Shown: positions 1 to 64,000 of the stretch, piece after piece
Layout: each line of letters begins with the position of its first letter
How positions within the stretch are numbered: position 1 is the first letter of the stretch
From: Priestia megaterium NBRC 15308 = ATCC 14581
GTDB taxonomy: Bacteria > Bacillota > Bacilli > Bacillales > Bacillaceae_H
Direction: 5' to 3'
DNA length: 64,000 nucleotides
Assembly: GCF_000832985.1 (NCBI RefSeq)
Contig: NZ_CP009920.1
Coordinates: 558,001-622,000, forward strand
The notes under the pieces: model-generated
The model's database searches: none
What the model was told of the DNA's origin: nothing
The model's input: only the letters and a program-made list of their open reading frames with translations
Translations under genes and position numbers: made by a program

Positions 1-674
1 TCAATATCTCGATCAAGTTCTTCTGTTTCAAGAGCGATGCTTCCGTTATGCGTTTCGCCTTCTAAATTACCTTCCACGTTACTCAGCGTTATTTTCCCGT
101 TATTTCCTTTTGCTTGAACCGTTTTTGCTGCAGCATTTTTTATGCTTGTAAGTCCATTGCGTACGCTGGTGTTCAAGTTTTGTGAATCAATGTTCTCTAA
201 TTCTACACGCCCATTGTTTGCACGAATGGAAACATCTGCTGCACGTACTTTTTTAACAGACACATACCCATTGTTGCTGGAAATCCCCAACGAATTATAC
301 TGTTTTTCAGGCAGATAAACGTTGATGGATAGGGGTTTTAATACACTAACAATGTCAAAATTGATCCAGCTGCGCTGTTGTTCATTATAGGAGATGAAAA
401 GCGTTGAATTTTTAACGGCAGTAGTGAAGTCTCTTTTTATATTAGGAGATGTTTCTCCTTTTAATGTTACTTTGATATTATCGCCTTTGATAGGGTACAC
501 ATGAACACGAGTATTATCCGTATCGATGTTTACCTTGGATACTTGATTGCTGTTGATCGTTTTTTCTTTTGAAATAGGTTCAGAATCAATAGCACGATAC
601 GTAAGGAGACTTCCTATAACCCCAACAAGGATGAGAATGCCTGCAAGAATGGAGAGTTTCTTTTTATTCAGCAC
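1..674 (-). CDS. DUF4097 family membrane-anchored protein (partial)
   Basis: Reading leftward from a GTG at 674, an open frame runs off the window edge, so the C-terminus is missing. The visible ~224 residues begin with a short basic stretch and one membrane helix (about residues 6-24). After that comes a beta-rich repetitive segment with recurring N-N-G turns (for example SSNNGYVSV, RANNGRVEL, GNNGKITL), typical of DUF4097/adhesin-like right-handed beta folds. The GTG start overlaps the end of the upstream HAAS/DUF1700 gene by 11 bases, which implies translational coupling in a three-gene PadR operon. In Firmicutes such operons are linked to envelope stress; the exact role is unknown. Confidence 0.8.
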   Translation of the reverse strand, partial: MLNKKKLSILAGILILVGVIGSLLTYRAIDSEPISKEKTINSNQVSKVNIDTDNTRVHVYPIKGDNIKVTLKGETSPNIKRDFTTAVKNSTLFISYNEQQRSWINFDIVSVLKPLSINVYLPEKQYNSLGISSNNGYVSVKKVRAADVSIRANNGRVELENIDSQNLNTSVRNGLTSIKNAAAKTVQAKGNNGKITLSNVEGNLEGETHNGSIALETEELDRDI

Positions 675-1227
675 GTTTTAAACCGCCTTTCACAAGTGAT
701 ACATTGTATTTTAGATAACGTACAAAGCCTTTTATAGCTAGCTTCGTCACAACTAACATACCTAGCATAATAAAATAGCCAATTCCGCAAAATGCTAAAG
801 CCATGAATAAATTAAAGAGAAAAAAGCCGCTCCAATGTACAATAGCCTCACCGAGAACTAGAATAGGAGATAGCAAGAAACATAGACCTATGGCCCAAGC
901 TGACAAAATGAAGCCAGCTAATGCCACGGCGGGCCCAAGAACAATTACTACATTGAAAAAAGCTAAACCAATTACGGCCCAAGTGGCTCTTAAAATATTT
1001 TGAGTTGTTGCCTTAGCTGTTGCTTGCTCAACGTGATAATCTGCGAGCAATTCTTTAGCTATTTGATTCGGAGAACCTAGCGACGCTACAATTTCTTCTT
1101 CTGTTTTTCCTTCTTCTAAGCCAATGGAAAAATGTTCTTCATAATCTTGTAAAATATCTGCCCGTTCTTTTGTGGATAATGGTTTTAAGGATTCATTTAA
1201 TTGCTGTAAAAATTTACTCTTCGACAT
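664..1227 (-). CDS. HAAS/DUF1700 family membrane protein
   Basis: The protein has 187 residues. Residues 1-65 form the helical, acidic HAAS domain ([17 protein letters not shown], followed by the [10 protein letters not shown] stretch that is characteristic of DUF1700). Residues 75-170 hold about four hydrophobic helices. The gene starts inside the 3' end of the padR gene (14-base overlap) and ends inside the DUF4097 gene, so the three are one translationally coupled unit. Family knowledge: HAAS proteins are almost always next to PadR regulators and are thought to pass a membrane or envelope signal. The direct ligand or partner cannot be read from the sequence. Confidence 0.85.
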
Positions 1228-1543
1228 TGTTCACACCTTCTTTAATTAATTGATTAACACCTCTTGAAAACTCGTGCCATTCATCGACAAGTTTGTATAA
1301 ATAATCTCTTCCTTTATCGGTAAGCTGATAATATTTCCTTGAGGGACCTTCTGTAGATTCTTTTAGGTACGTTGTGAAGTATTCTTCTTTTGTTAATCGG
1401 CGCAGAAGAGGATATACTGACCCTTCTGATATTTCAATTTGATCGGAGATTTTTTGAACTAATTCATATCCATAGCGGTCTTTTTTATCAAGCAACACAA
1501 GGACACAAAGCTCTAAAACTCCTTTTTTAAATTGTACGTTCAC
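1214..1543 (-). CDS. PadR family transcriptional regulator
   Basis: The protein has 109 residues with the PadR winged helix across about residues 5-80: [15 protein letters not shown], then [12 protein letters not shown] (recognition helix) and the wing with the RKYYQLT motif. The short C-terminal helix fits the small PadR subclass (PadR-s2), which dimerises through one helix. It is the first gene of the padR-HAAS-DUF4097 operon. Upstream there are two near-identical ~27-base repeats overlapping the predicted promoter, so autorepression is likely. Confidence 0.9.
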
Positions 1544-1568
1544 TGTTCTTCACCCTTTTCACAGTCCA

Positions 1569-1657
1569 CTACTGTTTATTGTATAGTACTGATTTATAAT
1601 TTCTTCCTAATAATTACAATATATCACCAACTATTGTTTATTGCAAGGTACTGTTTA
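1569..1657 (-). promoter_or_regulatory. padR operon promoter with two operator-like repeats
   Basis: Two similar direct repeats lie at 1569-1596 and 1631-1657, 62 bases apart; both contain the core TGTTTATTG followed by GTACTG. A vegetative-type promoter reads leftward: -35 TTGCAA at 1646-1641, 17-base spacer, -10 TATATT at 1623-1618. One repeat covers the -35 and the other lies just downstream of the transcription start. This is the arrangement expected for PadR autorepression (inference). Confidence 0.55.
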
Positions 1658-1817
1658 ATATTTTTTAAATTTTAGCCATTTTTACAGTCGTAAGGTGTTT
1701 TTTATAAAGCAAGGTTCAACCTTCTTTTCTAATTAGCTTGTAGATAAAATTATTTTAACGTACCCAAAAGAAAAAGCAGCCTATAGCTATAGACTACATA
1801 GCAGCGATCATGCCAGG

Positions 1818-1973
1818 CTATTTTTCTTTTGCTTGTTGGATAAATAAAAAGAAAACCGTTATTAAGATAAAATAATTTAGCGGATTTTTGAAAATATCCC
1901 CGCCTAATGCCAATTGCAATAAGATCCATAAAGCGAATATCACTAGTATGGCTGGTATTATAAGCTTGTTCAT
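1818..1973 (-). CDS. small hydrophobic protein, 51 aa
   Basis: ATG at 1973 is preceded by a GGATGAG ribosome site. The product has 51 residues and two hydrophobic segments (about 4-23 and 33-45) ending in QQAKEK, so it is a predicted two-pass membrane peptide. It is not recognised. A longer frame across the same bases (1750-1980) lacks these features and is probably a shadow. The gene stands alone between padR and the LysR gene. Confidence 0.55.
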   Translation of the reverse strand: MNKLIIPAILVIFALWILLQLALGGDIFKNPLNYFILITVFFLFIQQAKEK

Positions 1974-2217
1974 ACATCACTCATCCTTCGTTTAAAATAA
2001 TAAAGCAATCGTGGCTCTCCATACTTGTTGCATACTCTAACATTAAATCCATAAATAGCTTTAAAAGCATACTGATTGAATGTTTATAAGAATATCACTT
2101 TTAAGATAAAATTTAACAGCCGTTATTGCATTTGATAGAAATGTCTTACGTGTATTTGATTTTTTTGTAATAAATTAAAGAAAAAAGAAGCCATCATTTT
2201 ACATTTTTATACAATAA

Positions 2218-2243
2218 AAAACAGCCAATTTTATGGCTGTTTT
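2218..2243 (-). terminator. terminator after lysR gene
   Basis: The stem AAAACAGCC/GGCTGTTTT has an 8-base loop, and a T-run follows on the minus strand. It sits 24 bases past the stop of the LysR gene. Confidence 0.7.
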
Positions 2244-2266
2244 AAAGTAGAATGCTATCAAAAATT

Positions 2267-3169
2267 TCATTTTCTAGGTGATGCAAATTCCTTCTGCAGT
2301 TCTTTTAAAAACGCATTCGCCGCAGTTGAAAGAACATGATGCTTTTTCCACACAATATTTAAACCTGATTCAAGTCTTGGCTGTAACGGCCTGAAACAAA
2401 GGTTGCTAGTAGTAGATGTATTGACTATTTTATCAAGTGTTATGGCATATCCAACGCCTTCTTCAACCATAATGCCCGCATTATATGCAAGATTGTATGT
2501 AGTGACGATGTTTAATTTATGAAAATCTTCGCCAAACCAATCCGCAAATTCATTTTTTGAAAACGTCTGTTTCATGGCCTGTCGTGAACAAATCAGTGGA
2601 ACGTTTACTAAATCCGCAGCTTGAATGCTTTCTTTGACGGCAAGAGAGCTGTCTTTTTTCATAACGACGCCCCAAACATCTTTGGCAGGCATATTAAGAT
2701 AATTGTATTTTGAAATATCGGCCGGCTGAATTAAAATACCGAAATCAAGCAGACCCTTGTCTAGCCGTTCCGTTATATCTTCTTCGTTTCCGCTGTAAAG
2801 GTGATATCGTATATTGGGATAACGTACCTGTACATCTTTTGCTACTCGTGCAATGTGTTTCATAGCTTCAGTTTCCCCGCCGCCTATATAGACATCACCA
2901 CCTATTGTTTCTTCCATCGAACTAAATTCCGCCTCTAATTTATTCATCATATTAACGATTTCCTCTGCCCTGTTTCGCAGAAGCATTCCTTCATCTGTCA
3001 GAATGATACTGTGACTGCTGCGAATAAATAGTTTTTTACCTAACTCTTGTTCAAGATCTTTTAATTGTCTCGACAAAGTTGGCTGTGTCACATGCAAAAA
3101 ATCAGCAGCTCTCGTGATGTTTCCTTCTCTTGCAACCGTAAGAAAATAGCGCAAAACTCGAACTTCCAT
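2267..3169 (-). CDS. LysR family transcriptional regulator
   Basis: The protein has 300 residues with the standard LysR layout. The winged HTH covers residues 1-60 (ITRAADFLHVTQPTLSRQLK, then LEQELGKKLF). A linker helix follows, then a periplasmic-binding-like effector domain at about 90-295. It is divergent from the lipoprotein pseudogene and MFS gene at 3348-5111, the classic arrangement for a LysR regulator and its target, so the MFS exporter is the likely target (inference). Dyads at 3214-3238 are candidate binding sites. The effector is unknown. Confidence 0.9.
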   Translation of the reverse strand: MEVRVLRYFLTVAREGNITRAADFLHVTQPTLSRQLKDLEQELGKKLFIRSSHSIILTDEGMLLRNRAEEIVNMMNKLEAEFSSMEETIGGDVYIGGGETEAMKHIARVAKDVQVRYPNIRYHLYSGNEEDITERLDKGLLDFGILIQPADISKYNYLNMPAKDVWGVVMKKDSSLAVKESIQAADLVNVPLICSRQAMKQTFSKNEFADWFGEDFHKLNIVTTYNLAYNAGIMVEEGVGYAITLDKIVNTSTTSNLCFRPLQPRLESGLNIVWKKHHVLSTAANAFLKELQKEFASPRK

Positions 3170-3213
3170 ATACCGCTTCTCCTTTCACAAGCTTTAGTAT
3201 ATACATCCCAGAA

Positions 3214-3238
3214 ATGCTTATCAAGCATATCATGATAT
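3214..3238. promoter_or_regulatory. adjacent dyads, candidate LysR binding site
   Basis: ATGCTTATCAAGCAT (3214-3228) is a perfect 6-base inverted repeat around a 3-base centre. It is immediately followed and overlapped by ATATCATGATAT (3227-3238), a perfect 12-base palindrome. Both lie in the divergent intergenic region between the LysR gene and the genes it may control. Confidence 0.4.
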
Positions 3239-3347
3239 AAGATATAAGTATTTTCTATATTTAAAAGGAGCCATTAGAATAAATAGCAACGAAGTTCATA
3301 TCACGAAAGCACCATTTTTAATTATTCAAAATTGAAAGGAGCTTAAA

Positions 3348-3860
3348 ATGAAAAATTTTTATGTCTGTCTTCTATCTTAGTAACAAGCCTTTGCCTCTCT
3401 GCTTGCAGCAACAATAATTCATCTGCAGCGGACAGAGATCATAATGCAAGTAATCCTTCAAGCCAAGCACCAGAACAACCAAAGAAGATTCTATTTCAGC
3501 TACAAGAATCAAATTAACGTTTAACGATAAAGAAGTCTTGATTAGGATGTACGATAACTCAGGAAGTATGGCTTTTTTAGCTCAACTGCCTTTAACCATA
3601 ACTTTTGAAGATTATATAGGTAAAGAAAAAATTAGTATTTTACAAAAGAGATTATCAGCAGATGATGTACAAGCTGGAGATCCATCAAAAAAGGCGACTT
3701 TGCTTATTACGCTCCTTGGGGAAATGTAGCTATTTTTTATAAAGGTTTTGAGAATGCCACAAATGACCTTATCATACTAGGTCAGATTGAATCAGGAAAA
3801 GAAAACGTTGAAAATATTCATGGTGATTTTACAGTTACCATTGAAAAAGTGACTAAGTAA
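3348..3860 (+). pseudogene. cyclophilin-like lipoprotein, broken by three frameshifts
   Basis: ATG at 3348 has an AAGGAG site but stops after 10 codons. Joining frames rebuilds a full product: a lipoprotein signal with lipobox LSAC, a Ser/Asn/Pro linker, then a cyclophilin-like domain (TFNDKEVLIRMYDNSG ... GDFAYYAPWGNVAIFYKG ... stop at 3860). The shifts lie at about 3351-3356 (A-run short by one), 3480-3492, and 3689-3694 (A-run short by one). Intact relatives are small secreted cyclophilin-like proteins (Cyclophil_like family) often found next to MFS or oxidoreductase genes. Other genes in the window are intact, so true decay is more likely than a read error, but errors in A-runs cannot be excluded. 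Confidence 0.75.
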
Positions 3861-3941
3861 AAACATGACAATTGGTCTTTAAACAGCCCGCTTTGAAGCA
3901 GCTAGAACAGAACACTTTTTAGAAAGAAGGAAATTGATTGT

Positions 3942-5111
3942 ATGTCTAAACAACATAAGCTACTTATATTTGTCTTAACCTTAGGAGCTTTCGGGATTAT
4001 AAATACCGAAATGGGGGTTATAGGGATACTGCCCTACATTGCGGATCACTTTCATATCAGTGTATCGAAGGCCGGGTGGCTGGTAAGTCTTTTTGCTCTT
4101 ACTGTATCAATATCCGGTCCAACTATGCCGTTATTATTTTCAGGAATCAATCGTAAGAAAGCAATGTTGCTTGTACTTGGTATTTTCGTTTTAGGTAACA
4201 TTATCTCTATATTCACCACTAACTTTGCTGTTGCCATAATTGCGCGTGTGATTCCAGCTATCTTTCATCCAATTTATTTTTCAGCAGCTTTTACAATGGC
4301 TGCGAACTCCGTCAGCGAGGAAGACGCTCCAAAAGCTGTTTCCAAAGTCTTTATTGGCGTATCTGCAGGTATGGTACTTGGTGTACCAATCGCAAGCTTT
4401 CTTGCAAGCACAGTTTCGTTTCAACTATCAATGGCATTTTTCGCTGTTATTAACGCTATAGTATTTATTGCTACATGGGCATTCTTCCCTTCTATGCCTG
4501 TTAAAGAAAGACTTTCCTACGGAGTGCAGCTCAGCGTATTAAAAAACCCCGTTACTTGGCTTTCCATTATGGCCGTCCTTTTACTGAATTCAGCAGTATT
4601 TGGAGTATACAGCTATCTTGCTGAGTATCTTAAAACCGTTACGAACATCTCTGGAAAACTAATTAGCTTTATATTAATTCTATTCGGTGTGGCCAATATT
4701 ATTGGAAACATTATCGCAGGGAAGCTGCTTACGAAAAATGCCATCAAAACGGTAGTAGTTTTTCCTTTTGCATTGGGAGTGGTTTACATCATTTTATTCT
4801 TCACCGGACAGTTCACTTGGCCTATGGCTATTATGACTTTAGTTTGGGGAATATTCGCTGGGATAGGAACGAATATTAATCAATATTGGATTTCATCAGC
4901 AGCTCCAAAAGCTCCTGATTTCGCAAACGGACTATTTTTATCATCCGTTAACTTAGGAACAACGATTGGTACAGCTGTAGGTGGACTATTTATATCAGGG
5001 CTGGGTACAGAATACGTCGTACTAGTGGGGATCTTGTCATTAGTATTGAGCGTAGTATTTATTTTACCAAGAAGCTACATGAATCGTCCTATAAAACAGC
5101 TTTCTAAATAA
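3942..5111 (+). CDS. MFS efflux transporter, DHA1 type
   Basis: The protein has 389 residues and 12 predicted membrane helices. The N-terminal half carries INTEMGVIGILPYIADHF and a loop after TM2 with GINRKK; both are typical of the AraJ/YdhP/PbuE-like DHA1 drug or sugar exporters. The start has a GAAGGAAA site 8 bases upstream. The gene follows the broken cyclophilin-like gene and is divergent from lysR, so it is probably under LysR control. The substrate cannot be assigned; drug, nucleoside or sugar export are all possible. Confidence 0.85.
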   Translation: MSKQHKLLIFVLTLGAFGIINTEMGVIGILPYIADHFHISVSKAGWLVSLFALTVSISGPTMPLLFSGINRKKAMLLVLGIFVLGNIISIFTTNFAVAIIARVIPAIFHPIYFSAAFTMAANSVSEEDAPKAVSKVFIGVSAGMVLGVPIASFLASTVSFQLSMAFFAVINAIVFIATWAFFPSMPVKERLSYGVQLSVLKNPVTWLSIMAVLLLNSAVFGVYSYLAEYLKTVTNISGKLISFILILFGVANIIGNIIAGKLLTKNAIKTVVVFPFALGVVYIILFFTGQFTWPMAIMTLVWGIFAGIGTNINQYWISSAAPKAPDFANGLFLSSVNLGTTIGTAVGGLFISGLGTEYVVLVGILSLVLSVVFILPRSYMNRPIKQLSK

Positions 5112-5289
5112 GGCATCAATTCAATTCTTTTTAGGGATTCCTGTGTTTTCTTTTATTGCATCTATGAAGAGCAGAAATCTATTCTAATCAATGCTTACAC
5201 CATTAATAGATAAAAATGGAGATTTGAGATGGAAAAATACACTAAAGTTACGCTTGTTGCCTTACCATCATATACCTGTTACAAAAGAC

Positions 5290-5315
5290 GTTTTTTTATG
5301 ACTTGCTAAGGGAAT
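5290..5315 (+). promoter_or_regulatory. candidate sigma-B promoter of yrhK-like gene
   Basis: GTTTTT at 5290-5295, a 14-base spacer, then GGGAAT at 5310-5315. This resembles the sigma-B consensus GTTTAA-N13-15-GGGTAT with three mismatches, and it lies 36 bases before the start codon. Confidence 0.4.
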
Positions 5316-5351
5316 AAAAAAAAGGAAATTCAAGAAAAAGAGGGAGTTACA

Positions 5352-5633
5352 ATGTCAGAAATGGGAAGAAAAGAAGACTACGGGGAGATTGAAATAGGTA
5401 AATACGAATTGTTCTTTAAAAAGAGTTATAAAGTTATAAATACGATTAATGACTTCTTGATAGGCATCTGGTTCCTAATTGGCAGTATTTTATTCTTCTA
5501 TGATTCCTTAAAAAATATAGGGATTTGGTTATTTATTCTTGGAAGCGTGCAATTGCTCATTCGTCCAACGATTAAATTAGTACACGATTTTCACTTACGA
5601 AAATATTTAAAGGAAGGTTATCGCAATAAATAA
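5352..5633 (+). CDS. YrhK domain protein
   Basis: The protein has 93 residues with two membrane helices (about 32-52 and 55-72) and matches the YrhK family pattern: IGKYELFFKKSYKVINTIND, FLIGIWFLIGSILFF, and the R-P-x-I-K-L end of helix two. It starts with a strong GGGAG site 7 bases upstream. The function is unknown. The neighbouring genes and the candidate promoter at 5290 suggest general-stress expression. It ends at a strong bidirectional terminator. Confidence 0.75.
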   Translation: MSEMGRKEDYGEIEIGKYELFFKKSYKVINTINDFLIGIWFLIGSILFFYDSLKNIGIWLFILGSVQLLIRPTIKLVHDFHLRKYLKEGYRNK

Positions 5634-5673
5634 TCTTCTTTGTAAACAATTTTTCTTGTGAATTCTATATATC

Positions 5674-5709
5674 AAAAGAGGGTGTACGCGTTAGCGTACA
5701 CCCTCTTTT
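5674..5709. terminator. bidirectional terminator
   Basis: The stem AAAAGAGGGTGTACGC with loop GTTA is perfectly paired and ends in T-runs on both strands. It separates the convergent yrhK-like and YflT-like genes. Confidence 0.9.
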
Positions 5710-5721
5710 AAATCAAATATA

Positions 5722-6135
5722 TCACCCTAGGTCTAACCCTTTTTCATTCAATTTATGAGAAGTCACAGCAATTACAAACTTTCCATCATCCAAATCTTTT
5801 TTATGAGAGGTTAGCTCCTCTGTGGGAATACCTAAATTTGTTGCACGGTCTTCTTCATTTGAGTAATTTTGGACCACAAAAAATTTCTTTAATTTATCTA
5901 AAAAAGAATCCGGCTGGGCCCCTCCAGTCATATCTTCCTGAGTGACCTTATCTTGGTCAGCAGCAGATAGCTTATCCACGTTTACATTCGTTCTATAAGC
6001 TAGGTTGCCCGCTGCGGTCTCTTGATTAGTTAGAACTGTAATTTCATTATCCTCATACCCTATCATTCTTAATTTCTCAATTCTAGTTAATGTTTCTTCC
6101 GGCGACTCATATACACCTATAATACTTTTACTCAT
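5722..6135 (-). CDS. general stress protein, YflT/GSP17M domain
   Basis: The start is taken at ATG 6135 (MSKSIIGVYESPEE) because AAGGAGG lies 8 bases upstream; an earlier in-frame ATG at 6153 would place the ribosome site inside the gene. The 137-residue product has the YflT-like opening (IGVYESPEETLTRIEKLRMIGY), a charged middle (DSFLDKLKKFF), and the GIPTEEL...DLDDGKFVIAV segment typical of general stress protein 17M. The role is unknown, but the family is induced by sigma-B in Bacillus. A good sigma-B promoter lies at 6180-6205. A paralogue is at 33164. Confidence 0.85.
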   Translation of the reverse strand: MSKSIIGVYESPEETLTRIEKLRMIGYEDNEITVLTNQETAAGNLAYRTNVNVDKLSAADQDKVTQEDMTGGAQPDSFLDKLKKFFVVQNYSNEEDRATNLGIPTEELTSHKKDLDDGKFVIAVTSHKLNEKGLDLG

Positions 6136-6179
6136 AAAACCTTCCTCCTTCATTAAGATCTTTTCTCCTCATTTTTTAT

Positions 6180-6205
6180 GTACCCGCTATTCTATCCTTC
6201 TTAAC
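6180..6205 (-). promoter_or_regulatory. sigma-B type promoter of the YflT-like gene
   Basis: On the minus strand: GTTAAG (6205-6200), a 14-base spacer, then GGGTAC (6185-6180). This is close to GTTTAA-N13-15-GGGTAT and 45 bases upstream of the start codon. Confidence 0.6.
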
Positions 6206-6371
6206 AATGGAGCCGTAGTTAAAGGAGTGAATCAAATGATTTTCCCTTTTTAAGGAATTCGATTAAATAAATGCTAGCTTGCTTAAGGCAAAACGTTTAT
6301 CTAAAAAAGATTACCTCCCCTAATACTGGGTATATATTCATTAAAAGATAATAAAAGGGAGATGAAAAAAG

Positions 6372-6782
6372 ATGAAACATGTAAAGGCTCTTATTATAAA
6401 GTTTGTAATGAGCGCTGTAGTCTTAGGCATAGTATTTACAGGCATTTATAATTACAATTTTAGTGACACTATACTAATCGGTTTAGTCCTCACAGTTGTC
6501 GCTTATGCCCTTGGCGATTTGTTAGTATATCGCAATGCTGCTGATGATTCAGACTATAAAAAAAGAAACATTGTCGCTACAATTTCTGATCTTATTTTAT
6601 CTTTTTTAGTCATCTGGATAATGGGGGCATCCTTTTTTGGAAATACCATAACCGTTATTCAGGCTTCTGTAGTATCAGCTATTGTTATAGCCGTTAGTGA
6701 ATGGTTCTTCCATAAGTATCTAGATAAACATGTTCTTAACACCGATAACGATAAACATACCGATGCGACATATAATAAATAA
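6372..6782 (+). CDS. DUF2512 family membrane protein (YndM-like)
   Basis: The protein has 136 residues with four hydrophobic helices (about 7-27, 31-52, 66-86, 90-111) and a short polar tail. MKHVKALIIKFVMSAVVL, GDLLVYRN and the SEWFFHKYL end of helix four match the DUF2512/YndM family. An AAGGGAGATG site precedes the start. The function is unknown; the family occurs in spore-formers. It is divergent from the YflT-like stress gene. Confidence 0.8.
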   Translation: MKHVKALIIKFVMSAVVLGIVFTGIYNYNFSDTILIGLVLTVVAYALGDLLVYRNAADDSDYKKRNIVATISDLILSFLVIWIMGASFFGNTITVIQASVVSAIVIAVSEWFFHKYLDKHVLNTDNDKHTDATYNK

Positions 6783-6866
6783 CTTATTAACAAGAAGAGC
6801 AAATATCAAAAATAGACAAATTAGTAAAAAGAAAGACTGGAATAAAAGTATTGTAGTCAAAGGAAG

Positions 6867-6923
6867 ATCCGAACGATGAATTGAGATTCTTGATAGAGAA
6901 TCAACTTCGTTCGGATTTTTTTA
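6867..6923 (+). terminator. terminator hairpin
   Basis: ATCCGAACGA (6867-6876) pairs with TCGTTCGGAT (6907-6916) and is followed by seven T. The loop contains a second hairpin (GATTCT/AGAATC). The same ATCCGAACGA stem recurs at 34022 next to another copy of the repeat that follows here. Confidence 0.65.
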
Positions 6924-6966
6924 TGGGTATGTTGAACGTAGATTTCATATATATATTTGCTTCTAG

Positions 6967-7096
6967 CTGTTGATTGAAGGGCAAGGCGAAGACTCCTGCG
7001 GGAAAAGCGGAACAGATGAGACCCCGCAGGAGCGCAAGCAACGAGGAGGCTCACCGGCCGCCCGCGAAAAGCGAAGCCTTGCACGGAAATTAACAG
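6967..7096 (+). repeat. 130-bp intergenic repeat with inverted ends (Bacillaceae type)
   Basis: The ends are CTGTTGATT...GCAAGGC and GCCTTGC...AATTAACAG, an imperfect terminal inverted repeat. Inside, ACTCCTGCGGG pairs with CCCGCAGGAGC, and there is a GAGGAGGCTCACC block. The base composition is clearly GC-richer than the flanks. The layout (CTCCTGCGGGA ... GAGACCCCGCAGG ... GAGGCTCACCGGCCGCCCGC) is a dispersed intergenic element known from several Bacillaceae. A partly deleted reverse copy lies at 33932-34050. Its function is unknown; a MITE-like or transcribed structured element is possible. Confidence 0.7.
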
Positions 7097-7237
7097 CGCT
7101 GTAATAAGTAATTCATACCAAAGCATTCATCCGAGTTGTTCGTCTTTAGATTGAAGTGATTTAGTTATGTCTCAACCTTCTTTTTTAATTCTGAGAGATG
7201 TATTTATGGTAGAGAATTCATATATTATATTAAGAAA

Positions 7238-7272
7238 AAGCCCACTCCCTTTCAGTTGAAAGAGATGGGCTC
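7238..7272 (-). terminator. terminator of malic enzyme gene
   Basis: AGCCCA...CTTTCAGTTGAAAG...TGGGCT forms a long stem with a run of T on the minus strand. It lies 72 bases past the stop codon. Confidence 0.8.
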
Positions 7273-7343
7273 TTCTTAACGTTGGATGTATATGTTTACA
7301 TCAACTCGAGAAAGGAATAAGCTTGAAAAAATTCACTAAGAGA

Positions 7344-9059
7344 TCAATTCGCTTTTGCCTTACTTATTGGTCGGATAGTCTTGTATTCTGGTTTCCACAT
7401 AGCTTTTTCTATTAACCTTTCTACATCCTGTTCTTGAAATTTCGATACACCATCTTTAATAGCAGCTTTTGCAACAGCTATAGCCACTGTTTTGGATACG
7501 TTTTGAAGATCTTTAATATGAGGAAGTAACGTATCACCTTTGGTTTGAGTTTCGGCCATATGGGCGACTGCATTTGCAGCTTCAGCGAACATCGTCTCTG
7601 TAAATTTTTCAGCTTTTACAGCAATTGCGCCCAGACCAAGACCGGGAAATACAAATGCATTATTAGCTTGGCCAATTTCATATGTTGTTCCTCTATACTC
7701 CACTGAATCAAAGGGACTTCCTGTTGCAATTAATGCTTTGCCATCTGTCCAATGTATAATATCTTTCGGGATAGCTTCAGCTAACTTAGTAGGGTTAGAT
7801 AAAGGCATAATCACAGGTCTTTCTACATGGCGAGCCATTTCTCTAATCATTTCTTCCTTAAATGCCCCTGTTACTCCCGATGTTCCAATTAGAATAGTAG
7901 GCTTTACTTGTTTGATTACTTCTAACAAAGGTATTTTATTGTCATTATCTTTTTTCCAATTTTTTATTTCTTCTACTTTACGGGCATAAGGCTGCTGGAA
8001 TGAAGCTAAATCATTTATCTCCTCCGTTAACAGCCCTCTATAATCATAGGCCCAAAACCTATCATATGCTTCCTCTTCTGAAAGACCTTCAAGAACCATC
8101 GCACTGTGGATTCGATCAGCGTTTCCAATACCGGCAGAACCTGGTCCAAAGACAACAATACGATGATCTTTTAGGGAGGTCTTTGTAATTTTTAAAGCAG
8201 TCAATACAGCCCCTAATGTAATCACACCCGTCCCTTGAATATCATCATTAAATGTTAAAAGATGATCTCCATACTCTTCTATAATACGTCTGGCATTTTT
8301 ATTCCCTAAGTCCTCCCAATGTAACAATGCTTTTGGGAACTTATTTATTATTTTATTTACAAATTGATCAATAAATTGATTGTAAGCTTCGCCTGTTACA
8401 CGCTCATGGCGATTACCTAAATAAAGCGGATCTTTAAGTAATTCTTTATTATTGGTTCCTACGTCTAACACAATGGGAAGAACACGGCTCGGATCAATAC
8501 CGGCAGCTGCTGTATATACCGCTAACTTACCCACTGCAATGTTAATTCCGCCTACTCCCCAGTCTCCTATTCCAAGAATGCTCTCAGAGTCTGTAACTAC
8601 GATTAAATCAATATCTTCTGAGCTTAATTCTACATTTTCTATCGCTTTGTCCATTTTGTCCGCTTCGTCAATAGACAAATATAGACCATCAGGACGGTGA
8701 TATTGATGGCTATATTCTTGAATAGCTTCTCCAACGGTTGGTGTGTAAATAATCGGTAGCATTTCACTTAAATGATCTTTTAATAATCGATAAAACAATA
8801 CCACATTTCGATTATGCAAATCGTTTAATAAATTATTTTTTTGCAAATCATTTGATGCATTCTTAAACTGTTGATAAGCACGCTGTACTTGTTCTTCTAA
8901 TGTCAGTACGGTGGGCGGTAATAATCCATCTAACTTGAGTTCTTCTCTTTCTCTTTTTGTAAATGCAGATCCTTTGTTTAGATAAGGTCTCGATAAAATA
9001 TTTTTCCCTTTTAATGGTGTTTGAACGAAACTCTTTTGTGCTTCAGCAGAAGATCTCAT
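7344..9059 (-). CDS. NAD-dependent malic enzyme
   Basis: The protein has 571 residues, the length of the large bacterial/eukaryotic malic enzyme class (MaeA/SfcA/MalS). It should convert L-malate and NAD to pyruvate, CO2 and NADH. Motifs: [10 protein letters not shown] in the N-terminal domain, the signature FNDDIQGTG for malate/metal binding (about residue 270), a Rossmann GPGSAGIG (about 305) for NAD, and PLSNPT near 420. It starts at ATG with an AAGGGG site. It stands alone, flanked by its own terminator. B. subtilis has several paralogues (MaeA, MalS, MleA), and I cannot say which one this corresponds to. Confidence 0.95.
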
Positions 9060-9385
9060 ATGTTATCCCCTTTCTGTTCTTAAAAGAATGTAAAAAACCA
9101 ATGTTTTTCTTATATCATAGATCTCATTATGGGTAACCAAGATGTTTTCTTGTTACATACAATACCTTTAAACGAAGATGCTCTTCCCTAAACATATAAT
9201 TAAGGCAGCACTCTAGTTTGTATTCAGATAGGTCAAGTGGAAAGAAGCTTTATATGTTATGCTTTTTGGACGTTAACATAGTTACCTAAAGAAAAATTAG
9301 TTTTACCATAGTCCTCTTCAGCAAACTAAAGCTTCAGCGGTTAAAAACCTTTCTCTCGTATCATAATAATTTCGAGGTGAAAGAT
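9060..9385. other. divergent intergenic region
   Basis: This stretch lies between the malic enzyme and nrnB genes, which point away from each other. It must hold both promoters. I see no RNA, repeat or clear operator, only AT-rich sequence and a short dyad GGTTAAAAACC near 9340. Confidence 0.5.
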
Positions 9386-10576
9386 ATGTATAAACTGTTA
9401 TCACATACGGATTTAGATGGAGTTGGATGCGGAGTTTTAGCAAAGTTAGCTTTTGGAGATAGAATAAAAATTCGTTATAACTCTATTGCATCGCTTAACC
9501 GTGAAGTAGAATGGTTTTTAGAAAATGAAGAAAGAAATACACATTTATTTATCACGGATTTATCAGTAAACGAAGAGAATGAAAAAAGACTTGAAGAGTT
9601 TTATCAAACAGGAGGAAAAGTCCAGCTGCTTGATCATCATAAAACAGCTCTTCATTTCAACGAATATGAATGGGGACACGTTGTCGTAGAAGACAACGAA
9701 GGGAGCTTAGCCTCGGGAACGTCCTTGTTTTATGAATACCTTATAGAAAATGAACTTATCCAGACTTCCAATGCGGTTGATGAATTTGTAGAACTAGTAA
9801 GGCAGTATGATACTTGGGAATGGGAAAAGAACAACAACCAAGAAGCACACAGGCTAAATGCTCTCTTCTTTTTAATATCTATTGACGAGTTTGAAGAAAA
9901 AATGGTTAACAGACTTCAAAACAGTGACCACTTCTTTTTTGACGAGTTTGAACAGAAGATATTAGATATGGAAGAAGATAAAGTAGAACGTTATATTCGT
10001 CGAAAAAGACGAGAATTGGTGCAAACCTCTATAGATGACTATTTGGCAGGGATCGTGTACGCTGAATCGTATCATTCAGAACTTGGAAACGAATTAGGAA
10101 AAGAATATCCTCACCTTGATTACATTGCCATGTTAAATATGGGAGGAAAACGAATTAGTCTTCGGACCATTCATGATCATGTGGATGTATCAGAAGTTGC
10201 TGGTCACTATGGAGGCGGAGGTCACGCAAAAGCTGCTGGATGTTCGTTAACTAATGAAGCTTATAACCAGTTTGTAACAGATACATTTCATCTGGATCCT
10301 GTACGAGAGGATGCAAGAAGAAACCGATATAATTTGAAAGAATCTTCATCTGGTTCTCTCTACGAAACTCAAAATGATGATATGTTCCTTGTTTCTCTTC
10401 AGAATGAAGATGAATGGATAATTGAAAATAGCAAAGGGCTATCGATTCATACATTTAAAAGCTTTAAGGAAGCAGAAATCTTTTTAAAAAGGAATTATGC
10501 CGCCTGGTTAGTAAGAGATGATATCTTTGTAAAGTATTTAATAAGGTATATAAAAAAACTAAAGCACGGAGAATAA
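9386..10576 (+). CDS. nrnB: oligoribonuclease NrnB, DHH/DHHA1 phosphoesterase
   Basis: The start is taken at ATG 9386 because GAGGTGA lies 6 bases upstream; a GTG at 9377 is inside that site. The product has 396 residues. DHH motifs: HTDLDGVG (H7, D9, D11), the metal-binding LLDHHKTAL (D83-H84-H85), and the DHHA1 glycine motif YGGGGHAKAAG near residue 280. Length and motifs match B. subtilis NrnB (YngD), which degrades 2-5-mer nanoRNAs and pAp-type molecules. The C-terminal ~90 residues after DHHA1 are family-specific. It is a single gene without operon partners. Confidence 0.88.
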   Translation: MYKLLSHTDLDGVGCGVLAKLAFGDRIKIRYNSIASLNREVEWFLENEERNTHLFITDLSVNEENEKRLEEFYQTGGKVQLLDHHKTALHFNEYEWGHVVVEDNEGSLASGTSLFYEYLIENELIQTSNAVDEFVELVRQYDTWEWEKNNNQEAHRLNALFFLISIDEFEEKMVNRLQNSDHFFFDEFEQKILDMEEDKVERYIRRKRRELVQTSIDDYLAGIVYAESYHSELGNELGKEYPHLDYIAMLNMGGKRISLRTIHDHVDVSEVAGHYGGGGHAKAAGCSLTNEAYNQFVTDTFHLDPVREDARRNRYNLKESSSGSLYETQNDDMFLVSLQNEDEWIIENSKGLSIHTFKSFKEAEIFLKRNYAAWLVRDDIFVKYLIRYIKKLKHGE

Positions 10577-10619
10577 GCACCGAAACATATTTTGATTCAT
10601 CTAATGAATGAAAGACCCA

Positions 10620-10849
10620 GAAAAGCTATTAAACGAAAATGAAGTAGCTTTCCTTTCCCCCAGCTCCGCTTGAACGTTCAGGATCAGGTTTGGATAATAT
10701 TCCATGCGGAGCATGTTTTCAAGATCCAGAAGTCGCAGCGGCTATCTTCATGGAGATAGCCGCTGGTATAGTTGCTTATAGCTAATTAATTGGCTCGTCT
10801 ATTCGGAAAGATATTGCAGTGATGTTTGGTCAAATTCACAGATTGCAAA
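10620..10849 (+). pseudogene. fragment of a DUF3231 gene
   Basis: This stretch aligns base by base with the intact DUF3231 gene at 35919-36431 (its part 36117-36343). Shared stretches include GAAAAGCTATTAAA and TTTGGTCAAATTCACA, and there is a diverged version of the DPEVAAAISLDIAAGLVA region. It has frameshifts, a TAA inside, and no start or end, so it is a decayed partial duplicate. Nothing else is seen between nrnB and the DinB gene. Confidence 0.75.
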
Positions 10850-10945
10850 CACTGAGCTTTCTATAAATGCCCAAAAATGTTTCTTAGAAAATAGGGACAT
10901 TATGGTAACTAGTTTTATCTATGATATACATATTATCTAATTGGT

Positions 10946-11416
10946 TTAATCCCATATCCTAGGTCGATCAACCTCCATGATTCTCAAATACTGTAAGAGT
11001 TGTCCAGCGTGTACGGATTCATGATAGCCTATCCGCATCAACATATCCCCTAAAGAACGAATATAACCAACATCTGAACGGTCTATTTTAATATTAGTTA
11101 AATCTTCTTCAGAAAAAGTAGTAATCATGTCTAAAAATTGTTGATGGTAGGATGCTGCAAACTCCAATTCATCCTTTATAGATTGTAAGGGTCTTTTTTC
11201 AAAAGGAGAATCAAATTCCTTTAAGCTGCCCAAATTTTCGATAGCTAGATGATAATAGTATTCTGACTCCAAGACATGACGAACCATTTCTATGCATGTC
11301 ATAGCTTCTTTATCCGGCTTCCAATCGAGTTTATCATCAGGAATTGCTTGCCAAACCTTTATACTTCTTCTTCTAATCTCTTTTATATTTAATACTATCG
11401 CATCTGTTCCATTCAT
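10946..11416 (-). CDS. DinB family protein
   Basis: The start is chosen at ATG 11416 (MNGTDAIVLN), 7 bases after AGAGGAGG; two upstream ATGs would overlap that site. The product has 156 residues and the four-helix DinB fold. The metal-ligand histidines are visible in MVRHVLESEYYYH (first two positions) and YHESVHAGQL (third). The family includes thiol transferases and metal-dependent hydrolases, mostly uncharacterised. The specific reaction is unknown. It is monocistronic. Confidence 0.8.
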   Translation of the reverse strand: MNGTDAIVLNIKEIRRRSIKVWQAIPDDKLDWKPDKEAMTCIEMVRHVLESEYYYHLAIENLGSLKEFDSPFEKRPLQSIKDELEFAASYHQQFLDMITTFSEEDLTNIKIDRSDVGYIRSLGDMLMRIGYHESVHAGQLLQYLRIMEVDRPRIWD

Positions 11417-11621
11417 TTCCATACCTCCTCTTATCATCATTTTACATCATTTCCCCAAAACAAAGAGGTGAATTTTCAACTAAACTTATTTCAAATATTC
11501 ATGGTTCTTATGCTGAGTATAATAACTTTCATCCTTAAACGCTTAATAACAAGCTGTATACCATTGGTTAAAACAGCAGGTATTAGTACTAATCACTATA
11601 CATGTCCCTATTTAACAAATA

Positions 11622-11652
11622 AAAAAAGCTAGCATAAAGCTAACTTTTTTAA
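11622..11652 (-). terminator. terminator of yjcZ-like gene
   Basis: AAGTTAGC/GCTAGCTT stem with a 5-base loop, followed by a T-run on the minus strand. It is 26 bases past the stop. Confidence 0.75.
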
Positions 11653-11677
11653 GTTAGAGAGAAAGGCAGGCTAATAA

Positions 11678-11830
11678 TTAGCAACCGCCAAATCCTCCCC
11701 AACAAGCACAGCCAATAATGATTAATAAGATAAACAGCACGATAATTAAAGCAAAACCACTGCCACCGCCGTAACCGCAGCCGCCGCCATAACCATAGCC
11801 ACAACCTCCGCCATAACCGCCAAAGAACAT
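11678..11830 (-). CDS. YjcZ family sporulation protein
   Basis: The 50-residue product starts at ATG 11830 with an AAGGAGGTG site. Residues 1-25 are Gly/Tyr/Cys-rich ([17 protein letters not shown]). The rest is the family signature: [20 protein letters not shown], one membrane helix, then a Gly/Trp/Cys tail. Family knowledge: YjcZ-like peptides are abundant in spore-formers and made in the mother cell. A CATATGCTA box at 11860-11868 fits a sigma-K -10. A second copy lies at 12118. A longer frame on the same strand is a shadow. Confidence 0.88.
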
Positions 11831-11859
11831 AAACTTCACCTCCTTCTCGTTCATACATT

Positions 11860-11868
11860 TAGCATATG
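11860..11868 (-). promoter_or_regulatory. sigma-K type -10 box
   Basis: CATATGCTA matches CATANNNTA exactly on the minus strand, 30 bases before the yjcZ-like start. The -35 position reads GC instead of AC, so this is a partial match only. Confidence 0.4.
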
Positions 11869-12072
11869 ATGAAAAACGAAATTTGCTCCACGAAGTGGAT
11901 AGACTACGTTTTATATCACTATAAATAAAAAAATAATAACCTTTTAGTTTCTTTTACATACAATGAAGCATCCTCAGATCCCATATATGAGTTTTACTCC
12001 CTCTGCAATAGATTGTTTGTATTCCGCCCAATCAGTTCTATTGCGTATAAAAGTTGCCCCGCACAACCTAGA

Positions 12073-12110
12073 ATAAAAAAGTCTTTCTCACATTAGAGAA
12101 AGACTTTTTT
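12073..12110. terminator. terminator after second yjcZ-like gene
   Basis: AAAAGTCTTTCTC with loop ACATTA and its complement; T-runs on both strands. It lies just after the stop of the gene at 12118 on the minus strand. Confidence 0.85.
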
Positions 12111-12117
12111 ATTCTTA

Positions 12118-12225
12118 TTAATAGCCAAATCCGCGGCCGTAACAGCTGCATCCAATAATGACAAGAAGAATAAACAGGACAACTAATAAAGCAAAACCAG
12201 AACCAGCTCCACCATAACTAGACAT
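12118..12225 (-). CDS. YjcZ family sporulation protein (short)
   Basis: The 35-residue product starts at ATG 12225 after AAAGAGGTG. It has a short Gly/Ser head (MSSYGGAG), then the family core SGFALLVVLFILLVIIGCSC and a YGRGFGY tail. It is a shorter paralogue of the gene at 11678, with the same membrane helix and Cys pair. It is probably made during sporulation (family knowledge). No database-type name beyond the family is justified. Confidence 0.85.
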   Translation of the reverse strand: MSSYGGAGSGFALLVVLFILLVIIGCSCYGRGFGY

Positions 12226-12385
12226 ACAAACACCTCTTTTCGTGGTATTTAACTAAAAGAAAAGACTTTAAATATACATGGGTTAAGGTATTATATGTAG
12301 ACATAGCTCATATCGATTGGATTTTGGTCAAAAATAGGCTACTTTGTTTAACGATTGCTAGATAACATTATAAATTTCACATAGT

Positions 12386-12421
12386 AAAAACCCTTCATTG
12401 TTAAAATGAAGGGGCTTTTTT
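12386..12421 (-). terminator. terminator of cotD-like gene
   Basis: CCCTTCATT/AATGAAGGG stem, 5-base loop, with an A-run before it (T-run on the minus strand) and a T-run after it. It is adjacent to the cotD-like stop codon. Confidence 0.85.
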
Positions 12422-12426
12422 GGCTA

Positions 12427-12765
12427 TCAGCACCAAGGACGAGGTCTAGGAGGGCAGCTTGGAGCACAAAAATGTTGATGCGTTTCCTGACATACAACGG
12501 ATTCTGTATGCGGGAATGAGTGCATATATTTATAATTTTTTTGATAAACATTTGTGGTATGACTAGGATGCACCACTGGCACAAACACATCTTGACCAGT
12601 AAAAGATGTATTTTGTTTAACTGGGTCATACTGAGCAGGCATAGTTTGAGAAGGTAATTGGCCACATGGTTTAGCTGGAGGATAACCGCAGTTACCTTGC
12701 TGAGGATACATAGCCCCTTGATAACCACCATAATTAGAGTGCTGATAAGGATAGTTGTTTCTCAT
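12427..12765 (-). CDS. cotD: CotD family spore coat protein
   Basis: The 112-residue product has a Tyr/Gly/Gln-rich head (MRNNYPYQHSNYGGYQGAMY). Then comes the CotD core: DPVKQNTSF, VFVPVVHPSHTTNVYQKNYK, and HSFPHTESVVCQETHQHFC, followed by a Pro/Arg/Cys tail. CotD is an inner-coat morphogenetic-type component, rich in His and Cys. Upstream at 12803-12830 is a near-perfect sigma-K promoter, as expected for a late mother-cell coat gene. An overlapping frame at 12348-12731 is a shadow. Confidence 0.85.
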   Translation of the reverse strand: MRNNYPYQHSNYGGYQGAMYPQQGNCGYPPAKPCGQLPSQTMPAQYDPVKQNTSFTGQDVFVPVVHPSHTTNVYQKNYKYMHSFPHTESVVCQETHQHFCAPSCPPRPRPWC

Positions 12766-12802
12766 ATTAAAAATCTTCTCCTTTCTGTTAGTAGACTCCT
12801 CT

Positions 12803-12830
12803 TACTGTATGTGAAACAACCATAGAATGT
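12803..12830 (-). promoter_or_regulatory. sigma-K promoter of cotD-like gene
   Basis: On the minus strand: AC at 12830-12829, a 17-base spacer, then CATACAGTA at 12811-12803. This fits the sigma-K consensus AC-N16/17-CATANNNTA exactly. Confidence 0.65.
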
Positions 12831-12847
12831 TTGGACAAATACCTAAA

Positions 12848-12874
12848 GAAGACCCTAATTATTTAGGGTCTTTT
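12848..12874 (-). terminator. terminator
   Basis: AAGACCCTAA/TTAGGGTCTT stem around a short AT loop. It lies downstream of the small gene at 12952-13140. Confidence 0.75.
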
Positions 12875-12951
12875 CTACTAAGAGAAAAAGAAATGTGTAT
12901 CCTTAGTAACATAGCTATGAGACTAAGAAATAAAAGGTTTTTTAATGCCCA

Positions 12952-13140
12952 TTATTCCTCAAGATTAACATCCATCGCTCCGTTATCAATATTATTTAAA
13001 ATGGTTTTGTTTTTATCGTCTAATTCATTACGTAAAAGTGAATTACGCGTCGCTTCGTATAAATCGTAGCTTCTTTCATCAACTGGAGAATTATGATCTT
13101 CACATATCATTTTTTCTGATTCTTTAGAGTGATCTGCCAT
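12952..13140 (-). CDS. small acidic hydrophilic protein, 62 aa
   Basis: The start is ATG 13140 (MADHSKESEK), 7 bases after AGAGGAGGTGA; the frame also has a GTG at 13149, inside the ribosome site. The product has no hydrophobic segment, is rich in Asp/Glu/Asn, and ends AMDVNLEE. I do not recognise it. A perfect CATACTA box lies at 13160-13166, and the gene sits among sporulation genes, so it may be a small spore protein (inference). Confidence 0.6.
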   Translation of the reverse strand: MADHSKESEKMICEDHNSPVDERSYDLYEATRNSLLRNELDDKNKTILNNIDNGAMDVNLEE

Positions 13141-13159
13141 ATCAGTCACCTCCTCTGTA

Positions 13160-13166
13160 TAGTATG
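13160..13166 (-). promoter_or_regulatory. sigma-G/F type -10 box
   Basis: CATACTA on the minus strand, 20 bases before the start of the 62-aa gene. The -35 region (TTATGT) matches poorly, and the leader would be very short, so this is tentative. Confidence 0.3.
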
Positions 13167-13270
13167 TGAGTTGATTAGAAAAAACATAAGAACTTTATCT
13201 GGCTACCGTTGGGTAAGGTTTAATCAACGGTTAGCTGTTTCTATATATTGTGTTTACATATGACCTAATA

Positions 13271-14014
13271 TTAGGTGGACACAACCGTTTCTTGAGCATG
13301 CTTTTGAATGATTTCTGGAACTTCCAGCAACGAATTAACGGTTATCAATTTACCTTTTGGCGCAACATCAATTTTAACTTGGTTGTAGCTCCACTCCAGT
13401 TCAGAAGGTACGTGAATCGCATGTATTCCAGCTTCTACTGCCGGTCTTATATCGGTTTTTAATGAATTGCCAATCATCCAAGTCTTTTTTGGATCGTACT
13501 TAATTTGGTTTAGTATTTCTTTTAATGCAGCTGTATCTTTTTGTTCAGAAATAAATACCCTTTTTTCAAAGTATTTAGCTAGCTCTAGCTGAACAATTTT
13601 TCTACCTTGATTTTCCTCGTCTCCACCTGTGTGTAAGTAGAGATCATGTCCTTGTTCTTTAAGCTTATCTAATACTTCATACATATTTGGCAAAGGCTCT
13701 ATCGGTACTTCAAATACACTTTGACCAATTTTTTTGACTCTTTGGACTCTATCTTCATGGATATCTTGATGATTTTGTTCACTAAAAAATAAATAAGTAG
13801 CTACTAATGATTCTGGAAATCGGGAAGAGTGAAGGCCATGCTTTTCGATACTTTTTAAATCTATCTCTAACTGCTTTTGTTTTATTTCTTCCTTAGTCAG
13901 ATTCTCAAACCATTCCTGCAATTGAGCCACAAAAGCATTTATGGTGTCTCTAAAATATTTATTACAGTGAACAAGCGTATCGTCTAAATTAAAAAGTAGG
14001 GTTTGCTTCTGCAT
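13271..14014 (-). CDS. HAD-superfamily protein with altered nucleophile motif
   Basis: The 247-residue product has the HAD layout: motif I at residue 7 onward, a helical cap (about 20-95), motif II LHTGG (about 125), and motif III/IV WMIGNSLKTDIRPAVEAG near 182-199. Motif I reads LLFNLDDTLVH where the family has FDLDDTL: the first, nucleophilic Asp is Asn (codon AAT). The second Asp and Thr are present. Without the nucleophile, phosphatase activity would be impaired. It may be a non-catalytic or slow member, or a base error. It stands alone among sporulation genes. Confidence 0.8.
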   Translation of the reverse strand: MQKQTLLFNLDDTLVHCNKYFRDTINAFVAQLQEWFENLTKEEIKQKQLEIDLKSIEKHGLHSSRFPESLVATYLFFSEQNHQDIHEDRVQRVKKIGQSVFEVPIEPLPNMYEVLDKLKEQGHDLYLHTGGDEENQGRKIVQLELAKYFEKRVFISEQKDTAALKEILNQIKYDPKKTWMIGNSLKTDIRPAVEAGIHAIHVPSELEWSYNQVKIDVAPKGKLITVNSLLEVPEIIQKHAQETVVST

Positions 14015-14166
14015 TTCGTTAAATCCTTTCTACAATGGATGTACAGACAATATATGAAAAAACACTAACCATTTTTATTACCTATCCACACCTAACACGA
14101 AGGTGAATTTCCCAATAGTTAGGTACAAGCAATTGATTACTATACTGAAATGAAAATATTTAGTGG

Positions 14167-14205
14167 AAAGACCCTTCTAGCGTATAAAATAGAAGGATCT
14201 TTTTA
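14167..14205 (-). terminator. terminator
   Basis: AAAGACCCTTCTA pairs with TAGAAGGATCTTT; T-runs flank both sides. It lies 29 bases past the stop of the small gene at 14234. Confidence 0.75.
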
Positions 14206-14233
14206 TAAGGTAAAAAGCTGCAGGATATTCCTG

Positions 14234-14416
14234 CTAATAAATATAACGTTCAAAATGCTTTCTATTCATGTTCGTTTTGAACGTAGAGGTACTCAGTCCT
14301 GAACGATTTATTAGTGGTTGGCTGCCTTCGCCTTCTTTAGGTATATTCATTTCAAGACCTTGTATAGTGAAAGGATCATACATATACGTTGTTCGTTCAG
14401 TTTCTGTGTGCGACAT
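14234..14416 (-). CDS. small protein, 60 aa, unrecognised
   Basis: The start is ATG 14416 (MSHTETERTTYMYDPF), 6 bases after AGAGGTGA; a GTG at 14425 overlaps that site. The product is hydrophilic with a Thr/Ser/Asn-rich second half (STSTFKTNMNRKHFERYIY). There is no membrane segment and no known motif. Its own terminator follows. The setting between CotD-like and SASP genes suggests a spore-associated peptide, but the sequence does not show this. Confidence 0.55.
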   Translation of the reverse strand: MSHTETERTTYMYDPFTIQGLEMNIPKEGEGSQPLINRSGLSTSTFKTNMNRKHFERYIY

Positions 14417-14548
14417 TAACTTCACCTCTATTAATAGTCCTCATTTTTTTAAATCATGTTAACTCGTTTACAGCAGGTTCTTTAATGAAAATATCTGCGT
14501 TTCATAGGTCTTTTCGCTTAAAAAGACCGCCGTTTTCTACTTTTTTTA

Positions 14549-14755
14549 TTAAGTTGTAATTTCTTGTGGATCTTCGCCTTCAAGGTCAGTGAAGAAATTT
14601 TCTAAGGTTTCCCTCGGATCAAGAGCACGCCCATCTTCTTCGACAATACGGTTAAGCGTAGGGTCATTATTGCTATCTTTATTTTTATAGTTGTTATAAT
14701 CAACTCTTTCTGCAATTCCTGAATTATCAACGCCTTTAAAGTCTTTCTTTGGCAT
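14549..14755 (-). CDS. small acidic protein, 68 aa, unrecognised
   Basis: ATG at 14755 follows a strong TAGGAGGTG site. The product is highly charged (MPKKDFKGVDNSGIAERV ... FFTDLEGEDPQEITT), with no hydrophobic helix. It is not recognised. It is divergent from the GTG-started gene at 14942, so the 186-base gap holds two promoters. It may belong to the same group of small sporulation genes. Confidence 0.6.
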   Translation of the reverse strand: MPKKDFKGVDNSGIAERVDYNNYKNKDSNNDPTLNRIVEEDGRALDPRETLENFFTDLEGEDPQEITT

Positions 14756-14941
14756 AAAAACACCTCCTAGCCCTATTGTTTGAAAATTTGAAGATAAAAT
14801 AAGTGGAAGGTTAAGTTATATTTTTATTTCCCGAGAATTAATTAGATACTTGTTGCAAAGAGCCATGTACAACATGCTTAATTGTTTTACGAACTGGGGA
14901 AACTAAATCGTCAAAACTTACTTTACTGAGGAGGAATATAA

Positions 14942-15106
14942 GTGGAAGGAAATCCAAGCACAAGACAGTTTCAGGATGATTTAAAGCAGTATCAAATGCC
15001 AGATTCAGTAAAACAACAAAAATCTGGAACTTATCGAGTTGGATTTGAATCAAACACTGGAATTGAAAAAGTACAGAATCAGCAAGAAGGAAAAGAAAAG
15101 AAATAA
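14942..15106 (+). CDS. small Gln-rich protein, 54 aa, possibly gamma-SASP-like
   Basis: GTG at 14942 follows GAGGAGG by 7 bases. The 54-residue product is rich in Gln, Lys and Ser. The stretch SGTYRVGFESNTGIEKVQNQ loosely recalls the gamma-type SASP repeat (FGTEFASETD...QQ), including the Phe-Glu-Ser pattern. It is too short and divergent for a firm call. An opposite-strand frame (14838-15116) is a shadow. It is followed closely by another small gene at 15149 on the same strand. Confidence 0.6.
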   Translation: MEGNPSTRQFQDDLKQYQMPDSVKQQKSGTYRVGFESNTGIEKVQNQQEGKEKK

Positions 15107-15148
15107 GCTTGATCATTTTATACTTTTACATGACGAGGAGGGCATCCC

Positions 15149-15355
15149 ATGGATCAACAAAAAATGTTAGCAAATGAATTAAGTAACATGCTTACAGAAA
15201 ATAAGCTGCCGATTACAATTGAAGAAGATATCCATGAAATCTGCAGAGGTTTACAATCAGGTGAAATCAGCGTGAATGATTTGAAGGAAAAAGATCCTTT
15301 TGTTGTAAATGCAGTTCAAGAAGCAATGGATAGAATCAATAAACCTAACTCTTAA
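15149..15355 (+). CDS. small helical protein, 68 aa, unrecognised
   Basis: ATG at 15149 has a GAGGAGGG site. The product is predicted helical and acidic (MDQQKMLANELSNMLTENKL ... EKDPFVVNAVQEAMDRINKP), without a membrane segment. It lies 42 bases after the small Gln-rich gene and ends before a strong terminator at 15417-15448, so the two are probably co-transcribed. No family is recognised. Confidence 0.6.
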   Translation: MDQQKMLANELSNMLTENKLPITIEEDIHEICRGLQSGEISVNDLKEKDPFVVNAVQEAMDRINKPNS

Positions 15356-15416
15356 AATAGATATAAAAAGCAATCCTTTGAGGCAGCTTTTTGAATATTG
15401 ATCGTTTTCATCAAGC

Positions 15417-15448
15417 AAAAGACTAACTCTTTATAGAGTTAGTCTTTT
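15417..15448. terminator. terminator
   Basis: AAAAGACTAACTC/GAGTTAGTCTTTT stem with loop TTTATA. It ends the 14942-15355 unit and could also act on leftward transcripts. Confidence 0.85.
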
Positions 15449-15477
15449 GTCCTTCAAATAATATACCCATGGACATG

Positions 15478-15592
15478 AAAAAAGAATGACAAACGAGTTG
15501 TCATTCTCTCTCCTACACATGGCAAGCTTTTAGTTTTTAGTCACAAGGAAATGAAACATCTAATCCCACTTTTTACAGTGTCGGTTGTTTCT
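15478..15592 (-). ncRNA. predicted sigma-G dependent small RNA (copy 1)
   Basis: Reading leftward from the promoter at 15599-15628, the predicted RNA is ~115 nt and has no convincing reading frame. The first ~40 nt fold into a closing stem GAAACA/TGTTTC (15591-15586 with 15558-15553) around an inner hairpin CACT/AGTG (15570-15567 and 15580-15577). The 3' end is a textbook terminator, AGAATGACAA/TTGTCATTCT plus six T (15506-15478). The same promoter and fold recur upstream of the second SASP gene at 35161-35271, with a different 3' hairpin. CsfG, the known sigma-F/G RNA of spore-formers, is an obvious relative to test. I infer this RNA; nothing here proves expression. Confidence 0.5.
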
Positions 15593-15598
15593 AAAAAT

Positions 15599-15628
15599 TA
15601 GTATGTCATCCTAACAAGAAAATATACA
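15599..15628 (-). promoter_or_regulatory. sigma-G type promoter, reads away from SASP gene
   Basis: On the minus strand: TGTATA (15628-15623), 17-base spacer, CATACTA (15605-15599). This is a full match to the forespore consensus TGNATA-N17/18-CATACTA. It lies back to back with the forward SASP promoter. Confidence 0.6.
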
Positions 15629-15642
15629 TCCATTATTTACCA

Positions 15643-15672
15643 CGAATACATCTCTTCCACAATAGGAAACTT
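15643..15672 (+). promoter_or_regulatory. forward sigma-G-like promoter of SASP gene
   Basis: CGAATA at 15643, a 17-base spacer, then GAAACTT at 15666. The paralogous copy has TGTATA in the same place and the same GAAACTT. The predicted start is about 20 bases before the ribosome site, as usual for SASP genes. Confidence 0.4.
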
Positions 15673-15697
15673 AAGAAAAACAAGGAGGTGACACAAC

Positions 15698-15907
15698 ATG
15701 GCAAACAACAACAGTGGTAGCCGTAACGAATTATTAGTAAACGGTGCTGAACAAGCAATCGATCAAATGAAATATGAAATCGCTAGCGAATTTGGTGTAA
15801 ACCTTGGTGCTGATACAACTGCACGTGCAAACGGATCAGTAGGTGGCGAAATCACAAAACGTCTTGTACAAATGGCTGAGCAACAACTTGGCGGCGGACG
15901 TTTCTAA
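15698..15907 (+). CDS. alpha/beta-type small acid-soluble spore protein
   Basis: The 69-residue product has the SASP signature [20 protein letters not shown] (the germination protease GPR site, cut between Glu and Ile/Phe) and the C-terminal [21 protein letters not shown]. It coats forespore DNA, protects it from UV and heat, and is degraded for amino acids at germination. An AAGGAGGTG site precedes ATG. The gene at 35377 encodes an almost identical protein (Met to Leu at one site), and the upstream ~90 bases are also conserved, so this is a segmental duplicate. Several SASP alleles exist in this genus, so no exact symbol is given. Confidence 0.95.
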
Positions 15908-15931
15908 GACAACTTTATAATTGATGGCTGA

Positions 15932-15961
15932 AGGAAGAATGGGGCTCCATTCTTCCTTTTT
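15932..15961 (+). terminator. SASP terminator
   Basis: GGAAGAATGG/CCATTCTTCC with loop GGCT, followed by five T, 25 bases past the SASP stop. Confidence 0.85.
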
Positions 15962-15990
15962 GTACGAATAAAAAAGGAAGGAGAGATCAT

Positions 15991-16149
15991 ATGCAGCAAC
16001 ATCAATCAGCTAAAGAAAATGCGGGTTTTACTGAGAAACCAGCAGCTTCTGCAACAAATGCACAAAAAGTAAAACAAGAAATCCAAAGAGACGTAAATGA
16101 AGGACAAGGCGCAATGACTTCTCGAGAAGCAGGCGCAATGCGCGATTAA
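15991..16149 (+). CDS. small hydrophilic protein, 52 aa
   Basis: ATG at 15991 follows AAGGAAGGAG. The product is Gln/Ala/Glu-rich, with no hydrophobic segment: MQQHQSAKENAGFTEK ... QEIQRDVNEGQGAMTSREAG, ending AMRD. The composition resembles small spore proteins, and it lies 29 bases after the SASP terminator, so it may be expressed by read-through in the forespore. The family is not recognised. Confidence 0.55.
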   Translation: MQQHQSAKENAGFTEKPAASATNAQKVKQEIQRDVNEGQGAMTSREAGAMRD

Positions 16150-16197
16150 AAATCAATTTGAGCGCTTTTTAATCATCGATTCTTTGTACAAAAACCT

Positions 16198-16230
16198 AAA
16201 AAAGTACCTTGATTAACTGAGGTACTTTTA
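16198..16230. terminator. terminator
   Basis: AAAAGTACCT/AGGTACTTTT stem with a 10-base loop. It ends the 52-aa gene. Confidence 0.75.
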
Positions 16231-16367
16231 GCACTCTATTCTATTTCGGCGCGGGAGCTGCTTTGACTTCGATTGTTTCATCGGGTACATGCTGGTGAAA
16301 CACAAAGGCAAACATTCTGATTCTAAATATATAAAAGTCGATCCTGCCTTGTTCACCTGAAAAATAA

Positions 16368-17000
16368 CTAGTTTGTATTTTGTCCCCCGCCATTCAGCCC
16401 TTCTTTTATGTACGCGTTAACCTGACTATTTGAAAGCAATCCAATATGTCCAATGCCATAAAGTTGAATGTTTCTTGCTCCTTGCAGCCTAGAGAGACTA
16501 TTAGCAACAATTTGATCATTTATGCTGTAGATCGACGTATAAAGAATTTTTTGATTGAGATCTGTACCTGGGAGTGCTGTCGAAGAAACTAAACCATTCG
16601 CTCCTCCTAACGTCACGACATTTTCAATCTTATTCCCTCCCCCTAGATATTTAATATAATACAGCGTGTTTGCTCCGCCCATACTATGAGCAACAATATC
16701 TACCTTCTTAGCTCCCGTCTCTTTCAACACTTGATCAATGTATCGAGCAAGCTGAGGTCCATTATTCAAATTGTTGCCTGTCTTATCTACAAAATCAATA
16801 GCATAAAGATCATTGCGATCCCAACCTTGAGCAATTAAATAGTTTTTGATAGCAATAAAGTTATAGGACGCACCGCTGATTCCATGAACAAGAACAACCG
16901 GATTGTGATTTGATTCAGCTTTAGCATTCGAAGGCTGAATTCCTAATGCAGATACAACCAGGGATAAAGCAAGAATTAATGCGACAAACGTTTTCTTCAT
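16368..17000 (-). CDS. lipA: secreted lipase/esterase, B. subtilis LipA type (family I.4)
   Basis: The start is ATG 17000 ([14 protein letters not shown]), 9 bases after GAGGAGG; an in-frame TTG at 17018 is inside that site. Residues 1-29 are a Sec signal peptide. The mature 181-residue protein matches the minimal alpha/beta-hydrolase lipases without a lid. The nucleophile elbow is AHSMGG, with Ser106, Asp162 (INDQIV) and His185 (GIGHIG). Subtracting the 29-residue signal gives 77/133/156, the LipA triad numbering. It hydrolyses short- to medium-chain esters outside the cell. It is monocistronic. Confidence 0.93.
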
Positions 17001-17181
17001 TTCTTTTCTCCTCCTCAAAATATATAAGTAACAACATCTATAGATTATATATAAAAATCCTAATATGGTAAACTTATACTTATAAGGTATTTAAAGTTAT
17101 ATTTATTTGTTATCTATGAGTATTTTTATGATAAAAATCATCACCTAAGCTTTTTTGTAAAAAATAAGGAGGCGAAGAAAG

Positions 17182-17544
17182 TTGTATTGGATTTATCTAT
17201 GTTTAGCTATTCTTTTTGAAGTTGCTGGAACTACGACCATGAAATTATCAGAAGGTTTTACCAAAGTTATACCAAGTGTATTGCTTATACTTTTTTACAT
17301 TTGTAGTTTATACTTTTTGACATTAACGTTAAAAAGTATAGAAGTTTCAATTGCTTACGCTATTTGGTCAGGTATGGGGATTATAATTATTACGTTAATT
17401 GGATTTATGTACTTCAATGAAAGTGTAAGTCTGCTAAAGATCGTTGCTATAGCTCTCATCATTATCGGTGTAGTGACATTAAATATGACTGGGGAAAAAG
17501 AAGCTAATGCTAGTAAATCCACTTTAGAAGAACACATTAGATAA
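17182..17544 (+). CDS. yvaE: SMR family multidrug efflux protein, YvaE-like
   Basis: The 120-residue product has four membrane helices. The essential membrane Glu is in FEVAGTTTMKLSEGF (residue 13), and IAYAIWSGMG is the family's helix-3 signature. The start is TTG at 17182, set by AAGGAGG 9 bases upstream. The next gene starts five bases after the stop and encodes a YvaD-like protein, as in B. subtilis yvaE-yvaD. SMR proteins act as dimers and exchange cationic compounds for protons. The partner may be a non-transport membrane protein. Confidence 0.85.
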   Translation: MYWIYLCLAILFEVAGTTTMKLSEGFTKVIPSVLLILFYICSLYFLTLTLKSIEVSIAYAIWSGMGIIIITLIGFMYFNESVSLLKIVAIALIIIGVVTLNMTGEKEANASKSTLEEHIR

Positions 17545-17548
17545 AAAG

Positions 17549-17959
17549 ATGAAATATTTAAAACCTTTTTTTCTCGTCACAGATATAGGATTTATTATCT
17601 ATTGGATTGCTACTTATTTTCAGCTTATACCTCAAAGTGCGGCTTTTAAAGATTATAATAATCGCATAATCATAGCTTGGAATTGGTCTTTCTTCCCTCT
17701 AGATATTCTTATTTCATTCACTGGATTATTTAGTCTATATTTATATAAGTTAAATAAGGAATCATGGAAGGGATACGCTTTAATTTCTTTAGTTTTAACA
17801 TTTTGCTCAGGACTACAGGCCATCGCATATTGGGCATTTATTAAGGATTTCGATTTAACATGGTGGGCTTTTAATTTATACTTGATGATTTACCCTCTAT
17901 TCTTTATAAAACTATTTATAAAAGATAACAGTAATCAAAAAAAGCACTTTTCCATGTAA
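17549..17959 (+). CDS. yvaD: YvaD family membrane protein
   Basis: The 136-residue product has four membrane helices and Trp/Tyr-rich loops (FFLVTDIGFIIYWIATYF, NWSFFPLDI, WAFNLYLMIYPLFF). It is assigned mainly by homologous neighbourhood: it directly follows the YvaE-like SMR gene, with a spacing of four bases. The function is unknown. The start ATG has a weak ribosome site (translational coupling to yvaE is likely). Confidence 0.75.
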   Translation: MKYLKPFFLVTDIGFIIYWIATYFQLIPQSAAFKDYNNRIIIAWNWSFFPLDILISFTGLFSLYLYKLNKESWKGYALISLVLTFCSGLQAIAYWAFIKDFDLTWWAFNLYLMIYPLFFIKLFIKDNSNQKKHFSM

Positions 17960-17987
17960 TAAAGATATTAATGTACATATAAAAGGG

Positions 17988-18011
17988 ACAGATCCCCTTA
18001 AGGGGATCTGT
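17988..18011. terminator. terminator
   Basis: ACAGATCCCCTTAAGGGGATCTGT is a perfect palindrome after the yvaED unit. The following T-rich stretch (TCTTC) is short, so efficiency is uncertain. Confidence 0.6.
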
Positions 18012-18099
18012 TCTTCAAGTTAATCTAGTTACATAAATTGTTGTAATTTCTTTCTTTTACGTTGCTTGGCTACTATCTTTATCCAATTCCTATTAGCCT

Positions 18100-19608
18100 T
18101 TAAAAAATCAGTGGAGAAACGCCCTTGCTTAAGTTCCATTTATTTAAGGTAATCAATTCAATTTCTTGATCTGCAAAGAAACAAATACCTTTTGCATTGT
18201 CTGCGGGATAGATTCCGCTCGTCATCACTTTCTCGCCTTCATTAATAAAAACTTCGATGGAAGATTTATCAACAAACAGATGAAGATGCAAGTGATTATC
18301 ATTTAATCCAACAGGTGCTTTTCTTATTCCCCCATCACCTTCACCTGATTTATCACGATTAAAGATAAACAAACTTTCTAGCCTATCATAAGTTAAGAGC
18401 GTTTCCTGGTGAGTGTCATTATCTGTTCTCACTTTTATTCCGAACTGTGAAGCAGCTTTTGCGTTAATTTCCACTTCAAGTTCGTAACAATCACCTGAAA
18501 TACCTGCAAGTTCTTGTTCTCCGTTAACCGTGATATTTTTATACTGCACGTGATGTTGACGAAGCTGCTTAAGCTCTGGAATTGGTTTACTAATTATATT
18601 CCCTTGTTTAGTAGAAAGCTCACGCGGAATAGTCATTGCGCCTGCCCAATTGTGTTTTTGTTCAGGCATGCTGCTTTCCCACATAGCCATCCACGCTATC
18701 ATAATGCGTCTGCCATGTTCATCTTCTGCCGTCTGAGGAGCATAAAAGTCAAACCCGTAGTCCAAAAGCTGAAAGTCTTCGTGTTGAAGCAGCCCTGTTT
18801 TATAGTCCAATTTCCCTTTTACATATCCAGCTTGATGTAAGTTATGGTAGAGATCCCCTTCTGATTTCATTCCTTGAGGTGACATGACAAGCACGTCTTG
18901 TCCATCAAGACTAAAAAGATCTGGACACTCCCACATAAAACCAAGATTTCCTTGGCTTTTGGCCATTACATTCATAAACTCCCAATTCAACAGATCTCTT
19001 GAACAATACAAAAGAACTTGCCCTTCATGATCCTTTGTACGTGATCCAAGAACACAATAATAATAGTCGTCTTTCTTCCATACTTTTGGATCTCTAAAAT
19101 GATAAGGGTGAATATCTCCTTCAGGCGCTAAATCAATAACTGGATTTTGAGGTACTTTATTAAAATGAACGCCGTCTTCGCTTACAGCAAGACACTGAAC
19201 CTGTCGTAAGTCCGTATCATAGTTATCCCCTGTCCACACATTCCCTGTGTACATTGCATAAAGCTTCCCGTCTTTTTCAATTGCACTTCCTGAAAAACAT
19301 CCATCCCTATCGTATTCTTCACTCGGAGCAAGAGCGATAGGAAGGTGTTCCCAGTAAGTAAGATCCTTACTTTTTATATGCCCCCAATACATTGGCCCCC
19401 ACTCGGGAGAGTAAGGATGATGTTGATAAAACAAATGATACTCACCTTTATAAAAGCTGAATCCGTTTGGGTCATTCATCCAGAATGCTGGTGTAGACAC
19501 ATGGTATTGTAGTCGCCAATGATTCTGATCAACAGACTCCTGCTCGTTTAACACAGATTCTATTGCCTTTGAGATTTTTTCTTGATGTTGATTTCTTAAT
19601 GTTTTCAA
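18100..19608 (-). CDS. GH32 sucrose-6-phosphate hydrolase/invertase
   Basis: The 502-residue product has the full GH32 set. The nucleophile block FWMNDPNGF has Asp46. FRDPKVW carries Asp173 (transition-state stabiliser) and WECPDLF carries Glu227 (acid/base). A C-terminal beta-sandwich follows. It cleaves sucrose, or sucrose-6-phosphate in PTS systems, to glucose and fructose. Here the neighbours are a LacY-type permease and no PTS gene, so free sucrose is the likely substrate (inference). It is the second gene of an operon after the GH13 gene (54-base gap). Control by LacI and catabolite repression is inferred from operator sites at 21425 and 22911. Confidence 0.9.
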   Translation of the reverse strand: MKTLRNQHQEKISKAIESVLNEQESVDQNHWRLQYHVSTPAFWMNDPNGFSFYKGEYHLFYQHHPYSPEWGPMYWGHIKSKDLTYWEHLPIALAPSEEYDRDGCFSGSAIEKDGKLYAMYTGNVWTGDNYDTDLRQVQCLAVSEDGVHFNKVPQNPVIDLAPEGDIHPYHFRDPKVWKKDDYYYCVLGSRTKDHEGQVLLYCSRDLLNWEFMNVMAKSQGNLGFMWECPDLFSLDGQDVLVMSPQGMKSEGDLYHNLHQAGYVKGKLDYKTGLLQHEDFQLLDYGFDFYAPQTAEDEHGRRIMIAWMAMWESSMPEQKHNWAGAMTIPRELSTKQGNIISKPIPELKQLRQHHVQYKNITVNGEQELAGISGDCYELEVEINAKAASQFGIKVRTDNDTHQETLLTYDRLESLFIFNRDKSGEGDGGIRKAPVGLNDNHLHLHLFVDKSSIEVFINEGEKVMTSGIYPADNAKGICFFADQEIELITLNKWNLSKGVSPLIF

Positions 19609-19662
19609 AAGATTTCACCCTACCTTTCTATACGTGAATCAGTCAATTGTGATAAAAACAGA

Positions 19663-21372
19663 TTAAAATGATAAATCGACTTCACAAACGATGGACTCGT
19701 AAGGTCGTAATTTTATCTGGTTTAGGTGTAATTCTAAATAATCATAGTTGGATAAAATAACATTTTTTATATTAAAATCTAAGTTTAGAGTCAACTCTTT
19801 ATTATCAAAGTTAGCAATCACCGCTATTTTTTTATCGTTCAACTCTCTCGTGTAGACCATGATTTGCAGGCTATCTTTAAACATGTCTTCGTATTTACCA
19901 AAAGCAATAACATCTGAATATGGACTGCTTTTTCTTAAACTAATTAACTTTTTATAGAAATAAAATAAAGAATTATGATCTTTTAAAGCATTCTCGACGT
20001 TAATAAAAGAGTAATTAGAATTTATCTCTAGCCACGGTGTACCTTGGCTAAATCCTGCATATTCAGAATGATTCCACTGCATAGGTGTTCGAGAATTATC
20101 ACGACTGCGTCTCCAAATCGCTGCTAATGCTTCCTCTTTTGAGAAGCCTTCTTTCAGCGCAGAGTAATATTGATCGATTGAAGCCAAGTCATTATAATGC
20201 TCAATTGATGGATACTGTACATTTGTCATTCCAATTTCTTGCCCTTGATAGATAAATGGCGTTCCTTTTAAGAAGAAATAGACGGTAGCTAACATTTTAG
20301 CTGGAATAGGTCCTATATCTTCTGGTTTAATAAATTTGTTTAAAGAACGAGGCTGATCATGGTTTTCTAAATAAAGCGCTCCCCACCCTGTGTTGTTATA
20401 GAACGTTTGACTGTCAGAAATGGCTTTTTTGAAATCAAGCAGATTCCAATTATAAGGTTCATACCATTTTCCTTCTTTTCCTACATCTAAATCGACATGA
20501 TCGAACTCAAAAAGCATACTAAAATGCCCGTCTTCCCCCGCATAAATAGGCAATTCTTTGTATGATACCCCAGGTGCTTCTGCCACGGTTAAGATATCAT
20601 GTGAAGTAAAAGCTTCTTTACGTAGTTCACTTAAAAATTCATGAATGCCTTGTTGGTTGGTTTCAATTACATTCATTCCATCATGCGAATCAGCAAAGTC
20701 CTGTCGTTTTTTTATAAATGTAATGGCGTCTACTCTAAAGCCGCTAATTCCTTTATCTAACCACCATCTGACCATTTTATAAACGGCATTTCGAAGATCA
20801 GGGTTTTCCCAATTAAGATCAGGCTGTTTTTTAGAAAATGCATGAAGATAATACTGTCCGGTTTGCTCATCATACTCCCAGCACGAACCGCCAAAAATAG
20901 ATTTCCAATTGTTAGGCGGGGCCTCGTCTTTTCTTCCGTTTCTCCAAATATACCAATCTCTTTTAGGATGATTTACATCACTTTTTGATTCTATGAACCA
21001 TTCATGTTCATCCGAAGTATGATTAACTACTAAGTCCATAATAATCTTTATATTTCTTTTTTTAGCTTCATGGATTAATAGATCCATATCTTCCATAGAG
21101 CCAAATTCCTCTGCAATTGCTTGATAATCAGAGATGTCATATCCGTTATCGTCCATTGGTGATTGATAGACTGGGCTTAACCAAATAACGTCGATACCTA
21201 ACTCTTTTAAGTAATCTAATTTTTGAATAACTCCTTTTAAGTCACCAATTCCGTCACCATTAGAGTCATAAAAACTTTTCGGATAAATTTGATATACAAC
21301 TGCTTCCTTCCACCATTGTCTATTCTTTATTGTAGCGCTTTCTTCATTCATTCTTTCACTTAGTTGAACCAT
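19663..21372 (-). CDS. GH13 alpha-glucosidase
   Basis: The 569-residue product is a (beta/alpha)8 GH13 enzyme of the oligosaccharide-cleaving group (GH13_23/29/31 type). Motifs: region I DLVVNHTSD, region II GFRVDAITF with nucleophile Asp215, region III AEAPG with Glu265, and region IV LENHDQPRS with Asp339. The residue after the nucleophile is Ala, more usual in alpha-1,4- than alpha-1,6-specific members. The RLDRD-type loop of sucrose isomerases was not found. Likely substrates are maltose, sucrose or sucrose isomers. The Met at residue 8 is an alternative start. It shares the LacI locus with GH32 and the permease. Confidence 0.88.
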   Translation of the reverse strand: MVQLSERMNEESATIKNRQWWKEAVVYQIYPKSFYDSNGDGIGDLKGVIQKLDYLKELGIDVIWLSPVYQSPMDDNGYDISDYQAIAEEFGSMEDMDLLIHEAKKRNIKIIMDLVVNHTSDEHEWFIESKSDVNHPKRDWYIWRNGRKDEAPPNNWKSIFGGSCWEYDEQTGQYYLHAFSKKQPDLNWENPDLRNAVYKMVRWWLDKGISGFRVDAITFIKKRQDFADSHDGMNVIETNQQGIHEFLSELRKEAFTSHDILTVAEAPGVSYKELPIYAGEDGHFSMLFEFDHVDLDVGKEGKWYEPYNWNLLDFKKAISDSQTFYNNTGWGALYLENHDQPRSLNKFIKPEDIGPIPAKMLATVYFFLKGTPFIYQGQEIGMTNVQYPSIEHYNDLASIDQYYSALKEGFSKEEALAAIWRRSRDNSRTPMQWNHSEYAGFSQGTPWLEINSNYSFINVENALKDHNSLFYFYKKLISLRKSSPYSDVIAFGKYEDMFKDSLQIMVYTRELNDKKIAVIANFDNKELTLNLDFNIKNVILSNYDYLELHLNQIKLRPYESIVCEVDLSF

Positions 21373-21424
21373 TTTTATCAGCTCCCGTATTTTTATATTA
21401 AAATTATGTACTTATTCTTCGTTC

Positions 21425-21444
21425 ATATGGTACCGATACCATAT
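21425..21444. promoter_or_regulatory. LacI-type operator of the GH13-GH32 operon
   Basis: ATATGGTACCGATACCATAT is a perfect 8-base inverted repeat with centre CCGA. It lies about 50 bases before the GH13 start. A half-matching copy (ATATGAAATCGGTACCATAT) lies within the permease promoter at 22911-22930. The shared ATCGGTACCATAT core makes the LacI gene between them the likely regulator. Confidence 0.65.
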
Positions 21445-21521
21445 ATGGTTAAAAAAATTTATGCTATTAAAAAGTCTGATATAACCCTTCTCATTTAAGA
21501 TAAATTCATTGTATTACATCA

Positions 21522-21535
21522 TGGGAACGGTTTCA
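21522..21535. promoter_or_regulatory. weak cre-like site
   Basis: TGGGAACGGTTTCA matches the CcpA cre consensus TGWAANCGNTNWCA at all but two positions. It lies upstream of the GH13-GH32 operon. Confidence 0.35.
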
Positions 21536-21556
21536 ACAACTTTTCTGAAAATTTTT

Positions 21557-21594
21557 CAAAAAAAGGTGAGAACGAATAAATCCAGCTCTCACCT
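21557..21594 (-). terminator. terminator of lacI-type gene
   Basis: GGTGAGA...TCTCACC stem with a 15-base loop and a T-run on the minus strand. It separates the regulator from the GH13-GH32 operon. Confidence 0.8.
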
Positions 21595-21611
21595 TCATCT
21601 GATATCTCCCA

Positions 21612-22604
21612 TTACGTTGAACTTCGAACAACCAGCTCGATTGGAAGTTCAAAAGTTTCCACTTTCACTTCAGAATCATTCAACATATCAATAAGAGTTT
21701 CCATTGCTTTAATCCCCATCTGATCAATAGGTTGTCGTATAGTTGTTAGCTTTGGATCTAACATTTGCGCAAGAGGTTGATCATCAAAGCCAATAATAGC
21801 CAAATCATTAGGTATTTTTAGACCGCACTCTTTGGCTTCAATCATCATTCCCCCGGCAATTTCATCACTCCCTGTAAATATAGCCGTTGGACGATCCTCC
21901 ATTGACAGGATTTTTTTAACTACTTGTTTTCCGTCTTCAATACTGTGTTGATTAACAAAGATCCATTTTGGATCCGGCTCGATCCCTGCCTCTTGAAGTG
22001 CTTTTTGATAACCTTGATTACGGTCCTTGTCCTTGCCTTCCTCTGCAAACAATCCACCTGTACAGTACCCAATTTTCCGGTGGCCTTTTTCAAGTAAATG
22101 CTTTACGCCTATATACGCACCCTTGTATTGATCTAATCGAACAATTGGAACATTTGCGTTGTTTACATATTCATTGCATAACAAAATAGGACCAGATTCA
22201 GTAAACGGTTCTATGATACTCCAGTCATTTTCAATAGAGGTCATAATAATTCCGTCAACTTGCTTTGTTTTTAGTAAATTTAAAAAGACCAATTCTTTCT
22301 CTTTATCTTCATTACTTTGAAAGATTAATACGTGATAGCCGTTTTTATAAGCAACTTGTTCAATTGAATCGACTAAATAAGAGAAAAATGGATTTACGAT
22401 TCTTGGTACAATGACACCAATTGTAGTTGTTACCTGTCCTCTTAACTTTCTTGCCGAAGGGTTCGGGGTATAGTTAAGCTCTTTCATTGCTTTTAGCACC
22501 AGATTTTTTTTCTCTTCTGAAACATATGAATGATTGTTTATAACACGGGAAACGGTTGTTTTTGATAACCCCGATAATTTTGCTACGTCATATATGGTAG
22601 GCAT
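21612..22604 (-). CDS. LacI family repressor of the sucrose-type locus
   Basis: The 330-residue product has a LacI HTH at residues 1-22 (TIYDVAKLSGLSKTTVSRVI), a hinge at about 45-60 (NPSARKLRG), and a periplasmic-binding-type effector domain from about 62 (IGVIVPRIVNPFFSYL). It is flanked by the GH13-GH32 operon (same strand, downstream) and the divergent permease. Matching operators lie in front of both, so it is very likely the local repressor, released by sucrose or a product. The inducer is not visible from sequence. Confidence 0.9.
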   Translation of the reverse strand: MPTIYDVAKLSGLSKTTVSRVINNHSYVSEEKKNLVLKAMKELNYTPNPSARKLRGQVTTTIGVIVPRIVNPFFSYLVDSIEQVAYKNGYHVLIFQSNEDKEKELVFLNLLKTKQVDGIIMTSIENDWSIIEPFTESGPILLCNEYVNNANVPIVRLDQYKGAYIGVKHLLEKGHRKIGYCTGGLFAEEGKDKDRNQGYQKALQEAGIEPDPKWIFVNQHSIEDGKQVVKKILSMEDRPTAIFTGSDEIAGGMMIEAKECGLKIPNDLAIIGFDDQPLAQMLDPKLTTIRQPIDQMGIKAMETLIDMLNDSEVKVETFELPIELVVRSST

Positions 22605-22905
22605 TTATTTATCACTCCATCACTAACTGAAATCAGTTTCATACTTATTTTACGTTAAAAAAGAGCCAAAATGCAATGAATGAATTCGTTTGCATCTCTA
22701 CTATATCGTGTGTTCAATAAGAATATCAGTAAAATCGCTGTGACTCTTTAAAATAGAACCTTTTTATATAAAATGTTTCATGATTAATAAACCAGCATAC
22801 TTAAAAAGATTTATTTTATAAGCAAGAAACCAGTACCACACTCAAAAAACACATTATACTTAAAAAAACCTTTTTTAAAGGGCATTTTTGTTAATTAATT
22901 TCTTG

Positions 22906-22959
22906 TTGACATATGAAATCGGTACCATATATAATACAATCAAATCGAAAACGCTTTCT
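22906..22959 (+). promoter_or_regulatory. permease promoter with LacI operator and cre
   Basis: -35 TTGACA (22906-22911) and -10 TATAAT (22930-22935) are both perfect, with an 18-base spacer. The spacer is filled by the LacI-type operator (22911-22930). About 10 bases downstream is a cre-like palindrome GAAAACGCTTTC (22947-22958) for CcpA. The layout gives dual control by specific induction and glucose repression. The rest of the 396-base gap is AT-rich, with a small dyad AACTGAAATCAGTT near 22625. Confidence 0.7.
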
Positions 22960-23000
22960 AAATAAAATTTAGATACATAAACAGCAAAGGGGATTTAAAT

Positions 23001-24230
23001 ATGCAAAACAATAAACTTTACTGGAAGCTAAGCAGTTTCTTTTTCTTGTTCTTCTTATCTATTGCCTCTATTTTCACTTTTTTTGCTATCTGGTTGGGAC
23101 AAAGCCTTAACCTTTCCGGAGCACAAACGGGTATTGTTTTTTCTGTAAACGCTGTCTTCACTATGCTTTTCCAACCGCTTTATGGATATATCTCTGACAA
23201 ATTGGGCTTACGAAAAAATTTATTATACTTCATTTCAATTTTAGTTATTTTATCTGGACCATTTCTCATTTTCATCTATCAACCTCTTTTAAACTGGAAT
23301 TTTTGGATAGGAGCCCTGACAGGCGGGTCTTATCTTGCCATCACTTTTTTAGCTGGTATCTCAGCTATCGAGTCATATATCGAAAAAGTTGGCAGAAAGT
23401 ATGAGTTTGAATTCGGTCGTGCAAGACTTTGGGGATCAATAGGGGCCGCCGTGGCAGCTGCTATTGGAGGACGAATGCTTAACATTAACCCTGATATCAA
23501 CTTTTGGATTGCATCGGGATCAGGCATTCTCTTATTACTTGTTATTTTCCTTACAAAAGTAGAAGTATCCACTATCGAAGAAAAGAAGGCAAAGTCCCTT
23601 TCTGTGCAAGATTTGGGCAGTTTATTTAAACGAAAAGATTTCTGGATTTTTATGATTTTTATGCTCGGGACGGGCTGTATTTATAATGTTTTTGACCAGC
23701 AATTTCCTGTATATTATGCCTCTCTGTTTCCAACAGAACAATTAGGAAACCAAATATTTGGTTACTTAAATGCAGGTCAGGTCTTTTTAGAATCCGGTAT
23801 GTTATTAGTTGCTCCATTTATTGTCCGTAAAGTAGGTCCTAAAGGAGGTTTAATTTTAGCGGGAATTATTATGATTTTGCGCGTAATAGGTTCAGGTCTA
23901 GTATCAGATCCATACAGCATTTCATTTATTAAGCTTCTTAACGCACCAGAGTTTGCCATTATCATCGTTTCTGTGTTTAAATATCTGGCTACACATTTTG
24001 ATACAAAATTCTCTTCAATTTTATATTTGGTTGGCTACCAATTCGCGATGCAGCTAGGAGCTGTTATACTCTCTCCTATCGTAGGAAATCTATACGATTC
24101 AATTGGTTTTCGTCAAACATACTTAATCATGGGGGTTATTGTCACTATCTTTACTCTATTTGGTGCATTTCTTTTACGGAACAAGAATCAAGCATCTAAA
24201 GATAGGAACGATTCAAAACTTACTGCTTAG
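23001..24230 (+). CDS. sucrose-type H+ symporter, LacY/CscB family
   Basis: The 409-residue product has 12 membrane helices of the oligosaccharide:H+ symporter family. Signature stretches: YWKLSSFFFLFFLSIASIF, FQPLYGYISDKLGLRKN (loop 2-3), FGRARLWGSIG and NVFDQQFPVYYASLF. The neighbours (GH32 and GH13 hydrolases, LacI repressor) point to sucrose or a related disaccharide. Import is proton-coupled, and the sugar is cleaved inside. An AAGGGGATT site precedes ATG. It has a strong, controlled promoter at 22906. Confidence 0.88.
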   Translation: MQNNKLYWKLSSFFFLFFLSIASIFTFFAIWLGQSLNLSGAQTGIVFSVNAVFTMLFQPLYGYISDKLGLRKNLLYFISILVILSGPFLIFIYQPLLNWNFWIGALTGGSYLAITFLAGISAIESYIEKVGRKYEFEFGRARLWGSIGAAVAAAIGGRMLNINPDINFWIASGSGILLLLVIFLTKVEVSTIEEKKAKSLSVQDLGSLFKRKDFWIFMIFMLGTGCIYNVFDQQFPVYYASLFPTEQLGNQIFGYLNAGQVFLESGMLLVAPFIVRKVGPKGGLILAGIIMILRVIGSGLVSDPYSISFIKLLNAPEFAIIIVSVFKYLATHFDTKFSSILYLVGYQFAMQLGAVILSPIVGNLYDSIGFRQTYLIMGVIVTIFTLFGAFLLRNKNQASKDRNDSKLTA

Positions 24231-24315
24231 AATCAGGAAAAATATAATAAATAGGCTTATAACTTCAAAAATGTCTTTTAAGGTGTTCCTATTAATTGTG
24301 ATTCTCATAATTTTG

Positions 24316-24350
24316 AAAGCCTTTGCTAATTATAGCAGAGGCTTCTTTTT
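24316..24350 (+). terminator. permease terminator
   Basis: AAGCCTTTGCT/AGCAGAGGCTT stem with an AATTAT loop and a T-run, 86 bases past the stop. Confidence 0.8.
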
Positions 24351-24479
24351 GGTGAGTTTCTTCTATTATAAAATGATCTTTTTTAAAGTACTTTCATATT
24401 GCTTTATTACTTTATAAAATATTGTTTTCTTCATTTTTTCTTCTTTCATGACTTGTACAGTTTTGGTTTAATTTTATTT

Positions 24480-24840
24480 CCTTCATTTATAAACTTCCAT
24501 AAACTCCTAGCTAACTTCAGCTTTAAGTCTTTCAAAAGTTATCCTCTTATTCAGCGCAGCCTCAATTCCCTCTCCTTGATGCTTGCGAATACGCTCTCTT
24601 TCTTTTAGGAGCACCTAAAACAGAATTTGTAGAATTAAATCCGCAATAAATGTTCCAGTACTAGCCTAGCCTTATTACTGAGCTGTATCCAACAATAGCA
24701 TATCCAAAACTGTAATGACTGCCTCACCCTCATCCTCTTTTTTGATGGCATTCTACTCTTACAGGCTTTCCCAAAACGCTCTAACGAATAGAGATATTGG
24801 CAGGTCTATTCAATCTCAATCCAGTTATCACACTGTAGTA
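24480..24840 (-). pseudogene. serine recombinase (resolvase) remnant
   Basis: Reading leftward across frame changes and stops, pieces of a resolvase/invertase-type serine recombinase appear in order: ITVLDMLLLDTAQ, GTFIADLILQIL, KERERIRKHQGEGIEAALNK, ERLKAEVS, EFMEVY. In intact members these follow each other as LDMPLLDTTQ, GTFIADLVLQILS, ERERIRKRQREGI and GRPKA. The N-terminal catalytic Ser region is lost or unrecognisable. It marks a past mobile element just upstream of the germination operon. The remainder of 24231-24996 shows nothing else. Confidence 0.6.
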
Positions 24841-24996
24841 ACTTTTATGTTGTGTTAGCTACTTTCCTTTGGAACAGGTTAATGAAGGAAGAATGAATGT
24901 ATAAAAAAGTAATATAAGGAAAAATTACTAGTGAATATTGGAAAAACCAATGTCCTCTTCAGTCGATGACATACAAAAGTGGAGGGTTATTAAAAT

Positions 24997-26640
24997 ATGA
25001 ACAGCGCCTGGAATCGCCTGATAAAAAAAGCCAGAAAACCAAAAAAAATGCCCCCTCAGTATGAAGAAACCACTTCGAATGATGAGGCTCTTCATTCATC
25101 TTTGGCTGAAAATCTAACAAAAGTAAAGAATTCGTTAGGCAACAGTGGAGATTTAGTGGTTCGAGATTTTAAAATGGGGAAGCCCTTTTTATGTAAAGTA
25201 GCTTCTATTTATATAAATGGATTAACGGATAAAGAAATTTTAGGAAACTCCATTATAGAAAGGCTAATGAATGATGTAGAGATGATTAAAGAGGAAGCCC
25301 CTTATGGACCAAGCGAATTAGGGATTTACATAAAAGAACATATATTAACTATTACGAATGTGGGAGAGATAACGAATTTCGATAAACTTTTTTTCCATCT
25401 TTTATCCGGCGAAACAATTGTCTTAGTTGATGGATGGAATCGTGGCTTTGCCTGTGCCGCGCAAGGAGGAGATCTTAGAGCCATTTCAGAACCCGTGGCA
25501 GAATCGTCCGTTCGAGGCCCTCGAGATAGCTTTACAGAGTCCCTTATCACTAATACAGCAATGATTCGCCGTCGTATTAAGAGCCCAAACCTCTGGTTAG
25601 AAACGAAGGAAATAGGAACAATCACGCAAACTGGCGTTGGGATGATGTACGTAAAAGGCATTGTCAACGATAAGCTTCTTACAGAAATTAAAGAAAGATT
25701 AGGTAAAATGGAAGTAGATGAAGTTCAAGGCTCGAATACAATTGAAGAATGGATTTCCGATGAAACTTGGACACCTTGGCCAACTGTTTTTATCACAGAA
25801 CGACCCGATGTGGTGGCAGGAAATCTATTAGAAGGAAGAGTCGTGATTTTTGTGAATGAAACACCTACGCCTCTTATTGTCCCTGCGACTTGGAATCAAT
25901 TTTTCCAGACGGCGGAGGATTATTATTTGCGTTGGACAATGGCTAGCTTTTTGCGCATATTGAGAATCATTTCTTTTTTAATTACTCTTCTTGGCCCATC
26001 TTTATTTATTGCGTTTCTTTCCTTCCATCCAGAATTAATTCCAACACCGTTGCTGATTAATTTGGCAGCCCAGCGTCAAAATATTCCATTTCCAATTATT
26101 ATAGAAGCGCTATTGATGGAATTTACCTTTGAAGTATTGCGAGAAGCTGGTGTTCGTATGCCGCGTCCCGTTGGTCAGGCTGTTTCCATCGTCGGGGCTC
26201 TTGTATTGGGGGAAGCAGCTGTTTCAGCTGGGATTGTTTCCAGCGCGATGGTTATTGTCGTGGCAGCTACGGCTATCGCAAGCTTTACCATTCCTCATTA
26301 TGCAATGACGGATGCTACTCGTTTACTTCGGTTCGGAATGATGATTTTAGCTAGTTTTTTTGGATTATATGGTATTGGATTAGGAGTAATCATGTTAGTA
26401 GCTCATACGTGCAGCTTGCGTTCCTTTGGTATTCCGTACTTAGCTCCTTTTGCCCCTGCCATTTTAGCTGATCAGAAAGATTCCATCTTCCGTTTTCCTT
26501 TACCTTTTATGTCTAAACGCCCCCGTTTAATTAGTCAGGTGAAAACGAAGCGAACAGACCCTAATCAAAATCGCGGGCCTTCACCAAGGAATGGACAGAT
26601 GAAAAATCAAGAATCAAAGAGGGATTCTGATGAGACATAG
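24997..26640 (+). CDS. GerA family germinant receptor A subunit
   Basis: The 547-residue product has a GerA/GerXA layout: a cytosolic N-terminal part (about 40-300), then the conserved PTPLIVPATWNQFFQ and YYLRWTMASFLRILR segment, about five membrane helices (320-450), and a basic polar tail. GerA-C-B complexes sit in the spore inner membrane and trigger germination on binding a small molecule. It starts an operon A-C-B-B and overlaps gerC by 11 bases. GTGGAGG lies 15 bases before ATG. A CATACAA box at 24970 could be a sigma-G -10, but its -35 is weak. Confidence 0.92.
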   Translation: MNSAWNRLIKKARKPKKMPPQYEETTSNDEALHSSLAENLTKVKNSLGNSGDLVVRDFKMGKPFLCKVASIYINGLTDKEILGNSIIERLMNDVEMIKEEAPYGPSELGIYIKEHILTITNVGEITNFDKLFFHLLSGETIVLVDGWNRGFACAAQGGDLRAISEPVAESSVRGPRDSFTESLITNTAMIRRRIKSPNLWLETKEIGTITQTGVGMMYVKGIVNDKLLTEIKERLGKMEVDEVQGSNTIEEWISDETWTPWPTVFITERPDVVAGNLLEGRVVIFVNETPTPLIVPATWNQFFQTAEDYYLRWTMASFLRILRIISFLITLLGPSLFIAFLSFHPELIPTPLLINLAAQRQNIPFPIIIEALLMEFTFEVLREAGVRMPRPVGQAVSIVGALVLGEAAVSAGIVSSAMVIVVAATAIASFTIPHYAMTDATRLLRFGMMILASFFGLYGIGLGVIMLVAHTCSLRSFGIPYLAPFAPAILADQKDSIFRFPLPFMSKRPRLISQVKTKRTDPNQNRGPSPRNGQMKNQESKRDSDET

Positions 26641-27838
26641 ATCATTGATACTTCTTTTGCTTTGCGTATTGTTAGTCTTCTTGTCAGGCTGCTGGGACAG
26701 AGAAGAACTACAGCAGCTAAGTATCGTTTCAGGAATGGCTATTGATAAAGGCAGCAACAAAGTAAAGAACAGATATAGAGTTACGGTTCAAATTATCAAT
26801 CCTTCGCAAGTAGCTGGTGGCCAACAAGGAGGAAAAGTTCAAGCTTCGCCTGTGACAACCTTTACTGAAACAGGAAGTACCCTTGCCGAGACCCTTCGAA
26901 AGATTTCAACAAAGTCACCTGGAGAGCTTTTCTTTCCTCACCTTCAAATTTTAGTAATCAGCGAGAAGGTAGCGAACCAAGGAATTGAAGATTTATTTGA
27001 TATGATCGAACGGGATAGCCAGTTTCGGGTCCTTTTTCCAGTTTTAATTGCAAGAGGACATATTACAGCGAAAGAAACGCTAGAAGTCACAACATCATTA
27101 GAAGCCATCCCTTCTGCAAAGATTGGAAATGCTTTAAAATCTTCTGAAGACGACTGGGGAACCTATAAAAGTACGCGTGCAGATCAAGTGATTCAGGGGT
27201 TAAAAGAAGGAAGCGTAGCAGTCACAGGTGTTAAGATTAATGGGGAGAAAAAGAGTGGAAATGCAACAACAAATACACAACAAGTTTCTCCAAGTGCAAA
27301 CATTGAAATTAAAGGGATTGCTCTTTTTAAAAATGGAAAGTTAAAAAAATGGTTGGATGGGCCTCCTGCACGAGGAGTGACATGGATTACGAACGAAATG
27401 AAACGAACCGTGATGAACCTTAATTGCGGAAAGAAAAAGGATGCCATTGCAATTGAAATTTCGCGTTCTAAATCGGCTACCCATGTAACATTCAAACATC
27501 AGAAACCAGCTATCTATATTACTGTTCACTCAGAAGGGACAGTCTTAGAAAATAATTGCTCTATAGATCTTGCCAAATCACAAGCTCTTGGCCAACTAGA
27601 TGAACAATTAGAAGAAGAGATTAAACAGGAAATACTATTGGCAGTAAAAAAAGCTCAAAAGCAAAAAAGTGATATCTTCAATTTTGGTGAAACGGTTAAT
27701 ATAGCAAATAAGCATGTGTGGAACAACATTAATAATTCATGGGAAAAAGACATTTTTCCAGAAACAGAAGTTCATGTGAATGTACAAGCTATTATTCGTC
27801 GGACAGGTATGACAACCAAGTCCTATATAAACAAATAG
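26630..27838 (+). CDS. Ger(x)C family lipoprotein, germinant receptor C subunit
   Basis: The 402-residue product has a lipoprotein signal: 20 residues, lipobox FLSGCWDREE with Cys21, and the family WDREEL opening. The body has three alpha/beta domains of the Ger(x)C family (for example IVSGMAIDKG, SPGELFFPHLQILVISE, LEAIPSAKIGNAL). It should be diacylglyceryl-anchored on the outer face of the spore inner membrane. ATG lies inside the gerA end (11-base overlap), and the next gene follows by 38 bases. Confidence 0.92.
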   Translation: MRHRSLILLLLCVLLVFLSGCWDREELQQLSIVSGMAIDKGSNKVKNRYRVTVQIINPSQVAGGQQGGKVQASPVTTFTETGSTLAETLRKISTKSPGELFFPHLQILVISEKVANQGIEDLFDMIERDSQFRVLFPVLIARGHITAKETLEVTTSLEAIPSAKIGNALKSSEDDWGTYKSTRADQVIQGLKEGSVAVTGVKINGEKKSGNATTNTQQVSPSANIEIKGIALFKNGKLKKWLDGPPARGVTWITNEMKRTVMNLNCGKKKDAIAIEISRSKSATHVTFKHQKPAIYITVHSEGTVLENNCSIDLAKSQALGQLDEQLEEEIKQEILLAVKKAQKQKSDIFNFGETVNIANKHVWNNINNSWEKDIFPETEVHVNVQAIIRRTGMTTKSYINK

Positions 27839-27876
27839 AATAATCATAAAGGGTAAAGGAAGGAGTTGAGAGACGA

Positions 27877-28968
27877 ATGGAAAAAGCAAAATTAAGTGTC
27901 ATTCAACTCTTTGCTCTCATGTTTATCTTCGAAATGGGAACGGCATTAGTGGTTAGTTACGGGACAAATGCCAGAAAAGATGCATGGCTTGCTATTCTCC
28001 TAGCCCTTTGTGGAGGAATCGTATTATTTTACATTTTTCACTTCTTATATCGCCAATATCCCAACTTGCTCTTCACTGGATATATAAGAGAACTATTTGG
28101 TAAATACTTGGGATGGATAGTTGGTTTATTATACTGTCTTCATTTTTTGTATATTTGCGGAAGAAATGTACGTGAATTAGGGGATTTATTGGTTTCATCT
28201 ACTCTGTCGGAAACTCCCTTACTAGCCATTAACCTTACACTTGTGCTTGTGATATGCTACGTCATTCATCTAGGGATAGAAGTAGTAGGGAGAACAGCAG
28301 AAGTATTTATGGTTGTCTTACTCTTACTTGGAGCGGCAGGGAATTTTTTTGTTCTTGTATCAGGAGATGTTGATTTTCACCAGATACGTCCCTTTCTTGA
28401 ACGCGGATGGAAGCCTATCTTTACCACGGCTTTTCCCCACCTTCTCATCTTCCCGTTCGGCGAAATGATTGCTTTTACAATGCTATTACCATACTTAAAC
28501 CGTCCTCAATTAGCAAAGCGAGCATGGTTGGCAGCTATGATTTCGAGCGGGATGATTCTAAGCTGGACCGTTTTGTTAAATACATCCGTTCTTGGTGTAG
28601 ATGTGATGCAAAGATCTGTATTCCCTACGTTGACAGCAGTTGGGAAAGTCAATCTATTCGATTTTATTGAAAGATTAGATGCAATTGTGGTATTCACTTT
28701 GTTGATTACCGTCTTTTTCAAAGCATCTATTTATCTATATGCCGCGGTTTTAGGAATAGCTGATTTATTTAAATTAAAAACGTACCGTCAAATTCTTCTC
28801 CCAATCGGAACTATTGTCATTTTTTTATCTCTCGCTATGGCTTCCAGTTTTTCAGAACAAGGAGAAGAAGGCTTCCTTAATCATTACCTTTCGCTTGCTC
28901 TTCTAATTGTTGTTCCTATGCTCATGCTAGTAGTTTCTGTTATCCGCAATCATTTTACAAGAAAATGA
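27877..28968 (+). CDS. GerB family germinant receptor permease (first copy)
   Basis: The 363-residue product has 10 membrane helices of the amino acid/polyamine/organocation (GerAB) type. The start MEKAKLSVIQLFALMFIFEM and the middle LDAIVVFTLLITVFFKAS are family signatures. The B subunit binds the germinant. A second, about three-quarters identical copy follows at 29079. Both copies keep the central PFGEM motif. This suggests that the operon offers two B subunits with different ligands for one A-C pair (inference; two B proteins are known from gerU/gerVB in B. megaterium). Confidence 0.9.
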   Translation: MEKAKLSVIQLFALMFIFEMGTALVVSYGTNARKDAWLAILLALCGGIVLFYIFHFLYRQYPNLLFTGYIRELFGKYLGWIVGLLYCLHFLYICGRNVRELGDLLVSSTLSETPLLAINLTLVLVICYVIHLGIEVVGRTAEVFMVVLLLLGAAGNFFVLVSGDVDFHQIRPFLERGWKPIFTTAFPHLLIFPFGEMIAFTMLLPYLNRPQLAKRAWLAAMISSGMILSWTVLLNTSVLGVDVMQRSVFPTLTAVGKVNLFDFIERLDAIVVFTLLITVFFKASIYLYAAVLGIADLFKLKTYRQILLPIGTIVIFLSLAMASSFSEQGEEGFLNHYLSLALLIVVPMLMLVVSVIRNHFTRK

Positions 28969-29078
28969 ACAAGCAATGGTTTTAAACTAATTTTATTACT
29001 AATCATTATGAAAACTTTTAGTAAATAATTAAAAAAGCCCGAAGGTCAAACATAATAAAGAAAGGAGACGCCTCAAAG

Positions 29079-30182
29079 ATGGAGAAAGCAAAAATAAGTG
29101 TTACACAACTCTTCGCCCTTATGTTTATCTTCGACTTGGGTACTTCTCTCATTGTCAGTTATGGAATTCCAGCTGGCAAAGATGCCTGGCTTGCTATCCT
29201 TCTGGGAATGGGAGGAGGCATACTCTTATTCTTTGTTTACTATATGTTATTTCGTCAATATCCGACCATTCCCCTTACTGGATATGTTAGAAAAATATTT
29301 GGTGAATTCTTTGGCTGGGTGCTTGGATTATTATACTGTTTGTTCTTCTTGTATATTGCAGCTAGAAATGTACGTGATTTCGGGGACTTATTGACTTCGT
29401 CTACTTTACCAGAAACCCCATTACTAGCAATTAATCTATCGCTTATTCTTGTTATGTGTTATGTCATTTATCTAGGGATAGAAGTAATAGGTAGAACAGC
29501 AGAAGTATTTATTGTCATCCTGCTATTATTTGGGCTAGGAGCTAATTTCTTTGTTCTTGTATCTGGAAATGTTAGTTTAAATCATATCCGCCCCTTTCTT
29601 GAACACGGGTGGAAACCCATTTTAACTACAGCGTTTCCTCCTGTTGTATCTTTTCCATTTGGTGAAATGCTCGTATTTACGATGCTGCTACCATATTTAA
29701 ATCGTCCTAAACTAATAAAAAAGGTGTGGTTATCTGCATTAATTTCAAGTGGGTTAATCCTAAGCTGGACAGCTGCTTTAAATATGTCGGTGCTAGGTTT
29801 GGATGTAATGCAAAGATCTACATTTCCTACCTTGGCTACGATTGGAAAAGTTAATCTATTTGATTTTATTGAAAGACTGGACGCAATTGTAGTTTTCACC
29901 CTGTTAATGACCGTTTTTTTCAAAGCATCTATTTTTATGTATGGAGCTATCCTTGGAATTACTGATTTATTTAAGGTGAAGAACCGTCAGCAAATCATTC
30001 TTCCCATGGGCTTTATTTTGATCTTTCTCTCCATGACAATATCTTCCAGTTTTTCAGAGCATTTAGAAGAAGGGTTTACTATTACATTAAAATATCTTCA
30101 TGTTCCTTTTTTGATTATTATTCCTTTGTTTATGCTGGTTGTCTCCCTCATTCGGAACTATGTGAAGAAAAAAACTAGTTAG
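29079..30182 (+). CDS. GerB family germinant receptor permease (second copy)
   Basis: The 367-residue product is close to the copy at 27877 in length and sequence (MEKAKISVTQLFALMFIFDL, LDAIVVFTLLMTVFFKAS). Differences cluster in loops and helices 1-3 and 6-8, the parts that bind ligand in this fold. The ribosome site is AAAGGAGACG. It sits 110 bases after copy one with no clear terminator between, so it is likely cotranscribed. Its stop overlaps the convergent two-TM gene by 8 bases. Confidence 0.9.
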   Translation: MEKAKISVTQLFALMFIFDLGTSLIVSYGIPAGKDAWLAILLGMGGGILLFFVYYMLFRQYPTIPLTGYVRKIFGEFFGWVLGLLYCLFFLYIAARNVRDFGDLLTSSTLPETPLLAINLSLILVMCYVIYLGIEVIGRTAEVFIVILLLFGLGANFFVLVSGNVSLNHIRPFLEHGWKPILTTAFPPVVSFPFGEMLVFTMLLPYLNRPKLIKKVWLSALISSGLILSWTAALNMSVLGLDVMQRSTFPTLATIGKVNLFDFIERLDAIVVFTLLMTVFFKASIFMYGAILGITDLFKVKNRQQIILPMGFILIFLSMTISSSFSEHLEEGFTITLKYLHVPFLIIIPLFMLVVSLIRNYVKKKTS

Positions 30183-30408
30183 AACGGTATCGTTTCTCTT
30201 TTTTTTTAATAATCATAAAAATTTGTTGACCAATGACAATAAGAAAAAGTGCAGCTAACATGATATATTCAGCATTACTCATTACCCAAAAAGGATTTAG
30301 AAGGTGCAGAAATGAATCATAAAAACTAAAACCTAATAGATAATCCATTAGCAAGAGGTTTAAAGTAGATAATAAAAAGACAATAATTATTGCTAGAAAA
30401 ATCTTCAT
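30175..30408 (-). CDS. two-TM protein next to ger operon (D-subunit-like candidate)
   Basis: The 77-residue product has two membrane helices (about 3-22 and 48-67), a short middle loop, and a Lys/Arg tail (MIIKKKEKRYRSN). AAAGGAGGG precedes ATG. It converges on the second gerB gene, and the stops overlap. Small two-TM proteins are coded beside many gerA-type operons and modulate germination in Bacillus (family knowledge). This one is on the opposite strand, so a role with this receptor is only inferred from position. Confidence 0.6.
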   Translation of the reverse strand: MKIFLAIIIVFLLSTLNLLLMDYLLGFSFYDSFLHLLNPFWVMSNAEYIMLAALFLIVIGQQIFMIIKKKEKRYRSN

Positions 30409-30874
30409 GTTCTTCCCTCCTTTAATTTAAAGTAAATATATTATTTGTCAAAAATAAGGTTTTTAATAATAAACCTTGTCGTTTGAAATTAAAAGAAAGG
30501 CGTAAGATAGTATAAAATATCTTGTGTAAATAAATAAGTACAAAAAAGAAGGACTTTTCTTAGATAATTAAGTAACTTCAACCATCCTAAAGAAAGAAGG
30601 TCTTCCTCTGAATGAGTTTATAACAGTTCTTGTTCAAGCTTTATTCCCTAACGAAGAGTAACTGCACCCTTCCTTGCTTCTGTATAGTCAGCGCTTTGCG
30701 ACAAGATCTCATATTGATTTTAATTAAGCTCGTACAGAACTAAAAATGATGGTTAAAACAAACTAAGGAATAATTTCTATAAGAGAAGAAAATTCATTTT
30801 ATATTTATATAAAATTATTGATCAGCTCTTAATTTTCGCTCCTCAATTTTTACGTTAGAACCACAACGAGTAGG
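30409..30874. other. gene-poor stretch
   Basis: It is AT-rich. The left part is the promoter side of the two-TM gene. I see no convincing frame, RNA or known repeat; a short in-frame stretch near 30613-30660 (LNEFITVLVQALFPNEE) is too short to name. Just right of it lies a perfect palindrome (30875-30922). Confidence 0.4.
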
Positions 30875-30922
30875 AAGATTCATAATATATACATCTTTAA
30901 AGATGTATATATTATGAATCTT
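30875..30922. repeat. 48-bp perfect palindrome
   Basis: Each 24-base arm (30875-30898 and 30899-30922) is the exact reverse complement of the other; the centre is TTTAAA with no loop. The sequence is AT-rich (TTCATAATATATACATC in the left arm). It lies 14 bases past the stop of the 41-aa gene. It might act as a terminator, but the T-runs are short (four). It could form a cruciform or be the scar of a fold-back duplication. Confidence 0.7.
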
Positions 30923-30935
30923 TTAAGGTAAAAGA

Positions 30936-31061
30936 CTATTTTATTTGCAATGATTTTAGTAAAGCAGCCTGTAATTCTATAAAAGAGAGCATCATATATA
31001 GATAAACAAATTCAACTATACAAGTAATGTTTTTTATAACCCGATTTATAAATATTTTCAT
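30936..31061 (-). CDS. small hydrophobic protein, 41 aa
   Basis: ATG at 31061 has a GAAGGAGAT site 7-8 bases upstream. The product MKIFINRVIKNITCIVEFVY ... QAALLKSLQIK has a hydrophobic, amphipathic middle (about 10-35) and a basic N-terminus; it is a membrane or membrane-active peptide. It is not recognised. It is followed by the 48-bp palindrome. Confidence 0.45.
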   Translation of the reverse strand: MKIFINRVIKNITCIVEFVYLYMMLSFIELQAALLKSLQIK

Positions 31062-31216
31062 ATCATTTATCTCCTTCATATATAATTCAGCCTTCTGGAA
31101 ATTGAAAAAAGTATAGCGAAGAAAGAATTTTAAACTATTTTAAGCAATGTAATAGTAATCATTAATCTTGATAAAATTATTTAATTAGGTTTGTAGAAAA
31201 TAAGTTCTTAGTTGAC

Positions 31217-31498
31217 CTATAATCGTTTTGTTTCTTGTATTAATACCTTTTTTCTTCTTTTATAAAGATCATCTCGAATTTCTCGTGTAAGAACTCCATC
31301 TTCTATTTTTTCTGCAATATCCATTAATCTCTCAATATCAGAAAAAGAATACCTGCGGGTACCAGAACAGGTACGTTCAGGAAAGATAAGTTTTTGAGTT
31401 TCATAATAACGAATTTGTCTCTCAGACAATCCGGTCATTTCAGTAACAGTTTTCATAGTCATTATTTTTTTCTCTCGATATAAATAATTATTCTTCAA
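31217..31498 (-). CDS. MerR family regulator, TnrA/GlnR-like but short
   Basis: The 93-residue product has a MerR winged helix close to the nitrogen regulators TnrA/GlnR: VTEMTGLSERQIRYYETQKL, IFPERTCSGTRRYSF, SDIERLMDIAEKIEDGV. TnrA is ~110 residues with a C-terminal tail that binds feedback-inhibited glutamine synthetase. Here the end is KKVLIQETKRL, and that tail is missing. DNA recognition could thus be TnrA-like while the input is lost or changed. It starts at TTG 31498 after AAAGGAGAGG. No TnrA box (TGTNANATTTTNTNACA) was seen upstream. Confidence 0.75.
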   Translation of the reverse strand: MKNNYLYREKKIMTMKTVTEMTGLSERQIRYYETQKLIFPERTCSGTRRYSFSDIERLMDIAEKIEDGVLTREIRDDLYKRRKKVLIQETKRL

Positions 31499-31823
31499 AT
31501 ATATCCTCTCCTTTATCTATTTGATTGGTTTTAAAATAATAAAGAATAAGTAAGTATGTATGTTATGAATAATAAATCTAATATAATATCTAAATTTTCA
31601 AATAATTATTCCTACAATAACAACAACTTATACAAATAATCTACAACTTGGTTATAATTCCTAACACGAATATTTAATTAGTAGAAATATATTAGATATA
31701 TATTTATTAGAGAATAGTCACAAGATTCCTGATCCTTAATGGATAATACTGAAAAATATTCTTAGTTTAACAATCTAAAGTTATATATGTTAACTAAGAG
31801 TGTATAGAAGATACATCCTAAAA
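31499..31823. other. very AT-rich spacer
   Basis: This stretch has long runs of A/T with no gene, RNA or repeat that I can support. It is the promoter side of the MerR gene. A weak terminator for the DUF3231 gene begins just to its right. Confidence 0.4.
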
Positions 31824-31825
31824 AC

Positions 31826-31859
31826 AAAAAAACTCCTGCTCCCTGAACAGTAGTCTTTT
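31826..31859 (-). terminator. terminator of DUF3231 gene
   Basis: ACTACTG/CAGGAGT (one mismatch) stem with a T-run on the minus strand, about 95 bases past the stop. Confidence 0.55.
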
Positions 31860-31952
31860 CTATTTACACGTAACCCTATATGGAATAATGATTTACATCA
31901 CCTTTAGTAGCATGCTCGGAGGATTAAACATTAATTTATTAAGAACGTTTTT

Positions 31953-32948
31953 CTAATCATCTAACCTTTTACGGTCGTCTGCTTGGGGAGGCTGTTCCAT
32001 CCACTGATTATCAATCATATCTTTCCCAATACGGCTATAAATCCACAAGCTATCCAAGGCCGCCTTTTCACAGTGTGCTGAAATATCAGCTCTCATACTT
32101 GCAATGAGAGCTGCGTTATAATAAGTAACTGCTACACCAAAAAAGAAACCCGTTTGAAGAAGCATAAGCCGATCTGAAAAAGGAGAAATATTGGAATTTG
32201 TAACCTCTGTTTCGCATGATTTAGGCAGATGAAGATTGTCTTTGGTTAATAAGGATGAAAACACATCAATGTGTTTGTTTTTTACTTGCAGGCTTTTTTC
32301 TAATAATGCTCGTACGTTTTGATTTTTTGAAACTTGTGAAAAGCCGAGGATCATCGCTTTGGCAATAAATGTTTTGTTTAAATTAAAATAAGCATGTCCA
32401 CTTTCAATTGTATTTATCGGTCTCTGTTTACCGAATACATCCGTTACATAGTTGTAGTGTTCAATCATTTCCACCTTGTTCGGTGTTATGTAAGTAGGTG
32501 GTTGCTGATAAAGTTGCTTTGAAACAAGAAGGTCCTTAGCTTTTTTATAAATCTCCATCGCATCAAGGTTGCATTGATAATAAAAATCTACAATGTCTGG
32601 GCGTAAGGAAGTCGCAAATGATAAACTCATTTCATTATGTCCGTGTGTGCTCATCATATAAAGGGATTTAAGACACAAAACATCCGTAAATAGAGGAGGA
32701 GCTTCTAAGTTTACGTCTTCTTCTGTAAATCCTTTAGGAATAGGAAACTTCTCTTTCTTAAATAATGCTTTTAAAGCATCTATGTGTTTAAATGAATAGT
32801 GAAGAGCCGTTTGAAAAAGGCTATGTATCTCAGGATCTTGAATCGTGTGAAGCATATATTTATTTACACATACAGATAAAGTTTCACGGATATAGTGTGT
32901 CCATAAATTTGCAATTTCAGGAGATGTTAATCGATTCTTTTTTTGCAA
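31953..32948 (-). CDS. DUF3231 family protein (two-domain)
   Basis: The start is taken at TTG 32948 (LQKKNRLTSPEIANLW), because CGGAGGAA lies 8 bases upstream and the family begins KKNRLTSxEI. The ~331-residue protein contains two similar four-helix halves (about 10-160 and 175-325) of the ferritin-like DUF3231 fold, with conserved His residues. The family is spore-former-specific and related to coat CotF-type bundles; its role is unknown. The ATG at ~32977 opens only a 19-codon frame that overlaps this start. Related genes lie at 35919 and as a fragment at 10620. Confidence 0.8.
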   Translation of the reverse strand: MQKKNRLTSPEIANLWTHYIRETLSVCVNKYMLHTIQDPEIHSLFQTALHYSFKHIDALKALFKKEKFPIPKGFTEEDVNLEAPPLFTDVLCLKSLYMMSTHGHNEMSLSFATSLRPDIVDFYYQCNLDAMEIYKKAKDLLVSKQLYQQPPTYITPNKVEMIEHYNYVTDVFGKQRPINTIESGHAYFNLNKTFIAKAMILGFSQVSKNQNVRALLEKSLQVKNKHIDVFSSLLTKDNLHLPKSCETEVTNSNISPFSDRLMLLQTGFFFGVAVTYYNAALIASMRADISAHCEKAALDSLWIYSRIGKDMIDNQWMEQPPQADDRKRLDD

Positions 32949-33041
32949 TTTTCCGTTCCTCCGTATCAACGCTCATTTTTACTTAGCTTCCCCTCCTTTT
33001 AAGCTTTCATACAAGTTAGCTTTCATACTAATATTTCCGCT

Positions 33042-33076
33042 AAAAAAGAAAAAGCTGCTCAAATGAGCAGCTTTTA
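33042..33076 (-). terminator. terminator of second YflT-like gene
   Basis: AAAGCTGCTC/GAGCAGCTTT stem with loop AAAT and T-rich flanks on both strands. Confidence 0.85.
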
Positions 33077-33163
33077 AAAAACACATACTTAATGAAAGAT
33101 GAGGAGTTGGGGTTCCTATGTTCTTAGTTTGCCCACAAACTCGAATTTTATTCTTCTTCCTAC

Positions 33164-33655
33164 CTATTCATGCTTACGATGTTCTCCGTATAATGATTTA
33201 TCATAAACGGAGTCACCCTTTGCAAAAGGAGAATCTTCTCTACTTCCTAAGAACTGATTTGTTTTTGTCTCTCTATTAGCTTTTACTAGCAATAATACTT
33301 TTCCTTTTTGCAGATCATCTGCATAAGGTCCTGCTTCTGTAAGAGGGACACCTAAGTTAATTAAACGCTTTTCTACTCTTGCTTTATCACTACGAATCTC
33401 TTTAGGGTGATCTGGTGAAAACATATGTTTAATTTTATCCATAATCGACTCATCCTGGTGATTTTGTGCTGCGGTTTCAACCTTCTTGACGTCAATTCCC
33501 TCTCTGCTTTCTACTCTCGAATAGTCCTCTTTATCGATATCTTTGCTGGTTACAAGAGAAAGGTCCTTCTCTTGAAAACCTTGTGTCTTTAAGTTTTGAA
33601 TAGCGGTTACAATATCTTCTTCATTATCATACGTACCTATCACATTTTTTGTCAT
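33164..33655 (-). CDS. general stress protein, YflT/GSP17M domain (paralogue)
   Basis: The 163-residue product opens with TKNVIGTYDNEEDIVTAIQN and LKTQGF, as does the copy at 5722. It has KHMFSPDHPKEIRSDKARVE in the middle, then LGVPLTEAGPYADDLQKGKV. The tail is longer and Asp/Lys-rich (FLGSREDSPFAKGDSVYDKS). A near-consensus sigma-B promoter precedes it (33719-33743). It is probably a stress-induced cytosolic protein; the activity is unknown. GAAGGAGG lies before ATG. Confidence 0.85.
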   Translation of the reverse strand: MTKNVIGTYDNEEDIVTAIQNLKTQGFQEKDLSLVTSKDIDKEDYSRVESREGIDVKKVETAAQNHQDESIMDKIKHMFSPDHPKEIRSDKARVEKRLINLGVPLTEAGPYADDLQKGKVLLLVKANRETKTNQFLGSREDSPFAKGDSVYDKSLYGEHRKHE

Positions 33656-33718
33656 GAGCAGTTCCTCCTTCTAGTAAAAAAATGGTTTATATCAATTAAT
33701 TCGTTTATGGTAATTGTA

Positions 33719-33743
33719 ATACCCTGACCTCTTTTTCTAAAAC
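33719..33743 (-). promoter_or_regulatory. sigma-B promoter of the YflT-like gene
   Basis: On the minus strand: GTTTTA (33743-33738), 13-base spacer, GGGTAT (33724-33719). This matches GTTTAA-N13-15-GGGTAT except for one base of the -35. Confidence 0.65.
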
Positions 33744-33799
33744 ATTCAAAAAATTGAACAATCATTGTTTAGATAGATAGCCCTTACGGGAACGGCAGC

Positions 33800-33905
33800 A
33801 CCAAAAGTTCGCAAAATATTAAAAGCAATTCAACGAAGCTATGGAGCTTCATGAAAGGATCGCTCATTATATGATTGATAATGAAATGTATCCTGCCTAT
33901 GTTAT
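33800..33905 (+). pseudogene. spore coat CotF-like fragment
   Basis: The forward frame gives the C-terminal part of a CotF/coat-like four-helix protein: AMELHERIAHYMIDNEMYPA, after KAIQRS-like codons. The reading frame then runs into the repeat at 33932. No start or N-terminal part is seen. It is a leftover of a coat gene, not a functional one. Confidence 0.5.
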
Positions 33906-33931
33906 TAAAGGGCAAGTGTGGATTGACACCC

Positions 33932-34050
33932 CTATTGATTTCCATACAAGACTTCGCTTTCCACGGGCGGGCGCTAGAAGCAACAAAACATATGAAACCT
34001 ACGTTTACCATCATAATAAAAAGATCCGAACGATGAACCGTTCGGATCTT
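33932..34050 (-). repeat. truncated copy of the 130-bp intergenic repeat
   Basis: Read on the minus strand, this stretch matches the region 6900-7096: a GTAGGTTTCATAT flank, TTGCTTCTAGC, then CGCCCGCCCGTGGAAAGCGA and GGAAATCAATAG. The middle of the element is deleted. The same terminator stem (ATCCGAACGA) stands at the same end of both copies, so flank and element travelled or were copied together. Confidence 0.6.
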
Positions 34051-34056
34051 TTTAAA
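34018..34056. terminator. bidirectional terminator
   Basis: AAAAAGATCCGAACG/CGTTCGGATCTTTTT stem, loop ATGAAC. It is perfectly paired. It ends the operon at 34111-34782 and abuts the truncated repeat. Confidence 0.85.
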
Positions 34057-34110
34057 ATACGTTTGTCTCAGCCTCTTTTTAAGAGAAGATTTAATTGAAA
34101 AAAATCAAGA

Positions 34111-34497
34111 TTAATGATTGTTTTGTTTATATTCTGCATCAAACGAGTTTTCACCGGCATGGACAGAAAGCAAGGTATCAGCATAGCCAACTAGCCTGTT
34201 GACAAGTTCATCTGCAATTGCATAAACAAGAGGATGGGTTTCTCCTTTAAATAGCGCTGGATCATCTAAGATGACTGTAGTGTTGATAAACACATCTCTA
34301 TTTCCATAAAGGTTATAATGAATCATCGCTTTCCCTGCAGCTCCACCTGTTCTTGGATCTTCATAACCTGGAAGAAATACGTACCATTCTTCTGCCGTAG
34401 CAGACCGGAAATTTTTCGTAAAGGTCATTCCATTGATCACTTTTTCAATCCGCATTTTTTGCTCCAAATGAGTTGCATCTACAATTTTCTCCTTCAT
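34111..34497 (-). CDS. uncharacterised protein, 128 aa
   Basis: A soluble, mixed alpha/beta protein with TFTKNFRSATAEEWYVFLP, YEDPRTGGAAGKAMIHYNLY and a C-terminal DTLLSVHAGENSF. I do not recognise the family. It is the second gene after a DUF1292 gene (21-base gap), so it is probably in the same operon. It has no signal peptide or membrane helix. Confidence 0.65.
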   Translation of the reverse strand: MKEKIVDATHLEQKMRIEKVINGMTFTKNFRSATAEEWYVFLPGYEDPRTGGAAGKAMIHYNLYGNRDVFINTTVILDDPALFKGETHPLVYAIADELVNRLVGYADTLLSVHAGENSFDAEYKQNNH

Positions 34498-34518
34498 AAC
34501 GTACTACTCCTCATCATA

Positions 34519-34782
34519 TTAGCGAAATTCTTCGTCAGCAGGCGTAGCCTCTACAGCAATTTGATAAGCATCTAAAATGGAGTCACGTTCCTCAGAATCA
34601 GTCAATCCAACAAGATATTGTTCACCCTTTTCATCTTCAACGCGCATCAACAGTACTTCTCCGTTCGATTGCAGCAAAGCATAAGTCTGATTTCTCATAT
34701 CAAATAAAGCCTCAACTGCATATTGTTTTTCAATACCTTTTTCATTTTCAATGGTTATAAAATCTCTTTCCCTACTCCTCAC
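34519..34782 (-). CDS. DUF1292 family protein
   Basis: The 87-residue product has the DUF1292 pattern of short beta strands: RDFITIENEKGIEKQYAVEA, FDMRNQTYALLQ, a charged VEDEKGEQYLVGL turn, and an acidic end. The family (YrzB in B. subtilis) is of unknown function. A GAGGTGA-type site precedes the start. It is the first gene of a two-gene unit. Confidence 0.65.
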   Translation of the reverse strand: MRSRERDFITIENEKGIEKQYAVEALFDMRNQTYALLQSNGEVLLMRVEDEKGEQYLVGLTDSEERDSILDAYQIAVEATPADEEFR

Positions 34783-34954
34783 TTCTCGTTCACCTCCACT
34801 AAAAATCTTCCCGGTTACTTACCCGTTCTTCTCTGCTTCTATAATTGTATAAAATGAAATTCAATAGCGAAGGCGAATAGGGAGTTTAGCTATGGATATA
34901 TCTAAAAAAGTAGTTATTTATTCGTCTATTGGAGAATGAAACTTTAAGAAATGA

Positions 34955-35098
34955 TTAAAAAAATGTTTTTACGATATCGTGTTGTGAATGACATTCGTGG
35001 CAGTAACAATTAATTTCTAAAGCATCTTCTGTGAGGGTATGTATAGTTTCTTTTCTGCACTTTTTACAGTATTCTTTTTTCTGACGTGTCTTTGACAA
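34955..35098 (-). CDS. small zinc-ribbon protein, 47 aa
   Basis: The frame starts at TTG 35098 with an AGAGAGGAAG site. The product is SKTRQKKEYCKKCRKETIHT ... LEINCYCHECHSQHDIVKTFF. Two CxxC knuckles (CKKC and CHEC, plus an extra Cys two before) form a ribbon likely to bind zinc. The pattern of Lys/Arg before the first knuckle suggests RNA or DNA contact. It is missing from long-frame lists because it is short. The family is not named here. Confidence 0.6.
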   Translation of the reverse strand: MSKTRQKKEYCKKCRKETIHTLTEDALEINCYCHECHSQHDIVKTFF

Positions 35099-35160
35099 TA
35101 CAATCTCTTCCTCTCTTACATTTTTAATTTTATGTTTCGTATAAAAATAACCATTGATAC

Positions 35161-35271
35161 GTCCCTAAAGAGGATTGCAATAGCAATTGCAACCCTCTTC
35201 TCACATGGCAACTTTTAGATAACAAGGAAATGAAACATCTAATCCCACTTTTTACAGTGTCGGTTGTTTCT
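35161..35271 (-). ncRNA. predicted sigma-G dependent small RNA (copy 2)
   Basis: This is the paralogue of 15478-15592. The ~45-nt 5' part is almost identical, with the same GAAACA/TGTTTC closing stem (35270-35265 with 35237-35232) and CACT/AGTG inner hairpin. The 3' end is a different, long hairpin (AAGAGG...TTGCAAT stem, loop TGCT) with a poor T-run. The stretch UUCCUUGU in the RNA is complementary to ACAAGGA of the SASP ribosome site (7 bases; may be chance). Inference only. Confidence 0.45.
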
Positions 35272-35277
35272 AAAAAT

Positions 35278-35307
35278 TAGTATGTCATTCTGATAAGGAA
35301 ATAAACA
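35278..35307 (-). promoter_or_regulatory. sigma-G type promoter (copy 2)
   Basis: On the minus strand: TGTTTA (35307-35302), 17-base spacer, CATACTA (35284-35278). The geometry is the same as copy 1 and points away from the SASP gene. Confidence 0.55.
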
Positions 35308-35376
35308 CCCATCATTTACCATGTATATACTTCTTGGCCCCTAGGAAACTTAAGAAAAACAAGGAGGTGACACAAC

Positions 35377-35586
35377 ATGGCAAACAACAACAGTGGTAGC
35401 CGTAACGAATTATTAGTAAACGGTGCTGAACAAGCAATCGATCAAATGAAATATGAAATCGCTAGCGAATTTGGTGTAAACCTTGGTGCTGATACAACTG
35501 CACGTGCAAATGGATCAGTAGGTGGCGAAATTACAAAGCGTCTTGTGCAATTAGCTGAGCAACAACTTGGCGGCGGACGTTTCTAA
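35377..35586 (+). CDS. alpha/beta-type small acid-soluble spore protein (paralogue)
   Basis: The 69-residue product differs from the SASP at 15698 by a Met to Leu change (LVQLAEQQ). It keeps the GPR protease site [11 protein letters not shown] and the DNA-binding [13 protein letters not shown]. Upstream ~160 bases and the AAGGAGGTG site are also conserved. A strong terminator follows. The near-identity at DNA level points to a recent duplication or gene conversion. Confidence 0.95.
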
Positions 35587-35611
35587 GACAACTTTATAAA
35601 GTGATGGCTGA

Positions 35612-35640
35612 AGGAAGAGTGGATACCCACTCTTCTTTTT
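35612..35640 (+). terminator. SASP terminator
   Basis: GAAGAGTGG/CCACTCTTC stem and T-run. It is diverged from the first SASP terminator but in the same place. Confidence 0.85.
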
Positions 35641-35918
35641 ATTATGGACATTTTTTATTTATCATTACAAGTAGAAAGCCACATAAAACATGACAAAACA
35701 AAAAAACTGCCAAAGAAGGCAGCTCTCTGTATAACAAGGGTATTGTGACTGATGCCCTTATAGGCATCTTGAATAGTATACGTAAAATAGTGGATTGTAT
35801 TCACTGATAAAATTCCTTTTTATATCTAAAAGAATAATAAAACATCATATGGAAACGTTAAGTATGTGCATAGTAAGAAAGGTGGCACATTATTATGAAT
35901 ATGTTAAGGAGGATAACA
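35641..35918. other. intergenic region before DUF3231 gene
   Basis: It holds a small CTGCC/GGCAG hairpin near 35706 without a T-run and AT-rich promoter sequence. No further gene is seen. Confidence 0.4.
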
Positions 35919-36431
35919 ATGGGTATTTTAAGTGGAAATCCTACAGATGAACCGATGCATTACGGTGAAGTATTTGGAACATGGTCGTTTCTTTCTGCTT
36001 CGAAAGGATTAGTAGCTGGTTATCAAACGTTTCTAAATCATGTAGGGGACAAGGATCTACATAAGTTGGTACAAGAAACGATTGAACAATGTCAGCAGGA
36101 AATGAAAGGTGTAGAAAAGCTATTAAAAGAAAATGGAGTGGCTTTACCTCCAACTCCGCCTGAACGTCCAGAAGCTTGTTTAGATGATATTCCAGTAGGT
36201 GCACGTGTTCAAGACCCCGAAGTTGCTGCGGCTATTTCACTGGATATAGCTGCTGGTCTAGTTGCTTGCAGTCAACTGATTGGCCAATCTATTCGCGAAG
36301 ATATTGCAGCAATGTTTGGTCAAATTCACATGCAAAAAGTAGCTCTTGGTGGAAAGTTTTTGCGACTTAACAAAGAAAAAGGCTGGTTAGTTCCACCACC
36401 TCTTCACAAGTCAAAAAACACGGATTGTTAA
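35919..36431 (+). CDS. DUF3231 family protein (one domain)
   Basis: The start is ATG 35919 (MGILSGNPTDEPMHYGEV), 8 bases after AAGGAGG; the in-frame ATG at 35895 is upstream of that site. The ~170-residue single four-helix bundle includes HYGEVFGTWSFLSASKGLVA, PTPPERPEACLDDIP and IREDIAAMFGQIHMQKVALG. The family is of unknown function and spore-former-specific. A partial dead copy lies at 10620-10849. Terminators follow at 36497. Confidence 0.8.
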   Translation: MGILSGNPTDEPMHYGEVFGTWSFLSASKGLVAGYQTFLNHVGDKDLHKLVQETIEQCQQEMKGVEKLLKENGVALPPTPPERPEACLDDIPVGARVQDPEVAAAISLDIAAGLVACSQLIGQSIREDIAAMFGQIHMQKVALGGKFLRLNKEKGWLVPPPLHKSKNTDC

Positions 36432-36496
36432 TCATAAAATTCGTATAAAACGTGAAAATTTCACATTAAGTCAATCCTACAACATGCTATAAGAAG

Positions 36497-36531
36497 GAAC
36501 TGCTGATTCATTCCACATTAGCAGTTCTTTC
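36497..36531 (+). terminator. terminator
   Basis: GAACTGCT/AGCAGTTC stem with loop and T-rich end, about 65 bases past the DUF3231 stop. Confidence 0.7.
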
Positions 36532-36618
36532 TCAAATAAAGAGCACTAACGAGAGCAAACTACTCAAGATGCAGTAGAGCATTATCAATATAATAACATC
36601 TATATTTCAACGACTATG

Positions 36619-36648
36619 AAAACTACTGCGTAGGAGCAGTAGTTTTTT
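36619..36648. terminator. terminator
   Basis: AAAACTACTGC/GCAGTAGTTTT stem, loop GTAGGA, then T-run. No gene is directly before it. Confidence 0.7.
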
Positions 36649-37240
36649 CCCTTTTTATTATGTTGTATTGAATATAAAAAGGCAGTGGACATAATGTACG
36701 TCTATAAACAGTATCAAATTAATTCTGGAATACATAATAATCTTTTAAGAGAAACTACTAACAAAAAACGATAAACCCTTAGTTATCATATATAAAATTA
36801 TTTTATTCATCTTTCCAATGTTTTTAATCGAACTCTGGGCAGAAAAAAAGACAAATTTAATTAGATGGAGAAGACCTTGAAAATGGGAAATGGTATCATA
36901 CTTTACTTAGTCTTACAGTCAAATCAGTATTAAACAGGTTAATGATCGGAGCTATAAGAGCATTAGATGAAAAAGTAGAAAAGAGTTCTTGATTCATGAA
37001 ATAAAAACTAAATTGAAGATATTTCTATATCTTGAACAAATGAGTTAAGACGCCGTGAAGCATCTAACCACCTCTTTATGGAAAAATAAAGAGCTTTTTC
37101 TCGTCAAAGAACCCTTCATTTTGATAAAGATTAGGTGTATATCAATGAACTGCATAAAATAAATGAACAAGACCATATTAAATATGGATGATAGGTATAA
37201 AAAGTATATTTTTTTCGAAGCCATGGAAGATCGATCGTAA
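36649..37240. other. gene-poor stretch with remnant-like frames
   Basis: A frame without a start near 36860-36990 gives SVLNRLMIGAIRALDEKVEK, and a nearby frame gives FPMFLIELWAEKKTN. Both look like pieces of a decayed gene that I cannot name. A terminator stem CTCTTTAT/ATAAAGAG with T-run lies at 37072-37100. Nothing else is supported. Confidence 0.35.
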
Positions 37241-38143
37241 ATGAATAATTATAAAAATGACAATAGTGCAAGACGCTATATTGCTCATGTCAGTATATTT
37301 GGAACGACTCAAATCCATTTAAGAAATCCTTATATTATCGCTTGGTGGTCAGCGGCTTTTCCAGGGTTTGGGCACCTACTACTGTCTAAATACCTTCGCG
37401 GCTTTGTGTTGTTCGTATGGGAAGTCGTCATAAATATTAAATCTCATGTAAATTTAGCCATGATTTATTCTTTCCAAGGAAACATTGATATGGCAAAAGA
37501 AGTGCTTAATACAAGGTGGCTTCTTATTTGTATCCCCGTTTATATTTTTGCTATATGGGATAGTTACCGGACAACCGTTGATTTAAATAGAATATACGTG
37601 TTAGCTGAACGAGAAAACGTATCAACATCCAAGCTTTTGTATTGGGACAAGAAAAAAAGGTGGAGTGAAAACATGCAGGTCTTTTCTACATTTGAATACT
37701 CCAGTTACATAGAATTAGCTGTTTCAGAGCTAGAAAAAAAAGGGATAAAGAAAGAAGATATATTTATTGTCCCCCTTAATAATCGAACGGAAGATCGCCG
37801 GCTTTTTGATAGCCTTCATCGAGCAGATGGAATTTCTCTTATTGATCTAGGAATGGCTCTAGCCACAGCCTTTTCAGTCATTGGTGCAAGCATTGGTTTT
37901 AAACTAAGCTGGGGCCCCATCTACTGGGGAATAATTAGTGCTTTTATCGGATTTATCTTAGGACTAGGAATTAAACTATTTATGTTTAAAGTAATCAGGA
38001 AAAATCAACGGCTTTTACGCGGCAAACATTCGGAAGTCATACTCATTGTTAATTGTCGTACGGTGGACGCCGGAGTGGTTGAACAAACTTTGTGGAAAAA
38101 CCTTGCCTTAGGTGTTTCAAAAGTCAGATCTGATGGCTTATAA
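37241..38143 (+). CDS. uncharacterised membrane protein, 300 aa
   Basis: About five membrane helices. The N-terminal part has a TM2-like start: NPYIIAWWSAAFPGFGHLLL, then KYLRGFVLFVWEVVIN. Residues 145-190 form a soluble region (FSTFEYSSYIELAVSELEKK), followed by two more helices (ALATAFSVIGASIGF, IYWGIISAFIGFILG) and a C-terminal soluble part. The middle region looks like the signal part of the YflT-type stress proteins, so the protein may join a membrane TM2 unit and a stress-type domain (weak). It is monocistronic with terminators on both sides. The ribosome site is weak, so the start is uncertain. Confidence 0.65.
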   Translation: MNNYKNDNSARRYIAHVSIFGTTQIHLRNPYIIAWWSAAFPGFGHLLLSKYLRGFVLFVWEVVINIKSHVNLAMIYSFQGNIDMAKEVLNTRWLLICIPVYIFAIWDSYRTTVDLNRIYVLAERENVSTSKLLYWDKKKRWSENMQVFSTFEYSSYIELAVSELEKKGIKKEDIFIVPLNNRTEDRRLFDSLHRADGISLIDLGMALATAFSVIGASIGFKLSWGPIYWGIISAFIGFILGLGIKLFMFKVIRKNQRLLRGKHSEVILIVNCRTVDAGVVEQTLWKNLALGVSKVRSDGL

Positions 38144-38212
38144 AAATAAGTCATCACCGTACAATATAATGGCTATATAAGGAATGAATGAATTACTATT
38201 CAGGATTAGAGA

Positions 38213-38242
38213 TAACTTCCTTAACGCATTGAGGGAGTTTTT
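38213..38242 (+). terminator. terminator
   Basis: AACTTCCTTAA/TTGAGGGAGTT stem (G-T wobble) and T-run, 70 bases past the stop. Confidence 0.7.
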
Positions 38243-38286
38243 CTGTTTTTAAGCTGTATACTCTTTAGTTAGTATAATGTCATTTA

Positions 38287-38329
38287 TTAGAACCAAAAAA
38301 GCTTTTAAAAAAAGCTTTTTTGGTTCTAA
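38287..38329. terminator. long bidirectional terminator
   Basis: TTAGAACCAAAAAAGCTTTT with its exact complement around a 3-base loop (20-bp arms). It ends the convergent bstA-like gene. Confidence 0.85.
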
Positions 38330-38351
38330 CATATGTTAATTAAATGCCATT

Positions 38352-38870
38352 CTACCAACCTCTTTGATTTCTTAATGTCGTAATATGAGCAACGTGATGC
38401 TTTCCATGCCAAGCGTAAGTAGCTATTAATTGCTCAATCGTCACTTCCCCGTTTTCAGGATGGTGGATCATTTTCTTCAAATCTTTTTCATCAAGGGAGT
38501 TTAACAATTTATGAAGCCGCTTATGTAAAGCTGAAAAAAGTTGGAGAGAAACTTCTATAGGTAAATCATTATCAGGCAAAGTTGACCAAGCCACTTCATC
38601 ATATGCTTTAATAGTAGGCGCTTGCTCTGTTAACCCTAATTTAAAACGAGTATAAGCATTCATATGGGAGTCAGCTAAATGATGGACAACTTGACTTAAT
38701 TTCCAACCGCCTTCTCGATAAGGCGTAGCTAATTGTTCTTTGGTCAGTCCTTCTACAGCATCAGCTAATTGCTTTGGTGCATCTCCAATGTCATGAATCC
38801 ACCCTTGAATATCTTCTTTCTGAATATTTTCTTTCACGGTAAATTTCCCAATAGGATATTGATTAAACAT
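38352..38870 (-). CDS. bstA: bacillithiol S-transferase BstA (YfiT) type, DinB family
   Basis: The 172-residue product has the DinB/YfiT fold: MFNQYPIGKFTVKENIQKED at the N-terminus and metal-ligand histidines in SQVVHHLADSHMNAYTRFK and HGKHHVAHI. B. subtilis BstA (YfiT) joins the thiol bacillithiol to electrophiles such as monochlorobimane and fosfomycin-like toxins. The length and motifs fit. It stands alone. Confidence 0.85.
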   Translation of the reverse strand: MFNQYPIGKFTVKENIQKEDIQGWIHDIGDAPKQLADAVEGLTKEQLATPYREGGWKLSQVVHHLADSHMNAYTRFKLGLTEQAPTIKAYDEVAWSTLPDNDLPIEVSLQLFSALHKRLHKLLNSLDEKDLKKMIHHPENGEVTIEQLIATYAWHGKHHVAHITTLRNQRGW

Positions 38871-39137
38871 ATTTCTTCCTCTCTTTCTATTTTTATTAAT
38901 ATCTATTATATCAATTTTAAATATAAATAAATTTAAATATTCAGAATTAAATATAGGTGAAAAATTATAATTTATAAATATGGTATGTACTTTCAGTTAC
39001 CATCATGTACCTTCTCCGCAGTACAAAGACCTGCCTTTGCTATAATTCATGATAATCCCCCCTAAATTAGGCCGCTTTTAATTAAAACAATAAACATATA
39101 GATAAACTTGCCGTAAAATTAAGTTGAGGTGAGTAAA

Positions 39138-39368
39138 TTGAGCAGTGATTATAAAAGCTATTTCTACAAAAAGTTCTTTTTAATATATTTTATTACCGTT
39201 TTCTTATTTATTAGTATTGATATTATAGAATCAGGAAGAATTACACTTTTTTCTTTTGAAGACAGCTGGAATTTCATTTTGTATCAAACTGGTTTTTGTT
39301 TAATTTCTATTGGCTTTTTTAGCGCATTCATTACAAACTTATTATGGAAAATAAAAAGAGTTAAATAA
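39138..39368 (+). CDS. small membrane protein, 76 aa
   Basis: The start is TTG 39138, 6 bases after GAGGTGA; an earlier in-frame GTG overlaps that site. The product has two membrane helices (about 12-32 and 45-65), a short loop, and a Lys-rich end. It is not recognised. Confidence 0.5.
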   Translation: MSSDYKSYFYKKFFLIYFITVFLFISIDIIESGRITLFSFEDSWNFILYQTGFCLISIGFFSAFITNLLWKIKRVK

Positions 39369-39405
39369 ATACGTCATAGACCCCTACAGAAATAAAAAAC
39401 GACCT

Positions 39406-39603
39406 TCAGCGATGAGAAGATCCTTTTTGGATATTTGCTTTAAGCGCTTGTAATCTTGATTGAGAATCATTGGTTTGTCTAATTACTTTTTCCACGATGT
39501 ATTGATATCCATGTAAAACAACGGCTAAAACCGTAGTCATCCCCCAGTACATGCTTGGCGACATCTTTTTCATTTTAAATGTGACGATAGCATTAGAATC
39601 CAA
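39406..39603 (-). CDS. small protein, 65 aa, uncertain start
   Basis: One hydrophobic stretch (about 18-36, YWGMTTVLAVVLHGYQYIV) and a charged tail. It starts at TTG 39603 with a poor ribosome site, or at a downstream ATG (about residue 11 or 14). A hairpin overlaps its last codons. It is not recognised and may be a remnant. Confidence 0.4.
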   Translation of the reverse strand: MDSNAIVTFKMKKMSPSMYWGMTTVLAVVLHGYQYIVEKVIRQTNDSQSRLQALKANIQKGSSHR

Positions 39604-39607
39604 TCTT

Positions 39608-39646
39608 CAAAAAAGAAGCATCTAGCCTTTAAAGAATAAATGCTTC
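39608..39646 (-). terminator. terminator of 57-aa gene
   Basis: GAAGCAT/ATGCTTC stem with a T-run on the minus strand, 8 bases past the stop at 39654. It supports that small gene being real. Confidence 0.65.
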
Positions 39647-39653
39647 CTCTCCT

Positions 39654-39827
39654 TTACACCTTATAAATTTCATTAGACGACAGCCAGTCAACGAATTGAT
39701 GATACGGATAATAGGTAGTCCCTTTCAGCTCTATCTTTGGAGCTCCGGGATATTTAGTTAACAGTTCTTCAATTTCACCATTTGGAATTGTATTAGGAAT
39801 TCCTTCTTCTTTCATAATTGATGCCAT
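39654..39827 (-). CDS. small soluble protein, 57 aa
   Basis: ATG at 39827 opens a frame that is missed because of its length. The product is MASIMKEEGIPNTIPNGEIE ... LKGTTYYPYHQFVDWLSSNE. It is acidic and aromatic-rich, with no membrane segment. The ribosome site is poor, but a good terminator follows. The family is unknown. Confidence 0.5.
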   Translation of the reverse strand: MASIMKEEGIPNTIPNGEIEELLTKYPGAPKIELKGTTYYPYHQFVDWLSSNEIYKV

Positions 39828-39869
39828 TGTAAAGAATCAAAAGAGGCATAAGCATATAGTTGAACTAGT

Positions 39870-40076
39870 ATGGTATGTTGTGTTGTGTTCGCTGTTATAA
39901 CTGCGGCCATTAGCTCCATACTTATTTCACTACTTATCTCAATAGATGATAACAATTTTTTTATAAACTTGGGTTTATTTAAATCATTCCTCTTTTTTTC
40001 TCTTAGTTGCTCAGTGCCCTTTGGAATCTGCTCTATCTTATTGAATTCTAGGATAAAAAAGAATTTTTTGCAGTAA
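39870..40076 (+). CDS. possible small membrane protein, 68 aa
   Basis: Two hydrophobic helices (about 3-25 and 35-57) are separated by DDNNFFINLG. There is no clear ribosome site before ATG. It may be a true two-TM protein or a chance frame in an AT-rich stretch of remnants. Confidence 0.3.
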   Translation: MVCCVVFAVITAAISSILISLLISIDDNNFFINLGLFKSFLFFSLSCSVPFGICSILLNSRIKKNFLQ

Positions 40077-40204
40077 ATAAATAGTTTATATAGTCTATAC
40101 CAATCTAGCTGCTATATCGCCTTGCTGAAAAGAATTGGACAACCGGAAAAATAATTAAACAAAGACATATCACTACAAATAAAAATATGTTACCAAAATC
40201 ATTT

Positions 40205-40280
40205 AAAATCGTAATCCCGCTTATTAATGTTCTAAATTGACCTAATGTAAACTTCCCAATTTGAACATTTACTGCTTTTT
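40205..40280 (-). pseudogene. 3' fragment of an mntP-like gene
   Basis: This stretch matches 42457-42531 (the 3' part of the intact MntP/YtaF-like gene) almost base by base; the protein fragment is VQIGKFTLGQFRTLISGITI versus VQIGKFTLSQCGTLISGITI. The frame continues leftward with a different hydrophobic tail to about 40110. It has no 5' part or start, so it is a partial duplicate. Confidence 0.65.
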
Positions 40281-40310
40281 CTACCTTTTCTCTTCATTAC
40301 GGAGTCATCA

Positions 40311-41183
40311 TTACTTTTTTAACACCGGTATCCATATTTCACTTTTAAAGGTTGGCGACGTTACATTTTTATGTTCATTCCATAATATTTCCGGCCCTTC
40401 TACTTGTTCATAATTTGAGGATGGAAACCATTCTGAATAAATTCGTCCCCATACATTTTGTAATGTCTCAGGAAATGGTCCGACTGCTTCGAATACAGCC
40501 CATATTCCAGCTGGCACTTCAAGTTGTACTAAATCATCGGGACAATCCTTAGTTGTAGCTACACCGATATAATGGTCCAGCTGTCCTTTTTCCTCCATTC
40601 TCCCTTCAGAAAAGTTCAGAGATGCACTAAGCAAACCCAATGGTGTAACATTAGAAAGTTCTTTTAATTTACGTACTGTTTCATCGTTTAAGCTTTCCCA
40701 CATAGCAGCAATCTTTGGGTTAACTCCATGAAAAATGATAGGAACTCTTTCTTTAATACCAACTATATGAAAGGCCTCTTTTTCCTCAATTCGATAATTC
40801 ATTTCATTTCCTCCTTTAATTGATAACTGAAAGGTCATTTTTGGAAATGCTTTAAGTGAACTCCCATTTTTTTTAGCTTCCGAAGGAGTTATACCGTGTA
40901 GATTTTGAAAAGCCCTTGTAAACGAATCCGGTGAGCTATAATTGTACTTGATCGCAACATCAATGACTTTAATGTTACTATCTTTAAGTTCAAATGCTGC
41001 AAGTGTAAGTCGTCTTCGGCGAATATATTCTGATAAAGTAATACCTGCAAGAAAAGAAAACATTCTTTTAAAGTGATACTCAGAGCAAAGAGCCAGCCTT
41101 GCTACTTCTCTAAAGTCGATATCATTCGTTAAATTCTCCTCAATATAGTGTAAAGCTCTATTCATATTTCTAAGCAAATCCAT
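40311..41183 (-). CDS. AraC family regulator with GyrI-like effector domain
   Basis: The 290-residue product has two HTH motifs of AraC/XylS type across about residues 8-105 ([20 protein letters not shown], and [20 protein letters not shown]). Residues 128-288 form a GyrI/effector-binding domain ([20 protein letters not shown] ... [11 protein letters not shown]), the BltR/RobA-type arrangement for sensing drugs or small organic molecules. GGGAGGT precedes ATG. Its targets are not obvious. Confidence 0.9.
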
Positions 41184-41347
41184 TTGTATGACCTCCCTTA
41201 TTATCAGAATAACAGGATTTGAATAAGGCTATCCGACATTTCATGCACAGTTATGCAGGCTTTTTCCTTCTATTCATAAGTTCCTACACACTTAAACAAG
41301 TTATTCAAGGTGCAATTTCAGCTAGCATAATAACTTTAGAAACCAAC

Positions 41348-41382
41348 AAATAAAGAGCCTTAAATTATAAGCCTCTTTATTT
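41348..41382 (-). terminator. terminator of MEDS gene
   Basis: AATAAAGAG/CTCTTTATT stem around an AT loop, T-rich ends, 53 bases past the stop at 41435. Confidence 0.7.
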
Positions 41383-41434
41383 GCTCTTTATTTACCTTTG
41401 TTTTTTAAAAATAAAAGCTCAAGCACACTATTAC

Positions 41435-42004
41435 TTACACTGCATCTGTCATTACATATAAATTGGATGGAATAATTTTGTTTTCTAAAATTAAGTATGG
41501 ATGACACTTCATTAAAGCAAGTTTAAGAACTTCCGGTACTCTCTCTTCATCATACGCGCATACTAAATGTAATCCGCCTTTATTTACTAATTTGTCGGCT
41601 TCATTTTCAAACTCTTCTAAAATAGGTATAATTCCTTCTTGCTGTCCCCATTCGACATGAGCCCATATTTGAAAAGCCGTATTGTTTTTATAAAAAGGAT
41701 CTAAGTGTTTAGAGAGATGTTCAAAAATGATGGCAGGCTGAAAGCTTCCACTTGAACAGTAATAATCAAAATTATTAATAGTATGTATATATGTTAATTG
41801 GTCTTCAGTTAGAATTCCCTCTAACTTTTCAAAAATTAATGGAATTAATCTTTCACTTTCTATAACTAACGTATGCCTCTCCTGTTCAATTCCCGACACA
41901 ATATAAGACGCAAGATTATCTAAGTAACTTCTCATGTCGTCAATATTATAGTAAATATGAACGCTTTCATTATTCTGTATTAATTGAGCAAACTGATTTT
42001 TCAA
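41435..42004 (-). CDS. MEDS domain protein
   Basis: The 189-residue product matches the MEDS (methanogen/methylotroph DcmR sensory) domain: NESVHIYYNIDDMRSYLDNL, ASYIVSGIEQERHTLVIESE, then a RecA-like core ending LHLVCAYDEERVPEVLKLAL. In Bacillus these occur alone or with Spo0F/anti-sigma partners. There is no output domain here. It starts at TTG 42004 after AAGGGAGCG. The role is unknown; signalling is likely. Confidence 0.8.
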   Translation of the reverse strand: MKNQFAQLIQNNESVHIYYNIDDMRSYLDNLASYIVSGIEQERHTLVIESERLIPLIFEKLEGILTEDQLTYIHTINNFDYYCSSGSFQPAIIFEHLSKHLDPFYKNNTAFQIWAHVEWGQQEGIIPILEEFENEADKLVNKGGLHLVCAYDEERVPEVLKLALMKCHPYLILENKIIPSNLYVMTDAV

Positions 42005-42386
42005 GTGTGTACGCTCCCTTATATAAAATCAACCTAAATTTCAAGAATCTTAAACTAGTAAATTGTCTATTCGTTAGAACAATTTTACGCTTTGCATTCT
42101 TGTCTGTCAAAACTGGATGTTCCCAGCTTTGTTTTAGGGTGTACAGCTGGTTTTTAGAATAGTGTATCTATATTGATTGCAAACGAGATAACAGTTGCGA
42201 CCGTTATTCCGGCGCTTTGACTAAATAATACTATACCCTTCTCAAATACGATTAAAACTTAATAAGAAAGAATGAAGTTTTCTTACCTCTTCATTAAATA
42301 AATTCTTATGTAGCATTGATAAGAGTATTAATCATCTATTTTTTAGTTTGTATAACCTATGGAAAACTAGTTACTACAAAACACAC
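42005..42386. other. intergenic region
   Basis: Promoter side of the MEDS gene and downstream side of the mntP-like gene. A CCAGCT/AGCTGG hairpin plus T-run lies at about 42123-42155; no gene ends before it. No other feature is seen. Confidence 0.4.
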
Positions 42387-42428
42387 AAAAAGAACACCAC
42401 TTGCTTTAGTAAGTGGCGCCTTTTCTTT
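42387..42428 (-). terminator. terminator of mntP-like gene
   Basis: CCACTT/AAGTGG core stem with extra pairs, loop GCTTTAGT and T-rich ends; it touches the stop codon. Confidence 0.7.
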
Positions 42429-43009
42429 TAAAATATTTGAGTAAAGGCTACAATTAAAATCGTAATTCCGCTTATTAACGTTCCGCATTGACTCAATGTA
42501 AATTTCCCAATTTGAACATTTGCGGCTTTTTGCCCCACCATTACCCCTAGCCATACTGTGATAAAACTGCCAAATGCTGATGTAAGCGAAATAGCTAAAG
42601 GTGATAACCCAAGCAAACCAGCTCCTAGACCGTTTGTAAGTGCATTCGCTGAAAGTGCTACACCTAAAACACTGCTTTCTATCCATCCAATAGAGTGTAC
42701 TTTTACTTGACCCTTACTATCTAATTGATCAATTCCGTTATTTCTCTGGGAGCCGACTAATAAAATAATTCGAATCCCAATTAGCGTTAATAATACGACG
42801 GCTACAATAACATGGAAAACTCCTGGTAAGATGGTTGAAATCCACCTACCAAACGTAATTCCCACCATGCTAAAGAGGAAACAAATAGCCGCTATCAGTA
42901 AATTAGAAAGCCATTTTATCCTTACCTTTCGAACTCCGTATGATATTCCTACACCGAAGTTATCTATACTCGATGATAATGCAAAACCTAATATGAATAA
43001 CCATTCCAT
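42428..43009 (-). CDS. MntP/YtaF family membrane protein
   Basis: The 193-residue product has six membrane helices. The signature Asp residues are in LGFALSSSIDNFGVGISYG (helix 1), with the matching second half VLGVALSANALTNGLGAGLL (helix 4). MntP exports Mn2+; the YtaF branch of spore-formers is only named sporulation membrane protein. The second-half Asp is replaced by Asn here (SANALTNG), closer to YtaF. AAAGGAG precedes ATG. A fragment of a copy lies at 40205. Confidence 0.8.
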   Translation of the reverse strand: MEWLFILGFALSSSIDNFGVGISYGVRKVRIKWLSNLLIAAICFLFSMVGITFGRWISTILPGVFHVIVAVVLLTLIGIRIILLVGSQRNNGIDQLDSKGQVKVHSIGWIESSVLGVALSANALTNGLGAGLLGLSPLAISLTSAFGSFITVWLGVMVGQKAANVQIGKFTLSQCGTLISGITILIVAFTQIF

Positions 43010-43128
43010 TTTGTATTCTCCTTTTGTTGATAATGTTGAGGAGATTTGCTTATTTGTTGCATATATTGTTGATAAACCTTCAATACAATAATCACTGCGC
43101 GTTGAAAAATATGAAGAGGTGAATCGCT

Positions 43129-43770
43129 ATGTCTAAGATCCAACATGACCAAAGCCTTGGTTTGTTATTAAGGTCTTTATTAAAGGAAAATGCTTTATCT
43201 ATGCGGAAACTTAGCTCACTTACGGGGATTGATACGGCAACTATCTCACGGATTATAAACGGAAAGCAGCAAGCAAATCTACACCATTTAAAGCAGTTTG
43301 CACACTATTTAAATACTCCTCTTGGAGCATTGATTGACCCTGCTGGAGCTACTTCAAACCATACAGAAAATGAATTAGAAACAGGCATTCATTACTCCAT
43401 TGATAAAATTCAAGAAATACTTAAATCTTTTAATATAGTGGATACAAACTTTACGATTGAACGTGTAGAACAAGAACTAACAAAATATAAACAATATGCA
43501 CAGACAGACGAAGGACACAGCATGATTTGTAATAACTTTCAAACCAAAATAGAGCAAGTAGGCAGTGTTGGAACCTTTATTGATCAACTAAAGCAAATGT
43601 ATCTTGAATACTGTAACGAAGAAACGTCAGCTGCCAAACGCTCTATTTTAGGAAGTGCGCTATTGTATTTTATTTTGCCTACCGATATTATCCCAGACTA
43701 TGTCTTTCCAATCGGCTATTTAGACGATGCAATAGCTGTACAACTAGTGATGAATCAGCTTACAGAATAA
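43129..43770 (+). CDS. HTH (Xre) plus DUF1232 fusion protein
   Basis: The 213-residue product has an Xre/Cro-type HTH at about 18-70 (MRKLSSLTGIDTATISRIIN), a helical linker (90-160), and a C-terminal DUF1232 segment at about 163-205 (LLYFILPTDIIPDYVFPIGY, LDDAIAV). DUF1232 (YkvA type) is usually a single membrane-associated domain. The fusion could tether a DNA-binding domain to the membrane. GAGGTGA precedes ATG. It is divergent from the mntP-like gene. Confidence 0.8.
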   Translation: MSKIQHDQSLGLLLRSLLKENALSMRKLSSLTGIDTATISRIINGKQQANLHHLKQFAHYLNTPLGALIDPAGATSNHTENELETGIHYSIDKIQEILKSFNIVDTNFTIERVEQELTKYKQYAQTDEGHSMICNNFQTKIEQVGSVGTFIDQLKQMYLEYCNEETSAAKRSILGSALLYFILPTDIIPDYVFPIGYLDDAIAVQLVMNQLTE

Positions 43771-43813
43771 AAACTGAATTTTATTAAGCGAACTGGACGC
43801 GGCATGCCGCTAG

Positions 43814-44086
43814 TTATTGTGAAAACGGAACTTTTTCTGAATCATGACGATGAGCAGGTAAATATTCTATGGCTTTCTTTAATTTAGATAATTTCTTTGG
43901 CACAATCTTTTTGATGATTTGTTCTTTTTCACATCGTTTGCATGACTCGTGGTTGCATCTATGTGCACACATACCTAAAGGGATTTTCTCTCCTACAAAT
44001 GGATCTATATAGACTCCATTTTCAAACAGCTTACTCTTAATAAGATTTTCATTTTGCAATCTGCAGCAAGTAACGCAATAGTACAT
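43814..44086 (-). CDS. small Cys/His-rich protein, 90 aa
   Basis: Cys/His motifs: YYCVTCC, GMCAHRCNHESC and KRCEKEQ, followed by a basic helix (KKIVPKKLSKLKKAIEYLPA). This looks like a small zinc-binding protein. It is not recognised. The ribosome site is weak (GAGTGG). It stands alone and converges on the Xre-DUF1232 gene. Confidence 0.55.
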   Translation of the reverse strand: MYYCVTCCRLQNENLIKSKLFENGVYIDPFVGEKIPLGMCAHRCNHESCKRCEKEQIIKKIVPKKLSKLKKAIEYLPAHRHDSEKVPFSQ

Positions 44087-44279
44087 TCGTTTTCCACTCT
44101 CTTTCTCATATTTGATTTTGAAACATCTTATGAGAAGTCATCAACAGAAGTGCTTGTTCCTATATTAAAAGTTGAAAAAATCTCAACAGGCGTTGATGAA
44201 TACTCAACACACATCACTTACAAACATATAGTTTAATAATGACATCATAAAGAGTGTCATACATTGAGGAGGGAATGCG

Positions 44280-44615
44280 GTGAAAATAAGAGGTATTATT
44301 AACGCTATAATCGGTATTTGGTTTGTTATTGCCCCGTGGATGCTTGGTTTTTCATACGATAGAGGAGCTACTTCAGCAAGTATTGTATTTGGAATTCTCC
44401 AAGTCATCACATCTCTTTTAGGAGCGAATAAACCAGGATGGAATTCATGGCAAAACTGGATTCCCCTTATTAGCGGATTATGGTTTGTTCTTTTTCCTTT
44501 TATTTATTCATTAACAGGTGAGGTACTTTGGTCTAGCATTATACTTGGGTTAATGACCGGGCTATTTAGCTTATGGAGCTTGAACTCTAAATTAAAACTA
44601 AAAGCTGTAAGTTAA
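44280..44615 (+). CDS. SPW repeat membrane protein
   Basis: The 111-residue product has four membrane helices in two SPW-type repeats: IGIWFVIAPWMLGFS and ISGLWFVLFPFIYSL (the W-x-x-x-x-P-W/F-x-L pattern). It starts at GTG 44280 after GAGGAGGG. The function is unknown. Two terminators follow. Confidence 0.75.
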   Translation: MKIRGIINAIIGIWFVIAPWMLGFSYDRGATSASIVFGILQVITSLLGANKPGWNSWQNWIPLISGLWFVLFPFIYSLTGEVLWSSIILGLMTGLFSLWSLNSKLKLKAVS

Positions 44616-44699
44616 AATACCAATAATATTCCACTATTTACTTAACCTGTGGAAGATGCCGCCACGCATCGATCTATGGGAGAAACGATTCTGCAGCAG

Positions 44700-44731
44700 A
44701 AAAGCTCCCTACAGAAATAGGGAGCTTTTTC
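44700..44731 (+). terminator. terminator
   Basis: AAAAGCTCCCTA/TAGGGAGCTTTT stem, loop CAGAAA, T-run. Confidence 0.85.
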
Positions 44732-44791
44732 TACTTTTTATGTAAAGCCTACACAGATTCAGTCAACGTAATGTACTTTATAGAAAATAAC

Positions 44792-44824
44792 AAAGGTGTC
44801 CCTAATTGCTAGAAGACACCTTTA
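44792..44824. terminator. terminator
   Basis: AAAGGTGTC/GACACCTTT stem with a 14-base loop; it stands between the convergent SPW and WGxxGxxG-type genes. Confidence 0.7.
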
Positions 44825-44887
44825 TGGACTCTTTAGAAAGCTAATTTTTGACAACCATTATTTATCTCTACTCATGCAAAATAGATA

Positions 44888-45160
44888 CTAACGAACTTTT
44901 TCTTCACGGTCATCTCTTCTTTTAAGACCAAACAGACCAGCTAGTCCTAGTAATCCTAGTAATTCCCAAGGTGAATCATTGTCATCATCCACATCAGTTG
45001 CTGTAGTGACATTTCGAGTATTTACGTCATCATTATAAGTATTTACGTCATCATTATAATTTGTTCTATCTACGTTATTGTTTTCAGCATTAACCGGCAA
45101 GATGAAAGTCATCATAGCTAAAGCTAACGTACATAATAAAACAGACCATTTTTTTCGCAT
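44888..45160 (-). CDS. secreted protein with WGxxGxxG-like C-terminus
   Basis: The start is ATG 45160 (MRKKWSVLLCTLALAMMTFI), after GGAGGAG. The 90-residue product has a Sec signal (residues 1-25, cut after VNA), a short Asn/Asp-rich region with two copies of the seven-residue unit YNDDVNT, then PWELLGLLGLAGLFGLKRRD and an acidic/basic end. The hydrophobic helix followed by Arg/Lys resembles WGxxGxxG-type sorting tails. It is probably a small envelope-anchored protein; its function is unknown. Confidence 0.7.
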   Translation of the reverse strand: MRKKWSVLLCTLALAMMTFILPVNAENNNVDRTNYNDDVNTYNDDVNTRNVTTATDVDDDNDSPWELLGLLGLAGLFGLKRRDDREEKVR

Positions 45161-45458
45161 AATTTCTCCTCCTTTCCTTTTGTTAATAGATAAAGTTCCC
45201 AACGTTATTAGTTACTATTCGTTAAGTAAATATATCTTTTGAAACTACTCACTAATACCCAAAATAAAGAAGCCTTTGAAATTAGTATGAATATATTTCT
45301 TGTCTATTAAGCAAACTAGCCAAGATGCAATGAAGCATCACTCATGAAATCTAATTACATCATAGAAAAAACTACCTTCTCCCTAATGGTATGCTCCCCT
45401 TATAGTAGACAAGTAAAAGAAAGCAACCTATTCTGTCTACTATGGAGGGGATTTTTTT

Positions 45459-45755
45459 ATGGGGAAAAAGAAGAGAACATTTGACATTGGTTTTAAGAAA
45501 AAAGTAGTCGATTTGTATCTTGAGGGGCGACTCGGCTGTAAAGCAGTTGGGAAAGAATTTGGGATTAATCATACAACGGTTTTACGTTGGGTTCGACATT
45601 ATGAAGCCGAAGGCCTGAAAGGCCTTGAGGAAAAGCGAGGAAAGTCGAAAGAGCCTAATAAAGAGAAATCTGTCTCTCATTTGGAAAGTTCAGAGACTAA
45701 AATCAAGCGATTGGAAGCTGAGAATGAAATGCTAAAAAAGCTCTTACAGATGTAA
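45459..45755 (+). CDS. IS3-family transposase OrfA
   Basis: The 98-residue product has an N-terminal HTH (GCKAVGKEFGINHTTVLRWV) and a C-terminal leucine-zipper-like helix (IKRLEAENEMLKKLL). It binds the IS ends and, through a -1 slip at the heptamer A_AAA_AAG (45734-45740, exactly in codon phase), fuses to OrfB. The stop TAA lies 13 bases after the slip site. Confidence 0.9.
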   Translation: MGKKKRTFDIGFKKKVVDLYLEGRLGCKAVGKEFGINHTTVLRWVRHYEAEGLKGLEEKRGKSKEPNKEKSVSHLESSETKIKRLEAENEMLKKLLQM

Positions 45756-45763
45756 AAGGGGGA

Positions 45764-46651
45764 ATGGGGGCAGTATCAACCTATAAAAAATTTAAAGTCA
45801 TTAACGAAATGGTAAAGGCAGGGAAAAAATTTGCGATTTGTCTATTATGTGAGATCGCAGAAGTATCAAGAAGTGGCTATTATAAGTGGTTAAAGCGACA
45901 GATCTCTCCTTCTGAAAAACAACGTGAAGATGAAGAACTTAAACAAAAAATAAAGAGATGTCATCAGAAATTCAGAGGGATTTATGGATATAGAAGAATA
46001 CAAATATGGTTAAAGGCAGTGTATGACTTACATGTAAACCACAAGCGTATACAACGTTTGATGAGAGAGATGAAGATTCAAGCAGTGATCAGGAAGAAGC
46101 GTCGCTATTACGGAAGAAAAGAAGCCTTTGTTATGTCAGATAACCATCTCAATAGAGAGTTTCAGGCTTCACAGCCTAATGAAAAATGGGTCACAGACAT
46201 TACTTATTTACTTTTCAATGGACAGACTTTATATTTATCTGCCATTAAAGATTTATACAACAATGAAATTGTTGCGTATGAAATAAGTCGAAGAAATGAT
46301 CTTAAATTGGTCATAGATACGCTAGAGAAAGCAATAAAACACCGAAATGTAAAAGGCATCCTCTTACATAGTGATCAAGGAATCCAATATACATCCCGTA
46401 CTTATCATCAATTACTAGAGAAATACCAAATAAAAGTGAGTATGTCTAGGAAAGGGAACTGTTGGGATAATGCTTGTATAGAGAGTTTCTTTAGCCATTT
46501 TAAATCAGAGTGTTTTCACCTTCATACTTTCCAAACAGCCAGTGAAGTGAAGGATGCAGTCCACCAATACATACATTTTTATAATCACGAACGCTTCCAA
46601 AAAAAATTAAATAACCTGAGTCCTTATCAGTATAGAACTCAGGCTGCATAG
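45764..46651 (+). CDS. IS3-family transposase OrfB (DDE integrase core)
   Basis: The 295-residue product has a helical start (HTH_21-like, RGIYGYRRIQIWLKAVYDLH), then the rve catalytic core with DDE residues in WVTDITYL (D), LHSDQGIQYTS (D) and CIESFFSHFK (E). It is probably made as an OrfAB fusion through the slip at 45734. The core shows no stop or frameshift. Confidence 0.92.
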   Translation: MGAVSTYKKFKVINEMVKAGKKFAICLLCEIAEVSRSGYYKWLKRQISPSEKQREDEELKQKIKRCHQKFRGIYGYRRIQIWLKAVYDLHVNHKRIQRLMREMKIQAVIRKKRRYYGRKEAFVMSDNHLNREFQASQPNEKWVTDITYLLFNGQTLYLSAIKDLYNNEIVAYEISRRNDLKLVIDTLEKAIKHRNVKGILLHSDQGIQYTSRTYHQLLEKYQIKVSMSRKGNCWDNACIESFFSHFKSECFHLHTFQTASEVKDAVHQYIHFYNHERFQKKLNNLSPYQYRTQAA

Positions 46652-46781
46652 GTAGCTTTCTTAAGCCTGTCTATTTGACAGGGGTCACTCCATAACTCTA
46701 AGGTAGTTTTTTCATTTCCAGGCTGTATATGTTATACAATTATAGTTAACATAATCGCTCTTTCCAGAACACATCATAAAA

Positions 46782-46808
46782 ACGAGCCCTTAATACTCAA
46801 GGACCCGT
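46782..46808 (-). terminator. moeA terminator
   Basis: ACGGGTCCTT/AAGGGCTCGT on the minus strand (two G-U pairs), followed by TTTTT. It lies about 97 bases past the moeA stop. Confidence 0.6.
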
Positions 46809-46904
46809 TCGCCTACTCGCTTTTTCATTTATTTGATACATTATTGATCTACCAGCATTTTGAACACTATTCAGACTAGAACTTTTACATAAAAAATAAA
46901 CTTT

Positions 46905-48170
46905 TTATACCCAAAGCGAGCTCGTACCTTCTTTTTCAAGATGCAGCACGTTCACTTCTGTTCCTTTATCATATCCATGCTCTCCTCCTGGAAGAACAAT
47001 CAGCGCGTTTGCTGCAGCTAATGACGAAATAGCGCCTGACTTGTCCATGCCAACAGGCGTCACAACAAGCTTTCCGCCTTCGTCTGAAATCTCTCCTCGC
47101 ACCATTCGCGTAAAAGCATTAGGTTCTTTAAAACGTCCGTTTAACACCGCTTTTGTTTTATGTAAATGAGGCAGTGGTGAATGTAAAAAACTGCGAACAA
47201 TCGGACGAACAAACAGTTCAAACCCGACATAGCAAGCAGAAGGATTTCCTGATAGTCCAAACAGCAGCTGTCCGTTTCGTTCTGCGACTGTTGTGACGCT
47301 TCCCGGTCGCATCGCAATTTTGTTAAACAGCACGTTCGCACCAAGCTTTTCATAAATAGCCGGCAAATAATCATAGTCGCCAACGGATACCCCACCGGTT
47401 GTCAGTAAAATATCCACTTCTTCAAGCGCTTTTTCTACCGCTTCATAGCAGCGGTCAAAATCGTCTTCAAGCTTCCCTAAATATTTCGGAATTCCCCCGC
47501 TTCTTACGATTTGCGCAAGTGCCATATAAGAATTGCTGTTGCGGATTTTTCCTGGTTCTAACGGCTCGTTCACATCAAGCAGTTCACTTCCCGTTGTTAA
47601 TACACCAACCACAGGCTGCTTCACCACGGCGACATCCGCATAGCCAAACGTAGCTAAAAAAGCCGTGACGCCCGGATTGATTCGCGTCCCTTTCGAAACA
47701 AGCACGTCTCCTTTTTTTGTTTCTTCTCCCTTTAACGCAATGTGCTCCCACTTTGAAGCTGGCCTGCTTAACGCCATATACGTTTTGCCTTCTTTTTCAT
47801 ACGACTTCGTTACTTCAAGCATCACAACCGCATCACATGAATGAGGCACTTGCGCTCCTGTCATAATGCGCACCGCTTGAAACGGCTTTACTTCTTCTTC
47901 AAAAACAGAGCCAGCGCCGATTTCACCTACAACTTCGAACTCTACAGAATGTTCACTTGAGACTTCTACGCAGTCTTGCGCTCGAACCGCAAAGCCGTCA
48001 TAAAGCGATTTATTAAAATGAGGAACGTTTTGGTCGGCGATAATATCTTCTCCTAAATAGCGTCCATAGCTTTCGGTGATCGATACGCGCTCGATGCTGC
48101 CTTTTCTTTTATATGTCATGACTTTTTCAATTGCTTCAGGAATTGAAATAGGTGTTCTGCTTTCTAACAT
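46905..48170 (-). CDS. moeA: molybdopterin molybdotransferase MoeA
   Basis: The start is ATG 48170 (MLESRTPISIPEAIEKVM), after an AAGGAAG site; an earlier in-frame codon at 48209 would add 13 unusual residues. The ~421-residue product has the MoeA domains: an N-terminal linker, the FAVRAQD part, a GAGSVFE motif, the MoCF-binding LLTTGGVSVGDYDYL (about residue 240), and FGLSGNPSACYVGF. It inserts molybdate into adenylylated molybdopterin. It is divergent from moaC-moaB. Confidence 0.95.
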   Translation of the reverse strand: MLESRTPISIPEAIEKVMTYKRKGSIERVSITESYGRYLGEDIIADQNVPHFNKSLYDGFAVRAQDCVEVSSEHSVEFEVVGEIGAGSVFEEEVKPFQAVRIMTGAQVPHSCDAVVMLEVTKSYEKEGKTYMALSRPASKWEHIALKGEETKKGDVLVSKGTRINPGVTAFLATFGYADVAVVKQPVVGVLTTGSELLDVNEPLEPGKIRNSNSYMALAQIVRSGGIPKYLGKLEDDFDRCYEAVEKALEEVDILLTTGGVSVGDYDYLPAIYEKLGANVLFNKIAMRPGSVTTVAERNGQLLFGLSGNPSACYVGFELFVRPIVRSFLHSPLPHLHKTKAVLNGRFKEPNAFTRMVRGEISDEGGKLVVTPVGMDKSGAISSLAAANALIVLPGGEHGYDKGTEVNVLHLEKEGTSSLWV

Positions 48171-48284
48171 ACATTCTTCACTTCCTTTATGTCTGTTCAC
48201 TTTTTGCACTATGGTGTAAAATCATAGCATATCTCACTATTTCTATCATACAACAAAATTTACTGAAAAAGGATGAAAACACCG

Positions 48285-48773
48285 ATGTCTTCTTTTACAC
48301 ATTTTAATGATCAAGGCCGTGCCAACATGGTCGATATTAGCGAAAAATCTATTACGCGCCGCGTCGCAACAGCTCGTTCAAGCATACTTGTTAACAAAGA
48401 AATTCACGAAGCCATTGTAGAACATAAAATTGGAAAAGGCGACGTCCTTGCTGTCGCACAAGTAGCGGGAATCATGGCAGCAAAACGCACGTCTGACATT
48501 ATTCCGATGTGTCATCCTCTTTTATTAAAAGGCGTAAACCTTTCATTTGACTGGGATACAAGTAATGATCAGTACCGTTTATTAATAGAAGCAACGGTTA
48601 AAACGGAAGGCTCAACGGGCGTTGAAATGGAAGCTTTAACCGCTGCTTCTGCCTGCGCTCTAACCGTTTATGATATGTGCAAAGCCATTGATAAAGGCAT
48701 GATTATCGGCGAAACGTATCTGCTTGAAAAATCTGGCGGCAAAAACGGTGACTATAAACGCATGGAATCATAA
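48285..48773 (+). CDS. moaC: cyclic pyranopterin monophosphate synthase MoaC
   Basis: The start is ATG 48285 ([20 protein letters not shown]), the usual start of MoaC, after AAGGAT. The 162-residue product has the conserved [34 protein letters not shown] and the final [11 protein letters not shown]. MoaC, with MoaA, forms cPMP, the first step of molybdenum cofactor synthesis. It is in one unit with moaB (12-base gap). Confidence 0.95.
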
Positions 48774-48785
48774 AGGAGGTACATA

Positions 48786-49298
48786 ATGAGCGTACACGAA
48801 CATAAATCTAAAGCAACTCAGCCCGTTCGCTGCAAAGTCATTACGGTATCAGACACACGTACGAAAGAAACCGATAAAAGCGGCGCGCTAATGATCCAGC
48901 TTCTGAAAGAACACGACATGCAGATCGCTTCCTATGAAATTGTAAAAGACGACCAAACGTCGATTCAACAAGCCATACTTGCTGGCTGCAGTGATGAGAA
49001 CATTGACGTTGTTCTCACAAACGGCGGGACGGGCATCACAAAACGAGACGTCACCATTGAAGCCGTTCAAGCGCTGATTCATAAAGAAATCGTTGGGTTT
49101 GGCGAGCTGTTTCGCATGCTGAGCTACACCGAAGATATTGGCAGCGCTGCGATTATGAGCCGGGCAATTGCCGGGACGATTAACGAAAAAGCCGTTTTTT
49201 CTACACCAGGATCAAGCGGTGCGGTTCGTCTAGCGATGACCAAGCTGATTTTGCCTGAACTTCGCCATGTTGTGTGGGAATTAAACCGCCAGCGCTGA
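48786..49298 (+). CDS. moaB: molybdenum cofactor protein MoaB
   Basis: The 170-residue product of the MoaB/Mog fold has VISDTRT-like opening CKVITVSDTRTKETDKSG and the molybdopterin-binding VVLTNGGTGITKRDVT. It ends FSTPGSSGAVRLAMTKLI. It is probably a molybdopterin adenylyltransferase or related. AAAGGAGG precedes ATG; the operon is moaC-moaB. A bidirectional terminator follows. Confidence 0.93.
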   Translation: MSVHEHKSKATQPVRCKVITVSDTRTKETDKSGALMIQLLKEHDMQIASYEIVKDDQTSIQQAILAGCSDENIDVVLTNGGTGITKRDVTIEAVQALIHKEIVGFGELFRMLSYTEDIGSAAIMSRAIAGTINEKAVFSTPGSSGAVRLAMTKLILPELRHVVWELNRQR

Positions 49299-49299
49299 C

Positions 49300-49329
49300 A
49301 AAATGCCTATGCACACGCATAGGCATTTT
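49300..49329. terminator. bidirectional terminator
   Basis: AAAATGCCTATG/CATAGGCATTTT stem, short loop; it separates the convergent moaB and yuiH genes. Confidence 0.88.
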
Positions 49330-49331
49330 CA

Positions 49332-49994
49332 TTAATCATAGTCTTTATGTACCCACTCATCTTCTGGAATACCTAAATCTTCTCCAGAAAAACGCTCTTC
49401 TTTAAACGGATCTCCTCTAAGATGAAAGCCGTTTTGCTCCCAAAAGCCAGGATGATTTTCATCAATAGCTTCAAAGCCTCGAAGCCATTTAACACTTTTC
49501 CAAAAGTACAAATGCGGAACAACCAATCGCAGCGGATATCCGTGCTTAGCTGTAAGCGGCTCTCCGTTAAAGGAATGAGCGAGAAGAATATCGTCTCTCA
49601 GTAAATCTTTTACTTCAATGTTTGACGTATAGTCATTATCTCCATGCAGCATGATGTATTTACTTTTTAACTCCACGCCAACTGCTTTTAAAAAGTCTGT
49701 AAACAGCACGCCCGTAAATTCATTATCAAGCCTTGTCCATCTCGTTACGCAGTGAATATCACATTTCACCGTTATTTGCGGCATGTCCAATATATCTTGA
49801 TACGAAAGCGTCACTTCTTTGTTTACTAATCCAAACACTCGAAGCGTCCACTCCTCTAAGTTATACTCCGGCACGTCGCCTTCATGTAAAATCGGAAAGC
49901 GCTCCGTTACTACCTGACCCGGAGGCACTCGTCCTTCATACTTTGGATCAATTTCCGGTGTTTTCATTCGTTTAATACGGTCTGCTTTGTTCAA
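49332..49994 (-). CDS. yuiH: YuiH-type sulfite oxidase-fold molybdoenzyme
   Basis: The 220-residue product has the oxidoreductase molybdopterin-binding domain (SuOx/MsrP fold): PPGQVVTERFPILHEG, the Mo ligand Cys82 in KCDIHCVTRW, and PLTAKHGYPLRLVVPHLYFW with SVKWL. There is no heme, dimerisation or transport-signal part, so it is a cytosolic, single-domain member. MsrP relatives reduce protein-bound methionine sulfoxide; B. subtilis YuiH is uncharacterised. It has a SAM-I riboswitch 78 bases upstream, so it is tied to sulfur or methionine status. It shares the Moco supply with moeA, moaC and moaB next door. Confidence 0.88.
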   Translation of the reverse strand: MNKADRIKRMKTPEIDPKYEGRVPPGQVVTERFPILHEGDVPEYNLEEWTLRVFGLVNKEVTLSYQDILDMPQITVKCDIHCVTRWTRLDNEFTGVLFTDFLKAVGVELKSKYIMLHGDNDYTSNIEVKDLLRDDILLAHSFNGEPLTAKHGYPLRLVVPHLYFWKSVKWLRGFEAIDENHPGFWEQNGFHLRGDPFKEERFSGEDLGIPEDEWVHKDYD

Positions 49995-50021
49995 ATTATC
50001 ACCTCATTATTTTTTGTACAT

Positions 50022-50057
50022 AAAAAGCCCTTCCTTAAATAAATAAGGAAGAGCTTT
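50022..50057 (-). terminator. riboswitch expression-platform terminator
   Basis: AAAGCCCTTCCTTA pairs with TAAGGAAGAGCTTT, and a T-run follows on the minus strand, 27 bases before yuiH. It is the classic S-box off switch. Confidence 0.85.
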
Positions 50058-50071
50058 GTTTCAGCTTCTTC

Positions 50072-50174
50072 CTTATCTCTAAGAGCGATACACTCTTAAG
50101 GATTTGGCACCATTCTGTCATAGACAGCGGTTGCCGGGTTTCACAGGGCCAGTCCCTCCACCTCTCTTGATAAG
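50072..50174 (-). ncRNA. SAM-I (S-box) riboswitch
   Basis: On the minus strand the aptamer runs from CTTATCAAGAGAGGTGGAGG through GACTGGCCC, GAAACCCGGCAACC and GGTGCCAAATCC to the closing GATAAG. All conserved S-box blocks and the P1 stem (CTTATC/GATAAG) are visible. SAM binding should favour the terminator at 50022 and switch yuiH off when SAM is plentiful. Confidence 0.95.
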
Positions 50175-50320
50175 GAAACAAATTGTATTTGTTTTATGTA
50201 ATAAAGTCAGTATTAAGCTTTTTGTCATAATTGTCAATATTATTTTTCTTTTCCGCCAAAAAACTTTAAAAACAGATAGGGTTATAAGGTTTTAGTCTAC
50301 TAAAATACCATGTAAATCCT

Positions 50321-50689
50321 TTACCCTTCTCCATCAATCATCGTATACTTCCTGGCAAAGCGCTTGTAGTAAATTTGCTCATCCTCTTGTCCATCGTTAA
50401 AAACAAGTCGATTATGATCAATATCTTTTTCTTTTAACACGTATCCCTTTTCATTCATCAGTTGAATATATTCATCTAAATGTCCTTTTTTCACCATATA
50501 ATGAAGAGCATCGTCTGAATCTGTAGTCCTTGCTACACCTTGACTTCCCACTTCTAACTTGAATACAGCTGTTGCTGTTTGAACGGGACGATAATCTCCA
50601 AACACTCTTTCCCAATTTAAGAGCAGCAGCGCGCCGAAGATTATGATAAATCCTCCAGCCGCTACGGTGAGCACAAATCGTTTTGACAC
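50321..50689 (-). CDS. membrane-anchored protein, 122 aa
   Basis: One N-terminal membrane helix (about 6-26), then a soluble domain: DYRPVQTATAVFKLEVGSQG, HLDEYIQLMNEKGYVLKEKD, RLVFNDGQEDEQIYYKRFAR. It is not recognised. AAAGGAGA precedes ATG. It is alone between the riboswitch and yjgB-like gene. Confidence 0.65.
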   Translation of the reverse strand: MSKRFVLTVAAGGFIIIFGALLLLNWERVFGDYRPVQTATAVFKLEVGSQGVARTTDSDDALHYMVKKGHLDEYIQLMNEKGYVLKEKDIDHNRLVFNDGQEDEQIYYKRFARKYTMIDGEG

Positions 50690-51091
50690 TACTTTCTCTC
50701 CTTTACATTCTTTTTCTTCTATTTAATACAACAGATTTCCCTAAACTTGTTTTTACGCCAAGTCCTAGATACACAGCAGCAATATATACATTTAACAAAT
50801 ACTTGATTTTTTGTATCATACTTACAATTATTATCTAGTTTTTTATAAAACATTAGAACCCTCTCTATATTACGTTTTTTTACCTAATAAAGGAACAGAA
50901 ACCAATCTTTTCGCCTATGATAAATGAATCGTTTTTTGCTTTTTACTTTACCTGACGTTTACATTCTAAAAGACGTGTTACATTATATATATCAGTTACC
51001 AACTAAACTAAGACTCCTTGACTATTCTGGCCTACCTGTTCTTTTAGGTAGACTGAGGTTGCTAAATCGTTATATATAGGAGGAAAAAATC
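50690..51091. other. divergent intergenic region
   Basis: Promoters of the 122-aa and the yjgB-like gene. A leader hairpin CTACCT/AGGTAG lies at about 51032-51052, just before the yjgB-like start; it could be a leader structure or part of a promoter. No gene is seen. Confidence 0.4.
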
Positions 51092-51676
51092 ATGAAAATG
51101 AAACAACGAATATCAAAAGCAGCGGCGGCTGCAACGATTACAGGAATTGCTGCGTTTGGATTTGCTCCTGTCGCTCAGTTTGATACACCAGCACATGCAG
51201 CTACATCTCAAGAAACAAACAGTCAAAGTCAAACAGCTGTAAAAAACATTAATGAAATTTACAACGCCGCAGTAAAAGGTGAGGTGCCACGCTTAACGGT
51301 AGACTTCAAAATTGGCAAAACACTACGTCAAGACGTTCGCGATCAGTTCGGTCCCCCGCCTGAAGGTTCATCAAACAACTTTGACTACTATCATGCGGAA
51401 ATGGGTCACCCTGGATACGCATTTGGCTATGATCAAAATAACGTCATTAACGAAATCCGCTATTTTGGTACAAATGTAGAGCGTCAAACAAATCTAGGCT
51501 CCATCACGCAAGCTAACTTAAAGAAAGAATTAGGTCAGCCGAACTTTACAGGCAAAGTAAAAGGTGATGGTACTACTCAAACGAAGTACACCTATCATGC
51601 CGGCGCCTATGATCTTGAATTCATTTTTGATGATAGCAAAACGTTAAATCACGTTAATTTAGTTAAAAAACCTTAA
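51092..51676 (+). CDS. yjgB: secreted YjgB/DUF4309 family protein
   Basis: The 194-residue product has a Sec signal (about residues 1-36, AHA-A cut). After it comes the DUF4309 core: INEIYNAAVKGEVPRLTVDF, GKTLRQDVRDQFGPPPEG, YHAEMGHPGYAFGYDQNN, and HLDLEFIFDDSKTLNHV-like end. YjgB is a secreted protein of unknown role in B. subtilis. A strong AGGAGG site precedes ATG. Confidence 0.8.
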   Translation: MKMKQRISKAAAAATITGIAAFGFAPVAQFDTPAHAATSQETNSQSQTAVKNINEIYNAAVKGEVPRLTVDFKIGKTLRQDVRDQFGPPPEGSSNNFDYYHAEMGHPGYAFGYDQNNVINEIRYFGTNVERQTNLGSITQANLKKELGQPNFTGKVKGDGTTQTKYTYHAGAYDLEFIFDDSKTLNHVNLVKKP

Positions 51677-51682
51677 GTAATA

Positions 51683-51713
51683 GAAAAAGTAGCAGACAGC
51701 CTGCTACTTTTTT
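51683..51713. terminator. terminator
   Basis: AGTAGCAG/CTGCTACT stem and seven T; it overlaps the 3' end of the convergent GNAT gene. Confidence 0.85.
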
Positions 51714-52546
51714 TCATGAAATAAAACCAATGCTGAATCCGCTACGTGTTCATAGCCAATCTCCATATAAATCTTGTTAGACGTAGGATTTGTCATATCT
51801 GTGTATAAACTTGTTGTTTGAAATCCTCTGTCTAGCATAAGCTGAGAAAGCGTGGATACACAGCTTGAGGCATAGCCTTTTTTACGTTCTTCTTGAGGCG
51901 TGTATACAAAGTTAATCGTAATGTTATGGGCCGTTGGACGCGTAGCATTGGCAATGGACACATACTTGCCGTTTACTTCCCATAAAAATAGCCGTTCTGC
52001 TTTAATAAAAGCTTCTCCTGTTTTGACAGCTTGTTCTTTTGATACAGGGTCTCCAATGACGCCCATAAACTCCCAAATCCATTCTGTCACGAGCGGAAGG
52101 TGTTCCAATCTTGCTTTTACCAGCACTCCCTCAGCGTCCGCAGCTTTTTTTACTTTGTCTAACCGATAAATGCGCTGATCCATTTTTAAAGAAGCTTCTT
52201 GATTTTTTAAATCTGCTAGTTTTTGAGAAAGATATAAAACCATTTGTCTTTCTCCAACTAAGCCCGGTATGTCGATTTCTTGTAATAGCTCTGCCGCTTC
52301 GCTTAGTTCATCCTCCGTTAGCTGCTGTATTTGAGACAGTATGATTTGCTTAGGATGGGTTTGCAGCAACACAAGCGCAGCACGGCTGTCTTTTAAAATA
52401 ACACCCATAAAATTTGGTTTGCTGTTTTCCTGCAAGCTGTGTAAAATGCCGAGCGCTAAGTTATGAAGAACTTCATTCTTTGATAAAAGCGGCTCTACTT
52501 GGTTTTTAAATTCCTGCACTTCTCTATATCTATGTAACTGGATCAT
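51704..52546 (-). CDS. GNAT family N-acetyltransferase
   Basis: The 280-residue product has an N-terminal helical part and a C-terminal GNAT core. The acetyl-CoA site is FVYTPQEERKKGYASSCVST (Q/RxxGxG/A-like), followed by SLYTDMTNPTSNKIYMEIGY. The substrate is unknown. The ATG overlaps the stop of the cyclase gene by four bases (ATGA), so the two form an operon and are translationally coupled. Confidence 0.85.
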   Translation of the reverse strand: MIQLHRYREVQEFKNQVEPLLSKNEVLHNLALGILHSLQENSKPNFMGVILKDSRAALVLLQTHPKQIILSQIQQLTEDELSEAAELLQEIDIPGLVGERQMVLYLSQKLADLKNQEASLKMDQRIYRLDKVKKAADAEGVLVKARLEHLPLVTEWIWEFMGVIGDPVSKEQAVKTGEAFIKAERLFLWEVNGKYVSIANATRPTAHNITINFVYTPQEERKKGYASSCVSTLSQLMLDRGFQTTSLYTDMTNPTSNKIYMEIGYEHVADSALVLFHEKK

Positions 52547-53211
52547 TTTCTTTCTACCTCCGCAAATGCTCTTACCGGAAACGTTCCAACTCCTTTTATT
52601 TTAGGAGGCACGGCGTAAAATAAAAAGGACTTCGCCGTTAGTTGATCTAAGTGACATAAGTGTTCAGCAATTACAATGTCCGCTCCTAACAGCAGCGTAT
52701 GAGCTGGTCTTGTTTTTCCTTTTGTATCATCAATATTCATCGAATCAATTCCAACAAGAGCGGGCTGTTGAGACACTAAATAAGCTGCCGCGCTTTCTGT
52801 TAAGTATGGATGATTTTCTAAATAATCGTCTGTATTCCAGTAGCGATCCCATCCTGTATGAATTAATACCGCTTTGCCTTTTACATCTACATGTTGAAAA
52901 TGAGATTCATCAATCGCTTTTAAAGTCGTGTCAACTGAAACGACTATTCCTTCTAACCCGGCTGTTTTATCAATAGCCATTTGAGCTAAATCCGCTCCGT
53001 CTTTGTATCTGTGAAACGGCACGTCAATATACGTACCTGTATTCGTGACCATTTCAATTTTACCGATTTGAAATTCAGTGCCTGGTTCATAAAGCTTTCT
53101 AGACTCTTCTCGGCTTAAATAGTCGCAAATGATCGGTGCCGGCAAGCCTTTATGTGTGATAACTCCGTCTTCAATGATGTGGCTTAGATCAATATACGTT
53201 CTTTTTTTCAT
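52543..53211 (-). CDS. cyclase family protein (kynurenine formamidase-like)
   Basis: The ~222-residue product is of the metal-dependent cyclase/formamidase family. The metal-binding stretch is NTGTYIDVPFHRYKDG (H-x-x-x-D type: H preceded by D), and the core has GIDSMNIDD. The substrate is unknown; kynurenine formamidase and polyketide cyclases belong here. ATG 53211 directly follows GGAGG, so GTG 53223 is a possible alternative start. It is in one unit with the GNAT gene. Confidence 0.8.
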   Translation of the reverse strand: MKKRTYIDLSHIIEDGVITHKGLPAPIICDYLSREESRKLYEPGTEFQIGKIEMVTNTGTYIDVPFHRYKDGADLAQMAIDKTAGLEGIVVSVDTTLKAIDESHFQHVDVKGKAVLIHTGWDRYWNTDDYLENHPYLTESAAAYLVSQQPALVGIDSMNIDDTKGKTRPAHTLLLGADIVIAEHLCHLDQLTAKSFLFYAVPPKIKGVGTFPVRAFAEVERK

Positions 53212-53255
53212 ACCTCCACCCACTTTTTCGATATTCAGTAAAAATATTCTAACAT

Positions 53256-53294
53256 AAAAAAGCTCTTCCTAGTTTCCTAGAAAGAGCTTTTTTT
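53256..53294 (-). terminator. prpF-like gene terminator
   Basis: AAAAAGCTCTT/AAGAGCTTTTT stem, inner pairs CCTAG/CTAG, T-run on the minus strand. Confidence 0.8.
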
Positions 53295-53305
53295 AGAGAA
53301 CGTTA

Positions 53306-54433
53306 TTAACTTGATAAACATACATCATACGTATGCTTTGTATAAACAAATCCTTCAAAAATAAGACGGGCTGTACGCACTACTTTGATTCCGTTAACCT
53401 GTCCATCTTTTAGATCCACACTGGTTTCCATAATTCCCATTGGATGAGCAAGTCGAACGGTATTACCTTTTAATTGAACCATTTCTGACGGAAGCGTGCC
53501 TTTTGTATAGATAGCCGCCGTTGTACAAATTGCTCCTGTAATCGCAAGCGTTTGATGCGGTTTTTGCATCGACATCATGCGGATTAATACGTCCATTTGA
53601 GAAGCAGCTTTTTCTCTGCCAGTCCCGTCGCGATGGTCCATAGGAGGAGAAATAATCGTCATTTTTGGAACCGCTGGTGATAGTTTAGTTGCTTTGTCTT
53701 GAGGTGCAAGCCCCGCTTTTTCCGCTGCAATGGAGCGAATTTCTTCAAATAGCTTCAGCTGTTTGTCCGTGTATTCATGCGGAAGTTCTGCTCCCTTTAA
53801 GCCAATATCCGCTGCTTTAACAAATACAAGCGGATTTCCTACATCAACAATTGATGCTTTTATCGTCCCGATGGATGTTTGCAGAAGATCGATAGCGTTC
53901 CCGGTTGGAAGCAGTTTTCCAGTAACGGCTCCTTCTCCGTTTTCAAACGAAAGATAAATGGGTGAACCCGTGCCTGGCACTCCAGGAATCATACAGGATC
54001 CTTCTGTTTTCACTTTCCCGTTTTCTACTTCTACTTCCGCTACGATTACTTTTTTGGTATTTGTATTATAGATCCGCACTTTAGTCACCGGTTCCACAGC
54101 TTGTACAAGTCCTTGTTCGATTGCATAAGGTCCGACCGCTGAAGAGATATTGCCGCAGTTTCCTTTAAAATCAACGAGAGATTCGCTGATGCTAACCTGC
54201 GCAAACGTGTAATCTACGTCAGCTTCTTTTAAATCTGATTTTTTTATAATCGCGATTTTACTTGTCAGCGAATTAGCTCCGCCTAGTCCATCAATTTGAC
54301 GTTGGTCCGGACTTCCCATTATATCTAGCAAAAACGGTTCCCAATCGGATTTGTTCACAGGCATTTCTTCATGATTGATAAAAACCCCTTTACTTGTTCC
54401 ACCTCTCATAACCGTTACAGGAATGCGCGTCAT
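53306..54433 (-). CDS. PrpF family isomerase
   Basis: The start is ATG 54433 (MTRIPVTVMRGGTSKGVFIN), after AAAGGTGA. The 375-residue product has the two-domain diaminopimelate epimerase-like PrpF fold: RGGTSKGV at the start, KGNCGNISSAVGPYA in the first half and GNPLVF/HPMGIME in the second. PrpF isomerises 2-methylaconitate; relatives act on 4-oxalomesaconate. It is divergent from a LysR gene and near a CitMHS transporter, so it probably acts in use of an unsaturated tricarboxylate. Confidence 0.85.
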   Translation of the reverse strand: MTRIPVTVMRGGTSKGVFINHEEMPVNKSDWEPFLLDIMGSPDQRQIDGLGGANSLTSKIAIIKKSDLKEADVDYTFAQVSISESLVDFKGNCGNISSAVGPYAIEQGLVQAVEPVTKVRIYNTNTKKVIVAEVEVENGKVKTEGSCMIPGVPGTGSPIYLSFENGEGAVTGKLLPTGNAIDLLQTSIGTIKASIVDVGNPLVFVKAADIGLKGAELPHEYTDKQLKLFEEIRSIAAEKAGLAPQDKATKLSPAVPKMTIISPPMDHRDGTGREKAASQMDVLIRMMSMQKPHQTLAITGAICTTAAIYTKGTLPSEMVQLKGNTVRLAHPMGIMETSVDLKDGQVNGIKVVRTARLIFEGFVYTKHTYDVCLSS

Positions 54434-54617
54434 ATTAATCACCTTTCTCCCCTACTAACAAACGCCGAGGCGTTCATCAAACCATTTTATTTTTTTACTA
54501 TTTAGAACCGGTTCATTTGCCATTTATCGTATAATAGAGGTGGTCATAAGTAAAATACATAAAATTTATTGTCTTTTTAAAAATTTTTTTATAATCTAAA
54601 TACAAGGGGGAATCGGG

Positions 54618-55478
54618 ATGGATCAAAAAGATTGGATATTAATTAAAACGCTTCACGAAGAAAAGAACATTACGCGAACGGCTGAAAGGCTCTACGTATC
54701 GCAGCCTTCTTTAAGCTACCGCCTTAAAAATCTTGAAGAAGAATTTGGCGTGTCGCTTTTTTTCAAAACGAAAAAAGGAATTGAGTTTACATCTGAAGGT
54801 GAGCATCTTGTTCGCTATGCGGAAAATATGTGGAAGCAGCTGCAGGAAACAAAAGACAGCATGCGTAATATGAGCGAAACCGTTACGGGAACGCTTCGCT
54901 TAGGAGTATCGAGTAACTTTGCACAGCATAAGCTTCCTAAAATTTTAAAGCAGTTCTCTCTTCACTACCCAAATGTACAGTTCAGCGTCAATACGGGCTG
55001 GAGTACGCAAGTTATGAATCTATTAGACTCTTCGCGTGTGCACGTTGGTATTTTACGAGGCAATTACCCGTGGAACGGAGAAAAATCACTGCTGACGAAA
55101 GAACGGCTCTGCTTAATTTCGAAAAAAGAAATTGCGATCGATGATTTGCCGAACCTGCCTTATATTAACTATAAAACCGATACGTCACTAAAAGATCTCA
55201 TTCAAGACTGGTGGCATGACAAGTTTTCAGAGCCTCCGTTTGTGGCAATGGAAGTTGACCGGCAAGAAACGGCCAAAGAAATGGTCAAAAATGATTTAGG
55301 CTTTGCCATTTTACCTGAAATTTGCCTTCACTCCAGCGACAACTTATATACATACGGACTTTCGTACCGAGATGAATCACCTTTGCTTCGAAACACGTGG
55401 CTCATGTATGATCCTTCTTACTTGAATCTATCGGTCGTGAAAGCGTTTATTGACTTTTTAAAGCTAAGTGAAAAATAA
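54618..55478 (+). CDS. LysR family regulator of the carboxylate locus
   Basis: The 286-residue product has a LysR HTH (ITRTAERLYVSQPSLSYRLK, LEEEFGVSLFFKTKKG) and an effector domain. It stands between the divergent prpF-like gene and the CitMHS gene. This is the expected position for a regulator of both. AAGGGGGAA precedes ATG. Confidence 0.9.
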   Translation: MDQKDWILIKTLHEEKNITRTAERLYVSQPSLSYRLKNLEEEFGVSLFFKTKKGIEFTSEGEHLVRYAENMWKQLQETKDSMRNMSETVTGTLRLGVSSNFAQHKLPKILKQFSLHYPNVQFSVNTGWSTQVMNLLDSSRVHVGILRGNYPWNGEKSLLTKERLCLISKKEIAIDDLPNLPYINYKTDTSLKDLIQDWWHDKFSEPPFVAMEVDRQETAKEMVKNDLGFAILPEICLHSSDNLYTYGLSYRDESPLLRNTWLMYDPSYLNLSVVKAFIDFLKLSEK

Positions 55479-55727
55479 AGCCAAAGTTAAAAAGTTTGCG
55501 TCTTGGAAAAATCTCTCTTTTAGACCAAGCTTTTTTCTAGACTACCATTATAAAAATTTTTTATGAACTTTCTAAAAAAACCTATATTTCCTTTATTTTT
55601 AAAAATGTACTAACATGAAAACAAGAAACATCAGCGGGAGTAAAGAGCGGCTTTAAAAATTCTTAATAATCAAACTACGACTCATACATGGGGATGAGAA
55701 ATGTTATTCACGTTTTTTTACTCTAAA

Positions 55728-55742
55728 AGAAAACGCTTTCAG
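55728..55742 (+). promoter_or_regulatory. cre site (CcpA)
   Basis: AGAAAACGCTTTCAG contains GAAAACGCTTTC, a perfect inverted repeat that fits the cre consensus. It lies ~35 bases before the transporter start; catabolite repression of tricarboxylate uptake is expected (citM in B. subtilis is so controlled). Confidence 0.7.
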
Positions 55743-55774
55743 AGAAAAGAGGGAAAATAAAGGAGGTTGTTTGA

Positions 55775-57091
55775 ATGCTAGCACTACTAGGTTTTACAAT
55801 GATTATTGTCTTTACGTATCTCATTATGTCAAAAAGGATGTCTCCTATCGTAGCTTTAATGGTCATTCCACTTCTTTTTGCGGTGATTGGAGGTTTTGGC
55901 AAAGGCGTCGGAGACATGATGCTAGAAGGGTTAAAACAAGTAGCTCCGTCAGCTGCGATGCTGCTGTTCGCCATCTTATATTTCGGGGTTATGATTGATG
56001 CCGGACTGTTTGATCCATTAATTAAGCAGCTGTTAAAAATCGTAAAAGGCGATCCGCTTAAAATCGTCATCGGAACGGCTCTTCTATCGCTTTTAGTTGC
56101 ACTAGACGGAGACGGTACAACCACTTATATGATTACGGTTTCTGCTCTTCTTCCACTTTATAAACGCCTGAATATGAGTCCGTTAGTGTTAACGACAGTT
56201 GCGATGCTTTCTCTTAGTATTATGAGCAGCATGACGCCTTGGGGAGGCCCGGCTACTCGTGCGATTGTCGCCCTTCACCTCGATGCATCTGAGTTCTTTA
56301 TTCCACTTCTTCCAACGTTAATTGGCGGAGCTTTGTGGGTTGTCTTTACAGGCTATATTCTTGGAAAAAAAGAGCGCAGACGACTTGGTGCTATTGACAT
56401 CGAGCAGTTTGAATTAAAAAGCTCGCTTGCGTTTGCTGAAGACGCATCTTTAACTTCTCAAGAAGATATTACACAGCCTAAAAAAATCTGGATTAACTTA
56501 GCTTTAACCATTGCACTCATGGTCGTATTGGTTTCTGGCATTTGGTCTGTTTCTGTTTTATTTATGATTGGTTTTGCGCTTGCTCTTATGATTAACTATC
56601 CAAAACTTGAGGATCAAAAAGAACGTTTAATGGCTCATGCAGGCAACGCACTAACTGTTGCAGCCCTTGTTTTTGCAGCCGGTATTTTTACAGGAATACT
56701 ATCCGGCACTAAAATGGTTGACGAAATGGCAAGCCTGTTAATTCATTTAGTTCCTGATTCACTCGGTTCGTTTTTACCGACAATCGTTGCTTTAACAAGC
56801 ATGCCGTTTACATTCGTGATGAGTAACGACGCTTATTACTTCGGTGTTTTACCAATATTCGCTGAAACAGCTGCTTCTTACGGAATTGATCCGATGGAAA
56901 TTGCGCGAGCTTCAGTGCTCGGACAACCTGTTCATCTGTTAAGTCCACTCGTTGCGTCTACTTTCTTACTTGTAGGTATGGTAGGTGTTGATCTTGGTGA
57001 ACATCAGCGCTTTGCATTTAAATGGGCCATTTTAACATCTCTTGTTCTAATTGTCCTTGCTATTGTCACAGGGGCACTTACGCTATTTTAA
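55775..57091 (+). CDS. CitMHS family tricarboxylate transporter
   Basis: The 438-residue product has about 12 membrane helices of the CitMHS family (citrate-Mg2+/Ca2+:H+ symporters): RMSPIVALMVIPLLFAVIGG, ALDGDGTTTYMITVSALLPL and MTPWGGPATRAI, with the second half PFTFVMSNDAYYFGVLPIFA. The substrate may be citrate, aconitate or a tricarballylate-type acid, given the PrpF neighbour. AAAGGAGGT precedes ATG, and a cre site lies just upstream. Confidence 0.9.
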   Translation: MLALLGFTMIIVFTYLIMSKRMSPIVALMVIPLLFAVIGGFGKGVGDMMLEGLKQVAPSAAMLLFAILYFGVMIDAGLFDPLIKQLLKIVKGDPLKIVIGTALLSLLVALDGDGTTTYMITVSALLPLYKRLNMSPLVLTTVAMLSLSIMSSMTPWGGPATRAIVALHLDASEFFIPLLPTLIGGALWVVFTGYILGKKERRRLGAIDIEQFELKSSLAFAEDASLTSQEDITQPKKIWINLALTIALMVVLVSGIWSVSVLFMIGFALALMINYPKLEDQKERLMAHAGNALTVAALVFAAGIFTGILSGTKMVDEMASLLIHLVPDSLGSFLPTIVALTSMPFTFVMSNDAYYFGVLPIFAETAASYGIDPMEIARASVLGQPVHLLSPLVASTFLLVGMVGVDLGEHQRFAFKWAILTSLVLIVLAIVTGALTLF

Positions 57092-57158
57092 TAGGAATAA
57101 AAGCCGTTATGGCTCTTTATTAATAAATTGATAAATGATAGGTGGAGGTACTTCTAAA

Positions 57159-57320
57159 ATGTATGTAATTACGTGTTATGTAAGAAAAGGTGAAATGAGA
57201 ATGTACGAGTTTGATAGCAAAGAAGAAGCCCTTTCCCAGCTCAAAAACCTGAAAGGCTGCACCATTCTTTCAGAAGTTGTTTATTTTAATGATTCATCGG
57301 TTATTCCGGTAGCTATTTAA
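57159..57320 (+). CDS. small protein, 53 aa
   Basis: The start is ATG 57159 (MYVITCYVRKGEMRMYEF), after GGTGGAGG. The product is a short alpha/beta protein with no membrane segment: DSKEEALSQLKNLKGCTILS. It is not recognised. A terminator follows. Confidence 0.55.
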   Translation: MYVITCYVRKGEMRMYEFDSKEEALSQLKNLKGCTILSEVVYFNDSSVIPVAI

Positions 57321-57353
57321 TTATGCACCACTCAACCCTATAGGTACAAACTT

Positions 57354-57392
57354 GATAAGCTTCCTTTCGCTCAAAAGGAAGCTTCTTTTTTA
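57354..57392 (+). terminator. terminator
   Basis: AAGCTTCCTTT/AAAGGAAGCTT-like stem (GAAGCTT), loop CGCTC, six T. Confidence 0.85.
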
Positions 57393-57425
57393 TGTTCTTC
57401 TGAGATTTCGGTCCCTTTTCTCTCC

Positions 57426-58109
57426 TCAACGTTTTGTTACGTCTGGTTCGTTTTGTTTCCTTGCTTCAATCATATCAATAATTTGATTTGTATGTGGAGT
57501 TAGCACAGCGCATTTTTGATAGAAAGCTCCGTCTACAACGAGCAGCTCTTCATCCATCCCGCAAAACTTGCAGCGGAGCTCTTGTGGTCCTGCGTAAGAG
57601 GTGTGATAAACACTATCATTAAAGATGGTGTAAAAAGTATCTCTTTGCTGGGCATCGTAAAAGCTATATTGCTGGTTAGCGTCATCACGGTAGTTAACTC
57701 CATAGTTCCGGTCGAATTCTTCTTGAGTAAATCTATCCTGTAAAAGTTCATTTTGTACTAGTTCCCTTAAGCAATCCTCTATTTCCTCACCGTTAAATGA
57801 ACAATCATGTACGTAAACTTCTGGTTCTTCGCTATTGTTCTCTTTTACCATCACTTCACTGCCGCAAACCTTACAGGGATGTTTGGGACTCTGTTGATCA
57901 AAGTAAGAGAGCGTTTGGACCTTTTCCACTGCTATTTCATCGCTCACCTTTTTAAACTTAATCATCACATTTTCTGTTTGACTGACGTTTTCGTTATACA
58001 ACATCACTTCATATTCATCTATATTCTTTCCGTTTTCTTTTCGACTCATATGCTCCATTACTTCATACGAAGAAATAGTAAAAAACTCTTTAAAATTCAC
58101 CACTAACAT
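57426..58109 (-). CDS. protein with two CxxC motifs, ~227 aa
   Basis: The start is ATG 58109 (MLVVNFKEFFTISSYEVM), after GGAAGG. Two zinc-ribbon-like pairs are visible: CKVCGSEV (middle; a later lone Cys in VHDC) and CKFCGMDEE near the C-terminus. Acidic and aromatic soluble protein, no membrane helix. I do not recognise it. It is alone between convergent neighbours. Confidence 0.65.
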   Translation of the reverse strand: MLVVNFKEFFTISSYEVMEHMSRKENGKNIDEYEVMLYNENVSQTENVMIKFKKVSDEIAVEKVQTLSYFDQQSPKHPCKVCGSEVMVKENNSEEPEVYVHDCSFNGEEIEDCLRELVQNELLQDRFTQEEFDRNYGVNYRDDANQQYSFYDAQQRDTFYTIFNDSVYHTSYAGPQELRCKFCGMDEELLVVDGAFYQKCAVLTPHTNQIIDMIEARKQNEPDVTKR

Positions 58110-58260
58110 GCATCCTTCCAAAAAATTTACGTTCTCTATGTACCTGCTCTATACTACCATTTTTTCAAAGGCTCGCACCACTAAACGAACTTCTTTTAGG
58201 TTCGCATATCCTTTTCTTATCTGGCATACATAACACTAACCCTTTTATAAGGAGGATTTC

Positions 58261-58503
58261 ATGAATATGTATATAATCATCAGCATTGGCGTTGTTGCCA
58301 GCGCATTTTTATTTCAGAAATATCGAAAGCAAGTTGTTGAAATATATACAATCAGGGAATTTATTCACGCTAAAAACGGCGCGGGCGCTACAAGTTCCAT
58401 GTGGCTTGAAAAGTTTTTTAAAGAACCTTACGCTACCGGACCAAACTATGAAAAAACAGAGGATGACGTTAGCGAGGATGGAGATGGGGATGGCGGAGAA
58501 TAA
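58261..58503 (+). CDS. small single-TM protein, 80 aa
   Basis: One N-terminal membrane helix (about 3-18), then a polar region and a very acidic Gly/Asp/Glu tail (SEDGDGDGGE). AAGGAGGATT precedes ATG. It is unrecognised. A strong terminator follows. Confidence 0.6.
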   Translation: MNMYIIISIGVVASAFLFQKYRKQVVEIYTIREFIHAKNGAGATSSMWLEKFFKEPYATGPNYEKTEDDVSEDGDGDGGE

Positions 58504-58510
58504 ATAAAAG

Positions 58511-58540
58511 AAAAAAACCTGTTGTGAGAACAGGTTTTTC
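58511..58540. terminator. bidirectional terminator
   Basis: AAAAACCTGTT/AACAGGTTTTT stem, loop GTGAG; T-runs both ways. Confidence 0.88.
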
Positions 58541-58543
58541 TTA

Positions 58544-59188
58544 TTAATCATCGCTTCCTAAAATACCGAAAAAGCGAAGCAAGTTGATGAATAGATTAAT
58601 AAAATCTAAATAAAGAGATAGTGCCAGCAGTGGAACAAGCTCTTCCGTGATTTCACCGTGCTTCATTTTATTAAAATCATACAGCACGTAAAGTGAAAAA
58701 ACGATGGTACCAATCACTGAGAATGCCATGAGTCCAGGCGTTGTTAAGGGACTAAACAGCGAGAAAATGCTGATACAGACTAGTGCTAACAGCGCTACTA
58801 ATAAAAAGCTGCCTAAAAACCCTAAATCTTTTTTCGTTTTTGCCCCAATCACACCCATCACAGTAAAAATAACGAACGTGCTTCCAAACGCATAAAGCAC
58901 AACTTGCGCCCCCGCTACTGATGCATAGTAGCTAACAATCGGAAACAGCGTGATGCCTGATATAAATGAAAACGCATATGTAAAACCGTATCCTACGCTT
59001 TTTTTCTTTCGTAACATAAATGCTGCAACCAGCATCACAAGTTCAGCAATCGCTAACGGAATAAAATAAGCCGGCGGCACATATTGACCTACGTATAAGC
59101 CAACTGTTGAAATAAATAACGAAAAAATAAATGTTACTAATACTTTTTGAAACAGAGACCGCTGCTCTACTCCAATCACTTCTTGCAT
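58544..59188 (-). CDS. Bax inhibitor-1 family protein (YetJ type)
   Basis: The 214-residue product has seven membrane helices of the BI-1/TMBIM family. Signature stretches: YGFTYAFSFISGITLFPIVS, GTIVFSLYVLYDFNKMKHG (the conserved Asp of the pH-sensing pair) and ALSLYLDFINLFINLLRFFG (second Asp). B. subtilis YetJ is a pH-gated calcium leak channel. It is monocistronic. Confidence 0.9.
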   Translation of the reverse strand: MQEVIGVEQRSLFQKVLVTFIFSLFISTVGLYVGQYVPPAYFIPLAIAELVMLVAAFMLRKKKSVGYGFTYAFSFISGITLFPIVSYYASVAGAQVVLYAFGSTFVIFTVMGVIGAKTKKDLGFLGSFLLVALLALVCISIFSLFSPLTTPGLMAFSVIGTIVFSLYVLYDFNKMKHGEITEELVPLLALSLYLDFINLFINLLRFFGILGSDD

Positions 59189-59292
59189 GTGTAAAACCTT
59201 CTTTCTGAAATCTGTTATATTTTATATAATACCTACCTTTTTAAGAAAAATAAAGATAATACTAAGGTCTTTTTTCTTATTTCTATAGAAAG

Positions 59293-59319
59293 AAAGCATA
59301 GACGCTGCCGTCTATGCTT
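59293..59319 (-). terminator. clpP terminator
   Basis: AAGCATAGACG/CGTCTATGCTT stem, loop CTGC; a T-rich stretch follows on the minus strand. Confidence 0.75.
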
Positions 59320-59332
59320 CCTTGGTGTCTCT

Positions 59333-59914
59333 TTATTTTGGCAACAGAATACCGTCAATAATTCCGTAAGTCTTTGCTTCTTCAGCACTCATAAAATAAT
59401 CTCGTTCCGTATCGTTTGCCACTTTTTCAACCGGCTGTCCCGTTCGTGTTGATATGATTTCATTAATATGCTGCTTCAATTTTAAAATTCGCCGAGCGCT
59501 AATTTCAATTTCAGTCGCCTGCCCTCTAGCCCCTCCTAGCGGCTGATGAATCATAACTTCACTATTTGGAAGTGCATAGCGCTTTCCTTTTGCTCCTGCT
59601 AGGAGAAGCAATGCGCCAAAAGAAGCGGCCATGCCCGTGCAAATCGTTTGAACATCCGGCTCGATATACTGCATCGTATCATAAATCGCAAACCCTGCTG
59701 AAGTGGAACCTCCGGGGCTGTTAATATAAAGTGAAATATCTTTTTTAGGATCATCTGTCGCAAGAAACAGCAGCTGCGCAACCACGCTGTTGGCAATATG
59801 ATCATTGATTTCATCACCAATTAAAATAATTCGGTCTTTTAACAGCCTCGAATAAATATCATACGAACGTTCACCGCGGTTGCTTTGTTCAATTACATAT
59901 GGAATCGTACTCAT
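59333..59914 (-). CDS. ClpP family serine protease (paralogue)
   Basis: The start is ATG 59914 ([20 protein letters not shown]), after AAGGAGG. The 193-residue product has the triad Ser98 ([11 protein letters not shown]), His123 ([11 protein letters not shown]) and Asp172 (NDTERDYFM), all intact. It lies in one operon behind a sigma-factor gene (29-base gap). The housekeeping clpP of Bacillus normally lies elsewhere on its own, so this is probably a second, sigma-linked ClpP. It would need a Clp ATPase partner to degrade proteins. Confidence 0.85.
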
Positions 59915-59943
59915 ATATATCCTCCTTATCACACGTAATATGG

Positions 59944-60609
59944 CTATGCAGCCATGCAGAGAGTGCACTTCGGAGTATACGTTGGTTTTTGAATGACGCT
60001 TTTTAAGGAAGGCAAAGCATGAATCAAAAGTGCTGGGTCCTGCGCTTCTAACGTTTTATAAAACAGTTCTGACAGCTCATTACGCTCTTTTTCATCCCAA
60101 AAAGAATCTGTAGAAAACGGCTCACCGTCTTTTTCTAACCGCTGCTTAGCACGATGTAAATTGCTTTTTACCGCTGTTTCTGACGTTTGTAAAATCAACG
60201 CTATTTCTTTTAGCTGATAGCCAAAGCCTTCTTTTAAGAAAAAGATAACTGCTTGCTTTGGCGTAAACTGACTAAGGAGTAGCTCGACCGAGTGTCCTTT
60301 CATATCAAACGCCCGCTTGCCGTCTTGTTGGTCCAAACCTTCTTCTGCGGCTATTACTTCACGCTTTCGTTTTCTCAGCAGATCAATCCAGTGGTGATAC
60401 GCAATTTTATTTAACAGCGCGGAAGACAGCTTGTGCTCTTCACCTTTATATCGCTGAGCTTTTAAAAACGTTTCTTGGGCAATATCGTCTCCGTCCCACG
60501 CATTTTGCGCTAAAAAGCGGCAGTACTGCTGCAATTTTGGGTAATGCTCGTTCCAGCATGCATCGTCAAAGCTTTTTGTTTGTGTTTCGATTTTTTTTGA
60601 ATGTGACAT
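59944..60609 (-). CDS. RNA polymerase sigma factor, ECF/sigma-70 type
   Basis: The start is ATG 60609 ([20 protein letters not shown]), after AAGGAGTG. The ~221-residue product has sigma region 2 ([20 protein letters not shown]) and region 4 HTH ([33 protein letters not shown]). A C-terminal extension ends PKCTLCMAA with a CxxC. No anti-sigma gene is adjacent; the next gene is clpP. A known paralogue is not recognised. Confidence 0.85.
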
Positions 60610-60760
60610 GATTTTCACTCCTTTTGCACTCTCTATTTACTAAACGATTAAAGGAAGTTCAAAAGATACGGGGAATCAAACTTTTTTACACATTATACGC
60701 TTAAGCAGCTATTTTTTTGTATTATAAGAAGATACTTTTATCTGAGGAGTGTAAAATAAT

Positions 60761-61300
60761 ATGCGAAGAAGAAAACTATACGGCAAGAAGAAAACGAACA
60801 AACTTCACTATAAAGACTTAACCTGTGAACACCCTCAGCCTGCTTTGCCTATGAGCTATACAAGTGAAGCTCCTTTTTACTATTATGACGCGTCAGACGA
60901 TGAAAGACAAAACGACTTTGAACTATATTCAGAGATTTGTATCATGAATCAAGAACATTTTTTCGTAAGAGGCTGTGTTGAAATTCCTGTTTTTAATGAA
61001 GAAGAATTTTTCACTTGGAACATATGGGTTTCTTTAAGCGAAGAAAATTTCCGCCGAATGATAGATGTATGGGAAAGTGACAAAAAAGAAAAGGAACCGC
61101 CTTATTTCGGCTGGTTTTCAGTTTCAATTCCAGGCTATCCCGAAACGTTAAATTTAAAAACAAATGTGCATACAAGATCTGTTGGAACAAGACCGCTCAT
61201 CGAGTTAGAGCCAACCGATCACCCTTTAGCCGTCGAGCAGCGGGAAGGGATAACGCTAGAGCGAATCAAAGACATACAAAAACAATTGACTACCTATTAA
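60761..61300 (+). CDS. DUF2199 family protein
   Basis: The 179-residue product fits DUF2199: HYKDLTCEHPQPALPMSYTS, FFVRGCVEIPVFNEEEFFTW, NIWVSLSEENF, and PYFGWFSVSIPGYPETLNLK with a final PLAVEQREGI. Members often carry an N-terminal zinc ribbon; here only one Cys of that region is left. The function is unknown. TGAGGAGTG precedes ATG. Confidence 0.8.
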   Translation: MRRRKLYGKKKTNKLHYKDLTCEHPQPALPMSYTSEAPFYYYDASDDERQNDFELYSEICIMNQEHFFVRGCVEIPVFNEEEFFTWNIWVSLSEENFRRMIDVWESDKKEKEPPYFGWFSVSIPGYPETLNLKTNVHTRSVGTRPLIELEPTDHPLAVEQREGITLERIKDIQKQLTTY

Positions 61301-61334
61301 AAAACCAAGACAGCCCCAGACTGTCTTGGTTTTT
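61300..61334. terminator. bidirectional terminator
   Basis: AAAAACCAAGACAG/CTGTCTTGGTTTTT stem, loop CCCCAGA; it ends both convergent genes. Confidence 0.88.
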
Positions 61335-61338
61335 ACCT

Positions 61339-62589
61339 TTATGGCATGCGCTTTGCTCCGTAGTATTTAGGCGCCCAGTAGCTGTCTACTTTATAGTTTG
61401 TAATTTTCACGCCCTCAGATGTGGACACGTGAACGACATAGTCATTTCCAATATAAATAGATGGAATAAGTGAACTTCCTTCAAAAAAGACGAGATCTCC
61501 CGGCTTCAAGTCAGATTGTGAAATGGTTTCTCCTGCATTCCACTGCTGACTCGCATAGCGCGGAATGTCTTTTCCAGCTGCTTCTTTATAAATGTATTGA
61601 ACAAAACCAGCCGTATCAAAGCCTGTAGAAGGACTTGTCCCACCTTGTGCATAAGGTACTTCTCCTACATATTTAAGAGATTCGGTCACAAATGGGTTGT
61701 CTTTTGATAGCGATAAGTCATCGTAGCGCCTTGCTCCTGCGTACTTAGACGTCCAGTAGCTGCTTGTCAGGTAATCCATCGTCACATTTTCGCTGCGCTT
61801 GGCATGAATAAACTGATTGCCGCCTGCGTAGATACCGACGTGTGAAATCCCTTCACGATACGTGTCTTTAAAAAAGATAACGTCTCCTGCCTTTAAATCT
61901 GCGCGAGCAACTTCTTCTCCAACTTGCCACTGCTGATCGGTTGATCTCGGAAGGTAGACGTCCGATGCGTGTTGAAATACATATGCAACAAATGCGGAAC
62001 AATCAAAACCGTCCGTTGGCGACTCGCCTCCAAATACATATGGTGTGCCGAGATGTTTTAGCGCTTCTGCAATAACTTCATTATCTTTTGCAATTTCCGG
62101 TGCTCCTGTAATTCGCTTTGCTTTGGCAAAATGTGATGACCAATAGGCGCTGCTTGAAATGTTTTTCACCACGACTTTTTCGTCTGAAGAAGATGCATAA
62201 ATCATCTCATCGCCTCCGATATAAATAGCGGCTACGTTCACTTCACCGTTTTCATTGGTGTCAAAAAACAATACATCGCCTGCCTGCAGCTCACTTTTGT
62301 CAACATCTGTTCCAAGCTCTGATTGTTCTTTCAGGGAGCGAGGAAGCGTTGTATCAAGCGCTTGCTTAAACACATATTGAACAAAGCCAGAGCTGTCAAA
62401 CCCTTCGCTTAGCGTTTCGCCTCCGGATGTATAATCGGCTCCTTCATACGTTTTTGCTTTATCAGCAATCACGTTTTCATCTGTAGCAGCCTGTACTTGC
62501 ACAGCTTTTTCTGCAGGAAAAGCGCCTTCATAAAAAGTGGCAAGACTAAGCCCTAACGCTGTGACCATAAGAGGTTTCATTACTTTCAT
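61339..62589 (-). CDS. secreted protein with three NlpC/P60 domains, one active
   Basis: The 416-residue product has a signal peptide (to about residue 34, VQA-A) and three tandem NlpC/P60 domains. Domain 2 keeps the full site: Cys197 in GFDCSAFV and His250 in ISHVGIYAGG. Domain 1 has GFDSSGFV (Cys to Ser66) and lacks the catalytic His. Domain 3 has GFDTAGFV (Cys to Thr326) and also lacks it. The enzyme should cut D-gamma-Glu-type bonds in peptidoglycan stems or poly-gamma-glutamate (B. subtilis PgdS has three NlpC/P60 domains and is 413 residues long). The idle domains may bind substrate. Confidence 0.88.
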   Translation of the reverse strand: MKVMKPLMVTALGLSLATFYEGAFPAEKAVQVQAATDENVIADKAKTYEGADYTSGGETLSEGFDSSGFVQYVFKQALDTTLPRSLKEQSELGTDVDKSELQAGDVLFFDTNENGEVNVAAIYIGGDEMIYASSSDEKVVVKNISSSAYWSSHFAKAKRITGAPEIAKDNEVIAEALKHLGTPYVFGGESPTDGFDCSAFVAYVFQHASDVYLPRSTDQQWQVGEEVARADLKAGDVIFFKDTYREGISHVGIYAGGNQFIHAKRSENVTMDYLTSSYWTSKYAGARRYDDLSLSKDNPFVTESLKYVGEVPYAQGGTSPSTGFDTAGFVQYIYKEAAGKDIPRYASQQWNAGETISQSDLKPGDLVFFEGSSLIPSIYIGNDYVVHVSTSEGVKITNYKVDSYWAPKYYGAKRMP

Positions 62590-62736
62590 GTTTGTTCTCC
62601 TTTGTTTTTTATTTCATCCAAGAAGTTTTATATGTAAATCGTTCCTCTGTTAAAGTATGGTGCAGATGGATAGGAATTGGCTAGTACCTTTTGACTTAAA
62701 TATGCTTCCCTTCCAAAGTCCTGTAAAAAATCCAGA

Positions 62737-62772
62737 AAAAAACTCGGCGCACATTACGCCGAGCTTTTTTAT
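62737..62772. terminator. bidirectional terminator
   Basis: AAAAACTCGGCG/CGCCGAGCTTTTT stem, loop CACATTA; it overlaps the MFS stop and ends it on the minus strand. Confidence 0.85.
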
Positions 62773-63968
62773 TTCATGCCCACCTGGATATTTGCTGCTT
62801 TTTGTTTTTGACGTAAATTTGCAATCCACTTGTAGTAAAGTGTAATCAAAAGAACAAAAATACCAAGTGCAAAGTACAGTTTTGAATATCCTAAAGCACC
62901 TGCTGCAATTCCTAATACAAATGAACCAACCGCAATACCGCTATCATAAAACGTAAAGAATGTAGCAGTTGCATATGCGCTTCGGTGAGCAGGCGCCGCT
63001 TGAATCGCAAGCGTTTGGAAGCTAGGAAGCAGCGTTCCGTAGCCTAGACCTACTAACGCACCTGAAAACAGCAGCATCCAAGAAGAATGTGTAAGGCTTA
63101 AACTAAATAGACCAATCGCAAAGACAATACACGATGGAATAATCACAATGTTTGGGCCAGATTTATCAAATAATCTTCCTGTAAACGGTCGTGAGATCAG
63201 CATCGCAGCTGCGAATACGACAAAGAAAAAGCTTGCTGTTTTAATCAATCCAAGCGACTGTGCGTACACAGAAATAAAAGAAATAATGCTTGCATACGAA
63301 AAAGAAACGAGAATACCTACAGATGAAATCGGCATGGATTTCTTTTCAAACAAATCGCTCAGTGAAAATGATTTCTTCACTGACGGAGCAGCGTTTTCTT
63401 GAAGATTTTTGACCATCATTCCGCACAGCCAGCCAACGAGCATAATCACGCCAAATACAAGGAAAATAATATTGTATGCCATGTATTGATGAAGCGTTAG
63501 TGCTAAAAACGGCCCTGCAACAACGGCTAAGTTCATTGACATTCCGAAGTAGCCAAGCCCTTCTCCTCGTCGTTTAGCGGGAACTAAATCCGCTGCAATC
63601 GCTCCGGTGACAGTTGTTGCTAAGCTGAATGAAATCCCTTGAAAGAAGCGCAGTAATAAAAGCACGTTAAAATCGTGGATGAACATATATAAGAAGGAAG
63701 AAAGCGCAAAAATGAGGGTACTAAATACAAGCGTTTTTTTCTTTCCAATGTTTTCAATGACTTTCCCTGAAAATGGTCTAACAATAATCGCAGATAATAA
63801 AAAGATGGTAACAACAAGCCCTGCCTGCGTACTCGTGCCTTCTAAGGCGTCTAATACATAAATCGGCAACAGCGTTAGCAATGCATAAAACACGACAAAA
63901 ATAAAAAAGTTGGTAATCGCAATGCTGATAAAGCTTTTAGTCCAGATTGGCTCCTGCTGGTTTGTCAT
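62769..63968 (-). CDS. MFS transporter
   Basis: The 399-residue product has 12 membrane helices. The loop between TM2 and TM3 has SGKVIENIGKKKTLVFSTLI, and the matching second-half loop has TGRLFDKSGPNIVII. RFFQGISFSLATTVTGAIAA at helix 4 is typical of the YwoG/YfkL-type DHA1 exporters. The substrate is unknown. The promoter is outside or close to the window edge. Confidence 0.85.
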   Translation of the reverse strand: MTNQQEPIWTKSFISIAITNFFIFVVFYALLTLLPIYVLDALEGTSTQAGLVVTIFLLSAIIVRPFSGKVIENIGKKKTLVFSTLIFALSSFLYMFIHDFNVLLLLRFFQGISFSLATTVTGAIAADLVPAKRRGEGLGYFGMSMNLAVVAGPFLALTLHQYMAYNIIFLVFGVIMLVGWLCGMMVKNLQENAAPSVKKSFSLSDLFEKKSMPISSVGILVSFSYASIISFISVYAQSLGLIKTASFFFVVFAAAMLISRPFTGRLFDKSGPNIVIIPSCIVFAIGLFSLSLTHSSWMLLFSGALVGLGYGTLLPSFQTLAIQAAPAHRSAYATATFFTFYDSGIAVGSFVLGIAAGALGYSKLYFALGIFVLLITLYYKWIANLRQKQKAANIQVGMK

Positions 63969-64000
63969 TCATTTCACCCTTTTCTGTAGATTTACAAATT

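Follow-up and report, generated by a model that had tools for sequence, protein, structure and literature searches.

Priestia carries a family of small RNAs whose middle portion holds two conserved segments complementary to the translation starts of alpha/beta-SASP mRNAs. In these searches, the family is limited to Priestia and is partly plasmid-borne. Sequence analysis gives good support to the RNA gene and to its complementarity to alpha/beta-SASP starts, and we think it rather probable, on the same grounds, that the family consists of forespore base-pairing RNAs that block translation of alpha/beta-SASP mRNAs. Alpha/beta-SASPs cover the DNA of the spore and account for much of its resistance, and an RNA of this kind would probably control the amount of these SASP proteins made in the forming spore.

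Two members lie in the window, as we call the whole 64,000-nucleotide stretch of DNA that was analysed. A sequence-only reading had described two blocks with promoters, a fold and 3′ hairpins, and all of these were found where it had placed them. The first copy and its SASP neighbour comprise the following features:

15599..15628, minus strand: sigma-G-like promoter of RNA copy 1, from sequence (TGTATA at 15628-15623, 17-base spacer, CATACTA at 15605-15599)
15477..15592, minus strand: predicted small RNA copy 1, about 116 nt (covariance model and structure counts)
15553..15591, minus strand: 5′ hairpin, GAAACA/TGTTTC with CACT/AGTG inside (folds, pair counts)
15543..15554, minus strand: segment 1, UCAUUUCCUUGU, complement of the SASP Shine-Dalgarno region
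15515..15525, minus strand: segment 2, UUGCCAUGUGU, complement of SASP start codons, with the core UUGCCAUGU at 15525-15517
15477..15513, minus strand: intrinsic terminator (fold, pair counts, sequence)
15643..15673, plus strand: putative SASP promoter, CGAATA, 18-base spacer, AAACTTA (sequence reading; the -10 match is weak)
15680..15704, plus strand: pairing sites on the neighbouring SASP mRNA, ACAAGGAGGTGA at 15680-15691 and ACATGGCAA at 15696-15704
15698..15907, plus strand: alpha/beta-type SASP gene, accessory type

The 5′ end of copy 1 near 15592 is placed from the position of the -10 box, the first two bases of segment 1 overlap the foot of the 5′ hairpin, and the putative promoter of the SASP gene at 15698 falls outside the body of the RNA. 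The covariance model gives this copy 137.1 bits, copy 1 being itself a training sequence. Just 3′ of the SASP gene there is a 52-residue open frame with a ribosome site (15991-16149, plus strand), which may, at a guess, encode another small spore protein. The second copy and its neighbour comprise:

35278..35307, minus strand: sigma-G-like promoter of RNA copy 2 (TGTTTA at 35307-35302, 17-base spacer, CATACTA at 35284-35278)
35166..35271, minus strand: predicted small RNA copy 2 (covariance model, 102 bits, itself a training sequence)
35232..35270, minus strand: 5′ hairpin, stems as in copy 1
35222..35233, minus strand: segment 1
35203..35211, minus strand: segment 2, UUGCCAUGU
35166..35200, minus strand: 3′ hairpin with a weak T-run, unrelated in sequence to the hairpin of copy 1
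35359..35383, plus strand: pairing sites on the second SASP mRNA, ACAAGGAGGTGA at 35359-35370 and ACATGGCAA at 35375-35383
35377..35586, plus strand: second alpha/beta-type SASP gene, accessory type

The blocks are 92% identical over 107 bases and have unrelated 3′ hairpins, in keeping with the earlier description of a terminator in copy 1, which is clear at 15513-15477, and of an unrelated hairpin in copy 2, which at 35200-35166 has only a weak T-run. In the minimum-energy fold of copy 2 alone, the outer stem of the 5′ hairpin is paired differently.

The promoters are called sigma-G-like by the sigma-G promoter consensus. A strict promoter pattern occurs three times in the 64-kb window as compared with a mean of 0.77 in 30 Markov controls; two of the occurrences are at these blocks and, since the copies are paralogues, are not independent. 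The third is at 45313 on the minus strand (TGCTTA, 18-base spacer, CATACTA). Elsewhere in the window, a SAM riboswitch at 50070-50176 (minus strand, 100.3 bits) is the sole match above an Rfam gathering threshold. Promoter spacing is 16-18 bases in 29 of the 33 tabulated family members, while four of the 33, a diverged subclass in which our script misplaced the -10 box, read TGAATA-17-GATAATA by eye.

From 5′ to 3′, the RNA consists of a hairpin, a central part whose length varies and which holds the two conserved segments, and a terminator stem with compensatory changes, and by its sequence the family possesses its own promoter and intrinsic terminator. The view of these blocks as a structured RNA family, divergent from SASP genes and under a forespore-type promoter, is supported by sequence, as is that of a conserved 5′ segment joined to variable 3′ hairpins, the terminator stem changing by compensatory substitutions. 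Covariation in the stems, which had been proposed as a check, is clear in 31 distinct members and is not clear in the 12 training members. In the larger set, the alignment of which had been fitted to the model structure, 96.3% of pair cells are standard, 121 cells are changed on both sides versus 34.8 in shuffles (0 of 500 as high), and the covariation score is 0.485 versus 0.200 (0 of 500). Both-side changes affect 15 pairs: 13 of the 16 in the terminator, two in the outer 5′ helix and none in the inner hairpin. The 5′ hairpin is mostly invariant, its few compensated changes occurring in diverged members. In the 12 training members, both-side pair changes were equalled in 114 of 500 shuffles and the covariation score in 18 of 500; as family members are related, conservation among them is not fully independent. 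Taken by itself, copy 1 does not fold unusually well against dinucleotide shuffles (z -1.64, 15 of 200 as good), and five other members gave z values of -2.86 to -4.83. The two segments are unpaired in some minimum-energy folds and partly paired in others, and their mean unpaired probability in four RNAs (0.36-0.54 for segment 1, 0.57-0.83 for segment 2) corresponds to a moderate predicted accessibility.

Both of the copies described earlier exist, but they belong to a larger family rather than forming a pair. The covariance model, built from 12 members, yields 18 matches at 43 bits or more in five of ten Priestia genomes, 12 of the 18 being training members; there are five in the window's genome and seven, three, two and one in the other carriers, and more are found on plasmids. 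A class at 428744 and 4691388 of the window's contig is found at 49.2 bits, although the model was trained without it. The ten genomes contain 70 SASP places, with the RNA lying within 400 bases upstream, divergently, at 18 of them and at none of the other 52. Ten weaker matches (below 40 bits) were inspected and showed no adjoining SASP, no segment 2 and only a terminator-like hairpin. In a table of 57 distinct parsable SASP starts, which omits some places as duplicates or unparsed, the carriers are the genes that have ACAAGGAGGTGA(C or T)ACAACATGG as their start and the genes that encode proteins ending in QSGTSR; strict segment patterns missed diverged copies that the model found. A segment-2-like string occurs alone upstream of one core SASP gene (L026), without segment 1 and without a model match.

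Outside Priestia, a model search of 299 genomes of the order, run with stricter filters that lose weak matches and could let diverged members escape, returned a single match at E up to 5e-4 (37.6 bits, genome G044), with neither a SASP nor segment 2 in its locus. A two-segment pattern sought in 397 genomes matched in 11, namely the five carriers and six outside Priestia; at the one site in each of these six and on two viral contigs, none of the eight loci has a model match at the pattern, and one (L269) has a weak match away from it. Two further pattern sites in the window's genome, C6:1632678-1632717 and C6:2797846-2797870, recur in all five carriers, and the locus tested for each site (L249 and L259, respectively) had no match to the model. 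The phage search gave no family match. An equivalent direct repeat was no more frequent than in the control upstream of 80 SASP genes from other genera and species; two 11-base matches lie about 300-350 bases upstream and, by eye, in a coding frame.

In the plasmid collection, 31 records match the block, all of them from Priestia, and 28 of the matches lie over an annotated SASP gene; loci from 16 of the 31 records, plus two places of a second class, were taken for study. One member stands apart from any SASP gene: on a plasmid of P. megaterium H2 (NZ_CP071467.1, 2466-2581, locus L236) the promoter, hairpin, both segments and the RNA's own terminator adjoin a carbohydrate kinase gene, with no SASP frame within the 5,080-base locus and no SASP gene within 2.4 kb. 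Another plasmid (NZ_CP137805.1, locus L247) bears a tandem pair of accessory SASP genes, and the divergent RNAs that accompany the two genes belong to different classes. At two plasmid loci (L237 and L238, near 2495-2571), decayed RNA copies lie beside spxA without segment 2, terminator or SASP frame.

The middle of the RNA, with its two segments complementary to SASP translation starts, was missing from the sequence-only reading, which had noted a seven-base match to the SASP ribosome site as possibly due to chance. That match turns out to be part of a 12-base-pair complementarity, accompanied by a match of 9-11 bases between segment 2 and the start codon. Segment 1 forms 12 of 12 pairs with ACAAGGAGGUGA, G-U allowed, in 29 of the 31 distinct members, the other two losing an end pair only, and pairs fully with the SASP-C-like version ACGAGGAGAUGA in 26 of 31; two further plasmid members carry UCAUCUCCUUGU, which by eye also pairs 12/12. 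This segment resembles a generic anti-Shine-Dalgarno sequence. Segment 2 forms nine of nine pairs with ACAUGGCAA in 28 of 31 members, the exceptions being one member without it (L017), one internal mismatch and one terminal mismatch. Its tenth base, read in 30 members, is G in 23, which fits CACATGG of two core genes, T in four, which fits AACATGG of the neighbours, and A in three. The linker varies between members, with lengths of 10, 11, 14, 15, 16 and 17 bases.

On the SASP-A-like mRNA the two sites abut, ACAAGGAGGUGAAA and then ACACAUGGCAA, together spanning 25 bases. The segments stand in the RNA in the same 5′-3′ order as their sites in the mRNA, i.e. permuted relative to a simple antisense, and a single continuous duplex is therefore impossible; binding would have to proceed by one site at a time, through a looped-back linker, or with two RNA molecules. 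The same segment order would result from a tandem SASP start that has decayed, which may be the origin of the segments.

Potential targets were ranked against a background of 381 gene starts taken from 400 kb plus the window. Summed segment energies were -35.3 for the SASP-A-like start (L029), -34.5 for the SASP-C-like start (L028), -29.9 for the neighbours and -24.6 for the MSNNN class, with the best background start at -24.4. The other three core SASP starts (L032, L022 and L026) fall within background at -23.0, -22.1 and -19.2, with 1, 2 and 25 of the 381 background starts as strong, respectively. The SASP-A-like and SASP-C-like genes, so named for their resemblance to those proteins, are core genes unlinked to the RNA copies. 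Shuffled versions of segment 1 did as well in 1 of 3000 cases for each of these two genes and in 6 of 3000 for the neighbour; for segment 2 the counts were 0 of 3000 for each and 13 of 3000. An energy scan along the RNA drops sharply solely at segments 1 and 2. The composite pattern AGGAGRTGA-N(0-12)-ACATGGCAA has 23 matches in the five whole carrier genomes, every one of them at an alpha/beta-SASP start, and its reversed control has none in the same genomes.

Full-length duplex energies discriminate targets poorly and cofolding only partly, both less well than segment sums. With the full-length duplex of copy 1, background starts were equal or better in 84 of 381 cases for the neighbour, 7 for the SASP-A-like and 16 for the SASP-C-like mRNA. 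On cofolding, the corresponding numbers for the neighbour and the SASP-A-like mRNA, out of 381, were 38 and 1 with copy 1, 0 and 5 with the RNA of L011, 13 and 0 with that of L024, and 6 and 13 with that of L236. Some Priestia genomes that lack the RNA have the SASP-A-like start sequence as well, and there is accordingly no sign of target-side coevolution.

In the role that we propose, sigma-G RNA polymerase, judging by the promoter, would probably transcribe the RNA in the forespore, divergently from the accessory SASP gene. The predicted transcript has a hairpin at its 5′ end and a Rho-independent terminator at its 3′ end, and the region between them is largely unpaired in several of the folds. 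As suggested by complementarity, segment 1 would anneal to the Shine-Dalgarno region of alpha/beta-SASP mRNAs and segment 2 to their start codon, and such pairing would block ribosome binding and thereby lower or time SASP synthesis. The SASP-A-like and SASP-C-like core genes, being unlinked to the RNA, would be reached in trans and are the strongest predicted targets, and the mRNAs of the neighbouring accessory genes would be weaker partners, still above background on segment sums. A weak point of the proposed role is that a SASP would be repressed during its own production. A broader reading, which we regard as speculative and rather doubtful, is that of plasmid-mobile cassettes that replace the DNA-packaging proteins of the spore: each would supply an accessory SASP together with an RNA silencing two core SASP mRNAs more than that of its own neighbour, the forespore RNA being a circularly permuted antisense that pairs, by 14 + 11 pairs, with an unbroken stretch of 25 bases at the SASP-A-like start. 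The accessory genes would in part evade this silencing because the six bases that separate their ribosome site from the start codon are altered.

If the block were conserved as promoter DNA belonging to the divergent SASP gene, for instance as a regulator site, and gave no functional RNA, its location at SASP genes in 18 of 18 genomic and 28 of 31 plasmid matches would be expected. However, the RNA body lies upstream of the putative SASP promoter, the terminator stems covary, both conserved segments are complementary to SASP starts, and the H2 plasmid locus retains promoter, segments and terminator without a SASP gene; the latter copy also answers the earlier concern that the block might be conserved only as SASP promoter DNA, and we find this explanation quite improbable. 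It is unlikely, though less strikingly so, that a forespore small RNA is made which does not act on SASP mRNAs and owes its complementarity to a decayed tandem SASP start. The plus strand at copy 1 reads ATGGCAA, gap, ACAAGGA, an order that would be the product of deletion between two tandem SASP starts, and tandem accessory SASP genes do exist (L247). Nevertheless, diverged members retain segments 1 and 2 despite differences in hairpin, linker and terminator, and five of the six types of segment 1 substitution keep pairing through G-U or G-C, which is modest evidence, weak when taken alone, as all are transitions. A cis-antisense RNA was rejected as well, since transcription begins upstream of the SASP gene and leads away from it.

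That the transcript encodes a small peptide has very little probability: several members have an open frame that begins with MFHFLV, VFHFLV or similar, but the varying linker lengths break it, it runs into the terminator where it stays open, and there is neither a common end nor a common start. The sequence-only reading had regarded CsfG as the main alternative identity, an assignment that our analysis does not support. CsfG has a similar forespore-type promoter and lies at ylbG-ylbH, whereas the present block adjoins SASP genes instead, and the conserved segments are absent from the ylbG locus of this genome (3,210 bases). Rfam searches of the window and of eight loci gave no gathering match for the RNA and no relevant weak match, a result that bears on CsfG if Rfam includes a model of it. 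Moreover, the present family was seen only in Priestia, while CsfG is, according to the title of its paper, highly conserved in endospore formers. The family is set apart from CsfG by location and distribution, and we give almost no credence to its being CsfG or another known sporulation RNA. The reading that we prefer remains that of a base-pairing RNA acting on SASP mRNAs.

With a compact RNA family that has explicit target sites, post-transcriptional control would become accessible to study in the packaging of spore DNA. That the family occurs on plasmids alongside additional SASP genes would link mobile elements with spore chromatin, and the permuted two-segment design would constitute an unusual antisense geometry. 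The ssp genes of B. subtilis are reported to be among the most highly translated in late sporulation (PMC11339384). Literature searches, with most subscription papers outside their reach, found neither a description of the present family nor an RNA described as controlling alpha/beta-SASP translation, the nearest case being Bvs196 acting on sspN-tlp.

Bvs196 of Bacillus velezensis is a 294-nt forespore sRNA under sigma-F/sigma-G; in vitro it binds sspN-tlp mRNA through a short pairing whose site lies in the intergenic region of that operon (PMC9147052). Bvs196 and the present family are both forespore RNAs (by prediction in our case) with a SASP-class mRNA as partner, but its target is a minor SASP operon, as opposed to the alpha/beta-SASP mRNAs proposed here, and the present RNAs, about 100-125 nt long, multicopy, alpha/beta-SASP-linked and plasmid-borne, are set apart from it by description. 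CsfG, for which no mRNA targets are known according to the same paper (PMC9147052) and which is named in passing among regulators of sporulation mRNAs in another (PMC12456014), resembles our family in being a small non-coding RNA with a forespore-type promoter. SR1 of B. subtilis, an sRNA, works by base pairing to inhibit translation initiation, much as is proposed here, and has a role in sporulation (kinA); it differs in having other targets and another gene context, and in also encoding a small protein. OxyS on fhlA and S. aureus RNAIII make two separate contacts with one mRNA, the ribosome site included, by way of hairpin loops, whereas the present family would use two linker segments in permuted order and is linked to paralogues of its predicted targets.
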